Source: Nigrospora sphaerica
Lineage: Eukaryota > Ascomycota > Sordariomycetes > Amphisphaeriales > Apiosporaceae
DNA length: 64,000 nt
Assembly (NCBI GenBank): GCA_018287875.1
Contig: JAGVVL010000002.1
Location: 434,001-498,000, forward strand
Direction of reading: 5' to 3'
The position numbers were made by a program, and so were the translations under genes. The notes below the pieces were generated by a model. The model had not been told where the DNA came from, did not search any database, and worked only from the letters and a program-made list of their open reading frames with translations. How positions within the stretch are numbered: position 1 is the stretch's first letter; the number at the start of each line of letters is the position of its first letter. Shown piece after piece: positions 1-64,000 of the stretch.

Positions 1-1
1 T

Positions 2-3000
2 GAAGGCGCGGTCGAAACCAAGCTCAGTATCCAGACGCCGACTTCTGGACAGGATCCTTATTCCTTCGCCGTCTTTTCAAGGCTTGGTGAGGCCCCATGG
101 GCCCGCCACTGTTTCGGACATTTTTCGATTTCCTACAAGGACACCGCGGGTTCCGTAGGCAGCGGCCTGGCCGCGCTGGAGTGGAGGACGTACGTTGAGA
201 CATATGAGAAGCTCAAGACTCTTCCCTCGGAACTTGTCAATGTCAAGAAACTGTACAAGGATCTCGACAGCCTTGGAATGGGTTACGGTCCGACGTTCCA
301 GAACCTCACCTCCCTGGTTTCATGCTCCGGCCAAGACGCCTGTTACGGCACCATTGTAAGTCACAGCTCGCGGAAACTAGAGATGGGATTCATCACTAAC
401 AACAGAATTCGCAGGCAATCCCCGACACTAAAAGTGTCATGCCGTACGAGCATGAGTATCCTCATCTCATTCACCCAGCTACGCTGGATGCTATCTTCCA
501 TCTCATTGTCGTAGCAGTGGGTGGCGGTCCGTCCATGACAGAGGCGGCAGTCCCTTACCAACTGGAAAAACTTTACATCGCTTCCGATCTCCCCAGCGGT
601 GCTGGTGCTGTGTTCTCGGGCTACTCTCACAAGGCTCATCGAAAGGACAGGTTGATGGCGGCCGACTTGATCGCGACTGACGCGTCCTGGAGCTGCCCCA
701 AGATCATCTTGAAAGGCCTCGTCATGCGGCAGGTGACGTCAGGCGGCGCCGACAGCAGTGCTAGGGATGCGATTCGGAAGAGAACCACGCAGCTTCTGTG
801 GAAACTGGATCCCGACACTGCTACTAGGCGTTCCGTTTCTGTTCCCTTGGAGCCGCAATCGTTTGGTATCTCGCGGCTGCGGGATTGGCTGGACCTTGAA
901 TGCCACAAGTCCTCCAAGCTTCGGGTTCTCTTGGTTGCATCCTCGCTGCCGACGACAGTTCTCGAAGAGCTGGCCCCCTTCACCCACAACCACCCCTTGT
1001 ATCGGGGCATCGCACGATGCACAGTAGTCGCAGGTTCTGACGAGGAACTCGAGCCCTGGAAGGAGCTCACGTCGACGGCGCAGGCGGCCTTTGATTTCCG
1101 CACCTCGTATCCCACTGAAGGCACCGAGGCGGTCCTGACTAAGTTCGACGTGGTCATCACCGGAAACCCGGACGCTCAGCTCGAGACTCTGAAGCCGCTA
1201 CTGCACTCGGGCAGCCGTTTAATTTTGTGGCGTCAGCACGTTGAAGGCGCAGTAAAGAATGGTTTCCATACGGTTCCAGAGCTTCCTGATGGACTCGAAT
1301 GCACCAAGCTTGTGCTTGACGGTCAAGATATCACCATCGCCACTTTGGGCCGCGTGCCCGACTCGACGCCCGCTACTGTCTCGCTCCTTGTGTCGGACAA
1401 TGTCACCGCCGACAACACAACGGGCAGGGAAGCGATTCTGCGGGCCGAGCTGCAGGCCCGTGGTATCGAGGCTCGAATAGTTCATCTGAATGATGTTCAC
1501 AAAGCCGCGAGTGAGCCCATCATTTCTCTGCTGGACTTGGGTAAGGACGTCATCAACAGCTGGAGTGCCGCCCAGTTTGAGCAGTTCCAGCAGCTTGTCG
1601 CCAGCGCCTCGCACGTATTCTGGGTAACGAACAGCGGCCTGGGTCACGAGCCGTCTGAGGAGGGTCTCAGAAGTGCCGCTATGCCCGGGCTTCTGCGCGT
1701 GCTGCGCAACGAGTACCCTCAAGTCACGCTCGCCCATCTCGACCTCTCGTCCGCCTTCGATCTGACTACGACCGCCATGCCCAAGCTTGTCGTGGACACC
1801 TGGATCAGCGCGGTGCAGGAATCTGAAGACGTAAAAGACTTGGAGCTCGCGGAACGAGGGGGACACATCTTGCTCCCGCGTGTGGTTGCGGCCCCTGGTC
1901 TAGACACCGAGGTTGCCCTGAGCGAAGGAACCGCCCCGGCCGTCTCTACTCCGCTAGCTCAGTATCCAGCGTTGAGGCTTTCCGTCGGGGATAGCGCGGA
2001 TGAGGTGGCCTGGGCGCGCGATACCGACGTCGATAGCCCGCTGGACGCCGAGGAGGTCGAGATCCGGGTCTCGAACATGTCTGTGGACTGCGACCAAACT
2101 GACGTGACGGGTGCGCTGGGTAGCTTCGTCACAGGCTTGATTACACGTGTTGGGTCTTCGGTGTCCGGCCTGGTGCCCGGAGATGGTGTCCTGGCTGTAG
2201 GTGGCCAGGACTGCCGCACCCTCGTGCGCCGGCGTCACGCCGCGGTCCTCCAGCTCCCCGATGGCATGAATAGGGAGACGGCCGCCTCAGAGGCTTGGCT
2301 GCACATGATGGCCCTGTACGTCCTCGGGCACATCAGCCGTTTGGCCCGCGATGAGACAGTTTTGATACAGGAAGGCTCGACTGGTGTTGGGCAGGCCCTG
2401 ATATACGCCGCCCAGCGCGTTGGCGCCCAGGTTTTCGCCACGGTCGGCACTTCTGCGGAGAAGTCCGACCTGATGCAGCGCTTCGGCCTGTCGGATGACT
2501 CGGTCGTCGTGTTGCGAGGCGATGCCAGCTCCCTCGACGCATACCTCGAGAGCAAGATCGGCCGTGAAGGACTGGACGTCCTGGTGGCGTCGGCCCGCGG
2601 TCCAGCGCTGGGCGACGTGCTCACATCGGCCTTGTCGGAATTTGCGCGCGTCGCCGTGTTAGGACGAAACGGAACTTCTCGCAGCCGTTTTTCCGTTCAT
2701 GGCAACGTTCAGACGGCGGCTATCGACGCAACGCGGCTCCTGCACGAACGACCAGCGCTTGTCGCGAGGCTCTTGACCGAAGTGGCGAGCCTGTTCACTG
2801 AGACGACGGTGCCGGCAATCCTGCCGCAGAGGCATTTCAGCGTGGCCGACCTCCCGCAAGCGCTGGCGTGGTTACAGAAGACCGACAGCGTCGGCATCGC
2901 GTCGGTGCATTTTGCTGCCGACGCCCCCTTGCCTGTCATGCCCGCGCCGCCGCCACGTCTACAGCTCGACGGCGGCGCTACCTACGTCCTGGCCGGCGGT

Positions 3001-4349
3001 TTGGGCTCGCTCGGCCTCCGCATCGCCGACATGATGGCCGCCCACGGTGCCAAGCACCTTTCGTTTCTCTCGCGCTCGGGCAACCGCGCGCGCTACGCCG
3101 ACCGGCTCGCAGCGCTGGAGGCCCGCGGATGCGGCGTGGCCGTCTTTGCCTGTGACGTCGGCTCGGTCACGGCGGTCCGGGACACGGTGGCCGAGATCAC
3201 GAAGCTCGGCCGCCCCATCAAGGGTCTCATTCAGTGTGCCATGGTTCTCCAGGTAAGCCACGATAGCCGTAGCATTTCTGCACCCTTCTACCCCGTTTCT
3301 GTACCGCTAAACCCCCTTGCAGGACAGTCTGTTCTCCAACATGACGCACAAGCAGTGGGAGACGGCCTTTACACCCAAGGTGGCGGGTACTTGGAACCTG
3401 CACGCGGCGTTGCCGGCGGACCTGGACTTCTTCGTCATGTTGTCGTCCGTCGTGTCGGTCATCGGCAACGTGGCACAGGCCAACTACGCGGCAGGCAACG
3501 CCTTCATGGACGCCATGGCGCGGTTCCGGCGCGCGCGAGGCCAGGCGGCCGTGTCGGTCAATGCCGGCCTCGTCCGCGACTCAGACCACACCATCGACGG
3601 CACCGACATGGCCGACTACCTCGACCGCTTCCGCCACATGGCCAGCGTCAGCACCGACCTGGCCGAGCTCGACCGGGGCCTCGTAGCCGCCCTGCGCGGC
3701 ACCACGGCCGATGGCAGCCCGACGCCGCCCCAGTTCGTCTTCGGCATGACCGACGCCCTCCAGCCGGCCGGGCCCGACACCTGGGCCACCGACCCCAAGT
3801 TCGTCCACCGTATCGCTGCCGTTGACGCGGACGTGGGCGCCGCCGGCCCCGGCGTCGCCGAGTCGCTGAGTGCGGCCGCGTCCCTTGAAGACGCCACCGC
3901 CGTGGTTCTCGAGGCTCTCAAGGTGCTTCTCGCGCCCGGCTTGGGTGTTCAGCCTAGCGATATCAACGACGAGAGTCCCCTGTATGACATTGGAGGTATG
4001 ACAGCTCCCAGCCTCCGTTCCCCTATCTCCCTTTTTACTATGCCATGACACGCGGCCCATCTTCCTCGTGGCCCGCTCGTCCATTCGGCATCCCCATCCC
4101 CCTCCAAGTCAATGCTCCACCCTATATGTCAATCGGACGCTAACGTAGCGATGTCTCCCGACAGTGGACTCTTTCAAGGCTGTCGAAGTGCGCAACCGCG
4201 TGTTCCGCGAGCTCGAGAGCGAGATTTCCGTCTTCGAGCTGCTCAGCCCAAGCACCCTGGCCCAGACGTCGCGGACAATTGCGAAGCGCAGCCGTCTGGT
4301 GCCCGCCGCCGCCCGCGCAGCCGATGGCGGACAGGAAGCGGCGAGCTAA
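2..4349 (+). CDS. Highly reducing type I polyketide synthase, 3' part (DH-ER-KR-ACP)
   Basis: The gene enters from the left edge, so KS, AT and the first part of DH are outside the window. Exons are 2-355, 415-3252, 3323-3995 and 4165-4349. All three introns have GT-AG ends and every junction keeps frame. Visible domains in order: the DH C-terminal half (HPATLDAIFH, with the catalytic Asp), a region where a C-methyltransferase or structural KR would lie but with no recognisable SAM-binding glycine motif, an ER with the nucleotide-binding segment GSTGVGQALIYAAQ, a KR (LAGGLGSLGL; active-site region NYAAGNAFMDA), and a terminal ACP. The last intron splits the phosphopantetheine motif, which splices to DIGVDSFKAVEVRN with the acceptor Ser. 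No thioesterase or reductase follows, so release needs another enzyme or a nucleophile, as is usual for fungal HR-PKSs. The product is unknown. The AflR-like gene and exporter next door support a biosynthetic cluster. Confidence 0.93.
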
Positions 4350-5598
4350 GCCGCAGGAGGAGGCTGCTTGGTGGTTCTTCACTTGTCTTGTGGGCAGCGG
4401 TATTGCTTCAGCACCTGGTTTTTCTTTTTTTCTTTGGGCGCGGATCTATCAAAAGCCTGTAGTTATAATCCGCCATCACCTTCCTGCTATCAAATCCCCT
4501 TTCTAACGGGTTGGTCTTGGCAACGCCTCCCACCTATACATAATGAAAAATGTTTGGTTTTAATCAAGGTTTATGCCGAATCCCGGCCTTTTCTGCAGAT
4601 CGAGGTTTATTATACCGGGATTCCGTAGCATAATATCTTGAATGAATAGTTCTTACACAACTATCCAAGCCGTAACGTTGCACCTCCGTCACTCCCTAGT
4701 GCTTTCTGCTGTTCAAGACCAATCACCGACGGCCCAGTTTCTTCCCTCCCTGTCACCTCGGGGGCCGGTTAGGGAGGCAACCACCCCCCCTCCCTCGCCA
4801 TCTCGCAGCCATGTTGCCCACAGAAAGTCAAAACACACGTGAGTTGCCGTCCCTCTGTGTAGCCCGTTTATGTACTCGACCCGTGGCGACCACAGCTCTC
4901 TGCTCTCACTCTCGCGCCATGTCCCTTTTCTTCGAGGTTGATACGGGACAGACTCGAGGGGAAGGCAACATGGGGGCCGAGGGAGAATGGGGGGAGTGAA
5001 CATCTCTCTGCAAGTTTGCGACGTCGTAAAAAGCCCTCCCGCTCGAATACCATGACTAAGCCCTTGCATAGACCGACCCACGTCACCCACGCCGGCACGG
5101 AGTAGGAATGGCGCCACCCGCGCCTTCATCCTCATTATGTGGAATCTGATTCCAGGTTTGAAGCGTTCCCGTGACGTCCAGAATCTACTGTTTGTCAGTA
5201 AGATTCTTGAAACTCTACTTATTAATAACCTTCTACAACGCTTCCCCCCCCGGGCCCTGGTACATCTAAAGACCCTAGTTACAGATAACAGATCCACCCA
5301 TCACAACCTGCAGTCGGCTAGACAACATGACACCATCCTTAACCGAAACGGTCGGTCCCGCCTTACCTGCAGTGGCGTGACACCCCCTCCCTCCTGGCCC
5401 TGGTATTTGCACGAAAGGACCACGGGATATGCGAGGCCCTCCCCCCCTCCCCTCCCCTTGCCTCCAGGTTCCACGGCGGTGATGATGTGTCGTCCCTCCT
5501 TCTTGCCATTAGCTCAGGGTTTCCCTCTAATTTATCTAGCGGACCGACGGTTCTGTTCTACCCCGCGCAAATGGTCGGCGGGAGGCCCCCTTTTCTAC
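4350..5598. other. Intergenic: convergent 3' ends of PKS and regulator
   Basis: The PKS and the regulator are transcribed toward each other, so this interval should hold two 3' UTRs and terminators. I see no gene in it; the open frames are short and lack motifs or plausible splice patterns. Confidence 0.6.
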
Positions 5599-7000
5599 CT
5601 ACAGGCGGTCCTCTCGATCGCCCGGCATATTGTTGTCGGGGCAATCGGACACGAGCAGCGCGAGCCCCTCGGCGAGGCGGCGGGCGTCCTCGAGCATGGT
5701 GACGGAGACGGCCGTGGCGCGCACGCACGACTTGAGCTGGCCAAGCAGCTCCTGGATCTCGTCGATGTGGCAGCAGATTAGCGTCCGCAGCAGGCGGGTG
5801 CGCGTAGCGGGGCTCGCGACGGCGTGGCGGCCGTAGCGGAACGGTACCGCGCCCCGCGCATCACACCGCACGAACCGGCCAACAATCTCGTCGGCGACGG
5901 CGAGCAGCTGGCGCCCCAGCGTCGCCACCACCACCGGGTTGCGCGCAAACATGGAGCAGTGGGGGCACCGCACCAGCTCGCGGCACCGTTGGCTGCCCAG
6001 GTCCAGGCACTCGAACAGGTCCTCGGCCGCTTCCTCCCTCAGCGCCCCCACGTGAACGCCTATGAATTCGAAGAGCTCGAGCATGGTCTGGAGACAGGCA
6101 CAGTTTGCGCCGTCCATGGCCCCTTGCTGTGGGGACGGCCCCTGGGCCGAGGAACCGCGGTGCGTTGTGTGCTGTGGGCTGGGCGTGGTCCCGTCTCCGG
6201 GCTGGCTACTGAACGGAGACGAAGCCCCGTTCAGGGACGGAGCCCGCAACTCCATCTGCAGCGCGTTGTCGTAGAAGGGTAGGGGCCCCGCGGCGGACTC
6301 GCCCAGCATGCCTGAGTCAGTTAATCCTCCAGTTCCGTCGCTGGTATGGTGGGGAGACAGGCGCCCGCCCAGTAGTAAGTTGTCGGCCTGGTCCAGGGCT
6401 GCGCTGTGTTGGAACTCGCTGAGAAACCGCCACGAGTGGTCGGCAAACGGGTCCATAGCTGCGGTGGACGGCGGTTCCGTGTCGGACGTCGACGAGGAAA
6501 CGTACGTGCTGCCTGCCGGTGCCGGCTCGGGCCCTCCACTCCCGCGGCGGGTGGGGGAGTGCTGGTTTCTTGTGCTGCTGCTCTTCGAGTTGTAGGCTCT
6601 GGCGGCGCGCAGGCCGGGGTGGGCCATCGAGGTTTTCCGCAGCCGTTTCTTTCCCGGGCCTTTGCCGGAACTCAGCGTGTAGGTACAGGCGCTGGATGAT
6701 GCCGAGCAGCTGTCGCAGACTTCTTCAGGGCCGCTGCACTTGAACTATCCGGGCCGCGGCACGTCCAGTCAGCCCGCAGAGCTTGGGAACGGGAGGAGAC
6801 CCGGTTACCTGTTTGGTGCGGCACAGATCGCAGGCGCTCCTCTGGTAAAAGGTGGTCTCGCAGTCGGCGGAAAAGGGCTGGTCTGACAGCTTTACAGCAT
6901 CGACCTCGCCTAGGCCGTCATCGGACCTGAAAATACCGAACATGGTGCGGATGCGCTGTGTGGGAGGGATGGCAGGCAGTGTCAGTGTCCCTTGGCTCAC
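5599..7000 (-). CDS. Zn2Cys6 transcription factor, AflR-like pathway regulator
   Basis: Exon 1 runs from 7000 to 6809 and exon 2 from 6744 to 5599, with one 64-nt intron. The intron lies inside the zinc cluster. Splicing gives ACDLCRTKQFKCSGPEEVC followed by DSCSASSSACTY, which is a complete C-x2-C-x6-C...C-x2-C-x6-C binuclear cluster. An acceptor a few bases further 3' would lose the C-x6-C spacing, so I chose the one ending gatag. A basic KKRLRK stretch follows, then a Ser/Pro/Gln-rich linker. The C-terminal domain (CACLQTMLELFEF, then CPHCSMFARNPVV) resembles the AflR regulatory domain of aflatoxin/sterigmatocystin-type clusters. The protein would be 445 aa. The start is uncertain: an inner Met at 6943 (MFGIFRSDD) is equally possible. 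It is divergent from the exporter, and a TCG-N5-CGA site lies about 65 bp upstream, which suggests autoregulation. Confidence 0.88.
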
Positions 7001-7064
7001 CTTCCTTACAGAGGTATGTAGTTACAGTTCGGCGCCAGCATAGGAGCTCGTCTCCCTTTATCAC

Positions 7065-7075
7065 TCGGGAGTCGA
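7065..7075. promoter_or_regulatory. Putative AflR-type binding site TCG-N5-CGA (regulator side)
   Basis: The sequence reads TCG GGAGT CGA, an exact match to the palindromic TCGN5CGA consensus known for AflR. It lies about 65 bp upstream of the regulator's most upstream Met. The match is seen in the sequence; binding is inferred from the AflR-like protein encoded beside it. Confidence 0.5.
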
Positions 7076-7919
7076 GGTGCAGAGGCGACGGCGGGATGCG
7101 GCTTGGCCGATCGCCTCCGCTTGCCGCTTGGGATTCGACGTGCAGCAGGCAAAACCGGGTGCTGCAGTCGTCGCCAGCTAAAAGCGACTGCGCGCGGAAC
7201 GACGATAATGCTAACCCATGGAGGAGCCTGCGGGCCCTCGCGGGATGGGTTATCGAACAAGGTAAGGTTTCCAGCCATTCCAGGGTTCTTCAGCGGGGAC
7301 GCATGCATAAAGGGAAGATGCATGCTCGTGAACCTTGATGGCGCCATCCGTCTGGCTACTCACACAGCAGAGGCAGTGCTGGGTTGCGGCGATGGGGGTA
7401 AATGCTTGCGGGCTGATTACCGCGCGGGCGAATGGAAAGGCAATCGCGGCCTGTACGAACGCCGACGACCCGCTTGCCGCACTTACCATGTGTGCACCGT
7501 ACACACATATTGCAACTTGTCAGCCAGCAGCGATGGCGGGCGCTTGGAATCTCCAGCTGGCCCAGCTGGCTTACCATCGATCCAGTATTTTGCTCTCGAG
7601 GGTGGCCGCTTATCTCTAGGTACATACAAATATGTAGCTGCTACTGCGACCCCCCCGTCAGCACGGCGGCAGGCACCGTCGAAAGCGCAATCCCCATTTG
7701 CCGATGCCACCCTGGCGGCCTGTCGGCTTCCCTGCCGCAGCCAGGCCTGGACGGCTTGCCGGACAATGGCATTGATTCGAGCCGAGCCCCCCAGCAGCGA
7801 CCCAACCACTAGATCTCGCGCCCCCTACTCCCGTCGCCCTGCGCTGGGGGCGAGAGTACGAGCATACAGACGCGAGGCTCTAGGGACAGGAGAACGTAGG
7901 CGGCGCGGAACTTGTCCGT

Positions 7920-7999
7920 TATTTTCGTCGTCTTCGTCGCTGCTGTCACTGCCGTCGTCGCCGTTGTTGTTGCCGTCGTCGTCGTCGTTGCCGTCGTTG

Positions 8000-8041
<42 letters not shown>
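7920..8041. repeat. GTC trinucleotide microsatellite
   Basis: An imperfect run of GTC/GTT units ends in about twelve uninterrupted GTC units near 8005-8041. It makes homopolymeric frames on both strands that are not genes. It sits in the divergent promoter and is likely to vary in length between strains. Confidence 0.9.
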
Positions 8042-8374
8042 GGGCTGCGTCTATACTTATCCAGTCGGTCCGGTTACGCGACGGCGGGCTGGCTTGCGAC
8101 GTGACAAGCTCAAACTTTAAATTGGCAAACACTTCCCGAGTCTCCACCGTTACTCCTGCTGTTGTCCCGCTCCAGGCCCCGCTGCAGGGGGTCGCCCGAT
8201 GAGGCAACTCCCCAATTTGGGCCTTGTCGTGGGGGTCAAGGGCGTGGAATTCCTCCGACCACAGGCGAATACAGGGGTATATTTCACCCGTGCATCCAAC
8301 GACGGGGTTATCTTTTTGCCCGCGCATTGCCTTGTTTGGACTTCTATGGCCCAACTGACAAACCAGCGGACCAA

Positions 8375-8385
8375 TCGAGGGCCGA
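8375..8385. promoter_or_regulatory. Putative AflR-type binding site TCG-N5-CGA (exporter side)
   Basis: The sequence reads TCG AGGGC CGA, an exact match to the AflR half-site arrangement, about 160 bp upstream of the exporter start codon. It is the second such palindrome in this intergenic region. Confidence 0.5.
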
Positions 8386-8542
8386 CAATGGCCCTGTCGG
8401 TCCTGACCACCACACGAGAACTGCTCTTGATAAGTAACTTGCGTTCGCGATGGCCCTCTCTGGAGGAATGGCTAGGAGCAACACCAAAGCCGGTCGAGCT
8501 TGAAACTTTCCATCCCTTCTGTCGACCTATCTAGCAAACGCC

Positions 8543-10473
8543 ATGACCGACCAACTGGTGACGCCCGCCGGGGCCGACGAAAAGCACCGCAATGGCCGTC
8601 CCCCGGTGTCGCCTGCGAGAGACGACGACGGCGGCGTGGCCGAAAACTGCGATAGTGGCCGAGCGACGCCGCCGAAAGACGTCTCTCCCCGGCCGGTGCA
8701 TGGAGTGAAGGTAATTCGCACGAGACCCGATCCAAGACCCAGAGAAGGCAGGAAGGATGTTGTTGTGCTGATAGGCTGGCGCCATCTTACAGTGGGTTCT
8801 CGTCGTCGTGGCACTGCTCGCCGCCTTCCTCCTCTACGCCCTGGACACAACTATTGTCGCCACGATCCAGCCCGCAATCGTCAACACGTACGGCCGGGTC
8901 GACCTCGTTCCGTGGCTGGCCGCGGCCTTCGCCCTGGCCTCGGCGGCGAGCACGCTGCCCTGGTCCAAGGCGTTTGGCACCTTCTCGGGCAAGAAGCTCT
9001 TCATCGGCGGCACCGTCCTGTTCATGGGCGCCTCAGCCCTGTGCGGCGGCGCCCCCGACATCAACTCCTTTATCGTCGGCCGCGCTCTGGCCGGCATTGG
9101 CGGCACTGGCATGTACATGGGCATCATGACCCTTCTCTCGGTCAACACAAGCGAGGCCGAGCGTCCCCGCTACCTGAGCCTGACGGGCTTCTGGTGGGGC
9201 ATCGGGACCGTCCTCGGCCCCGTCGTCGGTGGCGCCTTTGCCGAGAGCTCGGCCACCTGGAGATGTACGTCTCCTCACCTCTCGTCCTTGGAAGGAACAC
9301 GCCTAGCTAACCGGGCCTCAAAGGGGCATTCTACCTCAACCTCATCGTGGGCGCCGTTTTCGCTCCCGTCTACCTTCTTATCCTCCCCGACTACCATCCG
9401 CAACCCGGTGTCCCCCTCATGGCGCGACTGAAGCAGCTTGACTACCTGGGTGCCTTGGGATCCGCCGGTGCCTTCTTGTGCATCATGATGGCAATGAACT
9501 TTGGGGGTGTCCTTTGGTCATGGGACAACGGCCGCAGCATCGCCCTCTTCGTCCTGTCCGTGGTCATCCTCGTGGCCTTCGTCTTGCAACAGGTGTTCCT
9601 CATCGGAACCTCCATGGAATACCGCATGTTCCCTATGCACTTTTGGAAGAGCCGCACCATGGTCATCTGCTTTGCCACCATGAGTACGCCCTTGCCTTGG
9701 CTCCGAGAGTGTGTCCCTGACTGCTGACGGCGTATCCAGTGTTTGCCGCTTTCGGCTGCTTCATCAGCATTTATTACTTGCCGCTGTACTTCCAATTCAC
9801 GCGCGGTGCCACGGCCATGGAGACATCGGTTTACATGTTGCCCTTTATCCTCTTCCTGTCCGCCGCAGTGCTGCTAAACGGCCATTACATGGCCAAGACG
9901 GGCTACTACTACCCTTGGTACCTCTTCGGTGCGGGTCTTCAGGTCATCGGCGGCGCTCTTATGTGTAAGTGACCCCAGCGACTCCGTCCGCCCTGCCGCG
10001 CATACTCTAACATGAGTCACCCCGCAGACACGGTAGATGAGACAACGCCGGACGCCAAGATCTACGGCTACACCATCCTGCTCGGAACGGGCGTGGGGTG
10101 CTACTGCCAGGCAGGGTTCCCGGTGGCGCAGGTGTCGGTGGCGGCCGAGGACATCGCCTACAGCGTCGGCTTCATGACGGTCAGCCAGATGCTCGGCATC
10201 GCGCTCGGGACGGGCATGTCCGGCGCGCTATTCGTCAACTACGCGCACGAGGGCCTCTCTCGCATCTTTCCCGGGGCCTCGGCCGAGACCATCTCGTCGG
10301 CCGCCAGTGGCGTCAGCAGCACCCTGCTCAACTCGGCCGACGCCGAAACGCGCGCCCTTGCCATTCACACCATCGCCAACGCCATCCAAAACGCCTTTGT
10401 GCCCATCCTCGCCGGCGGTGCCATCTCCTTCCTGTGTAGTATTTTCATGAAGCGAGAGAAGCTCTTCTCTTAG
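8543..10473 (+). CDS. MFS drug/toxin exporter, DHA2-like (14 TMS)
   Basis: There are five exons: 8543-8710, 8793-9264, 9324-9683, 9740-9964 and 10028-10473. All introns are 56-82 nt with GT-AG ends, and the joined frame is 556 aa. A hydrophilic N-terminus of about 56 residues is followed by the first helix, with WVLVVVALLAAF and then LDTTIVAT, the usual DHA2-family signature. Later segments fit the family (GIGGTGMYMGIMTLLSV; GFWWGIGTVLGPVVGGAF; the splice-restored TWRWAFYLNLIVGA; FISIYYLPLYFQFTRG). The role would be proton-driven export across the plasma or vesicle membrane, probably of the PKS product. It is divergent from the AflR-like gene with an AflR-type site in the promoter. The substrate cannot be read from the sequence. 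Confidence 0.92.
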
Positions 10474-11480
10474 AAGGTGGCAACGAGTGGTAGGAAGAGA
10501 TGAGGCTGGGTGCTGGCTCAGAAGGCACCCCGTCATCTCCTTGCCTCCCTTTGCCCGTTACCAAGCTTGCACGACATCATCCCTTGGGTCGAGATAGCAG
10601 TGTGGTACTGTCAACACATGCAATGCCGTTCTTTTGAGCCAAAAACTATAGATTGTACTTTAGTATTTAATAGCCCTAGCCGAGCGTACTAGCCCTAGCC
10701 GAGCGTACCAACCCGAATGTTGGACTCGCATCAAACATAACATTTGGTCACGAGTTTCTCAGATGCCTTAACCTAGCTCATCCTATAAAAGCTAGTGAAA
10801 CTTGGAGGTCGCGATGTTAGTATTTCGCTGCATATACAATATCTAGGTGAGTGAATGCATGATTGATGAACGTTTGATTGCGGGTATGGCTAGCATTCCT
10901 CACACGAGAGTCCTGCTTATCGGATTGCAGTACAAAGTTATTCGCGATCAGGCCCGGCTGCGAGTGTTTATACAGCCATAACGACTATCATAGGCATCTC
11001 GAGGTAAGTACTGGATGACGGGGGCGGTTGTGGTGGTGCTAATAGAAGGACGGCGGGACGGTGGGCGCTTAGCGTATGGAACCTAGCCAGATGTTCTAGG
11101 ATAGAAGTTTCTTTACTTCGAGTTAAGCCAGCTTGAGATTTAAGCCATTTCAAAGCATCTGAACGTAGCTTGAGCGGCGCCGCCGCGGGGACGGGATAGG
11201 GGAGCCCAAGAGGCCAGGCATAAGTGAGACTATTGGCCACCTGACATCTCTTTTGATGGGTGCTTGGGTGCGGTTAAATAACCACCTAGTCAAACGTCTC
11301 GTCATCATCAATATCAGTCTTCTGGTCCAGTCGGCCCAACGCTCCACAATCAGTGCCCGGATTTTTTAAAGTTGTCGAATCCCAAAGTGTCACTGTAGCA
11401 GCCCAGAGAGGAACTCCTCATCCCGCATATCCGAGAAGGTACGATCGCGATCGCAATTCAGGAGCCAACCATATACATCT
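10474..11480. other. Intergenic stretch between exporter and Copia element
   Basis: This stretch is more AT-rich than the flanking genes. It contains a small tandem duplication but no supportable gene. A reverse-strand open frame at 10968-11240 shows no recognisable domain. Confidence 0.55.
10671..10708. repeat. Perfect 19-bp tandem duplication
   Basis: Two adjacent identical 19-bp units (TAGCCCTAGCCGAGCGTAC) lie downstream of the exporter. No function is evident. Confidence 0.85.
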
Positions 11481-11670
11481 TGTCGCGAGACGAGCCTATC
11501 GTCACTAACAAGCCTACCAGGTCACGTGACTTTATGTAAGCTCAAGAGCCTAGCCTGTCAGGCGGGCTACGGAGCTACTATATCTACCTCTGGATCCTCA
11601 GATAGTTTTCCTTTGTTTTTCCTAATAGAACAACTAGAACCTCGTTCCTCACGTCCCCTGAAGTGCGACA
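11481..11670 (+). repeat. 5' LTR of Copia element
   Basis: The LTR is 190 bp with TG...CA ends. It contains the 10-bp palindrome GTCACGTGAC (11521-11530), which includes an E-box CACGTG, and a TATA-like CTACTATATC, both plausible promoter elements for the genomic transcript. Confidence 0.97.
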
Positions 11671-11684
11671 GTTATGAGCCCGGC
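11671..11684 (+). other. Primer-binding site: complementary to initiator tRNA-Met anticodon arm
   Basis: The sequence GTTATGAGCCCGGC follows the LTR with no gap. Its reverse complement, GCCGGGCTCATAAC, matches the anticodon stem-loop of eukaryotic initiator tRNA-Met (CAT anticodon in GGGCTCATAAC). It does not match a tRNA 3' end. This is the half-tRNA priming known for Drosophila copia and yeast Ty5. Confidence 0.8.
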
Positions 11685-11820
11685 CTTTACTTGCGTCTCT
11701 CAACGCACTTAAAACGCTGCACAAGTCTCAGGATCGTGAGGACTCTCTTCAAACCCCATTTCCATCCATCCATCCATTTACTCGCAGCTGAGACCAGCCT
11801 CACTGCGAACCCTGTTCAAC

Positions 11821-14262
11821 ATGTCCGACCAAACGCTCACGAAGGTCCTGCTCGTCAGCAAGTACGACTGGCCTGATTGGTACAACTCGCTTCGGAGAGG
11901 AGCTGAAGATCGACGTATCTGGGACTACATCAACCCAGACGCGGAGCCTAACAGCTACATCAACAATCCTCCAGAAAGGCCAGTCTACCAGGAGCCTCAA
12001 GGAGCGAATTCAGACTCTCCGACTGCACTGGACGCAGCAGAGAGGCGCTTTCAACGAGAACTGCGAACCTTTGCTGCCGACACAAGCACTTGGAACACTC
12101 TTAACAACCATTATCTGTTTCTGACCGAATGGGTCAAGCAGACGGTCAAAAAGGAGTATCTCACGGCAGCTTACGGACGCATCGAAGCCCAGGAGAAGAA
12201 ACTCGAGCTTGTCAGAATAGCCACCGAAGCCACCGCTGCTATTGAGAGCGGAACGACCACGACTGTCGAGCGAAACAAGACCAACACGCTCCAGAAGCTG
12301 CTTAAGGAACTAAGGAAGCAGTATCAGCCGGCTGACTCCTCTGTCCTCTCCGCAATACAAGAACGCTACCAGCGAGTCCTGACAAGCGCGTCAAAGGGGG
12401 GAATCTCTCCAGAAGCCTGGCACGCCGAGTTCACCGCTATTCACGCTCTCGCCGATGCCCATGGGATCCCTGAAGTGCAAGGCGCACTTGCAATAAAGGC
12501 GTTTCTGAAGGCAGTTCGTGAGCGCATGGCTCCACAATGGGCTCAGATTCAATTGGACGATATCCTCAAAGCCGAAGTGACGGGAAAGGAACTACTCACG
12601 CTAACTCAGCTGAGCTCCATCTTTCTTGAGCAGGTGACTTCTTCTAGCACGCTAGACAGACGTCACAAGTCATTCGCCACGTTAGGAGATCAAGGAGAAG
12701 CCCATCAGACCACCTCACAGGCGAGAAAGCGGAAGAATGGCACTCTACACGCCTGTCCCTGCCTGCCTCGCGGAGAGAAGCACCAATGGGAACCCAGGGT
12801 GTGCAGACGTCTCCAGTTTGCCCTGAATGGCTCTGCGGACCTCCTACCTAACGGAGTCAAGTTCCGAGGCCTCACCAACGCTAAGGCAAAGGAAATACGA
12901 GAAAGAGCCATGTCCAATCACTGGGGCACACTCCGCAAGCTCATCGAGGAGAAGAAGCCAGGTGAGGGAGCAGGACAGACCACCGCTGAACCGTTCGTCG
13001 CGGTTACTATCGTCCCTGAGACCTTTCCCATGCCTGCCAACATTAACCTGGCTGTTACCGCTCAAATCGGCCCGCACAACCTCTCACAGTCGACTGTCGT
13101 TGACAGTTGCGGTTCCTCGCACATTGTCAACTCCATGGAGCTACTTGAGGAGGGAAGCTTCACTCCTGCGCGTCCTGGATCAGTTGTGGAGGCAGGGTCG
13201 TCGGCCTTTTCCATCAAGGGATCAGGCACAAGGGTCCTGAGGGGCTTACTGAACAGTCCCAAGGGTGGCAAGGTAGACCTGGTGCTACATGACGTGCAAC
13301 TAGTCGAAGGATTCCACACCAACATCATCTCAGAGGCGAAACTCCTGAAAGCAGGGATCTGGTACCATGGCAGAGAGTGCTCTCTACGCTATGGTGAGCA
13401 CGGAGAAGGCGTCCTGGTGCGAAAGTTGGAAAGAGTAGGCAACCTTACGTTCTTCGAATACAAGCCTCTTTACTCCTATTTCTCTTTCGCCTCTCAAGTC
13501 ATCTCCGCACCGGCTGGGACAGTGAGAGCGTTTCCCGCCATACGAAAAGCACCCACGGGTGAAGCTCAACAAACAAGACCAAGGATACGGATGGATTCTG
13601 AGGCACTCTGGCATGCTAGGGCTGGACACCTAGGCCGAGATGCGCTCAGAAAGCTCGCTGAGAGAGGACAGAATGTCGCTTTCAAAGGCGAGACACTCAC
13701 GGAGTGTGAGACTTGCAGACTTACGGACGCCAGACGACTTATCAGTCGAATTCCAGTAGAAAGAGCCCCAAGACCATTCTTCAGGGTGCTCTGGGACCTA
13801 TTTGACTATCCACGTGGGTATGATGGGTCTCGCTGGTTAATAGTCCTGAAGGATGATTACAGCGGAAAGCTTTGGTCGTTCACTTCGCCTACCAAGTCAC
13901 ACACGCAGCTATTTCGAATACTGCGAAGCTTCGAAAGGCATGTCCTCAGGCGCTACAACCTTCACATCGCAATCCTCAAGCACGACGGGGAGAAGGGGGT
14001 GATAGCAATCCAGGGCATGACCGAATATGAGCGTTGGGCAGAGGAGGAAGGAATCGAGCTGGAGATATCCCCTCCGAACACCCATGAGCCGAATGGGGGC
14101 TCAGAAAGAGCAGGTCAGGAGGTCATCAATAGGGCACTGAAGCTAAGGAGCACGCCAAGCTACCCGAGGCGCTCTGGCCGGAAGCAACGAGAGCGGCAAC
14201 CAAGCTTATCAACATGTGCCCATCACAGGCGCAACGCTTCCGAAGCCCAGATGAGGTGCTAG
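11821..14262 (+). CDS. Copia gag-protease-integrase polyprotein, 5' part
   Basis: This reads as an 813-codon frame. The N-terminal capsid region (residues about 1-290) is followed by a knuckle-like CPCLPRGEKHQWEPRVC near residue 310, a protease-like VVDSCGSSHIVN near residue 430, and the GAG-pre-integrase zinc segment (H...H then CETCRL) near residue 600. The integrase core then shows its first Asp in the DLFDYPRG/KDDYSGK region and the later Asp and Glu in KHDGEKG and NGGSERAGQ. The frame leaves integrase homology around 14145-14155 and runs to a spurious stop. Integrase homology continues one frame lower in the next feature, so one base appears to have been lost here. Whether translation can cross this point is not shown. 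Confidence 0.9.
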   Translation: MSDQTLTKVLLVSKYDWPDWYNSLRRGAEDRRIWDYINPDAEPNSYINNPPERPVYQEPQGANSDSPTALDAAERRFQRELRTFAADTSTWNTLNNHYLFLTEWVKQTVKKEYLTAAYGRIEAQEKKLELVRIATEATAAIESGTTTTVERNKTNTLQKLLKELRKQYQPADSSVLSAIQERYQRVLTSASKGGISPEAWHAEFTAIHALADAHGIPEVQGALAIKAFLKAVRERMAPQWAQIQLDDILKAEVTGKELLTLTQLSSIFLEQVTSSSTLDRRHKSFATLGDQGEAHQTTSQARKRKNGTLHACPCLPRGEKHQWEPRVCRRLQFALNGSADLLPNGVKFRGLTNAKAKEIRERAMSNHWGTLRKLIEEKKPGEGAGQTTAEPFVAVTIVPETFPMPANINLAVTAQIGPHNLSQSTVVDSCGSSHIVNSMELLEEGSFTPARPGSVVEAGSSAFSIKGSGTRVLRGLLNSPKGGKVDLVLHDVQLVEGFHTNIISEAKLLKAGIWYHGRECSLRYGEHGEGVLVRKLERVGNLTFFEYKPLYSYFSFASQVISAPAGTVRAFPAIRKAPTGEAQQTRPRIRMDSEALWHARAGHLGRDALRKLAERGQNVAFKGETLTECETCRLTDARRLISRIPVERAPRPFFRVLWDLFDYPRGYDGSRWLIVLKDDYSGKLWSFTSPTKSHTQLFRILRSFERHVLRRYNLHIAILKHDGEKGVIAIQGMTEYERWAEEEGIELEISPPNTHEPNGGSERAGQEVINRALKLRSTPSYPRRSGRKQRERQPSLSTCAHHRRNASEAQMRC

Positions 14263-17201
14263 ACTCCTGGTTTTTGCAAAATGAGGAGCGGTACAGCCCA
14301 GCTCAGGTGCGTGACATCCACGCAGACCTGCGGCCAGACTGGTCTGGGATATACGTGTTCGGCTGCAAAGCGTATGCGTTACATCAGAGACGAGCGGCTG
14401 GGCTGGACCGACGAGCGTTCAAAGTTCAACCAAGGGCTCAGATCGGTTATCTAGTAGGTTACGCCGCTAGGAACATCTACAGGATCTGGTTGCCTAAGCA
14501 CGGCAGAGTCATTCAGACGCGAGACGTCACCTTCGACGAGACGCAGTTCTATTATAGCCGAGACTCGCAACGTCTTGAGCCAGAGGCGATAGAATATCTG
14601 GAAGTTCAGCCCTCAGAGATCCCATTGAGCGAAGCAGGCTTTACAAACGAGTCGATGCCGCTCTGGGAAGCTCTTGAGGAGCTAGACGACGCCATAAGTC
14701 CTGAAACACGTCCCGACTCCACTCGAGAGGCTCATCTCGTGGACTCGGGGGTGCCGGACACACCCGAGGGACCAGTCGACAAGAACTCGGGGGTGAGACG
14801 CGCACCTGAAGACATCCAAGGAATTCATGGGCCTGGGATGTCGGATGCACAGACAGGACTTCTTACGCCTGGTCGCCAGTCAAGTGAGCCGGAGGGCGAA
14901 AATAGCATGCTTTACCTTACGGAACACCTCATAAGCGAACCACGGCATAGATCCAGTGATCACCAGCCAGTTGCAACTGCTGGAGAGTCAGGGTCAGAAA
15001 ACACGGGACGAGCAGCAGAGCGGCCACTCTCAGGCTCACCCGAAGTGTCAGAACCAGCAGGCATCTCGGCGCGCAGGCCGACGAGCTCAACTGGGACACC
15101 AGACCGGAGCATAGCTCCTCAGAGACTGCATGGTCAGTCTCCAGACCAGAGGATAGCTCCTCAGAGACTGCAAGGTCAGACTCCAGAGACGGATCTACAA
15201 GAAGAGATCCATGACGAAATTAATGTTCGGCCTCTTGACGAAGAGACGGACCAGAGACCGCCTGAGAGCCGCAGAGCAACTAGGGGTAGGAGATCCCGAG
15301 CCTCACAGCCGACGCAACCAGCGAGGAGGAGCTCGAGACTCCAGAGAGAACAGGAAACGGATCAGCAGTCGTTCCTTTCGCTGCTATTCGGGCTCAAGGA
15401 GATAACCCAACAAGAGACTGATCATCTCGATGCTCTCCTAAGCACCTGTCTCGCTAAGGAGGCCACGAACCAAGATGAGGACCTCCTGAGAACCATTCAT
15501 GCGCGAATATTCGCGTCAACACGGTCTCAAAGAGCACTCAAGGAGCTAGACGAACCAAGCGGACCGCAGGGCTTCGCTCCTCCACCCAAGTTCTGGCGTG
15601 AATTAGCTACTCACCCCAGAGGAGAGCAGTTCAGACAAGCTACCAAGCTCGAGATCGACAAGGCAGTGGCTATGAAAGCCTGGGAGGAGGTTCCAGACGC
15701 TCCCTCGCTCTTCAAGCTGCCCTTAAAATGGGTTTTCACCGATAAATTCGATGAGAACAACAAGCACCTTCGCTGCAAAGCAAGGATCTGCGTGCGAGGA
15801 GATAAGCAGATTGTCACTTCACTAGCCAGCACGTACGCTGCTACGCTAGCCTCGAAGTCCTTCAGGATTATCATGGCCCTAGCAGCCTACTTCGACTGGG
15901 AAGTCAGACAGTTCGACGTTGTCAACGCATTCCTGAACGCACTTTTCGCAGAAAACTCCGAACCAATCTTCGTGGAACATCCACCAGGCTATGAAAGGCC
16001 AGGATACTGTCTCAAGCTGAACAGAGCACTCTATGGACTCAAGGAATCACCTCAACTATGGTTCCGAGACTTCTCGAGCTCACTTCGAAGACTTGGGCTT
16101 GTCAGCACACCTGAGGAACCCTGCCTGTTCTATAACGAGAAACGCACGATCTTCGTTGTGTTCTATGTGGACGATTTCCTAGTCTGTTACAGCCCACAGG
16201 CTAAAGAGGAGGCACTCGCCTTAATCGAAGCCCTCAAGGGGATCTATGAGCTGAAGGACCAAGGATCTGTGGGCTACTACCTAGGGGTCAGGGTCACTCG
16301 TAAGAGAAACGAGGGATTACTCTGGCTCTCGCATGACAGCTATCTTGAGAAGATAGCGAGGCGTTTTGACCTCCAGGACGACAAGTCACCAGCGACGCCA
16401 CTCCCGTCCATAGCCTTGGAAGCTTATCAAGACACTGCTCCAGCTCACCGAGTTAAAGCTTACCAGGAACGCGTTGGGAGCATCCTCTACAGCGCTATTA
16501 TGATCAGGCCGGACCTTTCCTTCGCCTGCTCACAGCTATCTCGCTTCCTCACGAATCCAAGTCAAGAGCATCTCGAGGCAGCTGACTGGTGCATACGGTA
16601 CGCGTTTAGCACTCGATACGTGTCGATACGCTACGGAATGAAGAAACCAGTGCAGTCTATCCCACAAGCGCTAGTTATCTCAACGGATGCTTCATTTGCA
16701 GACGATCCGGAGACGCGTCGTTCTTCCCAGGGATACCTCATCCAGCTATTCGGAGGACCAGTAGCCTGGAAGGCCAGCCGACAAGCGACAGTTACCACTT
16801 CCACCACGGAGGCAGAGCTTCTGGCGCTCAGCGAGACAGCCAAGGAGACCATGGCACTTCAGAGGCTATTCAGAGACATCCAACTCGTCCTAGACGCACC
16901 TTTCAGCATCTCCTGCGATAACCAGCAGACGATACGCCTTATCATCGGCAATCAGGAGAGGGTATCTACGAAGCTAAGGCACGTTGATATACATAACCTC
17001 TGGCTCCGCCAAGAATACTCCAGGGGCTCATTTCAATTAATTTATCTCGCCACAAAGGACATGCCAGCCGACGGACTAACGAAGAATCTACCACGGGCGA
17101 AATTTGAGCAATTAAGAGCGACTCTCAACCTTCAGGACATCCGACAAGCGATCGAGGAAGCAGAGAATGGAAAACAACGCATATGGATTAAAGAATCTTA
17201 A
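14214..17201 (+). CDS. Copia integrase C-terminus, reverse transcriptase and RNase H (pol 3' part)
   Basis: The homology really begins near 14150, upstream of the first in-frame Met, so this is the continuation of the polyprotein and not an independent gene. It contains the integrase C-terminal region, a long Ser/Thr/Glu-rich linker with a 39-bp tandem repeat (around 15105-15190, IAPQRL units), the reverse transcriptase (RCKARICVRGD, LYGLKESPQLW, and the catalytic YVDDFLV) and Copia RNase H (STDASFADD, SQGYLIQLFGG, TTSTTEAELLAL). It ends at a normal stop and is otherwise intact over 995 codons, consistent with recent activity. Confidence 0.92.
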   Translation: MCPSQAQRFRSPDEVLDSWFLQNEERYSPAQVRDIHADLRPDWSGIYVFGCKAYALHQRRAAGLDRRAFKVQPRAQIGYLVGYAARNIYRIWLPKHGRVIQTRDVTFDETQFYYSRDSQRLEPEAIEYLEVQPSEIPLSEAGFTNESMPLWEALEELDDAISPETRPDSTREAHLVDSGVPDTPEGPVDKNSGVRRAPEDIQGIHGPGMSDAQTGLLTPGRQSSEPEGENSMLYLTEHLISEPRHRSSDHQPVATAGESGSENTGRAAERPLSGSPEVSEPAGISARRPTSSTGTPDRSIAPQRLHGQSPDQRIAPQRLQGQTPETDLQEEIHDEINVRPLDEETDQRPPESRRATRGRRSRASQPTQPARRSSRLQREQETDQQSFLSLLFGLKEITQQETDHLDALLSTCLAKEATNQDEDLLRTIHARIFASTRSQRALKELDEPSGPQGFAPPPKFWRELATHPRGEQFRQATKLEIDKAVAMKAWEEVPDAPSLFKLPLKWVFTDKFDENNKHLRCKARICVRGDKQIVTSLASTYAATLASKSFRIIMALAAYFDWEVRQFDVVNAFLNALFAENSEPIFVEHPPGYERPGYCLKLNRALYGLKESPQLWFRDFSSSLRRLGLVSTPEEPCLFYNEKRTIFVVFYVDDFLVCYSPQAKEEALALIEALKGIYELKDQGSVGYYLGVRVTRKRNEGLLWLSHDSYLEKIARRFDLQDDKSPATPLPSIALEAYQDTAPAHRVKAYQERVGSILYSAIMIRPDLSFACSQLSRFLTNPSQEHLEAADWCIRYAFSTRYVSIRYGMKKPVQSIPQALVISTDASFADDPETRRSSQGYLIQLFGGPVAWKASRQATVTTSTTEAELLALSETAKETMALQRLFRDIQLVLDAPFSISCDNQQTIRLIIGNQERVSTKLRHVDIHNLWLRQEYSRGSFQLIYLATKDMPADGLTKNLPRAKFEQLRATLNLQDIRQAIEEAENGKQRIWIKES

Positions 17202-17458
17202 AGCATCGTGGACAAGATACTACCTGCTGCTAGGAGCAGGGCTTTAGTATCTATGAACGAACCGCAAAACATCCCACAAGCTACCAAGAAGAAAAAACGC
17301 CATCGTTGACCCCAGCTAAGACCCTGCTTTCCCTTCCTCCGAGCCTCCTTCGTGTGGTACTGCACGCGAGGAGCGCGCTCCCTAAGCTTCACGATGGGAC
17401 CAAGCTCCGCAGGATTGTCGCCGGAAACACCGGAGAAACTGGAGCTCGAGCTCAAGTC

Positions 17459-18236
17459 CTACTTTCTCCGCTCGCCACGCCTCTCAGGCAGCTTGGTACG
17501 CGCACTAGGGCCAGGCGTAGGCGTCTCGGGCGCTGGAGAGGACTCAGAAGGCGGAGGGGAAGAGAGCGGCGAAGAGCTGTCGGACGCAGGAGCGCTGCGA
17601 GGCTCAGGAGAGCCCACGTCACCTCCAAGAAGCGTGTGGTCATCGGGAAGGCCATGCAGGTCGCGCAAGCCCTTCACGGTTGCTCTCATGCGACGAATCT
17701 GAGGCTTCAAGCCTGTCAGGACAGCCAGCAGGAGAATCAGCAGCAAAAAGGTACTCACAACGTTCTGGACCGGGCGGTTCAGCTCACGCAACAGGGAACG
17801 AGCAGCCAGGGCAAGCCACTCGGGCACCTCCTCGCACTGATGGTTGTTTAAAGTGCACTCGTAGCACTTCAAGGCACCTGGCAAGCGAGTATCGTGGCAA
17901 TGGCCACGAGAATGACGCTCGGCACCACGCAAACAGGGGAGACAGGGTGTGAAGCGCAGGTCACCTTTCTGGCGCCGCAGAATAGCCATCTCAGCGCGAG
18001 ACGGGCTGGCGGCCTTGCGAGCCTTGTCCTTGGCCCTGGCGCGCTTGATGAGCTCTCTGGCGCGCTTGAGCTCCTCGGGGTCTATGTCGGACTCGCTGTC
18101 CTCGTGATCGCGGCCAGGCTTGCCGCTGCCCTGGAAAGGCGCACGCCCGCCACTGCCCTGGCCAACCGCTATGAAGCGAAAAGTTAGCAAAATGAGCACC
18201 AGAGAACAGGCGAGGTGCGAACAAACCGGCAGACAT
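17459..18236 (-). CDS. Antisense gene inside Copia element; Cys-rich, one hydrophobic helix
   Basis: I do not recognise this protein. It lies between pol and the 3' LTR on the opposite strand. The spliced model is exon 1 18236-18227 and exon 2 18168-17459, giving 239 aa. The 58-nt intron has a GTTTGT donor, a strong GCTAAC branch point and a TTCATAG acceptor. The unspliced alternative starts at 18325 and gives 288 aa in the same frame. Visible features in order: an acidic then basic coiled-coil-like stretch (ELKRARELIKRARAKDKARK), a Cys/His cluster (CLPCLRG, GHCHD, KCYECTLNNHQC), a hydrophobic helix (STFLLLILLLAVLTGL), and a Pro/Ser-rich tail. A TATA box lies upstream on the same strand. An envelope-like or regulatory role is possible but unproven. 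Confidence 0.6.
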
Positions 18237-18364
18237 TGCTGATGATACTGGAAAATGGCGAGAAGAAGCTGGATGGATGGCCTGAAAGGCGAGAGAAGAA
18301 GTGCAGAAGACAGTGGGAAGCGCAATGATGATGATAAGGGGAAGAAGAAGCCCGGGGAGGACTT

Positions 18365-18372
18365 CCTTTATA
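18365..18372 (-). promoter_or_regulatory. TATA box of the antisense gene
   Basis: TATAAAGG on the reverse strand lies about 130 bp upstream of the spliced-model start codon (18236) and about 40 bp upstream of the alternative start at 18325. It points away from the retrotransposon's sense transcription. Confidence 0.5.
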
Positions 18373-18812
18373 CCCTTAAGCCTCTGAGGACACGCCCCAT
18401 TCGAAGTTGCTCACCGAAGCTGCCAAACTCGCGATAAATCCACCTGGGCAGCGAGTGACGGGACACTGACTCACTCAGAAGCAGCGCGAGAGTTTAGACG
18501 ACGAAGATATCGCTAAGCAACGCGTGCAGTGAAGCAGCACAGCGGCTCTCACCGACGAGAGGAGTCAAGATGCGGACGTGCCGCATTCAAAGAGAGGAGT
18601 TGTGACTTCGCACGAGTTGCGGCTGCGAGGGGTTCTGACGTGCTATTGATCAGAACAACTCATCGTCTGATCTCAATGCGCGGCTATTACTTACAACAAC
18701 TCATCGTCCGATCTTAGGGATGATCGCAGCCCGCAAGCGAAATGTCAAAAGGATCGCTTCACAGGACCCTTACCAAGCGATTTTCAGCCACACCGAGCGG
18801 ATCGGTTCGGCT

Positions 18813-18821
18813 GAGGGGGTG
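18813..18821 (+). other. Polypurine tract of Copia element
   Basis: The sequence GAGGGGGTG immediately precedes the 3' LTR. This is the expected position for the plus-strand primer, although one T interrupts the purines. Confidence 0.65.
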
Positions 18822-19011
18822 TGTCGCGAGACGAGCCTATCGTCACTAACAAGCCTACCAGGTCACGTGACTTTATGTAAGCTCAAGAGCCTAGCCTGTC
18901 AGGCGGGCTACGGAGCTACTATATCTACCTCTGGATCCTCAGATAGTTTTCCTTTGTTTTTCCTAATAGAACAACTAGAACCTCGTTCCTCACGTCCCCT
19001 GAAGTGCGACA
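18822..19011 (+). repeat. 3' LTR of Copia element
   Basis: This is a second 190-bp copy. I found no difference from the 5' LTR when reading them side by side. Confidence 0.97.
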
Positions 19012-19128
19012 CATCTTTTACCGATTTTATTTTCTAAATTTAATTATAAGCCCACCTTAACGACATGTTTTACTGTGTTTTTCCTACATATCAGTGTAAT
19101 CAGGATGTTACATCTTGACGTACAATTA

Positions 19129-19169
19129 AGCTCAGACCCCCATCTGTGCACCAGCCCCTTAGTGAACCA
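19129..19169 (+). repeat. Left terminal inverted repeat of Pogo element
   Basis: The repeat begins AGCTCAGACC and includes the shared core GCACCAGCCCCTTAGTGAAC. The other end carries the same core inverted. Confidence 0.88.
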
Positions 19170-20799
19170 GAGTTTGAGATGTCTTCGAAAAATGAAGCAC
19201 CAGCACCAAAACAACGATGTCTCGACAACCAAACAAGGAACTGAGTTCGTTTTTTGATCTATGAGACAGTGATGCAGTCCTTGGGCTCAGAATCAGACTC
19301 TTCAGAGACATCGAGCTCAACTATATATCGTTTTATTGCCCGACCTTTGCCTTTAGTATCGCTAGAGGACGCCAGCTCCTCCTTCACTTTACGCACATCT
19401 GCAATCCTCACGAACGCTTCCTATGTAGTCTCCCTGACTTTTCGACGTTTCTGGGGCCTCTGGCGCTCTAATGCAGCCGCTAATTGGTCTCTCTCTTCGC
19501 TCAGCGTAGAGATTTTCACGATTGCTTCGTCGAGAGCCTTGCCAAGCTTCGACTGGAAGGACCTGAACATTGGAGATCGGTATACAGGGTCTATACTGCG
19601 CAGGTCCTTGGCGATAATATTGATCTGGCGGGAACTCTTTGGCGTGGAGATATCGATACCACTCATTATCGCTAGCCCTAGCGCCTCTAGCACCTCTGGC
19701 GTCCTCCAGAGGCTGGAGTCTGGCTGGTCACGTAGATGCTGGCGCGCCAGCCTGCTATTGAGGGCTTTGGAGCGGTCCCTTGGGAAGATACCGGTCGCGC
19801 GCCAGCCAGCAGCGATATTTAAAGCCGTGAAGGCTTCCAAACGAGCGCCCATCCAAGCCTCCAGGAACTCCGGCTTCTTTGGTGTCATGGTGAGGCTATT
19901 GCGGCATACAGCGCGTAGATGGTCGCGATACTTCCTCTTCAGAACGCTAAAGGGGCCCAAATCGAGAGGCTGGAGGACCTGTGAGCAGTGCGCTGGTAGG
20001 AAATTAATCCAGACGTTGTTCTCCAAGCATCGTAGTATAAATAGATCGTCAATATGGCTATTATGGCCATCGAGGATAAGGTGTCGCCACTGGCTGGGGT
20101 TTTCAGGCGCTGTAAACGGTAGAAACAGTTCCTCTAGCCACTGTAAAGCAATTGCCTTGCTGGTCCAACCGTTTGGACTGCTGGCAAACATCCATTTGTG
20201 ATACTCCTTGCGGAGTTGTTGGTCTCCAAACCATTGCTGTTGAATAGAGGCCCCAGCGAAGATCACGGCCGGCGGTAAAGCTCTGCCGTCTCCAGAGATA
20301 CACTCTAAAGTAGTTGTCTACTCTCTGTTACCAGGCTCCATAGTATAGATCTTCTGGAGCTCAGATAGGCCGAATACGATATAGTTATCTAACTAGCCAA
20401 TATGGGCTCCAACTTCGTCCACGTTATATGTGTGCTCTGGAGGAACAAGGCCTGCGTCTCCTTAATTAAGGCGATCGAAGAACTCCTGGATATTATCACG
20501 GGAGGCTCTATTAGCGCGTTTAAAGTCGAGCGGCGTAGATTGTATGGTCTTTAATAGCGGCCAGCGCTTAAGAAACTTCGTATGCCAGTGTTTGCCGACC
20601 ACTCCAGAGTGGCCTGAGTTAATGAGTAGTCTCTAGGCGAACCAGCGAAATCGTGAGAACGGAGGAGCCCAGCTAAGTCTGCCCTGTGTAAGTATCTAGT
20701 CTGCTAAACCTTTCTCCAGCGTTGGTGAAAGGCTCTGGCGATGGCTGTGAGCAAGGTATCTAGGGTTGACACCGTCGATTCGGCGCTTAAGGGTGTTTC

Positions 20800-20814
20800 G
20801 AGATACGTGGTATT
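20800..20814. repeat. LINE target-site duplication, 3' side of LINE
   Basis: The 15-bp sequence GAGATACGTGGTATT is repeated exactly at 25680-25694, bracketing the LINE. It derives from transposase coding sequence. Confidence 0.9.
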
Positions 20815-20838
20815 ATTATTATTATTATTATTATTATT
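20815..20838. repeat. Trinucleotide tail of the LINE
   Basis: A run of ATT units on the + strand, which is (AAT)n on the LINE coding strand, marks the 3' end directly against the target duplication. Confidence 0.85.
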
Positions 20839-21149
20839 CTTACACCTAGCGACCTATCAAGGCCATGAGGACCCCCTACGCATCTCAGCCTAGGAAAACC
20901 GTTCCGGGCTGACGTCCGGCCGGGTGAAAAACCTAGGTTCCGCTGCGTCGTACCGCTTCTATCTACTCTTTGACCTGCCATACCGAGATCGGGCTCAGCG
21001 CGCCCGCTTCCTAGCTGATAAGTTGATTCGCCAGCTGGAACATGTCTAGCCTGCCCGAGCGGAGTAGCCATCTCGCGATAATTCCTGCTTTTCCTGGGGT
21101 GTCGAGCATCCTGTCCGTGTCTATCGGTCCTCCTAAAGCTTGGACGAGA

Positions 21150-24100
21150 TGCTCTCGTCTTTCTCTCTCCCTTGGGCAGAAAACGAGGATATGTCGGACG
21201 GTCTCCCTACCTTGACCGCAATCGCACCGTGGGCTGTCGAAGCCTGGGACCCTGCGTTTAAAGAGGAAGTCTCGCAGTCCGATCTTGCCAGTCCTTGCCT
21301 GGACGAGGATCGAGCTCTCCGCCTTATGGAGCCCCTTATGGAGCTTAAGGACATGCTTGTCCGGAGGCTTTTTAGTTATTGCTGGAGCTCGCGATGTCTG
21401 GTTTTGCCGCAGTGTTTAGCTTTGCTGCCATCTCTGGAGCCAGTCCCTCTCCTCGGCCTTGCTTGCCGACTCTCCGGCCAGCCACACGTCTAGCCATCTC
21501 TTACGGTCAGGGACTTCCGGGCCTATCCGTCTGCGCCGTCGAGTCGGCCTTGTTAGGATCCACCTAGCTGCCCTGTCGCATCTAGCTTGGATAAGTGATG
21601 CGATACGCGGCTGTTGGAGCCTCTCTTCCGACGCCGCCACTCTTTTGTTAAGCCATGCGTCTAGGGGCGATACGTAGGCTTCTGTTTCTAGTGTCGTGGC
21701 TGCTGTCGCCTTGAAAGCCCCTGTGACCTTGCGGAGGCACTCGGTCTGGATATCGCCTAGTGTCTTAGCCCTGCTTTTCGAGATGTGGTGGTGCCATTCT
21801 GAGGCTCCATAGCCTATAGCAGACTGCACGACGGCTATGTAGACTTGGCGGGCTCGCTGGAGGGACGCACCCCATGTCGAGGCTGCTATGCGGTCCAGGG
21901 CATAGACCTGCGTTGCCATCTTCTTGGAGATCGACTGGATGTGGGTGTCCCAGCGGAGGCGTCTATCCACCTGGATGCCGAGGACGCGGCAGGAGTCTTC
22001 TGGCTTAATTTCGTGGCCTTCCAGGGCTATTTTCGTGTCCGGACCCTTCCGTCTTCGGGAGAAGTGGACCAAGTGGTATTTCTTAACTGCAAAGGTCATA
22101 CCATGGCTGACTGCCCATTCTTTGCAAACCCTGTGAGCAGCTTCTAGCCGCTTGCAGGTCTGCTCTGGGTCTAAGCCGAAGCCCACGAGGTTCGTGTCGT
22201 CTGCGAAAGCTATGGCAGCTATCCCTGGGACAGCGCGGAGAGCTTTATAAAGACCAGCTGTATAGAGGCAGAAGAGAATAGGTGACAGGGGCGAGCCTTG
22301 CGGAACGCCGGCTGGGACCGGGATCTCATCCGATTCCTGGCCATCGAATAACAGCGTTGTTGATCGGTTAGATAGGAAGCTTCGGATCCAGTTAATAGTC
22401 CATATAGGGACCCTTAACGCTCGTAGGTTAGCGAGGAGCCTTCCATAGTCGACGGAGTCGAAAGCTCCCGAGATATCTAGCGAGAGGAGGGTTGCTGTGC
22501 CCCCATACTTCCAAGCCGTACGAACTAGGTCCGTTAGTAGCCGCAGAGCAGTCTCCGTGGAACGACCTTTCCGGTTACCTATCTGTTCGTCTGGGAGGAG
22601 TCCGTTCTCTTCGGCAAAGCTGGCTAGCCGTTACGCTAGCAGGCTCTCGATCGCCTTGCCCATAGTGTTAAGCAGGGCGATAGGTCTCTATCCGCTGGCT
22701 TGGTGGTACTCGCTCGGCTGCTTTCCTGGTTTCCGAAGGATAACGGTGACTGCTTTCCGGAACGCTCTAGGATAATATCCTATACGCCAGCATGCCTCTG
22801 TTAAAGAGGCTAGAGCTCGGTAAAGTGGCTTTCCTAGACGCTTCAGGAATCCGTTCGGGAGCTGGTCTAGTCTAGGCGCTTTCCATTATCCGGCCTTAGT
22901 AAGGACGTCCTGTACTTGCTCTGTTGTGACCTCGTAATCGATATTAAAAGGCGGTGCGAGCCGGTTTATTGTTCGGAAACCGGTCGGCGTAGCTTTAGGG
23001 GGAGGATAGAACCTTACGCGGAAGGCCTCTGCTTTCTCCTTATGTGTCGTTGCTTCGCCTTGCGGTGTATAGAGCGTGGGGACGGCTAGGGGAAGCGGCG
23101 GCGCGGCCCCTTCAGTTCTGGCCTATCTTGCGATGCTCCAGACACCAGCTGGCTGGCTAGAGGCCTCGTGTAGCATGCTTCTCCAGGTCGATGTTTTCGC
23201 TTTACGGATTGCCTTCTTTTTCGATAGAGATGCTTATCGGAGGGCTCGCTAGGCTGCGTCCGTTCTGTCGGAAAGCCATGTCCGCTGGGCTCTTCTCTCC
23301 TCTTCTATGAACTCCTTTATGTTACGATTCCACCAGGCCTTGCCTCTCCCCTTAGAGCGACGGGGGGGTGCCGCGAGGTCGGCTATTCGGGTTAGCTCTT
23401 TGGTTAACATTTCGGTGTATCCGTCGATCTCTTCTGGTGTCTTAAGTAGCCCTGGCTGCGGTAGGTGTGCCGCTTCTGCCTTCGCTTGGTCGTAATCGGC
23501 TGTTTTCCAGCTGCGTCGCGGTCTATCCTGAGGATCGCTTCGAGTTCCGGCCACGCGTATCACCTGTGGGAGGTGGTCGGATCCAGCATATGGAGCATAC
23601 CCGTCGTACGCAGCCCGGAGATCGTCCGTGGCCCACGCTAGGTCGATCGTAGAGTCTGCGCATCCTTTTCGAGTCCATGTCGGTGTTCCAGGAGGTGTGA
23701 TCAGCTGGAGCCTCCAGGATTCTGCTAGCTGGAGCAGCTTATCGGCCGCTCTATGGGGCCGGACGTTGTATCCTCCCCAGACGGGGTGGTGGACGTTGAA
23801 GTCTCCCACGAGGACTGTTCGTCTTGGCTGGGGTTCGGCATGGAGCGCTTCGATAGCTGGCAGGTCCGATCTGCTGGTGGACCCAGGGGGAGGCGAGTAT
23901 ATGCAGACAACCGTTAGGGGACCGTCAGGTAGCTGGATCGTGAGGTGACACCTGTCTGGCTGCGCCTCGTAAGTCCACTGCGCTGGGGGGTACTTCTTAT
24001 TAATGTAGATGCATGCTCTGCCTCCCTCGGTGGCATAGAGAAGGTAGTACGGAGAGGATCTCGGGCAGTAGGTAGTCGGTATATGCGGGTTCTTCCAGGG

Positions 24101-24210
24101 CTCTTGTATAGCTAGAACGTCGTACTCTTCGTGGATAGCCTCGACCGCCGGTATCTGCGCTTTCTTGCTTTTCCGCGTGTTCTAATGTAGGATCCTTAGA
24201 GCTGTCATTG
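21150..24210 (-). pseudogene. LINE second frame: endonuclease, reverse transcriptase, C-terminal zinc motif
   Basis: Starting near 24200, an AP-endonuclease-like domain is visible (LAIQEPWKNPHIP; VGDFNVHHPVWGG; STIDLAWATDDL). Open coding of 186 codons ends at 23249. From 23250 to 22190 the reverse transcriptase is riddled with stops. It becomes open again at 22186-21416, just after the catalytic FADDTNLVGFG. A C-terminal motif CDCGQGRETVRHILVFCP lies near 21180-21240, typical of Tad/I-type elements. The enzyme cannot be produced from this copy. Confidence 0.85.
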
Positions 24211-24263
24211 GCGGGCGTGGATGCTGTCCTGCGTAGATTCCGGCGTTTCGATATCCATGTCGT

Positions 24264-25569
24264 CTATCGCTTTGTGGGTTCTGCTGCGGGCTCTGCCAGT
24301 GCTTCTAGTACGGCAGCTGGTTGCTCGACGCTTCCGCGGCTGTACTGTCTGCCAGTCTTCGGCTGTTGGCTTAGGGGGTTCTTGCGGGGGCAGTGCGAAT
24401 CCCTTCGGTCTCGTGATATAAGCAGCCTTGGCGATCTGGGCCTGCTCCTGGCGGACTGGGCAGTCCTTAGACCACGCCGTGTGTGGTCCTCGACATGCAG
24501 GACAGCAGTATCGGCTTTGGTTCTCCGTTTCGGGGCATTCTTTATCGTTATGCTTAGTCGAAGAGCAGAGTCCGCACCTTCGTGCGTGACGGCAGACTCG
24601 GGCAATATGTCCGTATCGATAACAGTGGTAGCACTACTTAAGTTGCGCTCCTTCGGCGAAAGGCTCACATAGATAGTACCCGTACTGCCAGATAAGGCCG
24701 TCTTAGCATAGCTGCTCTGCTTACTAAACAGTAGCGACGGCGATATATAGGGTCGTGACCTTCCTGGACGACGTCTTGGCGTTGCGAGGGAGCTTTGCTT
24801 TCAGGATATCGATAGGGCCTCCTGGTTGGTTCCGAAGCTGGGTTCCTAGCTGTCCTAGGTTCGTTTCTGCAGCTTCCTTGTTGATGCCATGGGCTACCAC
24901 CAGGATCTTTCTCTTCTGGATAGAGGCGTTCTCTCCGAAGGCCTCGGCGGTCCAGGCTAGGTCGGCTTCCAAGGCCTGTTTCTCTGCTGTTGTTTTGTAT
25001 GTAACAGCGTAGTCTCCACTGGGGAGCTTCCGAGCTGCTACTGCTGCCTCTCTCCCTGCGGCGGCGTTGATCTTGCGTACGATCTCTGCGTAGGTGCGTC
25101 CTTCTACCTCTGCGGCCTTAACTATGATCTCTCGTTCCTGCCGTGGAGGCAGTGCCTTGGCTGTCTGGGGGGCTCTAGGTGCGGGGGTAGCAGTTATAGT
25201 GGAAGCAGCAGCTGCGTACGTCTTAGGGGCTTTAATGTCTTTATGGATAGCCTGTAGCGTGTTCTCGATGGCGTTGATGCGCTTTTCGATGCTAGTGCAG
25301 CTGTTTGGCCCCTCGGCTGTCTGGGCCGCCTCTAGGATCGGAATGGCGGTCTGGGCGGCTGCGGCTATAGCTGCCATATCCGGTTCACCGGCTAGGAAGC
25401 GTTTGAAGCTGTTGACCGCGCTGCGTATGGCATCTAGACCAGGTCTAGGTGCTGTGAGGCTGCTTGGCGATGGCGTTCTCGAGTCCGGAGGCGATAGCTC
25501 AAGCGGTGGGGCGGGCCGTTGGAGGCTCTCACCACCCGCGCTTTGCCTCGAGGGTGGTGAATCGACCAT
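24264..25569 (-). pseudogene. LINE first frame: Gag-like protein with CCHC knuckles
   Basis: An intact N-terminal portion of 281 codons (25569-24724) has a Pro/Ser-rich start, a helical region and an RNA-binding-like domain. After several in-frame TAG/TAA codons the same frame shows three zinc knuckles: CYHCYRYGHIARVC, CGLCSSTKHNDKEC and CPACRGPHTAWSKDC. Stops between the two parts make it nonfunctional. Confidence 0.82.
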
Positions 25570-25679
25570 TTCTAGGGTAATTGGGGCCCTAGGAACTGTT
25601 TCCGGGCTATCCGGTGGGTTTCAGAGTCGTGGTTGTGAAGTTATCGCCGTGTGGAGTCGGTTTCGAAAAGTTCGTTATT

Positions 25680-25694
25680 GAGATACGTGGTATT
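25680..25694. repeat. LINE target-site duplication, 5' side of LINE
   Basis: This is the exact copy of the 15 bases at 20800-20814. Confidence 0.9.
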
Positions 25695-25898
25695 GTTCGG
25701 CCACGCTACGGAGAGACTCTCCCTCTAGTACCTGTGAAATCGCAGCGGCCAGCGCTAGGTCTTCCACATCTGGCATCATAAGAAAGAGAAGAAGAAGGGA
25801 ATACTATAGATAACTTCATCTTCATTATGGTCGCTCTGGGGCCTAAGATATAGGCAAGTGTTTGCACGGTGTTTAATTGAAGTGTCGTGCTGAGACCA

Positions 25899-25939
25899 TG
25901 GTTCACTAAGGGGCTGGTGCGCAAATGGGTGTCTCACCT
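25899..25939 (-). repeat. Right terminal inverted repeat of Pogo element
   Basis: Its reverse complement begins AGGTGAGACACCC and matches the left repeat over 41 bp. The differences are two C/G, one C/A and two C/T changes. Confidence 0.88.
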
Positions 25940-27450
25940 TATAACGTGAGCTAGAGCCAAGTACCTAGGTTGGTGCTTAGGTAAGTATCCCGTACGCGGG
26001 TACTTGACTTTAGTAATGTTACCCCACTGTTTGACGGGTGGCTGACGGAGGGCCCCGGGGGCAAGGGTTTGTGTACGGGATGTGGCTGGAGAGCGGGAGA
26101 GCAGTGCAGCTCAGGCAAGGTAGCCCTGGTATCCGATATAACTGGGCGGACAGCTTTGCCCGCCAGCCTGGTCCAGCCTGGCGGGTTGTGTGTCCGAGCT
26201 CCCAACGACTTGGATGATCCGCCTCTCCTGCACGACAACCACGACCGGAGTGGCCACCAGCACGGGATGCCGTCACGGCTCTCGCTGACCTTCCCGGGAG
26301 CCCCTAGGCTCCGGGAAGGGAGGCAGCACAAGGCCTTCCGTCAGATTCGGGGCAGCTGCTGTGCTGCAGCCGTCCTCACACACGTTGTTCACCTTCAACG
26401 TTGGCCGGCCAGGCGGGCTATCTCGCTCTCTCGAGGCAACATGCAGCAAGCACCCGGTCTGTCCACCCCTCCGTACCCTCGTTTCGTTTCCCTCCTGGAG
26501 GCCAGCATTGGCAGGATGCTTTCTCTGCATCATTTCCTTCTACCCCCTTCTGATGTCAACTCCAACGCACCGCCAGCGAAGCGTCCCCACGGGCGGGCGT
26601 GATGCCGCCCACCGCCCATGCATCAATCTCATCTGGTGCGATGCTCAGATCGAGTTGCTCTCAGCTGCCCGCCAGCCCGCCAGCCCGCCAGCCCAACCTT
26701 GGCCGGCAGATACGCTAACCCCATAACAGTCTAGCTCCCCCGACAACCCACTCCATCAAAACTTACCTAGCTCAAGAGAGAAGAGAGAAGCCGGAGAAAA
26801 AGAGAGAAAACCCCAGCCAGCCCTGCAGAGAGTCGCTGGCTGGTCGACCCACGGAGCGTGCGACAGGCGAATAGCAGAAGAACCACGCACGGATGGACCG
26901 TCAGCAAAAACAGCCATTTGCCTTCTGGCTTCATCTCGAGCCATTGCGGTCACTGTTGCTTGGGCGCTGGACTACTGCTTGTATGGGAACCTCTTGGTTG
27001 GGCTTCCTGACGCGCTACGCTTAACGCAGCTAGCCCCTGGGTAGCCAATAGCCAGCCGGGCCTGAGAATTTGGAGCTTGGTGCCGCCCCGAGCAGTCACG
27101 CCCAACAGTTGCTGGGAAGCCACCACTGAAGATCACTAACAAACCACTGAAGGCACTGCGCCTACAGGCAGCGGGCTGGGCCTTTGGGGGGGCAGCAGCG
27201 GGGGAGCAATCAGCACCAGCAGTTCGCACATGGACTGCATTGCTGAGCGCGCAAGTTTTCCCACGCGCCGCCATCCGATTTTCTGACGACGCCTCAAGGC
27301 TGCCGACATTCACAACACCAACATCAACAAACATTTCCCCACGGTCATCCATCCCATTTTTACGCGCCACGGCCCCAGGAGTTGTTCTGTTTTCATCCAC
27401 CACCCACCATCCACCACACCCCGACACGCATCCGTGTTCACATTGCCGAA
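25940..27450. other. Intergenic: transposon edge to H2A.Z start
   Basis: No gene is supported. It contains a GA-rich stretch near 26770-26810 and a CA/CC-rich stretch just before the histone start, which is probably its promoter and 5' UTR. Confidence 0.55.
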
Positions 27451-28499
27451 ATGCCTGGCGGAAAGGGAAAATCCTCTGGCGGAAAGAGCTCGGGTGGGAA
27501 GACGGGCGGCCAGGCTGCCGACGGTCCCAAGAAGCAGCAGAGCCACTCGGCTCGCGCTGGTCTGCAGGTAAGTCGGTTTTGACCGAGATTGTGAGGCTCG
27601 TGACTCTGCGACGCCCATCGAGAGCTCGTGGGGAGCTTGGACATGCACCGCATCGCGCCGCACCGCGCCGCACCACAGACACAACAAACGACACACCACC
27701 GATGCCCGCCCGCCGGAGAACCCCTCGCCTCCCCCTTGGATAGCGACGCGTCGCCGACGACAACATGGCCCCTTGACTTCGCCCGGAGAAAAGCCGCCAA
27801 CATCTCCAATGCTTCGTCGTTCGGCGCACGCGCGTGCTTTCGGCGTGCGCCCCGCTCCGATCGAACCATCACGCCCTTGGCCACGCTGGGATTCGATGCC
27901 ACACCCGCACGCACCCGCCTTTTCCGAAGCCATCACGGCCACCACACCACACACCCTACGCCCGCCCGCCACGACCCACGAGCTCTCGATGCGCGACGCT
28001 GCGTTCCCGCCCCCGTGCTATTCCCATGTCGACCCATCTCTGACCATCCACAGTTTCCTTGCGGTCGTGTCAAGCGTTTCTTGAAGCAAAACACCCAGAA
28101 TAAGATGCGCGTGGGCGCCAAGGCCGCCGTCTATGTCACAGCGGTGCTCGAGTATCTGACCGCCGAGGTCCTGGAATTGGCAGGAGTGAGTCATGCCTTC
28201 TTCCCCATTTGCGCGTTGCTGCCTGGCCGCCACAGCCGCTCGTTCGCGCCGCCGCCTCGTCGTGGCCGTGCATCCTGTACCACGTGACACATGACTGATA
28301 AGGGCCTCAGAACGCCGCCAAGGATCTCAAGGTTAAGCGTATCACTCCCCGCCATCTCCAGCTGGCCATCCGTGGTGACGAGGAGCTCGACACATTGATC
28401 CGCGCCACCATCGCCTACGGTGGTGTGCTGCCGCACATCAATCGGGCGCTGCTGCTCAAGGTCGAGCAGAAGAAGAAGGCCAAGGCTGCCGAAGCGTGA
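27451..28499 (+). CDS. HTZ1: Histone variant H2A.Z
   Basis: Three exons (27451-27567, 28054-28185, 28311-28499) encode 145 aa. The N-terminal tail is Gly/Lys/Ser-rich ([17 protein letters not shown]), followed by an H2A fold with [19 protein letters not shown] and the H2A.Z-typical segments [20 protein letters not shown] and [18 protein letters not shown]. The variant-specific C-terminus ([18 protein letters not shown]) separates it from canonical H2A, which would end in an SQ motif. The protein replaces H2A in nucleosomes near promoters. The first intron is unusually long at 486 nt. The gene is the first conserved one after the transposon island. Confidence 0.96.
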
Positions 28500-30672
28500 A
28501 GACGCTGACGAAGCGCCTCTTTGTTTCTTTGCTTTTGGCCAAGGCTTCTATCTGTTGTTGTGGTCGGTTTGGTTCGCGGGATCAGTTTTTCGGTGGAGAA
28601 CAAAAGACTTGCAGGGATTGGATACCGGAAGATTGCGGCCTTTTCGGTCTCTCGGAACCCCACGACCGGCGTCTGCCCAATACAAAAAAAGAAGGACGAG
28701 ACGCATTGCGTCCGGCGGCCGTCCGCCCGGGATGCAGGGGACGTAGTGAAGGATCATCGACTAGGAGGGCTTTCTGGCGGTGAGGCGAGAACAATCGTCG
28801 ACGTCGCTATGCGGGGAGTGACTTGGTGGGAATCTCAGATATCAGACCTCTTGTTATTTTACTCAAACCATCATGGAGGACCGTGGCGTCGGCGATGGCT
28901 TGCCCGCCGCGCGAGGCACTGGGTACTCAGGCACTCCGAAGGGCTTCTCGTCCTCTTTTTTCCTCGCGGCCTCTTATGGGTTTAAATGTACAACACCCCT
29001 TCGCTTCGACCGCTCCCGTCTCGCCCTCACCCCCCGTCGTGCTTCTCGTCCGCTTTAACCGATGGCCTTAATTCGCTGTAGGTTAAGCTGGGATATTTCG
29101 GTTATGGATCCGTCGATCAATCAGAACATGCACGTATGAAAATCCATATGACTGGCCGGTAGACCTCGGCATAAGATGGGCGAACACGGAAAGACTCCAT
29201 CTTTCCGGTCCTCTTTCGTGAAATGGCACGTTTATTCAGGGCTGCGACTGTAGCTTGGTACAGTCACAGGACTCGATCCACGGATGGCGGCTCCCTCACA
29301 CCGGCATGTCCTATCTGGGACCGGGCAAGAGTGGTTTTCTATTTGGACGTGGCTTACTTGGCAGGCCGGCGTGGCATGTCCTCTGGAATGGTCTGCTTCG
29401 CACCCCCCTTCCCCCCAAAGGGAAAAGGCAGGCAGGTATGGTCCAGCTTTGGTGCGAATGTTCTGCTGTGAAGACGAGGGGTGAATCATTTGATGGGGGA
29501 GGCGGTCCAGGTACCGAATGTAAATCTCGGGCCCATGGAGCGGAAAATAAACCCATCACCATGAATATGTGGCGGTGCGTAAGTCCTGTCTCTCTCAAGC
29601 CGACAAAGGGGAGGGGGCAAGTAGTGTGACCTGAATTCTCTATCTCAACCCAAAGGCGTTAGAGCCTATGAACCCCGTGGGTTCATGGAAGAAATTATTC
29701 AAACGTTGTTTCTTCTAGATTGTCTGGGAATGATACCTGTCGTACGATTTCCCCCCGCTATACCTTGTCCTATCGGGGGCTGCAGCGTGCCATTACGCAG
29801 CTATCAAGCATCTGGTAAGCGTATAGAGAATTATGGAGACAATGATATCTTCAGGGGGTTTTTAAGGTTCCTGTTCCGGCATCGGAGACAGCATGTTGGG
29901 AAGGACAAGTGAGAGTACGGTGACTGGCCAAGAACTTGTAGTCGCCCTAGAGACCGCCAGTCGAGGCGGCGTGCGGGGTCTCTATACAACGGAAACGACT
30001 ATTGCTCAGGGGGGGGTTCGACCAGCTTGAGACCGTGCGCTTTCTACCCACGGTCAAAAGGCACCATTGAACCCAGCCGGACCCGTGGCGCACGCAACAA
30101 GCTTTCCCCTTGACCACAATGCTGCGGACTTGAGGTGTTACCGACAGATGCTTTGTATTCCACCTCGGGTGCCGAGCACTGCGTAAGGGTGCTACGTGTT
30201 GGGGGTACAGGAAGGTATTAAGTGACAAACTAAGGGATTAATATGGGACTTGAAGCTCACATGGCGTGCTAGACACCCCCCATAGTATCGAAAATGAATG
30301 GATATCCTAGAGGAATCGGATGTATTTGATTTGATTTGAGATCTTTCCGAGTTGCTTTCATACTTCAGCTAATAGTCGTAAGCGTCGCTTCATATCAATA
30401 GCCATCGAAGCCATTGGGAGTAGGGGGAGAGGGCCCAGTGTTTGATTCCTTTAGCAAGGTTTGGGTATCATGACTGGGCTGCCACTAATCTTCATCCCCT
30501 CGTGGGCAAAAATGACAAGTCCAAAATTGTAACCCTGGGGGTTGGGCTACTTAATGGTATATAAGTCCAACCAAGTTGGGTTCCTGCGTTCCTAGCCGTC
30601 ATACCAGCTGTCGGAATAGGTACAAATTCCGCATTTCCCAGACGCTGCACCTTCCACGCTGGCCATCTCCGA
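28500..30672. other. Intergenic, no gene seen
   Basis: About 2.2 kb lies between H2A.Z and the secreted-protein gene. Open frames are short, without domains or convincing splice partners. Confidence 0.5.
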
Positions 30673-32042
30673 ATGGCGTCCTTTATGCTCCAACTGCTGG
30701 CCACGGCGGTTATTGCGAGCCGGCTCGTCGCGGGTGGTCCAATAATCGGCCTTTGCCCGGACGGCACGTGCCAGGGCTGCCAGGACATAGTCGAGATCGA
30801 GAATGTTGACCATTACCCCTTTTGCGGGCACTGGAACTCTACGGACATTTTGCACAATACAAGCACGCCACTAGCGGAAAATGGGTAAGGAGAAGAAGGG
30901 AGGGAGGAAAACGGCTCTCCCGCTCCCAGGGGAGGCCTAGGAGGCTACAGAACAGGGCGGATTTGCTGATCTCGTGATGGAACATAGCGGATATGCGCCC
31001 TTTCTCAACATACCACAGCCCGATCCCACCTGCAAGATTATCATCCGGAAGCCCACCACCACCGACTTCGCGGCTTGCGGCATCCCCATCGCGGCGTTCC
31101 ACCATTCCGTCTGCATGCAGATGGCGCTCCCTGACCATTTCATGGTGCAGTACTGCTGCGGCGAGGAAGACTGCCTGAAGACAAGCGTCAGCATGAAGAA
31201 GCGCGAATTCCCGAAGACGCGAGACGGCAAGCCGCTGGACCCGTCCACCCGACAGTGCAACAGATCGGGGAGGCTTCAGCGGCGACGGCCCGAGCTTGAC
31301 CACGGGTTCAACCCGGAATACAGGAAGAAGGGGCGAATAGATGTTCCGCCGGCACAGCGGAAACGAATTACCCCGTGGCCGCGCCGGAAGGAAGACTCTG
31401 AAAACTGTCAAGACTGTGACAGCTGGCGTGTTCTACGCGTGTACACGAAACCGAGCGAAATCACAACGACGGTGTCTGATCAGCTCGACGGCAGCACCGA
31501 TGGCGGCCATCTCGACCTTAGCGTCTCGCGTTCCGACGGCTGGAGCTCGTCCGTCAATTGGGGTGCATCAATGAATATAAATAGTCGGAGGAGACAACCT
31601 CCACCGCCAGTCTCACCGAGACCACTTTCACCCCTGGTCTCACCGAGATCAGTTTCACCCCTAGTCTCACCGAGAATAGTCCCATCGTTTCTGGGAGGAG
31701 CTCTAGGAGTTGGACTGAAGAAGCCGCCGTGGCTGCCGAAGGGTAGCACCAACGTGGGAGTGAGCTATAATCACCAATGCTCGATCTCGGACAGCAGGAG
31801 CTTCGGCATCAGCATGCCACCCCACAAATCCGGCCAGATAGCCTTCACCGCCTTCCATCGCTGCGAAATCGGTAAGTCCTCCCCCTAACAGAACCATGGA
31901 GGCCACGGTGCACAGTCCCGCTGACAACACGCCAGGCATCTTCACGTGCAAGGGTCGCCAGCAGGGGCCCCACGAGATATGCCATCCACTGGGTGACGAT
32001 AAACGCCTGTACGGGATATTCCACCTGGTTGTAGGCAACTAG
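30673..32042 (+). CDS. Secreted cysteine-containing protein of unknown function
   Basis: The product is not recognised. Three exons (30673-30884, 30988-31871, 31936-32042) encode 400 aa. Both introns are GT-AG and the phases agree. A signal peptide is clear (MASFMLQLLATAVIASRLVAG, cleavage near residue 21). Next comes a Cys cluster (LCPDGTCQGC), N-glycosylation sequons (NST and NTS), a further Cys-containing region (YCCGEEDC), a basic middle part, and a Pro/Ser repeat block of VSPR units (near residues 270-300, at 31600-31690). A compact C-terminal domain follows, with paired cysteines (YNHQCS, HRCEIG, IFTCKG, EICHPLG). The Cys-bearing ends with a low-complexity middle fit an extracellular or wall-associated protein. 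An effector or lectin-like role is only a guess. Confidence 0.72.
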
Positions 32043-32393
32043 GCGCAGTCCATGCGCTATATAGCAGATGGTCCGGGGAAGAAGTTAGCAGGTCAAGTGT
32101 GGAAAAAGACGGGATGTGTACGAGGGTGACTGACACCAATAACAAATGGGGATTTTAAAAGGGTATCGTAAGTAATCTTTCTTTAATGTACAGACGAGTA
32201 ATAAGTATCATTAATAGGGTGGCCCAAAAAGGAATCTAGTCTATCTGGTATCATGCCGTCTATGTTTCCTATGCCATCCCAATGCTGCCCACCGCTGCCA
32301 TGCAATAACGCCCCCTCCTCCCAGGTTATCTTCCCCGCCTTGGCTCTGTTTCCTCTCCCCCCCCCACCCAAAAACCCTTCCGTTTGGGTGGCC
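32043..32393. other. Short intergenic gap
   Basis: This is the convergent 3' region of the secreted-protein gene and the YWTD gene. Nothing is recognised apart from a C-rich stretch near 32360. Confidence 0.5.
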
Positions 32394-33305
32394 TCACGCC
32401 AAGGCGATGCCCGTCAGGTCACCCAGCTCGGGGAAAATGGTGGTTTTCTCCTGGGTGTTGAGGTCGACGGCATAGACGCCGCCGGCCAGGTCCGTCACAT
32501 AGGCGACGTCGCGGGCGAAGTCGACGGTGAGCCCGATGGCCTCGTGCAGGCGGCGGGCCAGGATCTCGGGCTCGGCGGCGGCGGCGGCGGCGGCCTCGGC
32601 CAGGACCAGGCGGTTGAGCGTGTTGCCCTTGGGCGGGTCGCCGCGGTCGGTCCAGTAGAGGGTCTGCGAGCGCGTGTCGAGCTCGAGGTCGATGGGCTCG
32701 GGCAGGCCGCCGGCGACGAGCTCGCGCGGGCGGTCGGCGGGCGCGCCGGCGCCGTCGACGGCGGCTCGGAAGATGCGGCCCTGCTTGCCCTTGGCCGGGC
32801 CCTTCTGCGACCAGTAGACGTGGCCGCGCGCCTCGTCGACGGCGACGCCGACGCAGTGGCGCCGCACGTCGGCGCGGTCGGCGGGCCCGTCGCCCGTCGA
32901 CACGAGCACCTCAACGCCGGAGCCGTCGGCGGCGTTGCACCGCATCACCTTCATGCCCTCGCGGTCGCACCAGTACAGCTGGCCGGCGCGCGGCGCCAGC
33001 GCGATCTGCTTGGGCGTGAAGGTGCCGACGGTGCCGCTGGGCACGAGGATGCGCCGGTCGCTGCCGTCGAGCCGCGCGCTCTCGATGGAGCCGCCGTCCT
33101 CGGTCAGCGACGCCCCCATGTTGGTCCAGTACATGCGCCCGCGGCCCGCGTCGATGGTGATGCCGTCCGGCTTGTGCGGCAGCCCCGCCACCACCGTGCG
33201 CAGGTCGCTCCCGTCCGGCCGGCACGACAGGATCGCGCCGTGGCCCTTGGGGTGCGATATGCCCGTGTCGAGGATGTACAGGCGTTGCTGTGGTAAGGAG
33301 CCCAT
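32394..33305 (-). CDS. YWTD (LDL-receptor class B) beta-propeller protein
   Basis: A single exon encodes 303 aa from MGSLPQQRLYILDTG. An in-frame Met 14 codons upstream is possible but less typical. The repeats carry YWTN, YWCD, YWSQ and YWTD signatures about 45-50 residues apart, each followed by G..I....LDGS-like turns, which indicates a six-bladed propeller. There is no signal peptide, so it is probably cytoplasmic, unlike animal LDL receptors. In form it resembles 3-hydroxy-acid or lactone-handling propeller proteins, but no catalytic residues can be assigned. It shares its strand with the dehydrogenase gene about 1.5 kb upstream and may belong to the same pathway. The coding strand is very GC-rich and includes an alanine run near residue 250. 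Confidence 0.83.
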   Translation of the reverse strand: MGSLPQQRLYILDTGISHPKGHGAILSCRPDGSDLRTVVAGLPHKPDGITIDAGRGRMYWTNMGASLTEDGGSIESARLDGSDRRILVPSGTVGTFTPKQIALAPRAGQLYWCDREGMKVMRCNAADGSGVEVLVSTGDGPADRADVRRHCVGVAVDEARGHVYWSQKGPAKGKQGRIFRAAVDGAGAPADRPRELVAGGLPEPIDLELDTRSQTLYWTDRGDPPKGNTLNRLVLAEAAAAAAAEPEILARRLHEAIGLTVDFARDVAYVTDLAGGVYAVDLNTQEKTTIFPELGDLTGIALA

Positions 33306-34777
33306 GGTATGCGGCGTGGGAGTGCGAGTGTGGAAGCGTGTGCTCAAGCGTGTAAGTGAGACGGACGGGTGTGAAGTGGTTTGTGTGGCCCACTTTAGTC
33401 CGATCGAGTCTCAACAGAATCGAAAACAGATGGAATACGGAAATAAATACCCAGGCCAATCCAAGGGTTCTTTGAAGCGGTGAGATACTGTAAACAAGTA
33501 ATGGGACGTCGGCGGTGGTGATGGTTGTCTGACGTTTCTGGACGTCTCAATAGCGGGAGCAAATCCGCGCTGGCGGGCCCTGGGCTTTTATGGCACTTCA
33601 CTGCCGGCGCAGGGGTGAGCGCGCTGTTCCGCGGCATCGGGGCGGCCACTCGTCTCTCCCCCAGTAGAAGCGAGAGGCGGACAGGCCGGCGCATCGCGAA
33701 GGCCCTGCCGGCCCGCGGGGGCAACAGCGATGCGCCGAAGACGCGAAGCTGGACGCCGAGAAGACTCCGGGGCTTCCGGGCCCCCGGAAAGTTCCATCTC
33801 GCCTGCGCAGCGTAGCCTCTCCCCTACTTCTAGTCTCCTTTTACAACCAACTCTACGGGCTCGGACAATCCAGCGTGGAGCTCAATGCGCGTGGGGCGGA
33901 AAGCACAGGCGAGGCCCCCTCGGCCCCTACGGTGGAACCCCTTGTCATGGCCTCGCCGTGACGCGAAAGGCAAAAAACGAGAGGGAAGAAAAAGAAGGGC
34001 GCCCCAAAATCCGCCATCGCGCGACGTCATGACGCGAGTCGGCCAGTTTCACCGCCGACCCAAAGGGGAATGAGAACCCTTCCGCCATGTAGATGGACAC
34101 GTGGGAAGCAGGGATCCGTATCTGAACCGTAGTCTTGATTTCCGCATCCAAGGCTCCGACACGACTTGCTGGCGCCCATCTTCGTGCATAAACGCAACTG
34201 CTTGAACTGCCAAGGATCCGAACGGACTGGCGGACCAGCATGGAGAGAGGGGTGAAGCCGATCCGTCCCGTCCTTGGCAGCGTCGTGCCTATGTGCAGCC
34301 CGCCGCGGTGACCTCGGCCTGGGGCTGATCAAACTGCCACTGCGCACGCTTTAGCGCCGTGTGACACGCATTCACAGCAATTTAGCGGTTATGCGGTCGT
34401 TCCATCCCGCTGGGCTTGTCCACTACGTGGATTTTAGGGGGGCCAGAACGCGGCTTCCTCCTCACCCAGACTGAAAAGGACCGTACCTGTTCCATTCGTC
34501 AACGAGAGCGGGATGGATGCATCTGCAGGCGGTCGCGATAAGATAAAGGCTAAATGGGCACCGCTGATGCGAAGTTCTCCGAACTTGGGTCGCCATTGGT
34601 TCGTCCGCTCCCGGCTAGACATAAATCCATGACTCCTGCACCTTCACCACGAGACGACCTCGTTTGCGAGAAAAAACGCGACGGACCCGGGCGCATCCGA
34701 TGCGAGCGGCAGAGTGGAAACAGAGACGCTTGTTCATTTCAGACTACATACAGCAGAATGCACCATCACCCAAGCCC
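33306..34777. other. Intergenic, no gene seen
   Basis: About 1.5 kb lies between two reverse-strand genes. It should contain the YWTD promoter and the 3' UTR of the dehydrogenase. No convincing coding potential. Confidence 0.5.
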
Positions 34778-35755
34778 CTACGATGCCTGGTCGGACGCCT
34801 GGTCGGCCGCGTAGCCGTCCCACTGTTTGCGCACGTTGAGAAGACGTACCAGCTCCTCGTCGCGCTGCCTGGACAGATCCTTGTAGCTGCGATCGCCGAC
34901 GGCCTCAAGCGTGCCCTGCACCCACTTCTGGCGCAGGGCGTCGTCGACGACGGGGTCCTTGGGCGCGTACCAGCTCATGAGCGGGCCGAGCAGGTGGTCG
35001 GCCATGTGCTGGATGCCGCCCTCGCCACCGCCAAGGTGGAACAGCAACGACGGGCCCATGAGGCCCCAGCGTAGGCCCGGCCCGTACGCGACGGCGTCGT
35101 CGATGTCCTTGACGCTGCACACGTCCTCCTGCAGCAGGTGCATGGCCTCGCGCATGAGGGCCGACTGCAGCCGGTTGGCCACGTGGCCCACCACCTCCTT
35201 CTTGACGTGTACGGCCTGCTTGCCGACAGCCGTGTAGAAGGCCATGGTGCGTGCGATGGTCTGCGCCGATGTCTGCTGCCCGCCGACCACCTCAACGAGC
35301 GGGATCAGGTGAGGCGGGTTGAACGGGTGGCCCACCACGCACCGCTCCGGGTGCGCCGCCGCCGGCATGCCCTCCTGGATTGACGAGCACGTTAGCCCGC
35401 TGGAGCTGGTGGCGATGATGGCGTCCGCCGGGATGTGCGTCGCCATGTCGGTGAAGAGTTTGCGCTTGAAGTCCAGACGCTCAGGTCCGTTCTCCTGCAC
35501 CAGCTGTGCGCCCTGCAGCGCCGCCGCCAGATCGGTCGTGAAGATGATATCCTCAGCCTTGACCTCGGCCTTCTTCACGAGACCCAGGTCCGCGAGCACG
35601 GGAAGCGCCTCGCGGACCAATTTCCGCAGGAACGTCTCGGCCGCCGGGTTGATGTCGAAGGCGCTAACCGTGAGCCCGCTGGCCAGAAACAGGGCTGCCC
35701 ATGACGCGCCGATGGAGCCGCAACCGATGATGGTGACTTTCTGGATATCAGACAT
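34778..35755 (-). CDS. 3-hydroxyacyl-CoA dehydrogenase-like enzyme (lambda-crystallin / L-carnitine dehydrogenase type)
   Basis: A single exon encodes 325 aa. A Rossmann fold at the N-terminus (VTIIGCGSIGASWAALFLASG, residues about 7-27) binds NAD. The 3HCDH family motifs follow: the TSSSGLTCSSI loop, the catalytic-His segment VVGHPFNPPHLIPLVEVV with its Glu, and the VANRLQSALMREAMHLL helix with the family Asn. Its length and single C-terminal domain fit the lambda-crystallin/L-gulonate or L-carnitine dehydrogenase branch better than mitochondrial beta-oxidation HAD. No targeting peptide is seen. It is divergent from a class III CoA-transferase and near a YWTD propeller gene, suggesting a small catabolic module. 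The C-terminus ends in a duplicated DQAS. Confidence 0.88.
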   Translation of the reverse strand: MSDIQKVTIIGCGSIGASWAALFLASGLTVSAFDINPAAETFLRKLVREALPVLADLGLVKKAEVKAEDIIFTTDLAAALQGAQLVQENGPERLDFKRKLFTDMATHIPADAIIATSSSGLTCSSIQEGMPAAAHPERCVVGHPFNPPHLIPLVEVVGGQQTSAQTIARTMAFYTAVGKQAVHVKKEVVGHVANRLQSALMREAMHLLQEDVCSVKDIDDAVAYGPGLRWGLMGPSLLFHLGGGEGGIQHMADHLLGPLMSWYAPKDPVVDDALRQKWVQGTLEAVGDRSYKDLSRQRDEELVRLLNVRKQWDGYAADQASDQAS

Positions 35756-37083
35756 GGTGATCGTGCGTCCTATGTGTGTTGTATGTGGTGTATTGCTGCT
35801 CGGTGGCGCAGGAGCAATCGCTATGGGTTGAATTGACCAAGACAGCTCGTCACTAGAACAGGACGGTGGGTATATCGAATAATGCGTTGCAAGATGGTGG
35901 GCGGGAGCGAAAGGCCTTGGGGATGGCCTGACAGGCTGCTATGCAATCGAGACTCTCGACAGAAGGGGGGTATATGGACCGGGTGTTCTTGCTGAAGCAG
36001 GCCATCCGAATAGCCCCTCCCAGGCAACGAGCCTGTTATATCGAACCCCCATTCTTCGAATTCCGCGTTGCGCGTCAGCCATGCCGGACGCCCCGTCGCC
36101 CCTCTTCCCATACCGCTCTCCGTGCCATCCAGGTTGATGTCGGACCCGGACCTTGCGGGCGCGTGGCAGGCGGAACGGCCGAGTTTGAAAGCTTGCGAAA
36201 GGGGCGTGATGATGCCAACGCGGCGCCGCTGCTGACTCAAGCTCGCCCACAGCGGAAAAGATTTCCTTCCTCAGCCCTACGGGAATCAAGGACGCGGCGT
36301 CATTCCGCCCCCAATCTGGGCCAACGCGAACTAGCATGGCCCCGGCCCACGGGCGACCCATGACGTTGACCCGCCGAAAGGGATAGCTGTTGCCAAAAAG
36401 TACTGCCGGATCCTGAGAAGCGTCCCCTTCAGCCTCTTCCGCCCTTGGCAGCCCTGGAGAAAGTGGGGACGAGGCGCCGAAAACTTGGATAATCCATCGC
36501 CCTTCACTTGACGACGGCGCGGGCTCCGGGAGACGGAGGAAGCCAGCCAGTCTTGTGCGACAAACTCCTGCATGGGCACCAGTAGCTGCAGCGGCCACTG
36601 GGCTCCCCCGATTGCTGATTGCGTACGTGTGTAACTTCGGCTCTTCGCCCTTTTGCGCAAAGCCATCGACGCGGAAAGGCGTACACGCAGATCCCCACTG
36701 CGGTACTTGTACCGCCGGTATGGAGCATGGAGTTTCGACTTGGGCTCGGCTGCCCGGCCATCACACCGCCGTGGGGCGATGATCGACCCCGAACCCGTGG
36801 CGCGAGCATGACGTCCAAATCCAGCGATGCGCTGCCCGCCATGCATTCACCCGGTCGGTCCGGAGGCGTCGTTGGTGTACGGCGATCGGCTCTCCAACAT
36901 ATATAGTCGACGTCCCCGAGTAGTGTTTCTTGATCATCAATCATCCAGAACCCTCTCATTCACTGTTAAAGCACATTGGTCTTTTCTTTGTGGCCATCTC
37001 TATACAGCCTCTCTCTCCCCCTCTTCCAGCCGAACGAACTGTTTCAACTTGGACACCTTGTCTACCACCACACACCGCGTACC
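35756..37083. other. Divergent promoter between dehydrogenase and CoA-transferase
   Basis: About 1.3 kb separates the two divergent starts. Open frames here, including one of about 219 codons on the reverse strand, have no motifs and are rejected. A TATA-like ATATATAG at 36899-36906 lies about 180 bp before the CoA-transferase start. Confidence 0.5.
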
Positions 37084-38820
37084 ATGTCGCAAGACAAGAT
37101 CCCCGACGTCTACGGACCCGGCACTTACACGGACAAGGGCTTCGTCCCGGTACCGCAAGAGACGAAGCGCATCTTCCGTCTCATTGCCTCGGAGACCCCC
37201 GGCTTCACCCAGGACGAAGCACTGCTCTCCAAAGTGAAGTTCGAGGGTGAGGAGTTCCCCGTCATCCCGGGCCCCATCAAGGCGGTCTCGGTCTCGGCAG
37301 CGCTCCACGCCATGGCCGGCGTGCTAGCCGACGAGATTTTGACGCTGCGGGGCGAGGAGGACAAGAACCGCCGCATCACGGTCAACACGACGCACGCCGC
37401 CTTCTGGCTCGGCACCATTGCCACGGCCTTTGTCGGCGGTAAGGACGTCGTCACGCTCACCAAGGAGGGCGCGCTGAAACAGCTGGTGCCCAACTGGGAG
37501 CAGGGCTGGGTCGACACGCCACTCAAGTACCGCACCACGGGTCTCTACCCCACCAGCAACCCGGACGTGTGGTACTCGCTGCACGGCTCCATGTCGGCCC
37601 CGCCGGTGTTGAAGTCGATCGGCGTCGATCCCGAAACACCCATCGGCACCAACGAGGAGGCGGCGGCGCACATTGCCGCGCACACGAGCAAGCTCAGCCC
37701 CGAGAAGCTGGAGATGACCAACCTGATGAACGGCGCCTGCGGCAGCGTGTGCTTCACGCCCGAGCAGTGGAACAACAGCAGCATGGGCAAGTCCCTCGCC
37801 GCCCACCCCTTCATCAACGTTAAGCCCCAGCCCCAGGCGGTACCGACGCCGCCCGTAGCCTTTCCGCCTCTGAACCCGTCGGACCGCCGCCCCCTGGCCG
37901 GTGTCCGAGTCGTGGAGATGACGCGTGTCATTGCCGGGCCTCAGATCGGCGCCCTGCTCGCCAGCTTCGGCGCCGAGGTGATCCGCGTCAACCCGCCGCA
38001 CCTGCCCGACATCAACATCATGCAGCTGACGCTCAACGCCGGGAAGCGCACCACGGCCATCGACCTGCGCAAGGCCGAGGACAAGGCCATCCTACACTCG
38101 CTCATCGCCGAGGCCGACGTCTTCATCCAGGGCTTCCGCATCAACAAGATGCCCAAGTTCGGTCTGGGGCTCAACGACCTGCTGGAGATGGCGGGCAAGC
38201 GCGGCCGCGGCATTGTCTACGTGTCGGAAAACTGCTACGGGCCCGACGGCTACTACGCCGAGCGCCCCGGCTGGCAGCAGATTGCCGACGCGGCCGCCGG
38301 CTCGGCCTACGTCACGGGCCGCTCCCTGAACCTGCCCAACGGCGAGGCGGTGCTGCCGTCGCTGCCCATTAGCGATATGACGACGGGCGCGCTGGGTGCC
38401 GTGGGCGCGCTGCAGGCGCTGCGCGACCGCGCCATCAAAGGCGGCTCTTACGCCGTGCACGCGTCGCTGACGGCCGTCAACACGTACGCGCTGCGGCCCG
38501 AGGTCGGCCTCTACCCACGCGACGTGGTGCAGGCGTGCGCCGACCGCTTCCGCTGGGACGAGATGCGCGGCAGCCACCACGTGTTGGACCTTCTTTTGAC
38601 GGTGTGGACGGGATGGAAGCGCGTCCTGGGCGGCTACCTGGATAGCGAGGACAGCGGCTGGTTCCAGTCCTTCCCGAACAGCGCCTACGGCGGCGGCCAG
38701 CGCCTGAGCATCCTCAAGCCCGTCACCCAGCTCAGCACCCCCGAGAACAACTGCGAGTGGCGCACCCCCAGCGTTCCCTACGCGCATGAGAAGGCGGATT
38801 CCGTCAAGTTCGCTGCCTGA
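37084..38820 (+). CDS. Class III CoA-transferase (CaiB/BaiF family)
   Basis: A single exon encodes 578 aa from MSQDKIPDVYG (context ACCATG). An upstream in-frame Met at 36976 would add a hydrophobic leader and is less likely. The C-terminal half has the family core: GVRVVEMTRVIAGPQIGALL, GAEVIRVNPP, NAGKRTTAIDLRK, ADVFIQGFR and the catalytic-Asp segment SDMTTGALGA. The N-terminal 250 residues form a second, degenerate copy, as in long fungal members. The family moves CoA between carboxylic acids such as carnitine/crotonobetaine, formate/oxalate and succinate/acyl. The acceptor cannot be read from the sequence. It is divergent from the 3-hydroxyacyl-CoA-dehydrogenase-like gene. Confidence 0.93.
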   Translation: MSQDKIPDVYGPGTYTDKGFVPVPQETKRIFRLIASETPGFTQDEALLSKVKFEGEEFPVIPGPIKAVSVSAALHAMAGVLADEILTLRGEEDKNRRITVNTTHAAFWLGTIATAFVGGKDVVTLTKEGALKQLVPNWEQGWVDTPLKYRTTGLYPTSNPDVWYSLHGSMSAPPVLKSIGVDPETPIGTNEEAAAHIAAHTSKLSPEKLEMTNLMNGACGSVCFTPEQWNNSSMGKSLAAHPFINVKPQPQAVPTPPVAFPPLNPSDRRPLAGVRVVEMTRVIAGPQIGALLASFGAEVIRVNPPHLPDINIMQLTLNAGKRTTAIDLRKAEDKAILHSLIAEADVFIQGFRINKMPKFGLGLNDLLEMAGKRGRGIVYVSENCYGPDGYYAERPGWQQIADAAAGSAYVTGRSLNLPNGEAVLPSLPISDMTTGALGAVGALQALRDRAIKGGSYAVHASLTAVNTYALRPEVGLYPRDVVQACADRFRWDEMRGSHHVLDLLLTVWTGWKRVLGGYLDSEDSGWFQSFPNSAYGGGQRLSILKPVTQLSTPENNCEWRTPSVPYAHEKADSVKFAA

Positions 38821-39960
38821 ACGGGGATGGTGATGGACGATGATCACTGGGCCCGGCCCGAGGAGGAAGGGGGGGGGGGGGGGGCATAGCATCTACTAGG
38901 CACGGCATATCATAGCGCTGGAGTTGATTCATAATACCATTTCCTTATTCTGCAATACCACCAAGCCGGCTTAGCATGCATTGTGAATTTAGCACTACGC
39001 AATGGGTTGTTCTCACGAGGGGGTTTTCTTCGTGGCAAGTGCACACGCACCGATTGATCACTACTTGTCGTAACCTGACCCGACATTGGGTTCCAAGTAC
39101 CCCAGCCCTAGACTCTTACTGTACAGACTCGAGGACCGGTATACCGTTCTGTTTGCGCCAGTCTCTACCAACGATCTAGCTATCACGGCTTTGCCCCTCG
39201 CCTCCCCGAGGATGTCTTTGTGTCTTCCACGCCCGGCGTCTCGAGACTCATTTACCACCTCCTTTGAGCCAAAAGGCCCCCTCAACTGCGTCTTTGCTGA
39301 AATTCGGCCGACCAAAGGATATTAGACGCGCGCTTTATTCGCCACCTCCCCCTTTCTTCTTCGCACCCGTTCTCGTGCATACCGGCGTACAGGGTGGGCA
39401 TCACCACCGACCCGACTAGACCTCGTCACGGCCACAGCCCCTCCCCTGCATCACTGTCTCCCCTTTCTTCTTCTCTCTGCGCGCCCGCCGTACAAAGGTA
39501 GTAAAGCTCTCCCTGGGCTCCCATGGTACAATACCACGCGAGCAGTTAGAGGATCACCCGTTGTGGTATCCCCGGTTCGTTCTTTCTCTCCCTCTTGCTT
39601 GCTCCGATTTCCTTTCTCCTCGCCGCCGAGTCTTCTAGCCTTTTCCGGACTGTTTGAAATTACACGATACCCGAGTGAACACATCTAAATATTCAAACCA
39701 CCGTCTTACTTGCTCTTTCTCTCTTTCGCCTTGCTTTCCGTTTCACGAGCCTCCGTCGGGCTTCTCTGTCTTTCGAAAGAGCATCCCGTCGGCCGCCACG
39801 AATCACCACCTTTTCCCCCTCGGCCTTTTGACCCTCGACCATTCCCCAATTTTCGAAGCACGGAGGCAGTGGTAGGACCAAGTTTTCCGATTACCCGGGA
39901 GGGGAGAAAGATATTCCAATCATCGACTTCTCCGAATCCTCCACAACCAAAACGTCCCCC
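38821..39960. other. Intergenic, with a 16-G homopolymer
   Basis: A G run at 38869-38884 lies just after the CoA-transferase stop and is a likely sequencing trouble spot. The rest is pyrimidine-rich upstream sequence of the next gene with no gene seen. Confidence 0.55.
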
Positions 39961-40519
39961 ATGGCCGTCGGCCCCCACGAACCCGACCACGGCGACGCCC
40001 CCCTCGCCGGCCCCGCTCCAGGACCCTCGCCGCCGCCGCACCCCTTCCTCTGGCGGTGCTGCGTCTGCGGCGCCGCGTACCGGCTGGGCGCGACGCGGCG
40101 GTGCCTGCGTTGCGCGCACCGCTTCTGCTGGGGCGCCGCGGACGCGTCGGCGCCTCCCGCCCCGCCGTCCCCGGCGTCGGACCCGCCGCGGCCCCTGCGC
40201 CGCCGAGTTCGACTACGCCGGCTGGGCGGCCTGGGCGTCGGGACGGAGCCGGCGGCCGGCGGACGACGCACCCTCCGAACAGCAGCAGCGGCAGCAGCAG
40301 CAGCGCCGGCGTCGTCGGCGTTTCCTCGACGGCCTTTCCAGCTGCTGGGACGACTGCGCTTTCCCCTCCGAGTGCCGCCACGTTCAGTCCCACGAGGCGG
40401 TGCTGCGGCGGGTCGTCGGAGAGACGACGGCGGCGGCCGAGGTGGAGGAGGAAGAGGCGCCGAGGGCGCCGCCCGAGAACGGAGAACGGGAGGGAAGCGA
40501 GGGCGAGGGCGAGGAGTGA
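39961..40519 (+). pseudogene. Zinc-ribbon fungal protein, interrupted by a frameshift
   Basis: From Met 39961 one frame shows WRCCVCGAAYRLGATRRC, then LRCAHRFC, a likely C4-type zinc ribbon. Around 40170-40205 the conserved pattern jumps by one frame to CAAEFDYAGWAAW, a Gln/Arg-rich stretch, and WDDCAFPSECRHVQ, ending at 40519. No GT-AG intron with a compatible phase joins the two parts. The break is therefore either a one-base indel in a GC-rich, homopolymer-bearing linker or an assembly error. I recognise the C-C-EFDY-W-PSECR layout as that of a conserved uncharacterised ascomycete protein. No function can be named. Confidence 0.55.
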
Positions 40520-42153
40520 GTTACCCGGGCCCCGGAACCGCCGTGCCCGCCCGCCGCCGATACGACGCACCTCTCCAGCCCCGCCATCGCCGCCTTGCCG
40601 GCCCAGACGAGGCCGCGGTGCCGCCGGACCTTTTCAAGCGGACTTCGCGCCGTCATGTATAGATAGCCCTGCGTTAACAAGACACACGTTGGTGCAGGAC
40701 GCAGATGGCGCCGTAGCATGGTGGTATTGCCGCCGGGTCTCGACTTAGTAGATAGTGGTTGTGGAATTTATAAATCCCCGCCCTTACATAGTAGATAGAG
40801 AGCTAATAACAATAGTTGCCCTGGGTTATGAACGAGGAGACGAAAGGAGAGCGGCACGGGTTCTGCGAGGCGCCGAGTTGATATGGATACTTAGGTAGAA
40901 AACGCGGTGGCTTGAAACAGTGTAGATAGAGTAACATGGAATGAGAATTTCAGTACTGAAAATATGTACGGATCCATTTTAACAGTATTGAGCAATGCCA
41001 GCAACCACGTGAATGACTAGCAGTGGGCTCGGGCGTCGAGGAGGCTCGTGGCTTTCTCAACAGTGTTCAAGTCATCTTACGACGGGGTTCGGGGCACCTC
41101 AAAGCGGGGGTACAGGAGTCGCGCGAAGGACATGATAAAGACAACCTCAACCCTCGTTCTATTCATGGTCCATAAAAAGAGACGGAGCCGTGGCCGCCAG
41201 CCCAGTATCCTCCACAAACCACATCGAACACCCCCTGTCGAAACCCCACGCCTGGAAAATACAGCAAAGGGGGGATATTGCATGCGAAGGCTGTTTGGAG
41301 GAGAGTTCACCGCGCCGGGCTGGATGAAAGAACGGCTTCTTTGCGCAAGAAAGAAAGCGGGAACGCGCCAAGATGCGGTCGCTTCTCCTCGTCTCCGTCG
41401 TGGGCTTCAACGCTTCCCATGCTCTCCTGCAACACTGAGCGGGCTTCAGGACGCGATCCGCTTCGCCGTTAGCTCAGCCGCCTTTCCGTCTCCCAGCACG
41501 TCATCGCCGGAGGTAGAAAGCCGCCGCTCCGTCAGAGGTGAGAGAGGGCACGACCGTGAAAGTAACGGCAGGGCTGGTGGCGATTACTGAGCAACGCCGA
41601 GCAATGGTATCTTGTAATTCTGGGAAATACCCATTCCCCCTGTATTCCGGAGTGTCTAGCGTCCAGTTGCTGATATTCGCACGGAGACACCCCGGCAAAG
41701 TTCGATGCGTGGGCCCATCACACTCAGCAAGCCCTTTGGTTTCTTGCCGGTGGGCTGTCTGTCGGTACGTACTTACTCAGGTCTGAGATGGACTGCTTGT
41801 CATACGGCCGGTGGCGGCGGATCGTTAGTCATTCCGGCAAACGAGACATGCGAGACATGCAAGTGCAGTCCGCGTTTGTGTCGCTGTTGGAAGGCACAAA
41901 CGTCCCACACACACTCGTCTTTCCGTACCTAATTCGTACTTGCAGCAATAAATGCTTACGCGCTTACGTACAATGGGGCATAAGCCGGAGAAGACTAACT
42001 AGATAGAGCAATAAGTTGCCCGCATCGAAACCATTTTCCACCCCCGCATTGCCATTCCATTGTTCGATACCAGCAACACGCCTGGGCATCTTGTCTCCCG
42101 TAACAGCAGCTCGCCTTAGCATCCTCATCCACCAACTTCCTCCCCCCGGCACC
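40520..42153. other. Intergenic, no gene seen
   Basis: About 1.6 kb lies between the zinc-ribbon gene and eIF2D. An open frame at 41048-41590 has no motif and no support. Confidence 0.5.
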
Positions 42154-44109
42154 ATGTTCAAGAAAAAGCCCGAGATCAAGAACCTGTCGCCGCTGCGGTC
42201 GTCGGACCGCCGCAAGCTCGCGGACCAGATCATCCGGGACTACCAGATCGCGGTGCCGGAGGCCCAGCCGGGCGACGAGGCGGGCGCGGCGACCCCACCG
42301 CCGGCGGCGGCCGCAGCAACTTTGTCGGCGCTGCGCAACTCGCTGCTGCCCGAGGCGACGTCGAGCGCGCGCTTCACGACGACGGCGGGGCCCAGCCTGG
42401 CGGTCGTGACGGGCACCCTCTATGTCGGGGCGCACGCGGGCCAGGAGGAGCGCATCCTGTGGTTCACGGCGGGCGGGCGCGACGGCCGGCTGCTGCCGAC
42501 CGTTTACACGCTGTGGCAGAACCCTGGACTCGTGCCGCTGCTGCACACGCCCGATTTTGTCGTCGAGGAGAAGCTCACCCACGGCTCCGACCTCATGGTC
42601 CCGGGCCTCGTCAAGCCGCCCGGCGCTCCCTGGGACCCCCGCGCCGTCCGCGGCGCCGTTGCTGCCGTCGCCGGCCTGCGCCGCGACACCGTCCCCATGT
42701 GGCTCGGTACCTGCGATATCGACGTTGCGCGCCTCGGCGACGACCTGCGCGGCCAGCGCGGCGTCGCCCTCAAGGGCCTGCACTGGGTCGGTGACGAGGC
42801 CTGGAGCTGGCGACCCTTGGGCGTCGGCGGCCGCGACCCCCCCGATGCCGTCGAGGGCTGGGCCGGCCTGGCGGAGGGCGCGGCCGATGCCGTCGGTGGC
42901 CTCACCCTGGGGGACGCCGATGAAAACGCCGAAGAAGCGGCAGCAGCAGTAGCAGAAGAAGAAGGAGAAGAAGACGGCGGTGCGGCGGTCGGAAAAGCGC
43001 CGTCGGCCGAGAAGGAACCGCTGTACGAAGTCGTCGACGTTGAGGACCGGGAACCGACCACCAAGGAGGTCGACGAGGCCTTCCACCAGGCCTTCCTCTA
43101 CGCCCTCCACAAGGCCAAAACCAGCCAGCCCGGCCCGCACCACGGCTTCGAGTTCCCGCTCCAGGCCTCGTTCCTCATCTCCAACATGATCCAGCCCCAC
43201 CTCCGCGTGCAGAGCCCGCACTACCAAATCAAGAAGACGTCGTGGAAGAACGCCAAGAAGTTCATCAAGCATCTGGACAAGGCGCGTCTGCTCAAGTCCA
43301 AGGACCGGAGCGGCGGCGAGACCGTCATCCTCGACTTCGACTTCGACGATGCCCAGGTCGCCAACTTCCGGCCTTACGAGCTACCCAAGTCCAAGGCGGC
43401 CGGCGACGCGGGTGGTAGCAAACCGGGGGCGGCAGCCGAGGGTGGCGCCGACCCGTCGGTGGGCCAGAAGATCAGCGTCCAGCTACTGTACCGGGCGTCG
43501 CCCAAGCTGGTGCCGACGCTCCTGCCGTCCAAGACGGACTTCTACACGGGCGCGCAGATCGGCGCTGCCGTCAAGACCTACATCGAGCAGCACCCGGAGC
43601 TGGGTGGCCAGGGCGCGGCGAGCGTCAAGCTCGACCCCTTCCTCGCCAACACGGTGCTCGGCTCGCACCCGACGCCCGCTGACAACCAGGCCCTGGCGGC
43701 CGGCCGCATCAGCCGCGGCACCCTGCAGCGCCGCATCGTCGACGACGTCCACCTGTGCGCGCCCTACCACCAGATCGTGCGCGGCGACGAGCCCCAGGGC
43801 AAGCCCAAGGCCGGGCCCCCGCCGGCCGTCAGCGTCGTCGTCGAGCGCCGCGGCGGCAACAAGGTGGTGACGCGCATCTCCAACCTCGAGCCCTTCTTCA
43901 TCGCGCCGCAGCTCCTCGCACCCGAGCTGCAGAAGAAGTGCGCCGGCTCGGCGAGCGCGGGCCAGCTGACGGGCGGCCGCCCCGGCCTCCTCGAGGTGGT
44001 GGTCCAGGGCGACCAGCGCAAGATCGTCGTAGACGACGTCCTCGCCCGCCGCGGCATCGACAGCCGCTGGGTCGACATGGTTGACAAAACCAAGGCCAAG
44101 AAGAAGTAG
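42154..44109 (+). CDS. TMA64: Translation factor eIF2D / Tma64
   Basis: A single exon encodes 651 aa from MFKKKPEIKNLSPLRSSDRR (context ACCATG). The N-terminal DUF1947-like region leads into a PUA domain (about residues 80-165, including LAVVTGTLYVGAHAG and TVYTLWQNPGLVPLLHTP). An acidic low-complexity linker of Ala/Glu runs near residues 255-280. Next come a winged-helix/SWIB-like region (about 450-515) and a C-terminal SUI1 domain (about 555-645, ERRGGNKVVTRISNLEPF; GRPGLLEVVVQGDQRKIV). It ends in KTKAKKK. The family delivers initiator tRNA without GTP and recycles 40S subunits after termination. The domain order and length are those of a complete member. Confidence 0.94.
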   Translation: MFKKKPEIKNLSPLRSSDRRKLADQIIRDYQIAVPEAQPGDEAGAATPPPAAAAATLSALRNSLLPEATSSARFTTTAGPSLAVVTGTLYVGAHAGQEERILWFTAGGRDGRLLPTVYTLWQNPGLVPLLHTPDFVVEEKLTHGSDLMVPGLVKPPGAPWDPRAVRGAVAAVAGLRRDTVPMWLGTCDIDVARLGDDLRGQRGVALKGLHWVGDEAWSWRPLGVGGRDPPDAVEGWAGLAEGAADAVGGLTLGDADENAEEAAAAVAEEEGEEDGGAAVGKAPSAEKEPLYEVVDVEDREPTTKEVDEAFHQAFLYALHKAKTSQPGPHHGFEFPLQASFLISNMIQPHLRVQSPHYQIKKTSWKNAKKFIKHLDKARLLKSKDRSGGETVILDFDFDDAQVANFRPYELPKSKAAGDAGGSKPGAAAEGGADPSVGQKISVQLLYRASPKLVPTLLPSKTDFYTGAQIGAAVKTYIEQHPELGGQGAASVKLDPFLANTVLGSHPTPADNQALAAGRISRGTLQRRIVDDVHLCAPYHQIVRGDEPQGKPKAGPPPAVSVVVERRGGNKVVTRISNLEPFFIAPQLLAPELQKKCAGSASAGQLTGGRPGLLEVVVQGDQRKIVVDDVLARRGIDSRWVDMVDKTKAKKK

Positions 44110-44932
44110 TCAACCTGTTTCGTGGTAAAGAGAAGAAGGAAAATACCTAGGGCGTGGGCGGAAATAATAGGCGTAAAGGGATTCAACAAATCATTCTACC
44201 AGTTCAAGTCTCATCCAGCCCCTTGTCCTAACTGCCACACGCGCGCGCCCACGCGGCTAAGTCACACCCAACCATTGCGTATCGTTTGGGGCCTACAAAG
44301 GGCGTATCCCCCAGTGGCGGTCCGATGAAAACGGCAAACTGCTCCTATTTTCGGCCTTTCGCTTCTTCTCTAACCGTAAAAGAACCGAGTATGAGTGCCC
44401 GGGCTGAGCTGACCAGAGTGACTCTGACCCGTCAAGTCCTGCTATGGTGGGCCTAGCTAGGCCTCACAACGGGAACTGGTCTCGTATCCCTTTGGGCTTC
44501 ATTCCGTCGCTTTACTGTGGGCGTGACGGTCGGCTTCCGGTCACCAATCAATCGTATTCGAAATGCGTCGTCGCGATACCACGGCTGCCTCTTCTAGATC
44601 CACCTGCACGAGCTTCATTCCTACCTGGGTATCGACGTCGTCGCTCTCTACCTACAGCCACCACTACTATCTAACCCGTTGCATCCGGCCCCGGCGGATA
44701 CATGAACCCTCGCCCCTCGCCGCTCTCCGCGCGTCTTGACGTCTCCCAACCAGCTTCCTTGAACCCCACGCCTCCACTCCGCCACCACCACCACTATCAC
44801 CACAATTGCTAATCCACTCAATATCATTGCCACACACACACGCTTGACGCCCACGCCATTCATAATTACAATAAGCGCAACTTACCTTCAACCAACCAAC
44901 CACCGACCGATCGTTCAACGATCGGATCAAAT
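44110..44932. other. Intergenic before tRNA-Ile
   Basis: Nothing coding is seen. It contains CCA/CAC-rich sequence directly upstream of the tRNA. Confidence 0.5.
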
Positions 44933-45029
44933 GCTCGGTTAGCTCAGTTGGTTAGAGCGTCGTACTAATATTTCCCCCAGGAAATATCCTGTAATGCGAA
45001 GGCCATGAGTTCAAGCCTCATACTGAGCA
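44933..45029 (+). tRNA. tRNA-Ile (AAT anticodon) with a 23-nt intron
   Basis: The acceptor stem GCTCGGT pairs with ACTGAGC (one G-T), with discriminator A. The D-arm is GCTCAGTTGGTTAGAGC. The anticodon stem TCGTA/TGCGA encloses loop CTAATA, and the intron follows directly after position 37. The T-arm ATGAG-TTCAAGC-CTCAT is fully paired. The mature length is 74 nt. Box A (TAGCTCAGTTGG) and a box B-like GAGTTCAAGCC are present, and a T-run terminator follows. Confidence 0.93.
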
Positions 45030-45033
45030 TCTC

Positions 45034-45040
45034 TTTTTTT
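45034..45040 (+). terminator. RNA polymerase III terminator of tRNA-Ile
   Basis: A run of seven T residues starts five bases after the tRNA 3' end. Confidence 0.85.
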
Positions 45041-45714
45041 GTCCGGCCCACCATCTTGGAAGAGTAAGTAAACGGCCGTTCCGCGCCGTATTCTTTTTTG
45101 GCCCTTCCTGTTTCATGTCGCCGTCATGGCCCGAGGAATCGAAGACGGTCGCCGAAGGACGAGAACGACGCGGAGGCGCTGGGCGATAGCTAACCGGCGG
45201 CTTAGCGGTTTCCTCCTCGATGGATTCGTCGTTCAGAGCGCCGGCGTCTTCCTTCGCTGGACGTGGTCCCATCATTGCCCTGTCGTCGCACGCTCGACGG
45301 GCTGGTCTGCGAATCCTGCCGCGGAGGATTGCGGCGACCGGGAGGCCTGAGGGAGCTTGGCCGTAGGTACCAAGCAACGCCTTGGTGCGAACAGCATTTC
45401 CAAGGGCGTGAGCGTCCCTCTTCCGGGGCGACGCACACCGAAGCGCTATCAAGGAAATATGCCGTGGAACTGTTGGCTCTGGAGGTGGGTAGGCAATACG
45501 GTCCAATCCGGCCAAAGCCTCGCTGTAAGCCAACATCTATCCAGGTCCAACTAATGGGTGCTGCTTCACATTGGTGCTATATGCATCCTGTGTCTATCCG
45601 TGCAGCGGGAGCCCGAGGTCTATCCACACGTACACAAGAGTATACAAGACGCCATCAAACGGGCTGGTAGCAACCAGTCCGAGCCCGAACCCCGTCGGAG
45701 ACCGATCCCCTTCG
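45041..45714. other. Intergenic between tRNA-Ile and Cys-His protein
   Basis: This holds the 3' side of the reverse-strand gene. No gene is supported. Confidence 0.5.
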
Positions 45715-47699
45715 TCACCATCGCATATCCGACCAATCCAAGGCCTCCTTCCGATGTCTTCCCGCCTGGCGGGAGCGCCGACCGGAGCCATGTTTGCGGC
45801 GAGGCTTGGTGTTGAGGCTAAAGGGGCCGCCCCAGTCGGGGGTGGCGGTTTTGTTCCAGCCGTCGTCTTCGTCGCCGCCGTCGTCGGGGTCGGAGCTGCT
45901 GTCGGAGCTGCCGCTGCGGCTGCTGAGGCTGCTGCTGTCGCTACCGTCACTGGTATCGCCATGGTGGCGGTGGCGGCGGCGGCGGCGGCGACAGCGGCGG
46001 CGGACGCGGCGGCGGTGCTGGGCGCAGGCGCGGCGGTCGCCCGTGCCGCCGTGGGTGGCCTCGCGGTCGCAGCCGGGGTAGGCGCACGCGTGCGGCGGGC
46101 AGAAGCCGCCGGGGCCGGGGGCGCCGTCGAGGCAGCCTGCCTTGCGGCACTCGTGCGCGAGGCAGAAGGTGGCGTAGCCGAGGTAGACGCCGGCGTTTTG
46201 CGCGTTCGCGGGGGTGTCGCCGCCGCCGCCTGACGCCGTCGTCCCGCCGAACAGGCCACACCAGTCGGTCGTCTGCGTCTTGTCGCGCGTTCGGAGCCCC
46301 GTGCACTGCGTCTGGGCGCACTTGTGCAGCGGGCAGAAGCCGCACTGCAGCGTGCGCGGGAACATGCACTGCGTCTCGGCCTGGCACCCGTGGTCCGCGC
46401 AGTGTTTCTTGCCCTCCTCGCTGTCCTGGGTACAGCCCGGGAAGGCGCAGGGCCCGAAATAGTCTGGCGAGGGTCCGACGGGCGTTAGGGGGACGTCCCG
46501 GCTCAGGGCGGGAGGGCGGGCAAAGGGGGGAGGACGTACGGGTTTTACACTTGAACTGGATCACGCCCTGGTAGTTGTACCTGGCCCTGGTGCAGCCGTC
46601 GACGGAGCAAAGCTCGTGATCGACGCAGTAATCGCCACGGCTGGGCTCGCCCTCCTTGAGACAGCCACTCCTCCACTCCCTGCAGACGTGCGCCATGCAG
46701 CACTCGGACGTCAGGTACCGCCTGTTGAGGCATGGCAGCTCGTTCTTGCACTCGTGGTTCTTGCAGAGACTGCCCTGTGGGTGCTCGATCTTCTCAGAGC
46801 AGCCGGGCTCGGTGCACATGTGCTTGGTACAGGTCGTAGCCCCCGGCGCGCTCAGGTCGCGCGCGTCCCGGCAGAGCTGGTCGAAGGAGCAGCAGTGATT
46901 ATCGCACGTCTCGTAGTACGTGCCGCTGGACACGACCTTGACCGGCAGGGCGCACCCCGCGACTTTGCACGTCTTGTGCTGGTCGCAGTACTGGTGCTGC
47001 GTCGAACCGTTGCCGGGGTCCTTGCCGCTCACCTGGTTGGAGCAGAACGGCTGCCGGCAGGTGTGGTTCAAGCAACGCGAGGAAATCTTCTGGTTCGGAA
47101 TGTTGACCCGAATCTCGGAGCACCCTGCCTCCTCACATGTGTGGTTGCCGCAAAAGCCGTAGAGCACAGCCGAGCCCGGAACGACCCAACGTGGTTCCTT
47201 ACAGTCCGGAATCTTGCAGGCGTCTGCATTTTGTCCCGATTAGCGGTCCAAGGCCGCTGAATAGCCTACCAACAATCGGCGTTAGAAGGGATGCTTACGG
47301 TCTCTGTCGCACCACTTGAAGTCCTTGCTTTCGTTTCTGCGGCGCTCGTGACAGCCGGCTACTTCGCACTTGCGATCTATACAGATCGAGCTCGTCAGTG
47401 GCGCTGGTCTTGGGCTTGAGGGCAAATGCGGGGGTATACGCACGACGGGGACAAAGGGATTTTGCGCCTCGCTTCTTCGGGGTTCGACAGAGAATTCCAT
47501 TGTCATCTTTGAAGTCGCAAGCATGCGAAGAGCAGTGGATGGAAGGCTGCATGGAACTCGCCATGCCCTGCCCGGCACGGAGGACGTGCCGCTCCGAGGG
47601 CGCCCGGCAGCCCTTCTTGGCGCACGTCTGCGCCTCGGGTCCGAATCCTCCAAACCAGTCGAACCGAGGCTGTCGCCGCCGGCCGGACCACCCAAACAT
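45715..47699 (-). CDS. Multi-module Cys-His repeat protein of unknown function
   Basis: Four exons (47699-47444, 47376-47299, 47223-46540, 46463-45715) encode 588 aa. Splice sites were chosen because each junction restores a repeat: GTGCGT, GTAAGC and GTACGT donors with TATAG, GCAG and CCAG acceptors. The product is not recognised. It carries about 17 copies of a C-x2-3-H-x1-2-C-x3-5-C module (for example FCGNHTCEEAGC, TCTKHMCTEPGC, FCPPHACAYPGC), likely metal-binding or disulfide-rich. There is no signal peptide, and the start MFGWSGRRR is basic, so zinc binding in the cytosol or nucleus is more likely than secretion. An Arg/His run (RRRCRRRRRRHRHH), a Ser/Asp-rich stretch and a basic tail follow the modules. 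All three introns are phase 1 and cut a module histidine codon after its first base. Confidence 0.8.
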
Positions 47700-50600
47700 A
47701 GCGACGAAGTATGGTAGGCAGTGTCTCCGCGGAGTAAGTGGGTGGTCAAATGTGCCGGCGGAAAGGAGCCTGGCTGGTGGAAGCAAGAGGACCGTCGTAG
47801 GCTCGGCAGTGTCGGAAGCATATTGAAGCGTGGCTGGCGAGCCGTTCTACTACCCCGGGTGTGAGATAGCCCCCCGGATAGACATGGTAGCCCACGTCGA
47901 CATCATTGCACCGTGAGTGCCGTGTGAGTCAATGTCCTCTTCGCAAGCAGAAGATGAAATCGGCCGGGCATGGAGCAAAGCGATGGGGCATGGCCAAGCC
48001 CGGCAAAACCAGAGAGAAATCGGCCGATTAAACCTTCAAACTGCGACGGCTTGTCACCAAACCCCTCGGTGTCGGAATGTCAAACATCTGACGGGGTCTG
48101 CCCAATACAAGCGAGTGAGGCGTAGGCGCGCACTCGGGAAAGCGGAGTGATCCACTACTTTCATTGCCTGTTTGTCGGACATGCAACAGGAAGCAGACGA
48201 AACTTCTTCCTCCCGAGCCTCGTCTCCGGTGGGCAATCACCGGGGGATGGAATAAGCAAGGAGGGCCGAAGCGACGCCGTAACGACAGTCCTCCCTGTGA
48301 TACCCTCGCCACACCTGCCGGGTCAGGGAAGTGCGCTTGAGCCACACCTGTGTCTGTACCCTTGGGACGCCGCATCTTGCATTACGCCGTCCAACACGCC
48401 GCCGGTGCGCCCGGGGACAGTGTCCGGGTAGGAGGGGAGAGGCCATGTGGTGTTTGGTGAAGGTGGGCAGATGCCCGTGCTGTTGTTTGCTCGGGACAAT
48501 GCGGGTCCCTTCCCCCACGCACCGGGATGGCCCGCCGCTTCCGGCTTGCCCTCCACTGAGGCCTGCCTCTCATATCCGCATAGGCACATCCTATCAGCAA
48601 GATGGCACAAGAGAGCTGGGCCGGATCCCCAGTGGGAGAAGATTGTACCGCTGGCATTCGATGGGCGGTGCTTCCTGCATCGTCCGGGGTTGCTTTACGA
48701 AGGCCGATGGATGGATACAACGCCACGCCCATGGCAGCCGCACGACCGAGCAGGGGGAAAGGGGGAAACCTCTCGATCGTACGACATGACACGATCTGAC
48801 CGCCCAGCTAGCCAAACTGGAGATGGCGACCCCCCGCAGTCGGACTTTGACCGTGTCCAGGCCCCTCCCGGGCCAGAGGAAGGAAGCCGGGGAAAAGGAG
48901 GACGAGATGACATGCTTGCAGGCCCGACGTCACCGCGAGGCGGACTAGCGCCACCTTGCCGTCTGATGACGGGACGGCGGAGCGGCAGAGTTTCCCCAGA
49001 ACCCCATGGGATGTTTGCAAGCGCTCCCGCCGAACCCCACCTTCTCTTACGGACGGTGGATGGATGTTTGCGAGCCGATGGACGTGCAAAGGAGGGCACT
49101 TTCCATCGCCGTACCAATCCATCCCACTTGTGGTCCACCGGAAAGCTACCTCCATTCCCCACTTTCGTGCAACTACTGGCTATTGCCCAATTAGGCAAGT
49201 ATTTGATTGGGACAACGTCGAGGACGTTCGCTTGACGGTATTCCCGCGCTGCGCTGCAAGTATGCCAACCAAGATTGAAGTGAGCTGGGTTTCGCTACAT
49301 AGTGCCGTCGGATTCTTCTTCCTGGGGTGGCGCAGAGATCCAAAGCAATGTCGTCGTGGCTGGGTTCGTACCGTCTGAAAGCTACGACAGGGCAAGCGCT
49401 TCACGAATATTAACGCGAAGGCCGTACTTCCTAAACTAGGCATGTAACGAAGCTGCCTTATATGTATAACCCGAATTTGACGAGTTCACAATCACTTCCG
49501 CAGACATCATGCGCCGTATTAATACACAACCTGCGACGGACTGTTAACACAACCGCGAAATGATCTTGGCAGCCGACCTTTTTTTGTCGAGCGGGCCAAG
49601 CTGATCTGGCTGGCAGGGACCAGGAACTCCCTGAGATTAATTTCGGGGAAGCCAGCACTCTGGCGACCAAAAACGGGCCCTGTTGTCCTGAGAACCGAAC
49701 ACGTATTCATGGTGTATGGCTGCCTTCTTGCCTGGCTTCGTTCGGAGCTTTGGGGTGCTTCTTGGTTGGAGAGGAGTGGGTTTAACGTGTTAAGGATCTA
49801 CAACATGAATAGGATCAGGTTTCTTCGGACTCATCGCGCAGGGAGGTGGACGAGGAAGAAAAGATAGCCCACGCCAGAAGAGAAGAAATGGCAGGGCGAG
49901 CCACCCCGGAGATAGTGACAGGCAAGGCCACGTCGAAGATGAGGGAGAAAGGTCGAGCAGAAGCAAGGCAGGATGTTCGAGAACCACTTACTTCTCGCCT
50001 AATCGCCGACACTATGGCACACAAAACCCCATTGGAAGCAACGACAGCAGTATGGTGCCGCAGCGATGCTTCAAAGAAACTTGCACGGCTGGTTGGCTGG
50101 CTGGCTGGCTGGCTGGCAGCATCATCAATGAGTCGATCCACCAGAACCGAACCGGCCTACTCACACCACAGCGAAACACACGATAAATATCAGTCTGCCA
50201 TCAACTCGGCCGCCCCGTTCTACTCGCCACAAGTGACTGAATTCTTGGCGATGATCTGATGTAGTTTCAGGGCTGACCGATGGGCGGCGAACAGCTCAAG
50301 CGGTCCCAATCAGAAGATACAAATGCGACTCCCCGCTCCTCCGCCCGGCCTTCCCCGCCAATTCAAGCCAATCAAGCTCAATGACCTTGGCCGTCGTTTT
50401 CGATGAGCTCGTTTTGGAGCCAAGGCCTTCAGCTGGAAATAATAAGGGTTCCACTAGTCTCGGCAACGGTCCGCAGCATTGTGTCCATGGTTCGGCTGAT
50501 CCATGGTTGTCGTCGGTCGAGTGGGGCCGCTTGCATGCGGCTCAACGGTCAGAAACCAAGGTCGACTACAAGGGTGCAACGGCTTGAACCCTACATGTCT

Positions 50601-50945
50601 TCAATACAAAGCATCTGAAAGCCGTCGTGGTCTACCAATCGAGTTAGGTAGCGAATGAAACGGTGTTTCGACTGTGGCGATGCGGGTCTAACCGAGCCTC
50701 AGGAAAGCCTCGGCATCCAGAGTTCCATCACCAACCCGCACAACCACCGAACCAGCGGCGATTAGAATTTGGTTGTCATTTTAAACTTTCATTTGGGCAT
50801 GAAGCTGCTGTCGCGGCAGACCAGCTATGCAGGTATCAAGTCGTAGAGTATACACAGGGTGCCTCACCCTCGGCAATCTCAATCCGTCATCTCGCTCATG
50901 AAGGCACTCGCTTTTTACCGCGCCGTTCGTCCCTCTTCCGCACAC
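47700..50945. other. Long intergenic stretch, no gene seen
   Basis: About 3.2 kb. The largest open frame (48447-49235, +) has no motif, no codon bias and competing frames on the other strand. A short GGCT tetranucleotide run lies at 50095-50118. Confidence 0.5.
50095..50118. repeat. GGCT tetranucleotide microsatellite
   Basis: About six GGCT units in tandem in non-coding sequence upstream of the 3' end of the aldehyde dehydrogenase gene. Confidence 0.8.
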
Positions 50946-52721
50946 TTAGCCGAACAGGGGACCGGCAGTGCGGATGGCAACACTCTTGTTCTGGGTGTAG
51001 TTAGCCAATGCCGCCTCGCCCAGCTCGCGGCCGATGCCGCTCTCCTTGTAACCTGCAACACCCAAAGTTAGCATGTACCCACAACAAGGCGCTCGTGAAC
51101 AACTGGAGCATGTTCCGGGGCTTATGGGATAAAGACTTGCCGCCAAATGGAGTTTGAGCTACAGCGAGAGACGTTAGCGAGATTCAATAGATAATTTGGA
51201 TGCGGAAGGCGGTTGGGTTGGCGGAAAGGGCCCACTTACCATTGAGCATGTTGTACTGGTTGACCCAGACGGTACCAGCCTTCAGCGAGTTGGCGACGCG
51301 CAGGGCCGTGTTCAGGTTGGTGGTGTGGACGGCGGCGGCCAGGCCGTAGTTGGAGTTGTTGGCCTCCTTGATGATCTCCTCCTCGGTGGAGAACTTGGCA
51401 ATGGTGCAGACGGGGCCGAAGATCTCCTCCTTGACAATCTTCATGTCGGGCGTGACATTGCTGAAGATGGTGGGCTTGATGAAGTAGCCCTTGTCGCCGA
51501 GGCGCTCGCCACCGATCTCGACACGGGCGCCCTCCTTCTTGCCCTCGTCGATGTAGCCCATGATGCGGTCAAACTGCAGCTGGCTGACCTGGGGGCCCTG
51601 GAAGGTGTTCTGGTCGAAGGGGTCGCCGACAGCGTTGGCGGCGGCGCGCTTCTTGAAGGCCTCGAGGAACTTGTCGTAGATGCCCTCCTGGACGTAGATG
51701 CGCGAGCCGGCGCAGCACGTCTGGCCGTGGTTGAAGTAGATACCGAAGTTGGCCCACGAGATGGTCTGCTCAATATCGGCGTCGTTGAAGACAATGTTGG
51801 GGGACTTGCCACCCAGCTCCAGGGTGACCTTCTTCAGGTTGGAGGCGGCGGCGGCCTTCATGATCATGCGGCCGACGACGGTCGAACCAGTGAAGGCGAT
51901 CTTGTCGACGTCCATGTGGGCCGACAGGGCAGCGCCGGCAGTGCGGCCGAAACCAGAGATGATGTTCAGAACTCCCGGAGGGAAACCAGCCTCCTTGACA
52001 AAGTTGGCGAACACGAGGGCAGAGAGGGGGGTCTGCTCGGCCGTCTTCATAACGACTGTGTTGCCCGTGGCCAGCGCGGGGGCAATCTTCCACGACAGCA
52101 TGAGCAGGGGGAAGTTCCAGGGGATAATCTGGGCGCAGACGCCGATCTGAACACCAGTCAGTATATGGGTAGCGCAGGGCGCACGGGTCAACGTGACGTA
52201 CAGGCTCGGGTCGGGTGTAGGTGAAGGTGTCAGGGTTGACATCGATGGTCTTGCCCTCGATCTTGTCGGCCCAGCCGGCGTAGTAGCGGATGGTGTCGAT
52301 GGACATGGCCACGTCGCTACGGGCCATGGTAATGGCCTTGCCGTTGTCGAGGGACTCGACGGCGGCCAGGAGGTCCAAGTTCTTCTCAGCAATGTCGGCC
52401 AGCTTGTTCAGCAGGGCACCGCGGTCTTTCGGGGTGACTTTGCGCCACTCGCCCTCGAAGGCCTTGCGGGCGGCAGCGACGGCGATGTCGACATCTTTCT
52501 CGGTGGCCTCGGCGACGGAGCAGATGATCTCCTCGGTCGAGGGGTTGACGACCTCGAAGGTCTTCTTGTCGACACCCTCAACCCACTCGTTGTTGATGAA
52601 GCTGGAGAAAGAGTCTATTAGTCAGGCAGTCCTCGACCGAGGCATTCCGGGTGGCTTACAGGCCGGTAGGCTGCTGGTACTGCCCAGTGATGGGGGTCTT
52701 GAGCTCGGTGGTCAAAGCCAT
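50946..52721 (-). CDS. aldA: NAD(P)-dependent aldehyde dehydrogenase
   Basis: Five exons (52721-52660, 52601-52202, 52146-51240, 51158-51141, 51052-50946) encode 497 aa, the normal family length. The start [20 protein letters not shown] is followed by [20 protein letters not shown]. Key segments are the cofactor region [10 protein letters not shown] and [12 protein letters not shown], the general-base Glu in [14 protein letters not shown] (about residue 264), the catalytic Cys in [12 protein letters not shown] (about residue 298), and [14 protein letters not shown]. The C-terminus [20 protein letters not shown] is complete. It matches the cytosolic AldA-type enzyme that oxidises acetaldehyde in ethanol use. 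The fourth exon is only 18 nt, and the last intron starts with GC, not GT. The symbol is by family resemblance. Confidence 0.94.
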
Positions 52722-55700
52722 GGCGACGGTGTTGTGGATGGGATGGGGGGTTAATGGTAGAGGGTGTAATGAGGTCGTCTACGACTGCTCAACGATCCGG
52801 CCGTCGTCTGGGTATCAGTTCGAGTCGTTGGAGATGGAATGGGATGGGAAAGCATCTCGTTCGGGTCGTGGGGGAAGGTTTGGTTTAAGTAGAGCTGGGG
52901 CGGGGTAGTGGCATTTCCTACGGAGCAAGGGGAGTATGGACGGACGGGACGGGGGTGGTGGCTTCTACAGTGATGCACGCCAACAACCGATGAGAATCGT
53001 CCCGCAGATGCGGTAACTCTACGCACCGTGCAGATGGCGTCGCATCCGCAACGCCAACTGGACCTTACCCAGCGCCTTCGACAGGCAGCAAACACAGTCG
53101 TGCTCAGACTGCCCAGACTGCCCAGAGCATGGAACCTTTCCGCCCTTCGCTTTTGCCACCACCACTGCCGTTCACGTCCATGCCTCCGACTCGGCTTGGC
53201 TACAGGCATGGCATCGGGCGCCGACAGGACATGCAATGCAGCATCGACTGGCCGGGGGTGCATATCCGAGGTCGAGCTCGCACGCGCGTCCGTGATTGGG
53301 CCGTGGGGACGCTGCACAAGCAGCTTCCCCTCGCCCCGAGATGCAGCAAGTCGGTGCAGTGAGCGCAACCACCCCTGTCCGCCTCCCCCCTGGCCATCGC
53401 CTCCATCCAAACTTTCGCGTCGGCGTTAGGGTGTGAACAGTCCGCCAGGTTGCCGCTATTGAGTCCGTCGTGGACCGCCGCTGGCCTTCTGACCGCGGCC
53501 AATGCTGTCCTCCATTGCTCCAAGTCCATGGCCTTCCACTCTTCCGCGCCCCGCCCACCCCGCATTCTTCGGGCCTACCTATCACGACCCCCGACCGCCC
53601 GGCCACACCCCCTTCAACCCACCCCAATCATTCTGCAGACTGGCGACCAACGGGGAACATCGTTCCCTCTCCTCCCTACCCGGTGCGCCGCTCATGCCTG
53701 CTGTGATACATAGTGGCGGGGGGCCCCCTTGGCCCCAAGCAGGGCTCGCGTGGCCTGCCAGGTTTTGCTTCCGTTGGTCCTAGCGAGCCCCATGAGCCTG
53801 GATCGACGAGGCCGTACGCTGCGTAACAGCCCTCGCTCAAGTGGGTGCAGACATGCGCAGACCCGGGACTCTACAGCATCCCTCAGCCGGCCCTGCGTGG
53901 GAAATGCGCATCCTCTGGTTGAGACGGCGGTCTATCTTTGCCCCCTTCGGCCAGGGTCCTGTGGAGTTTCCGATTTCAGCTTCAGGGACAGGCTTGGACC
54001 AGGCGGGCAGGTTGGAGTCGGAGCTAACCCCAGGAAGGGACCTCACCCCGCATGGCGACGGGCCCAAAACAATTTTATGGCCGGACGGCCAAAAGGCTGC
54101 GGTGCCGAGTTGAATCGCATTGTCGTCACGGTACAACTAGGGGAAAAAAGGCTTGGTATTTGACCGCTGAGCTTGGCCCGGGTACGACAAGGGATGAGCC
54201 GCAAATGATCATCATTGCCCAACACGCGCCCTCTCGATATGAAGCGCTGATCGGCCGTGACATATTACAGAAACCTGCATATGAACAGCCTGGCCACGAC
54301 GACGCCGGCCGAGTGGATGCGGAGTCGCTCCGCACTCGAGGCCATAAAACCCCACCCCGCCTGAATTTGTCGTCACCCCCCATCGTGAGACGCTTGGCAC
54401 AAGCACCAGCACTGCCAGGGTCGCCACGATGCCCACTGCAATACGTGTTCACCACGCAGTTCCGGCAAGGCCTGGAGAGCCCGGCAGGGCACGCAAGAGT
54501 TGTCCAAGGCAATACTAGCCTCGACAACGCACGTCCGTAGCGAAGGGCACGCATGGACCAGAAACCACCAATGTTAGGGGGTCCCCGGCTCGTACCTATC
54601 CTACGGTAGTAAGCGCCAGTGATGCACCCTGAAGCCGCCGTCGCCTAGTGGCCCTAGTAAGCACCCTGCAGCCCTGGGCAGCCTTGTTTGGGAGCCGGCG
54701 TGCCAGGCGAGCCAGCCAGGGGGCCGAGAGCCTCCTATCCAAACCCGCTCCACCCCTTTCAATGCCTGGCTTGCGTGCCTGGGCTGAAGTACTCGACCGA
54801 GTTCAACGCCGGTTGCCCTGTACGACCGGCTCGAGGGGACCAAGTCGTTGCCAGCATGCTCAGACTACTCCGTCTCCTTTTCAGAGTGCCCGACTACGCG
54901 CCTCTAGTGCCGTTCTCCAGGCCCCCATTGCACCGCCTGCTATGCAGCCCCTTGTTGCCGGGATGCTCTTGAGACCGTCGAGGCCACTTGCACGTGTGCA
55001 GGCTGGCGGACGGCGGACAAGCGCGACATCTTTCCACCGCCGCCATGTCAACTAACACACCTTTAGCACCTTTAGCTCGCATTCATTCTGGACACCGCCG
55101 ATCTAGAGGCGTTTGAGATGGAACCTCGCCCAATTACACGTCGCCTGATGCTTCGAGAAGAGAGCGCCGATTCCGACGCTCCCAGTTCCAACGACGTAGC
55201 GCACAAGGTACTTCCACACCAGCTATAGAGGTAAAAACCATCATACTTCTATGTCAGCACCGCCTCTCTTTCGCCAACCTCGCTTGCGCTGTCTCACGCG
55301 CCTTACGGAATAGGTTGAATAAGCTTAAATGGGGCCAGTAAGGGTTGAGAATGATAGTTAGACCTCTGACTTATCCTTATTCTACGCGTCCCAGAGGTTC
55401 GGACGGGAATGATTTACCGTCGTCACCAAGGTATATGGAGACCGGAGGTACCTTGCGCGGCACGTCGTCGTAATCCACGACCTTGTGGTCGGAATCCACG
55501 CTTCCCTCGGGAAGTGCCACGCGCCTCGAGTGGCCCGCCCCCACGAGGTGACTTCGTTCTCGTCTCGTCCTTCCGATAGGTGTGCTGCTCACGGGAAAAA
55601 AAAACTAAAACTCCCCAGGATACGGCGAGTCTCAAGAACGGCACAAGCACTGCCGTCGCATGACTTGGCAGTAGCCACGGGCAGCGGGAAGGATCCCAGC

Positions 55701-57125
55701 ACCCGTATGTTTTAGTTCTGAATCCATCGAGAACGGATCGACTGCATTAGCCCCTACACTATCGATCGCATGGCAGGCAGAGCACCGACGAGGGCAGTTT
55801 GCAAAGGTAAGGAACATGCGGAATCGGCCTGACCCTGACCTGCCCTCATCTGCCGGAACCACTTCCGTACCTGGACCTGCACGCATATGCAGGCGTGGTA
55901 TTCGTACTTCCCTAACCGTACATCCATGTCTACCAAGGCACTTTTCTACATTTCAAAATATACTAGGTCTCTAGGTGGCCACTCACAACATTGGAATGTT
56001 ACCCTCCATGTGGTCCAGAGGGAGGTGCAGTATGCAAGCTCTCATGAGGGGTAACCAAAGAATCTACGATCGGCGGCCCCGGTCACTACATAAAGAAAGC
56101 CTGGCCGCACCGTTTCACGTCTGGGCATTACTAATAGCTAGGGAAGCAGGGAGCGTACTACTGATATAGAAACGGACCACGGTGCTTAAGGACCCTTGGA
56201 CTTGGGAGGCTCGCGAGACAGTGGAACTCGTCTCCTGATTGAAACCCCATACCGTGTCCCGGAACCAACGTCCGCCTCGGTCTCTTGCCCCGTACAGTGT
56301 CGATAATAACGGCCATAGTGGGCCAAAGTCCTAGGAGAAGCGTTGAATGCCGTACTGCTGTTGCATACAGGATTCCCCAACCTAATGGAGACGCCGATGC
56401 TCTCCCATTCGTAGAGCATCCAATAAGCGAGGTAGGTGTTTTGTACGTTTACTTCAGCACCTTTGTCTCCTACACTTACGTAGGCGATGGACCTGCACGA
56501 CAGACACCGGAAGCGCAACGAGGAGAGATTACCAATGGGGTCGAGCTATATGTGATGGTACTCGCCCTCCAGATACCTCCTGTACGTGGCGAACCCTGTA
56601 TTTGTTCCACGATTGTCCCCTTTCGCGCAACATTCGCGGTTGGGCTGGTTGCTGATTGGTCAATGCACGTGGCAAAGAAAATGGGGGCAGAAATAAAAAG
56701 TGACGGCCCCGCCAGGATTCGAGTCACAATCTTATCGCTGATTGTGACGGTATCAGCGTCATTGTCACGGCGTTACCCACCTCGACGAATGGCGCTGCAG
56801 AGTTCGCATCTTGCATTGCAAGAATAATATCGAGATTGGCTTTTTTCTGCCGCAGCGAATTGGCCCATCACTCCTCCGCTCAGCGCCACGCCCCGTGGTT
56901 GGAAGCGCCGACCAGTTTTTGCCTGTGACAGCTGATTGTTCGTCTTGTGTATCTTTGTGACCAGCGAGGTTGGGGCAAGAAATAAGGGCATCTCGGCGTC
57001 CCAAAATTTCTGCTCCGACATCAACCTCCAACGCCGCCAGCGCGACGATCCCGCTGTCGCGAACCCCGTCAAGGCCCTCGCCGCACGTCCATGGGCTGCC
57101 GAGAGCATCCTGATACGCATGCGAC
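52722..57125. other. Long intergenic stretch, no gene seen
   Basis: About 4.4 kb between divergent genes. Several open frames of 140-220 codons exist on both strands but lack domains, signal peptides or supporting splice sites. A hairpin at 56724-56750 is noted separately. Confidence 0.5.
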
Positions 57126-60100
57126 ATGGGCGACATAGAAGCAGAACTGTTGGCGGCCCTGGAGCAGGCCGCGCAGGCCGCGCAGGTTGCCCAGCCCGCC
57201 GAGGACGAGGCGTCCAAGGTGGCCGCCGCCGTAGCAGCAGCAACCGACGCCGCCGTCAGCTCGGAACCGCCCCGCGTTGAACCCGAAGTGCCCTCCGCTG
57301 GGCCTGTAGCCGCGACTTCTCCGCCGTCACAGATTCCTTTGGCCCCGGCCGAGAGCCAGAGCCATCCTGAGCTGGCGCCCGCGGCGCAGCCCTTCGCCGA
57401 ACGCCCGCCACCTCTCCATCAGGCCTCTGAGCCGCCGCCCGCCCAACCCCGCTCCGACGTGACCCCGTCCACGCAACCGCCTCGCCCTACGTGTAAGTTG
57501 AAAAGCAATGCCTGCCTCGTTACACCGGTTGGTCACATCATCCTCCTTCCCTTGCCGCCTGCTGCATCCCGGAACCTGCTGTCGTCCCGCGCCCTTCGCT
57601 GCTAACTCCCGTCCCAGCGGCGCCGCAAGAAACCATACCCGTGATTAAACACGAATCACCACCTCCCGGGGAAGCCCCCCGCTCACTCCTGAAGCGGTCC
57701 CGATCCCCCGTGCCAGAGTCCGACCGCGGCGACGAAAAGCGCATCAAGACCGATGTCGACGCCGAGCTTGATGGCGCTGGCGCTGGCGCCGGCCACGCCG
57801 ACACCGACCTCGACGAACTGGCCCGTATGATTCAGAATGCCGAATCGTCCGTCGATGGCCCTCTGCACATCGACGAAACCATGCTCGATATGGGTTCACA
57901 CCTCAACTCGTCACTCGATGCAAATTTTGGGGGCGTGTTGCACGGCATACACGACTCGGAGCACTCCAAAATGGTTGACAGCATCCTGGCCAGCCTAAGT
58001 CAACATGACATAGGTACTGATTATCTTAGTGCTGGGAGCCAGCATCATACCGATCCCGACGGGTCGCATGATATTGCCATGTCCGAAGCACCGGTCAAAA
58101 AAAGGTCATTGTGGAGCAATCACGAGCACTACACCCGCCAGGCCCAAATCCTGCCAACCCTGGGCCGTGTTGCTGTGGACATATTGAGAGCCCTGTCCGA
58201 GCAGACCCTGGAAGATACCATTGCGACGCTGAACACCGAGTCGGAATCTCCTATCTGGAAGGAGTACCTCGAACTGAAAGCCTTCTTCGATACCCTGCGG
58301 AAAATGTTCTCGGACGACTTTCCGCTTTTGTTCCCGGACCAGCTGGAGGGGATCAACACGCCAGAAGAGCACGAGATGGTCCGAGTCGCCAACCTGGCAA
58401 CCATGTGCGCCAGCATGTTTGGGCTCAACGAGCTGGGCTGGCCGGATCTGAACAACAACTTTCTGCAGAACTTCCTCCCCAAATCCTGCCCCATGACAGC
58501 GGCAGTATCAGATCTCTGTCTCGTTTTCAAGACCCAGATGTTCTTCGGTTTGGCCGAGAGCAACCCGGAAGCCAGCCGGGAAGAGCTGCTAGAGGAACTT
58601 TTCGTCACCGGCGTGAAGGAGACCCTCCAGCAGCGCCACCCCGACATTCCGCTGACCGCTGTGGAGAATCAATTCTTGACCAAAAGCGAACAAAGGAAAA
58701 CCATGCTTCTCGAGGGCTCGCATAGCCCCGAGGCTTTCCAAGTCCTTACCACAAGTTACACTTATGAGGCCTTCTTGGACAGCCTTAGTACACATATCAA
58801 TGATTGCATGGGCACGATCGAAAAACTGGGCACCGGCCAGCCGAGCTCAACCCCCACAGCCGACGACATTCTTTTGCACGAAGACTTTGGTCACGATCTC
58901 GGGAGCAACTTCGACCTCGATGCTGTCATTGCCGAGGCCTCCAAGGCAGCTGAGACGGCAGTCGACAGCCAGGAGGACCCGGTGAACTTTGAGGAGCTTG
59001 CCAAGCTGTTGACGGAAGGTATTTCACGGCACGGCCAAGAGGACCAGGCCAACGGCGTGTCCGAGATGCCCCAGTCGGTTGCGAGCAATCACGAAAACGC
59101 CAACCGGGTCACGCGTCTAGCTCTGGACCATATTCACCACAATCAGTACCGCCCGACTGCTTCGCCGCAACCGTCCTCCTATGCCAACTCCAACCAACTG
59201 CACCCACCGTACCAGGCACCGCAGCAACAATCACAGACACAACAGCCGTACTACCAGTATAGCCAGCAGGCCGCTTCAACCGCGCAAAACTCGCACCAAA
59301 CCACGCCGTCGAACGACACCCTGCCACCAAACCAAAGCGATTCGACACCGGCCCTTTATGAGCGCGCGAGGCAGGCCGCCGCCGCCCGATCCTCGACACA
59401 TGCACGAAGAGAGGGATCTCACTCCACGCGCAGACCATGGAGCCCCGAAGAGGAGAAGGCCCTCATGATGGGCCTGGATATGGTGAAGGGTCCGCATTGG
59501 TCGCAGATTCTGTCCTTGTTTGGACCCAGCGGCAGCATAAGCCAGATTTTGGCCGACCGCACCCAAGTCCAGCTCAAGGATAAGGCAAGGAACCTTAAGC
59601 TGTTCTTCTTGAAAACGAACTCCGAGATGCCATATTATCTGCAATGCGTTACCGGTGAGCTCAAGACACGCGCGCCTACCCAAGCGGCCCGCAAAGAGGC
59701 CGAAGAGCGGGCCAGGCTCAACTCCCAAGACGAACAAGACCGCATCAATGGCATCATGGCTCTGGGGAACATGCAAGGTCAACGGACGGCCACGACTGCT
59801 ACTGCCCAACGGAGTGTCACCCCGGCTACGGCCAACCAGGGCAACCACGGCTTGCCGCATGCGCATAACAATATGGCCAGGACAGGTCAAGCTCAGGCAG
59901 GGACACCAGTCCAAGGCCACGCGGGCGCCCAGGGCGTTGCGAGGACATCGGCGACGACGCACCCGGGGCACTATCCCCGGCCTGCCCAGCCCCAACCGGG
60001 ACAGTCCCAAGCCTATACTCAATCGCCAGCCCAGCAAAATCAGCAGCATCCTCAACAGCAGCCTTCGAGACCGCCGCAAGGCCAACCGCAAGGACAGATT

Positions 60101-61342
60101 GCCGGCCAAAATGCACAGCGACCTCAGGGGCAAGGACAGCCCCAGGCAATTCCCCAGGGCCAGGTGCAAGGACAGGTGGCGGGCCAGGTTGGAGGCCAAG
60201 CTGCAGCGCGGCCTCCCACTCAAGGACCACCTCAAGCCCAAGGACAAGGACATGCGCAGGGCCAGCAGCCCCACGGTCTACCCCAAGGGCAAGCCCAACG
60301 CCAGGTTCAGGGGCAGGGTTCAACACAAGCGCAGGGCCAGGCGGCGCAGGGCCCCGCCGTCCAAGGTCAAGCTCAAGGGCAGATTCACGGCCAACACCAG
60401 AACCATGCTCAGGGACAAGTGCAACCGCAGCAGCAAGTACGACCACAGGGTCAACCACAGGCCCGGCCACAGTATCCTGTCCAGAACCCCGGTCAACCGG
60501 CCCAGCAGCAGGCGCCGCAGTCGCACTACCAACAGCGCCCCCAGGCTCCTAACTCCTCTCAACCGCAGACACAGCAGCACATGCAACACAACCAGCGTCC
60601 CCAGCAACCAGGCCAGACCCATCCGGCTGCAGGAGCTCCGCAACAGCAAGCTCGCCCCCAGCAACATGTCCAGCCTCAGGGGCAGATGCAGAGACCCCAG
60701 ACGCAGCCTCAAGCCCAATCGTCCCACCAGGCACCGCAGAGTCAAAACCACCAACGGCATCATTCGCAGCCTCAAGTCCAGTCCCAGGCTCCGGGTCAGA
60801 GTCAGGGCCAGGTGCAGCACCAGACTCAGCCTCAACATGCGCCCCAGCATCCGACGCAGCAGCAGTCAGCGTCTCAGCATCAGCAGCCGCCACACCAAGC
60901 CCCCCGACAAGCGCAGATGCAACAGCCGCAGCAGCAGCCGCCGCCGCCGCCGTCGCAGCAGCAGCAGCAGCATGTTCAGCAGCCTGCCCAACAGCCCGCG
61001 TACCGCCAGCCCGTCCAGCAGCACGCGGCTTCACAGGCTGCGCCCCGGCCGGTGCCACCAAGCCAGCAACCGGCGCACCAACATGCGGCACATCGCCCGA
61101 ATGGGCAGCAGACGGTGCCAGCCCAAGCCCAGGCACCGGCGCCTGCTCCGGCGGCGGCTGTCAAGGAAGAGCCGGTCAAACACGAGCCGATGGACCCGGA
61201 CGAGGCCCATCTGCTGCCCATCAAGGAGGCGCTCGAGCGCGAGGCGCGAGAGAGCAGCGGCGCGCACAACACGGACCACGAACCGCACATGGAGCCCGAG
61301 GCCGTCGCCGCTCTCATCGCCGCTTCTGTGTCTGGGATATAG
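57126..61342 (+). CDS. TBF1: Tbf1/TRF-like telobox DNA-binding protein with Gln-rich tail
   Basis: Two exons (57126-57492 and 57618-61342, intron 125 nt with GCTAAC branch point) encode 1363 aa. The N-terminus is Ala/Pro-rich. A helical TRF-homology-like dimerisation region spans about residues 285-530 (SLWSNHEHYTRQAQILPTLG, LEGINTPEEHEMVRVANLA). A single C-proximal Myb/telobox domain lies at about residues 725-800 (RPWSPEEEKALMMGLDMVKG, HWSQILSLFGP, QVQLKDKARNLKLFFLK), where LKDKARNLK is the telobox signature. A Gln/Pro-rich tract of roughly 500 residues follows, then an acidic end with the KEEPVKHEP sequence, a possible SUMO site. Fungal Tbf1 proteins bind TTAGGG-type repeats at subtelomeres and promoters. 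The Gln tail is longer than in the yeast proteins. Confidence 0.9.
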
Positions 61343-64000
61343 TAAGCTGGGAGCAGGTGGCCTGGAAGAGAGCGTCGCCGCCACTGCCGCTGCATGAGGA
61401 GATGACTATGAATGCAGACGCACCCGGTGGTTCTTGTCGGAAACAAGAAAGATGTGCGATTGGAGATTTGATACGCTTGATACCCCCCACCTTTAAACGT
61501 TCCTCTGCCCCGTTAAGGCTCCTTGTGCCGGTCGTCGCTTGGCGTGGTGAAGGCGCCCATGAACGATGACGGCAGACAGGGGCTTGGTGACACGGTGGCT
61601 GGAGAGGAACAAGCAGAAAACCGCAATTAAAAAACAGGACCACGAGGGCCGGAAAAAAAGGCTACTATGCACTAAGGCGGCCTGAGCATAAAGCATGGAC
61701 ACGGGCGTTTTGGTTAGCACTTGGACAGGAGTCTTGCTCATCGGCGACGGGCGTGGGTTGACAAGACGAGCGAATGGTTTCGCCTTTGGATAAGGCAAGA
61801 GGCACGGCGGCCTCCCATTTGGTCGATAGTTATGAGATATCCTTACTATCCCGAAACACTGCATGAGGTATCGATATGGCGGGACGAGTAGAAGGTTCGA
61901 AGCTTAAACGTGATGATGGTTGCAAGCCCCTGTCCAAGCGCTGCGAGCTGTCGGGTTCTTTGCGGGGTGTCTCGGGGACTGTACGCGGGTACACCTCATA
62001 AGAGGCGAATGGTGGCCTGGCCTGCCTCTTGACCGTGGCATGAATGCCTTCTCAGGGACTCGTCGTGTAGTGATGGAAGCACTGCTGCGGTTGCGCTTGA
62101 GTTTCCACCCCTTCTTCCCACGCGTATGAACCACCTCGGGGATCTGACCCGCTGGGGACCAGTTTGCAAAATAGAAAACAAAAGTAGTGTTGTCTAGAGG
62201 CAAACGCGCACCGGCCCTTGCAGCTGTGGTGCTTGGCTCCTGGATCTTTGGTTCTGCCTGTCATGGGCCTCTATGCACTCGGCTCTCGATGGGCTGGGCT
62301 CGCATGACCAGGTCCCGGCCCGTACCTGCTCGCGTGGCCGACCGGACGCTATTCCCCGGGTTTACAGGGTAGACGGTGTGTTCGTCGGAGCACATCAGTA
62401 CAAACCATAAGGCGTCTCGGCGGCTCTGGGGGTAGCCGGGATCCGGCCCCGGGCGCTCGACTCCGGTGCCGGGAGGGGGGCCGGGCAAAGGCACGGACGG
62501 CCCCGCCTCTCCGACGAGAAGTCGAGAAACGAGGAGGGTCACGGCTGTCAAGGGGACGCGGGCGCCGGGTGGCCGCCCCTCTGGGAGTTGCAGAGGCAAA
62601 GCAAAGACCCCCCACGGAAGAAAATGAGAAGCCACGGATCAAAGCCCACGGGCTGGGCCGGAAGCGAGAGCCGAAGCGACGAAGCGCCACCGCGCGTCAC
62701 TCCGTAAGCAATGCAGCGGGAGAGAAGCGAAAACCCCACGTGGGGGCGTGACGAGGACGATGGGGGAAAGCCGGAAGGGACTCGCGCGGCTGAGGGGGTC
62801 GTAGGCAGGTAATCCCCCCCCCCCCCGGGGGCGCTTCCCCTTCCCTCGTCCCCCGAACGAGTACGGGAAGCATGGGCGATTCTACTGCGTACGGGAAGCG
62901 AGGGCAGCGAGATGCCAAGAACGCCCGCGGCCCTGGTTCGGGCCGGGTCAGCCGAAGCCCGCCGAGGCCGAGGCGAGTGGACGACCTGCTTGGCCAGATG
63001 CCTGTCGTTTGGCGCGGTCCCCAGTCCGACCAACCTCCCTCTCACCACCTTTTTTTTCCTCATTCCTGCCTCCTCACCGCTGGAAGCTCCGGGGAAAGCA
63101 CGAATTGACATGTGAAGACGGAGTGGGTTGGGGGCGGTGGGCCGAGAGCCACGGAAAACCCCCCTGGCTCCCTTCCTTTTCCCTACCATCGGCGACGCAG
63201 CCCGAAACGGGGCAACCGGCCGGGTTTTGATCGGCGAGGGGAGGATGGGGCAAGGCCGATTTCGGTGGCCGGCGGGCGCGGCACGTGTCGTCTTCCAGAG
63301 GGAAAGCGGGAAAAACCAAACCGGGCATCGTCAGGCTTTTTTACGAAAAAAAAAAATTAAAAAATAAAAAATAAAAAAAAGACGGTCTTCCCGGAGCTGC
63401 CGTGCCAAGGCGCGTGTGTGCCTGCGCAAGGTGGGTAGGGCAGGGCAGGACATGGGGGAATCATATGTTGTTTCTCTCGTCTCCCCTGCACCGCGTCTGG
63501 TTTATGGTGGTGTCTGACGGCGCGCTCCTTCAGACCCGGGAGGAAGTTGTCGGCGCGCATGCATGATTTCTGCGGGTGGCCGGTCCTGGGGTTACATTGC
63601 GAACCGCTTCCCGGGGGGCAGGGGAACGCTGGTGGTCATTTGCGAATCGGAAAGAAAAAGAAAGAAAGAAAAGCAAGGTGGCTTCGATAGAATGCCCATG
63701 GAACGAAGTGGATTTGGCCGGTTTACGGTTACACTCTGTCCCCTGCTTCGCTCCTCGTGGCCGACGACCCCTGGAACGGTACCGTTGCAGCTCAGCACCC
63801 GCCTTGTGAGATGCATCTCATTCACATCCCCCCCCCCGGTACGAGCTGACGTAGCGGCCGGCTGCTAAGGTACGGGATACGGGACACACCCCTCATCTCC
63901 ACCCTCGTGTATGCCCTGGTTAACGAAACGCAGCTTCCTTTTTTCCTTCCAGATCTTTTATTTTCTTCTTCATACACCCCCGCTCTCTCCAAGTTTTGGC
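61343..64000. other. Right-hand intergenic stretch, no gene seen
   Basis: About 2.7 kb to the window edge. It contains a 13-C homopolymer at 62814-62826, an A-rich stretch at about 63340-63380, a GAAA-rich stretch near 63650-63680 and a pyrimidine-rich end near 63930-63990 that may be the 5' region of a gene beyond the edge. No coding region is supported. Confidence 0.5.

What the first reader, a model, noticed from the sequence alone, without database searches (positions are those of the whole stretch)
17459..18372. Spliced antisense gene carried inside a Copia retrotransposon
Between pol and the 3' LTR, where retroviruses place envelope genes, the reverse strand has its own TATAAAGG, a start codon, an intron with a near-ideal GCTAAC branch point and acceptor, and a frame of about 239 codons. 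The product combines a Cys/His cluster, one strong hydrophobic helix and a Pro/Ser-rich tail. An antisense intron would survive reverse transcription of the sense genomic RNA, so an intron here fits element-borne expression. I know of no named protein like it. A role in membrane association or in controlling the element is an inference.
Basis: partly seen in the sequence, partly recalled or inferred. Interest (0 to 1): 0.8.

Follow-up and report, generated by a model that had tools for sequence, protein, structure and literature searches.

The report
Spliced antisense gene in fungal Copia
A jumping gene of what looks like a fungus carries an extra, intron-containing gene written on its opposite strand; the gene is kept intact by natural selection in several related jumping-gene families, and the 'membrane anchor' first seen in its product is most likely just an unrecognised intron.

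Summary
The antisense gene is real. It lies between pol and the 3' LTR of a complete, young Ty1/Copia element (identical 190-nt LTRs, target-site duplication CATCT) in a 51.6-Mb genome that looks fungal. The genome holds 16 close copies, this one included. Diverged Copia families (pol about 70-80% identical) carry recognisable relatives: 32 of 66 merged reverse-transcriptase places, 32 of 32 on the strand opposite pol. The exons are under strong purifying selection (dN 0.002, dS 0.104 against the diverged copy L013; pol dN 0.011, dS 0.093). Two relative families have four exons. Intron 1 is shared with the window. A second intron is absent from the window family, precisely, as if lost. Spliced, the product is 219 aa with no membrane helix: a basic region, a conserved Cys/His cluster and a Pro/Ser-rich tail. 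No Pfam family matches. Antisense genes in this slot are known (plant Grande, RIRE2, Retand; fungal Ty3 brtn), so the kind is known; a conserved, spliced protein family in Copia seems new. Splicing is inferred from sequence; no RNA was seen. A nuclear regulatory or accessory role is inference.

The parts
11481..11670 (+). 5' LTR (190 nt, TG...CA)
   Evidence: direct repeat, 100% identical to 18822-19011; ends read
11476..11480 (.). target-site duplication CATCT, left
11672..11681 (+). putative primer binding site TTATGAGCCC, one base after the LTR; its likeness to the complement of the initiator-tRNA anticodon arm is recalled, not computed
   Evidence: 1 match in the window, 0.12 expected
11821..14262 (+). 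gag-integrase ORF, 813 aa (gag_pre-integrs and Pol_BBD just below their curated cut-offs, weak rve)
14214..17201 (+). pol ORF, 995 aa (SH3_retrovirus, RVT_2; no separate Pfam hit for RNase H)
18367..18372 (-). TATAAA, possible core promoter of the antisense gene, 136 nt upstream of its ATG; a similar box at -147 in L013, none within 330 nt in the B1 and B2 copies looked at
18227..18236 (-). antisense exon 1 (ATGTCTGCCG, codes MSA and one base)
   Evidence: the tiny phase-1 first exon is shared with families B1 and B2
18169..18226 (-). intron 1, 58 nt, GTTTGT...GCTAAC...TAG
   Evidence: same position in B1 (51 nt) and B2 (49 nt)
17759..18168 (-). antisense exon 2: basic region and Cys/His cluster C-x2-C...HCH...C-x2-C...C; spans the place where relatives have intron 2 (absent here)
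17459..17698 (-). last antisense exon incl. stop TAG: conserved RATV-like stretch and Pro/Ser-rich tail
18813..18819 (+). GAGGGGG before the 3' LTR (putative polypurine tract), also next to the LTR-like sequence in gene-less family C
18822..19011 (+). 3' LTR
19012..19016 (.). target-site duplication CATCT, right

Best explanation
The region is an antisense transcription unit that belongs to a lineage of fungal Ty1/Copia elements. Host RNA polymerase II would start between the 3' LTR and the gene and transcribe towards pol; the spliceosome would remove two introns (three in sister families); the product is a soluble protein of about 220-280 aa with a basic region, a Cys/His cluster that probably binds zinc, and a low-complexity tail. 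The introns persist because the genomic RNA that is copied into DNA is the other strand and does not present these splice sites. Most likely role: a trans-acting accessory protein of the element, probably nuclear and nucleic-acid-binding, that controls expression of the element or helps its cDNA or RNA, in the way proposed for the antisense proteins of Grande and Retand and known for HBZ. Shown here by sequence: place, strand, exon structure by homology, purifying selection, presence in several Copia families, absence from one sister family. Inferred: transcription, splicing, zinc binding, nuclear location, role.
For: Element. 16 close copies and distant relatives. Of 66 merged RVT_2 places (86 matches), 32 have the gene 3' of RT, 32 of 32 on the opposite strand, 31 of them at 1.0-1.56 kb and one at 6.2 kb (gene places); one further RT place (L069) shows B1-like exons 3-4, also antisense. 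Spliced proteins of three families align over most of their length (76/202, 89/203 and 123/259 identical) with introns 1 and 3 at matching places and phases. Selection: window against L013, exons 17/660 differences, codon positions 3, 0, 14; 16 silent, 1 replacement (binomial 5.6e-9 if 74% of random changes replace, an assumed figure); dN 0.0020, dS 0.104; introns 8/118; flanks 40/139 and 36/178. Twelve non-RIP copies: variable exon sites 4, 2, 23 by codon position, p 5e-7 (L013 is one of the twelve). Family B2, L037 against L039: exon 2 dN 0.019, dS 0.137; exon 4 0.051, 0.300. The four sense ORFs of the region do not recur convincingly in B1 or B2 (best E 0.009). Spliced forms have no membrane helix; R+K 39 of 219 in the window's. 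Ten database relatives in all, none with a precomputed Pfam domain.
Against: No RNA or protein evidence. Family C, with the RT-RNase H part 81-84% identical in three members (68% in L076, which has many stops), lacks the whole module, so the gene is not indispensable. No TATA-like box within 330 nt upstream in the four B1 and B2 copies looked at. The strongest selection figure rests on one diverged copy, L013, and gene conversion could have lowered its divergence. Three of the four sense ORFs of the region also stay open in L050, the element of L013, at 93-95% identity. Half of the close copies are broken. The function rests on analogy; the AlphaFold model is poor (mean pLDDT 61.7, pTM 0.30; only a basic helix at residues 30-53 is fairly confident), and no fold search was run with it.
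Confidence: 0.6

Rival explanations
1. Antisense RNA, not protein, is the functional product: a spliced antisense transcript silences or tunes the element through double-stranded RNA, and the frame is incidental.
For: Spliced antisense transcripts on Ty1/Copia and Ty3 elements were seen in the fungus Blumeria hordei by short and long reads and judged to encode no meaningful peptides; 8 lncRNAs (6 of them labelled TE-antisense) were cloned and predicted introns verified in 2, one of these 2 labelled intergenic (passages of PMC10648671).
Against: Changes concentrate at third codon positions and almost none alter the protein; proteins align across families at 38-47% identity through two shared introns. 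RNA and protein roles can coexist.
Confidence: 0.12
2. Envelope-like membrane protein: the stretch at 17758-17699 is translated, giving a 239-aa protein with one transmembrane helix.
For: The stretch is 60 nt, a multiple of three, without stops in the 12 non-RIP copies, and hydrophobic in all of them; hydropathy 2.42.
Against: GTGAGT, CTGAC and CAG signals; an intron sits here in B1 (53 nt) and B2 (49 nt), where reading through shifts the frame away from the conserved C-terminal part; in L013 0 silent and 4 replacement changes here against 16 and 1 in the exons.
Confidence: 0.05
3. Regulated intron retention: both forms are made in the window family, a soluble 219-aa and a membrane-anchored 239-aa protein.
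For: The intron is a multiple of three and stop-free in the 12 non-RIP copies. A 60-nt stop-free putative intron is also readable in the antisense gene of a Ty3 element of the same genome (L063).
Against: Not possible in B1 and B2 (53 and 49 nt); a stop-free multiple of three among short pyrimidine-rich introns is not rare by chance; the stretch gathers replacements.
Confidence: 0.08
4. A host gene captured once and carried passively (transduction).
For: The gene has spliceosomal introns and its own upstream region, as a host gene would.
Against: No clear non-element copy: 32 of 40 merged gene places lie next to Copia RT, and the other 8 all carry stops or are truncated (one of them, L045, has a pol fragment beside it). 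Maintained in several families under selection. An ancient capture remains possible as origin.
Confidence: 0.15

Closest known systems
brtn of Boty-like Ty3/Gypsy elements, Botrytis cinerea (Zhao et al. 2011, Virology; paper not held, seen only as cited in PMC7264820, PMC4227169 and PMC8365987)
   Same: Fungal LTR retrotransposon with an additional antisense gene, which PMC7264820 lists among antisense ORFs between pol and the 3' LTR.
   Different: Ty3, not Ty1/Copia. Whether brtn has introns or is homologous could not be tested; no brtn sequence was available.
Antisense additional ORFs of plant LTR retrotransposons: Grande gene23, RIRE2, Retand (TRP28), PvRetro13 (passages of PMC7264820 and PMC11963269)
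   Same: Same slot and strand, present in most copies, unknown function; the Grande product is reported nuclear with its own promoter. The review PMC7264820 itself calls for a look at antisense and spliced transcripts.
   Different: Plant elements, Ty3/Gypsy in the case of Retand; no introns mentioned for them ('intron' has 0 occurrences in both papers); no Pfam match such as TRP28 in the protein here.
HBZ of HTLV-1 (passages of PMC2386809)
   Same: Spliced minus-strand gene of a retroelement with a very short first coding exon joined to a large second one.
   Different: HBZ-SI starts in the 3' LTR and encodes a basic-zipper protein. Here the ATG lies 586 nt from the LTR, no bZIP domain is found, and the introns lie within the module.
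Spliced antisense lncRNAs of Blumeria hordei Ty1/Copia and Ty3 elements (passages of PMC10648671)
   Same: Spliced antisense transcription of fungal Copia elements, seen experimentally.
   Different: Judged to encode no meaningful peptides; here a conserved protein is encoded.
DUF3716 (PF12511), found here as an antisense gene of Ty3 elements in the same genome
   Same: Cys-rich protein, antisense just 3' of pol, with a probable intron.
   Different: Not detectably homologous: no Pfam hit, profile comparison probability 1.8%.

Membership tests
Antisense additional ORF between pol and 3' LTR (aORF-3R) | Lies between pol and the 3' LTR | tested here: met
   pol ends 17201, gene 17459-18236, LTR from 18822
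Antisense additional ORF between pol and 3' LTR (aORF-3R) | Opposite strand to gag-pol | tested here: met
   32 of 32 gene places next to RT
Antisense additional ORF between pol and 3' LTR (aORF-3R) | Conserved in most copies and related families, not a one-off transduction | tested here: met
   but absent from sister family C and from about half of the Copia RT places
Antisense additional ORF between pol and 3' LTR (aORF-3R) | Antisense transcription, own promoter | not testable with these tools
   no RNA data; TATAAA at -136 only suggestive
brtn (Boty) | Carried by a Ty3/Gypsy element | tested here: not met
   RVT_2 (Copia-type RT)
brtn (Boty) | Protein homology to BRTN | not testable with these tools
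   Zhao et al. 2011 not held; no sequence available
DUF3716 (PF12511) | Match to the Pfam model over its cut-off | tested here: not met
   no DUF3716 hit listed at E <= 10; hhalign probability 1.8%
Envelope-like protein | Transmembrane helix in the mature protein | tested here: not met
   the helix is most likely intron 3; the spliced forms of A, B1 and B2 have no segment above 0.94 (Kyte-Doolittle, 19 residues); conditional on splicing, which was not observed
Envelope-like protein | Sense orientation | tested here: not met
   antisense
HBZ-type antisense bZIP regulator | bZIP domain | tested here: not met
   no Pfam bZIP
HBZ-type antisense bZIP regulator | Spliced antisense transcript from the 3' LTR | not testable with these tools
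   no RNA data

The most novel reading that the evidence does not exclude
Fungal LTR retrotransposons of both superfamilies (Copia and Ty3) in one genome each maintain their own spliced antisense Cys-rich gene in the envelope slot, as HBZ-like self-control genes. The exact loss of intron 2 in the window family would then record that a spliced antisense mRNA was itself reverse-transcribed and recombined back into the element. The stop-free, multiple-of-three intron 3 would allow a second, membrane-anchored isoform.
Probability: 0.12. Interest if true: 0.85.

Novelty: new variant of a known kind. Interest (0 to 1): 0.62.

Why it matters
Antisense genes of LTR retrotransposons are known but poorly understood, and spliced antisense transcripts of fungal elements have been called non-coding. 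A family of conserved proteins encoded by spliced antisense exons of Copia elements, with gene-bearing and naturally gene-less sister families in the same genome, makes the role of such genes directly testable. It also suggests that some antisense 'lncRNAs' of transposons deserve a second look across splice junctions, and it shows how an unrecognised intron can imitate a transmembrane helix.

Tried and rejected
Membrane or envelope protein: rejected because the helix sits on a homologous intron. DUF3716 membership: the Cys spacing looked similar by eye (recalled layout), but Pfam and hhalign gave no support. IMG/VR viral contigs: 23 stretches matched a pattern, none encodes a relative. Solved structures: only E 0.39 (Pex12) and 0.62 (Utp30), taken as chance. 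The database search scored only the 7993 candidates sharing most words in its last round. The order of families A, B and C in the RT tree is weak (supports 73 or less), so 'gene lost in C' and 'gained after C split' are not resolved. The loss of intron 2 in the window family is parsimonious given B1, B2 and the reading of database relatives P0002, P0003, P0004, P0006 and P0010 into what could be a donor, but the DNA of those relatives was not seen. The host species was not identified; that it is a fungus is inferred from gene content and RIP-like mutations.

Rows left out of counts: one search used all 86 RT matches and 44 gene entries typed; weak isolated matches (C9:2911510, C1:6176624, C9:823664, C11:42536, C11:42279, C33:2472573, C13:3092846) and pieces within places already entered were not typed. 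One search used all 52 matches and 50 distinct of the 150 integrase places (51 typed, one twice), chosen by contig and nearness, so its count is a lower bound; two of its 20 gene places share one integrase. The genome search itself warns that its counts of repeats are lower bounds. P0007 and L044 were left out of alignment A2. The 12 'non-RIP' copies leave out L011, L012, L014 and L016.

Full report
What was checked. The window holds a complete Ty1/Copia element: identical LTRs at 11481-11670 and 18822-19011, target-site duplication CATCT, a gag-integrase ORF at 11821-14262 and a pol ORF at 14214-17201 with RVT_2 and SH3 domains. [quoted passage not shown]

Copies. The window's own assembly (51.6 Mb, 33 contigs, unnamed) has 16 places with the close family, counting the window's own (L017 is a second piece of L015). 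Eight of the 16 keep start, splice sites and frame; three have 1-2-nt exon deletions (L005, L008, L009), one is truncated (L015), and four (L011, L012, L014, L016) carry internal stops with almost only transitions (40 of 40, 41 of 41, 61 of 62 and 106 of 111 exon changes), enriched at CpA and CpG, the sign of repeat-induced point mutation (recalled). In one search L016 is 83% identical, the others 92% or more.

Distant relatives and strand. A protein search of the genome gave 56 matches, many at 33-49% identity. Of 12 such loci read with flanks (L036-L047), 10 have pol sequence on the opposite strand beside the gene, 69-81% identical in the better matches and 44-56% in two poor ones; L043 and L044 showed none. 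Of 66 merged Copia RT places (86 matches), 32 have the antisense gene downstream: 31 within 1.0-1.56 kb, one at 6.2 kb, 32 of 32 on the opposite strand. L069, counted there as lacking it, shows B1-like exons 3-4. Eight of 40 merged gene places have no RT match nearby; all 8 carry stops or are truncated. Merged places include decayed pieces, so they are not counts of intact elements.

Exon structure. In families B1 (L040) and B2 (L039) the homologous gene has four exons with introns of 51, 52 and 53 nt and of 49, 52 and 49 nt, each GT...AG with a CTGAC or TTGAC before the acceptor; the joined exons give 282- and 267-aa proteins, checked letter by letter against the DNA. Intron 1 sits after a tiny first exon in phase 1 in all three families. 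Intron 2 follows 'HNHT' or 'YNHT' in B1 and B2 and is absent, exactly and in phase, from the window family ('NNHQ-C'); several database relatives read into what could be an intron-2 donor at this place, which points to loss in the window family. Intron 3 corresponds to the window's 17758-17699. There the DNA reads GTGAGT...CTGAC...CAG, is 60 nt long and stop-free, and gives the hydrophobic stretch when translated. In B1 and B2 it is 53 or 49 nt and cannot be read through in frame. Spliced, the window protein is 219 aa and has no hydrophobic segment (maximum 0.25 against 2.42 unspliced).

Selection. Against L013, in an element with pol about 96% identical (L050), exons differ at 17 of 660 sites, by codon position 3, 0 and 14; introns at 8 of 118; the flanks at 40 of 139 and 36 of 178, roughly evenly over phases. 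Sixteen exon changes are silent and 1 replaces a residue; intron 3 read as codons has 0 silent and 4 replacing changes (Fisher p 8e-4). NG86 dN 0.0020 and dS 0.104 for the antisense exons; dN 0.0111 and dS 0.0929 for 686 codons of pol in the same comparison. Among 12 non-RIP copies variable sites fall 4, 2, 23. In B2, L037 against L039, exon 2 gives 0.019 and 0.137, exon 4 0.051 and 0.300; L037 has a 1-nt deletion in exon 3 relative to L039 (84 against 85 nt). So the frame is under purifying selection as a protein, in more than one family. Caveats: the best figure rests on one diverged copy, gene conversion could have lowered its divergence, and three of the four sense ORFs of the region also stay open in L050 at 93-95% identity (the fourth has a stop), though none recurs convincingly in B1 or B2.

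Gene-less sisters. Family C (L065, L070, L072, L076; RT-RNase H part 81-84% identical, 68% in the stop-rich L076) ends pol, continues about 70 bp with the same purine-rich stretch, and enters a sequence whose last 100 bp match the window's LTR at 78-79%; the module is absent. The other LTR of family C was not looked at. L071, close to the window in RT (93%), breaks off into unrelated sequence after pol. Family D (RT 55-60%) and more distant Copia elements showed no relative of the gene in the stretches read, about 1-3.9 kb 3' of RT. The RT tree joins B1 and B2 (100) but does not settle the order of A, B and C (73 or less). The gene is therefore optional over evolutionary time although constrained where present.

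Protein. Across 11 sequences the invariant columns include C75, C78, R87-G88-H89-C90-H91 and C101 of the window exon-2 piece, with C104 nearly invariant; a further Cys after the intron-2 junction is shared by A, B1 and B2. No Pfam family passes its cut-off for the proteins or members tested. A database of about 5.8 billion proteins gave only P0001-P0010, unnamed proteins of contigs of 546-2012 bases. AlphaFold on 11 sequences: mean pLDDT 61.7, pTM 0.30.

A second antisense system. DUF3716 is also repeated in this genome. In L063 (C13:655500-664500) a Ty3-type pol (RVT_1, RNase H, Integrase_H2C2) is followed on the opposite strand by a DUF3716 ORF at 4411-5382. Of 31 merged places of this gene (52 matches), 20 lie antisense within 4 kb 3' of an Integrase_H2C2 match and none on the same strand, using 50 of the 150 integrase places. 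A GTAAGT...CTGAC...CAG intron is readable in L079 and a 60-nt stop-free counterpart in L063 (by eye). It is not detectably related to the Copia gene. This may correspond to brtn of Boty, which could not be tested.

Comparison with print. Read: passages of PMC7264820, PMC4227169, PMC5987419, PMC8365987, PMC11963269, PMC10648671 and PMC2386809. Antisense ORFs between pol and the 3' LTR are an established kind, including brtn in a fungal Ty3 element; Retand carries antisense TRP28 ORFs in 97% of clusters; Grande's product is reported nuclear. Spliced antisense transcripts of fungal Copia and Ty3 elements were seen in Blumeria and called non-coding. In the searches made no title or abstract start among the papers listed describes a spliced protein-coding antisense gene in a Copia element; several of these listings were capped (for example 15 of 968, 25 of 49), and most subscription papers are not in that library.

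Verdict. Estimates: real protein-coding antisense gene 0.95; spliced at intron 1 0.93; hydrophobic stretch is an intron 0.9; nuclear or nucleic-acid-binding accessory role 0.45. The last is inference from composition, place and analogy.

Noticed in passing
L063:4411-5382 (-) and L063:519-4229 (+); also L054, L055, L056, L079: Ty3 elements of the same genome carry an unrelated antisense DUF3716 gene directly 3' of pol, with a probable intron; 20 of 31 merged places lie antisense near an integrase match (lower bound).
   Followed up: partly
L065, L070, L072, L076: A sister Copia family lacks the whole antisense module: pol is followed after about 70 bp by LTR-like sequence, a natural gene-less counterpart.
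   Followed up: partly
window 17759-18168 against L040:1833-1884: Exact, in-phase absence of intron 2 in the window family, as if a spliced antisense transcript had been copied back into DNA.
   Followed up: partly
window 19421-20266 (-): DDE_1 (PF03184) transposase piece just right of the element's 3' LTR.
   Followed up: no
L011, L012, L014, L016: RIP-like copies (C to T and G to A, mostly at CpA and CpG) beside nearly identical unmutated copies.
   Followed up: partly
window 14214-14262: The gag-integrase and pol ORFs overlap in different frames; whether frameshifting or a mutation joins them was not examined.
   Followed up: no
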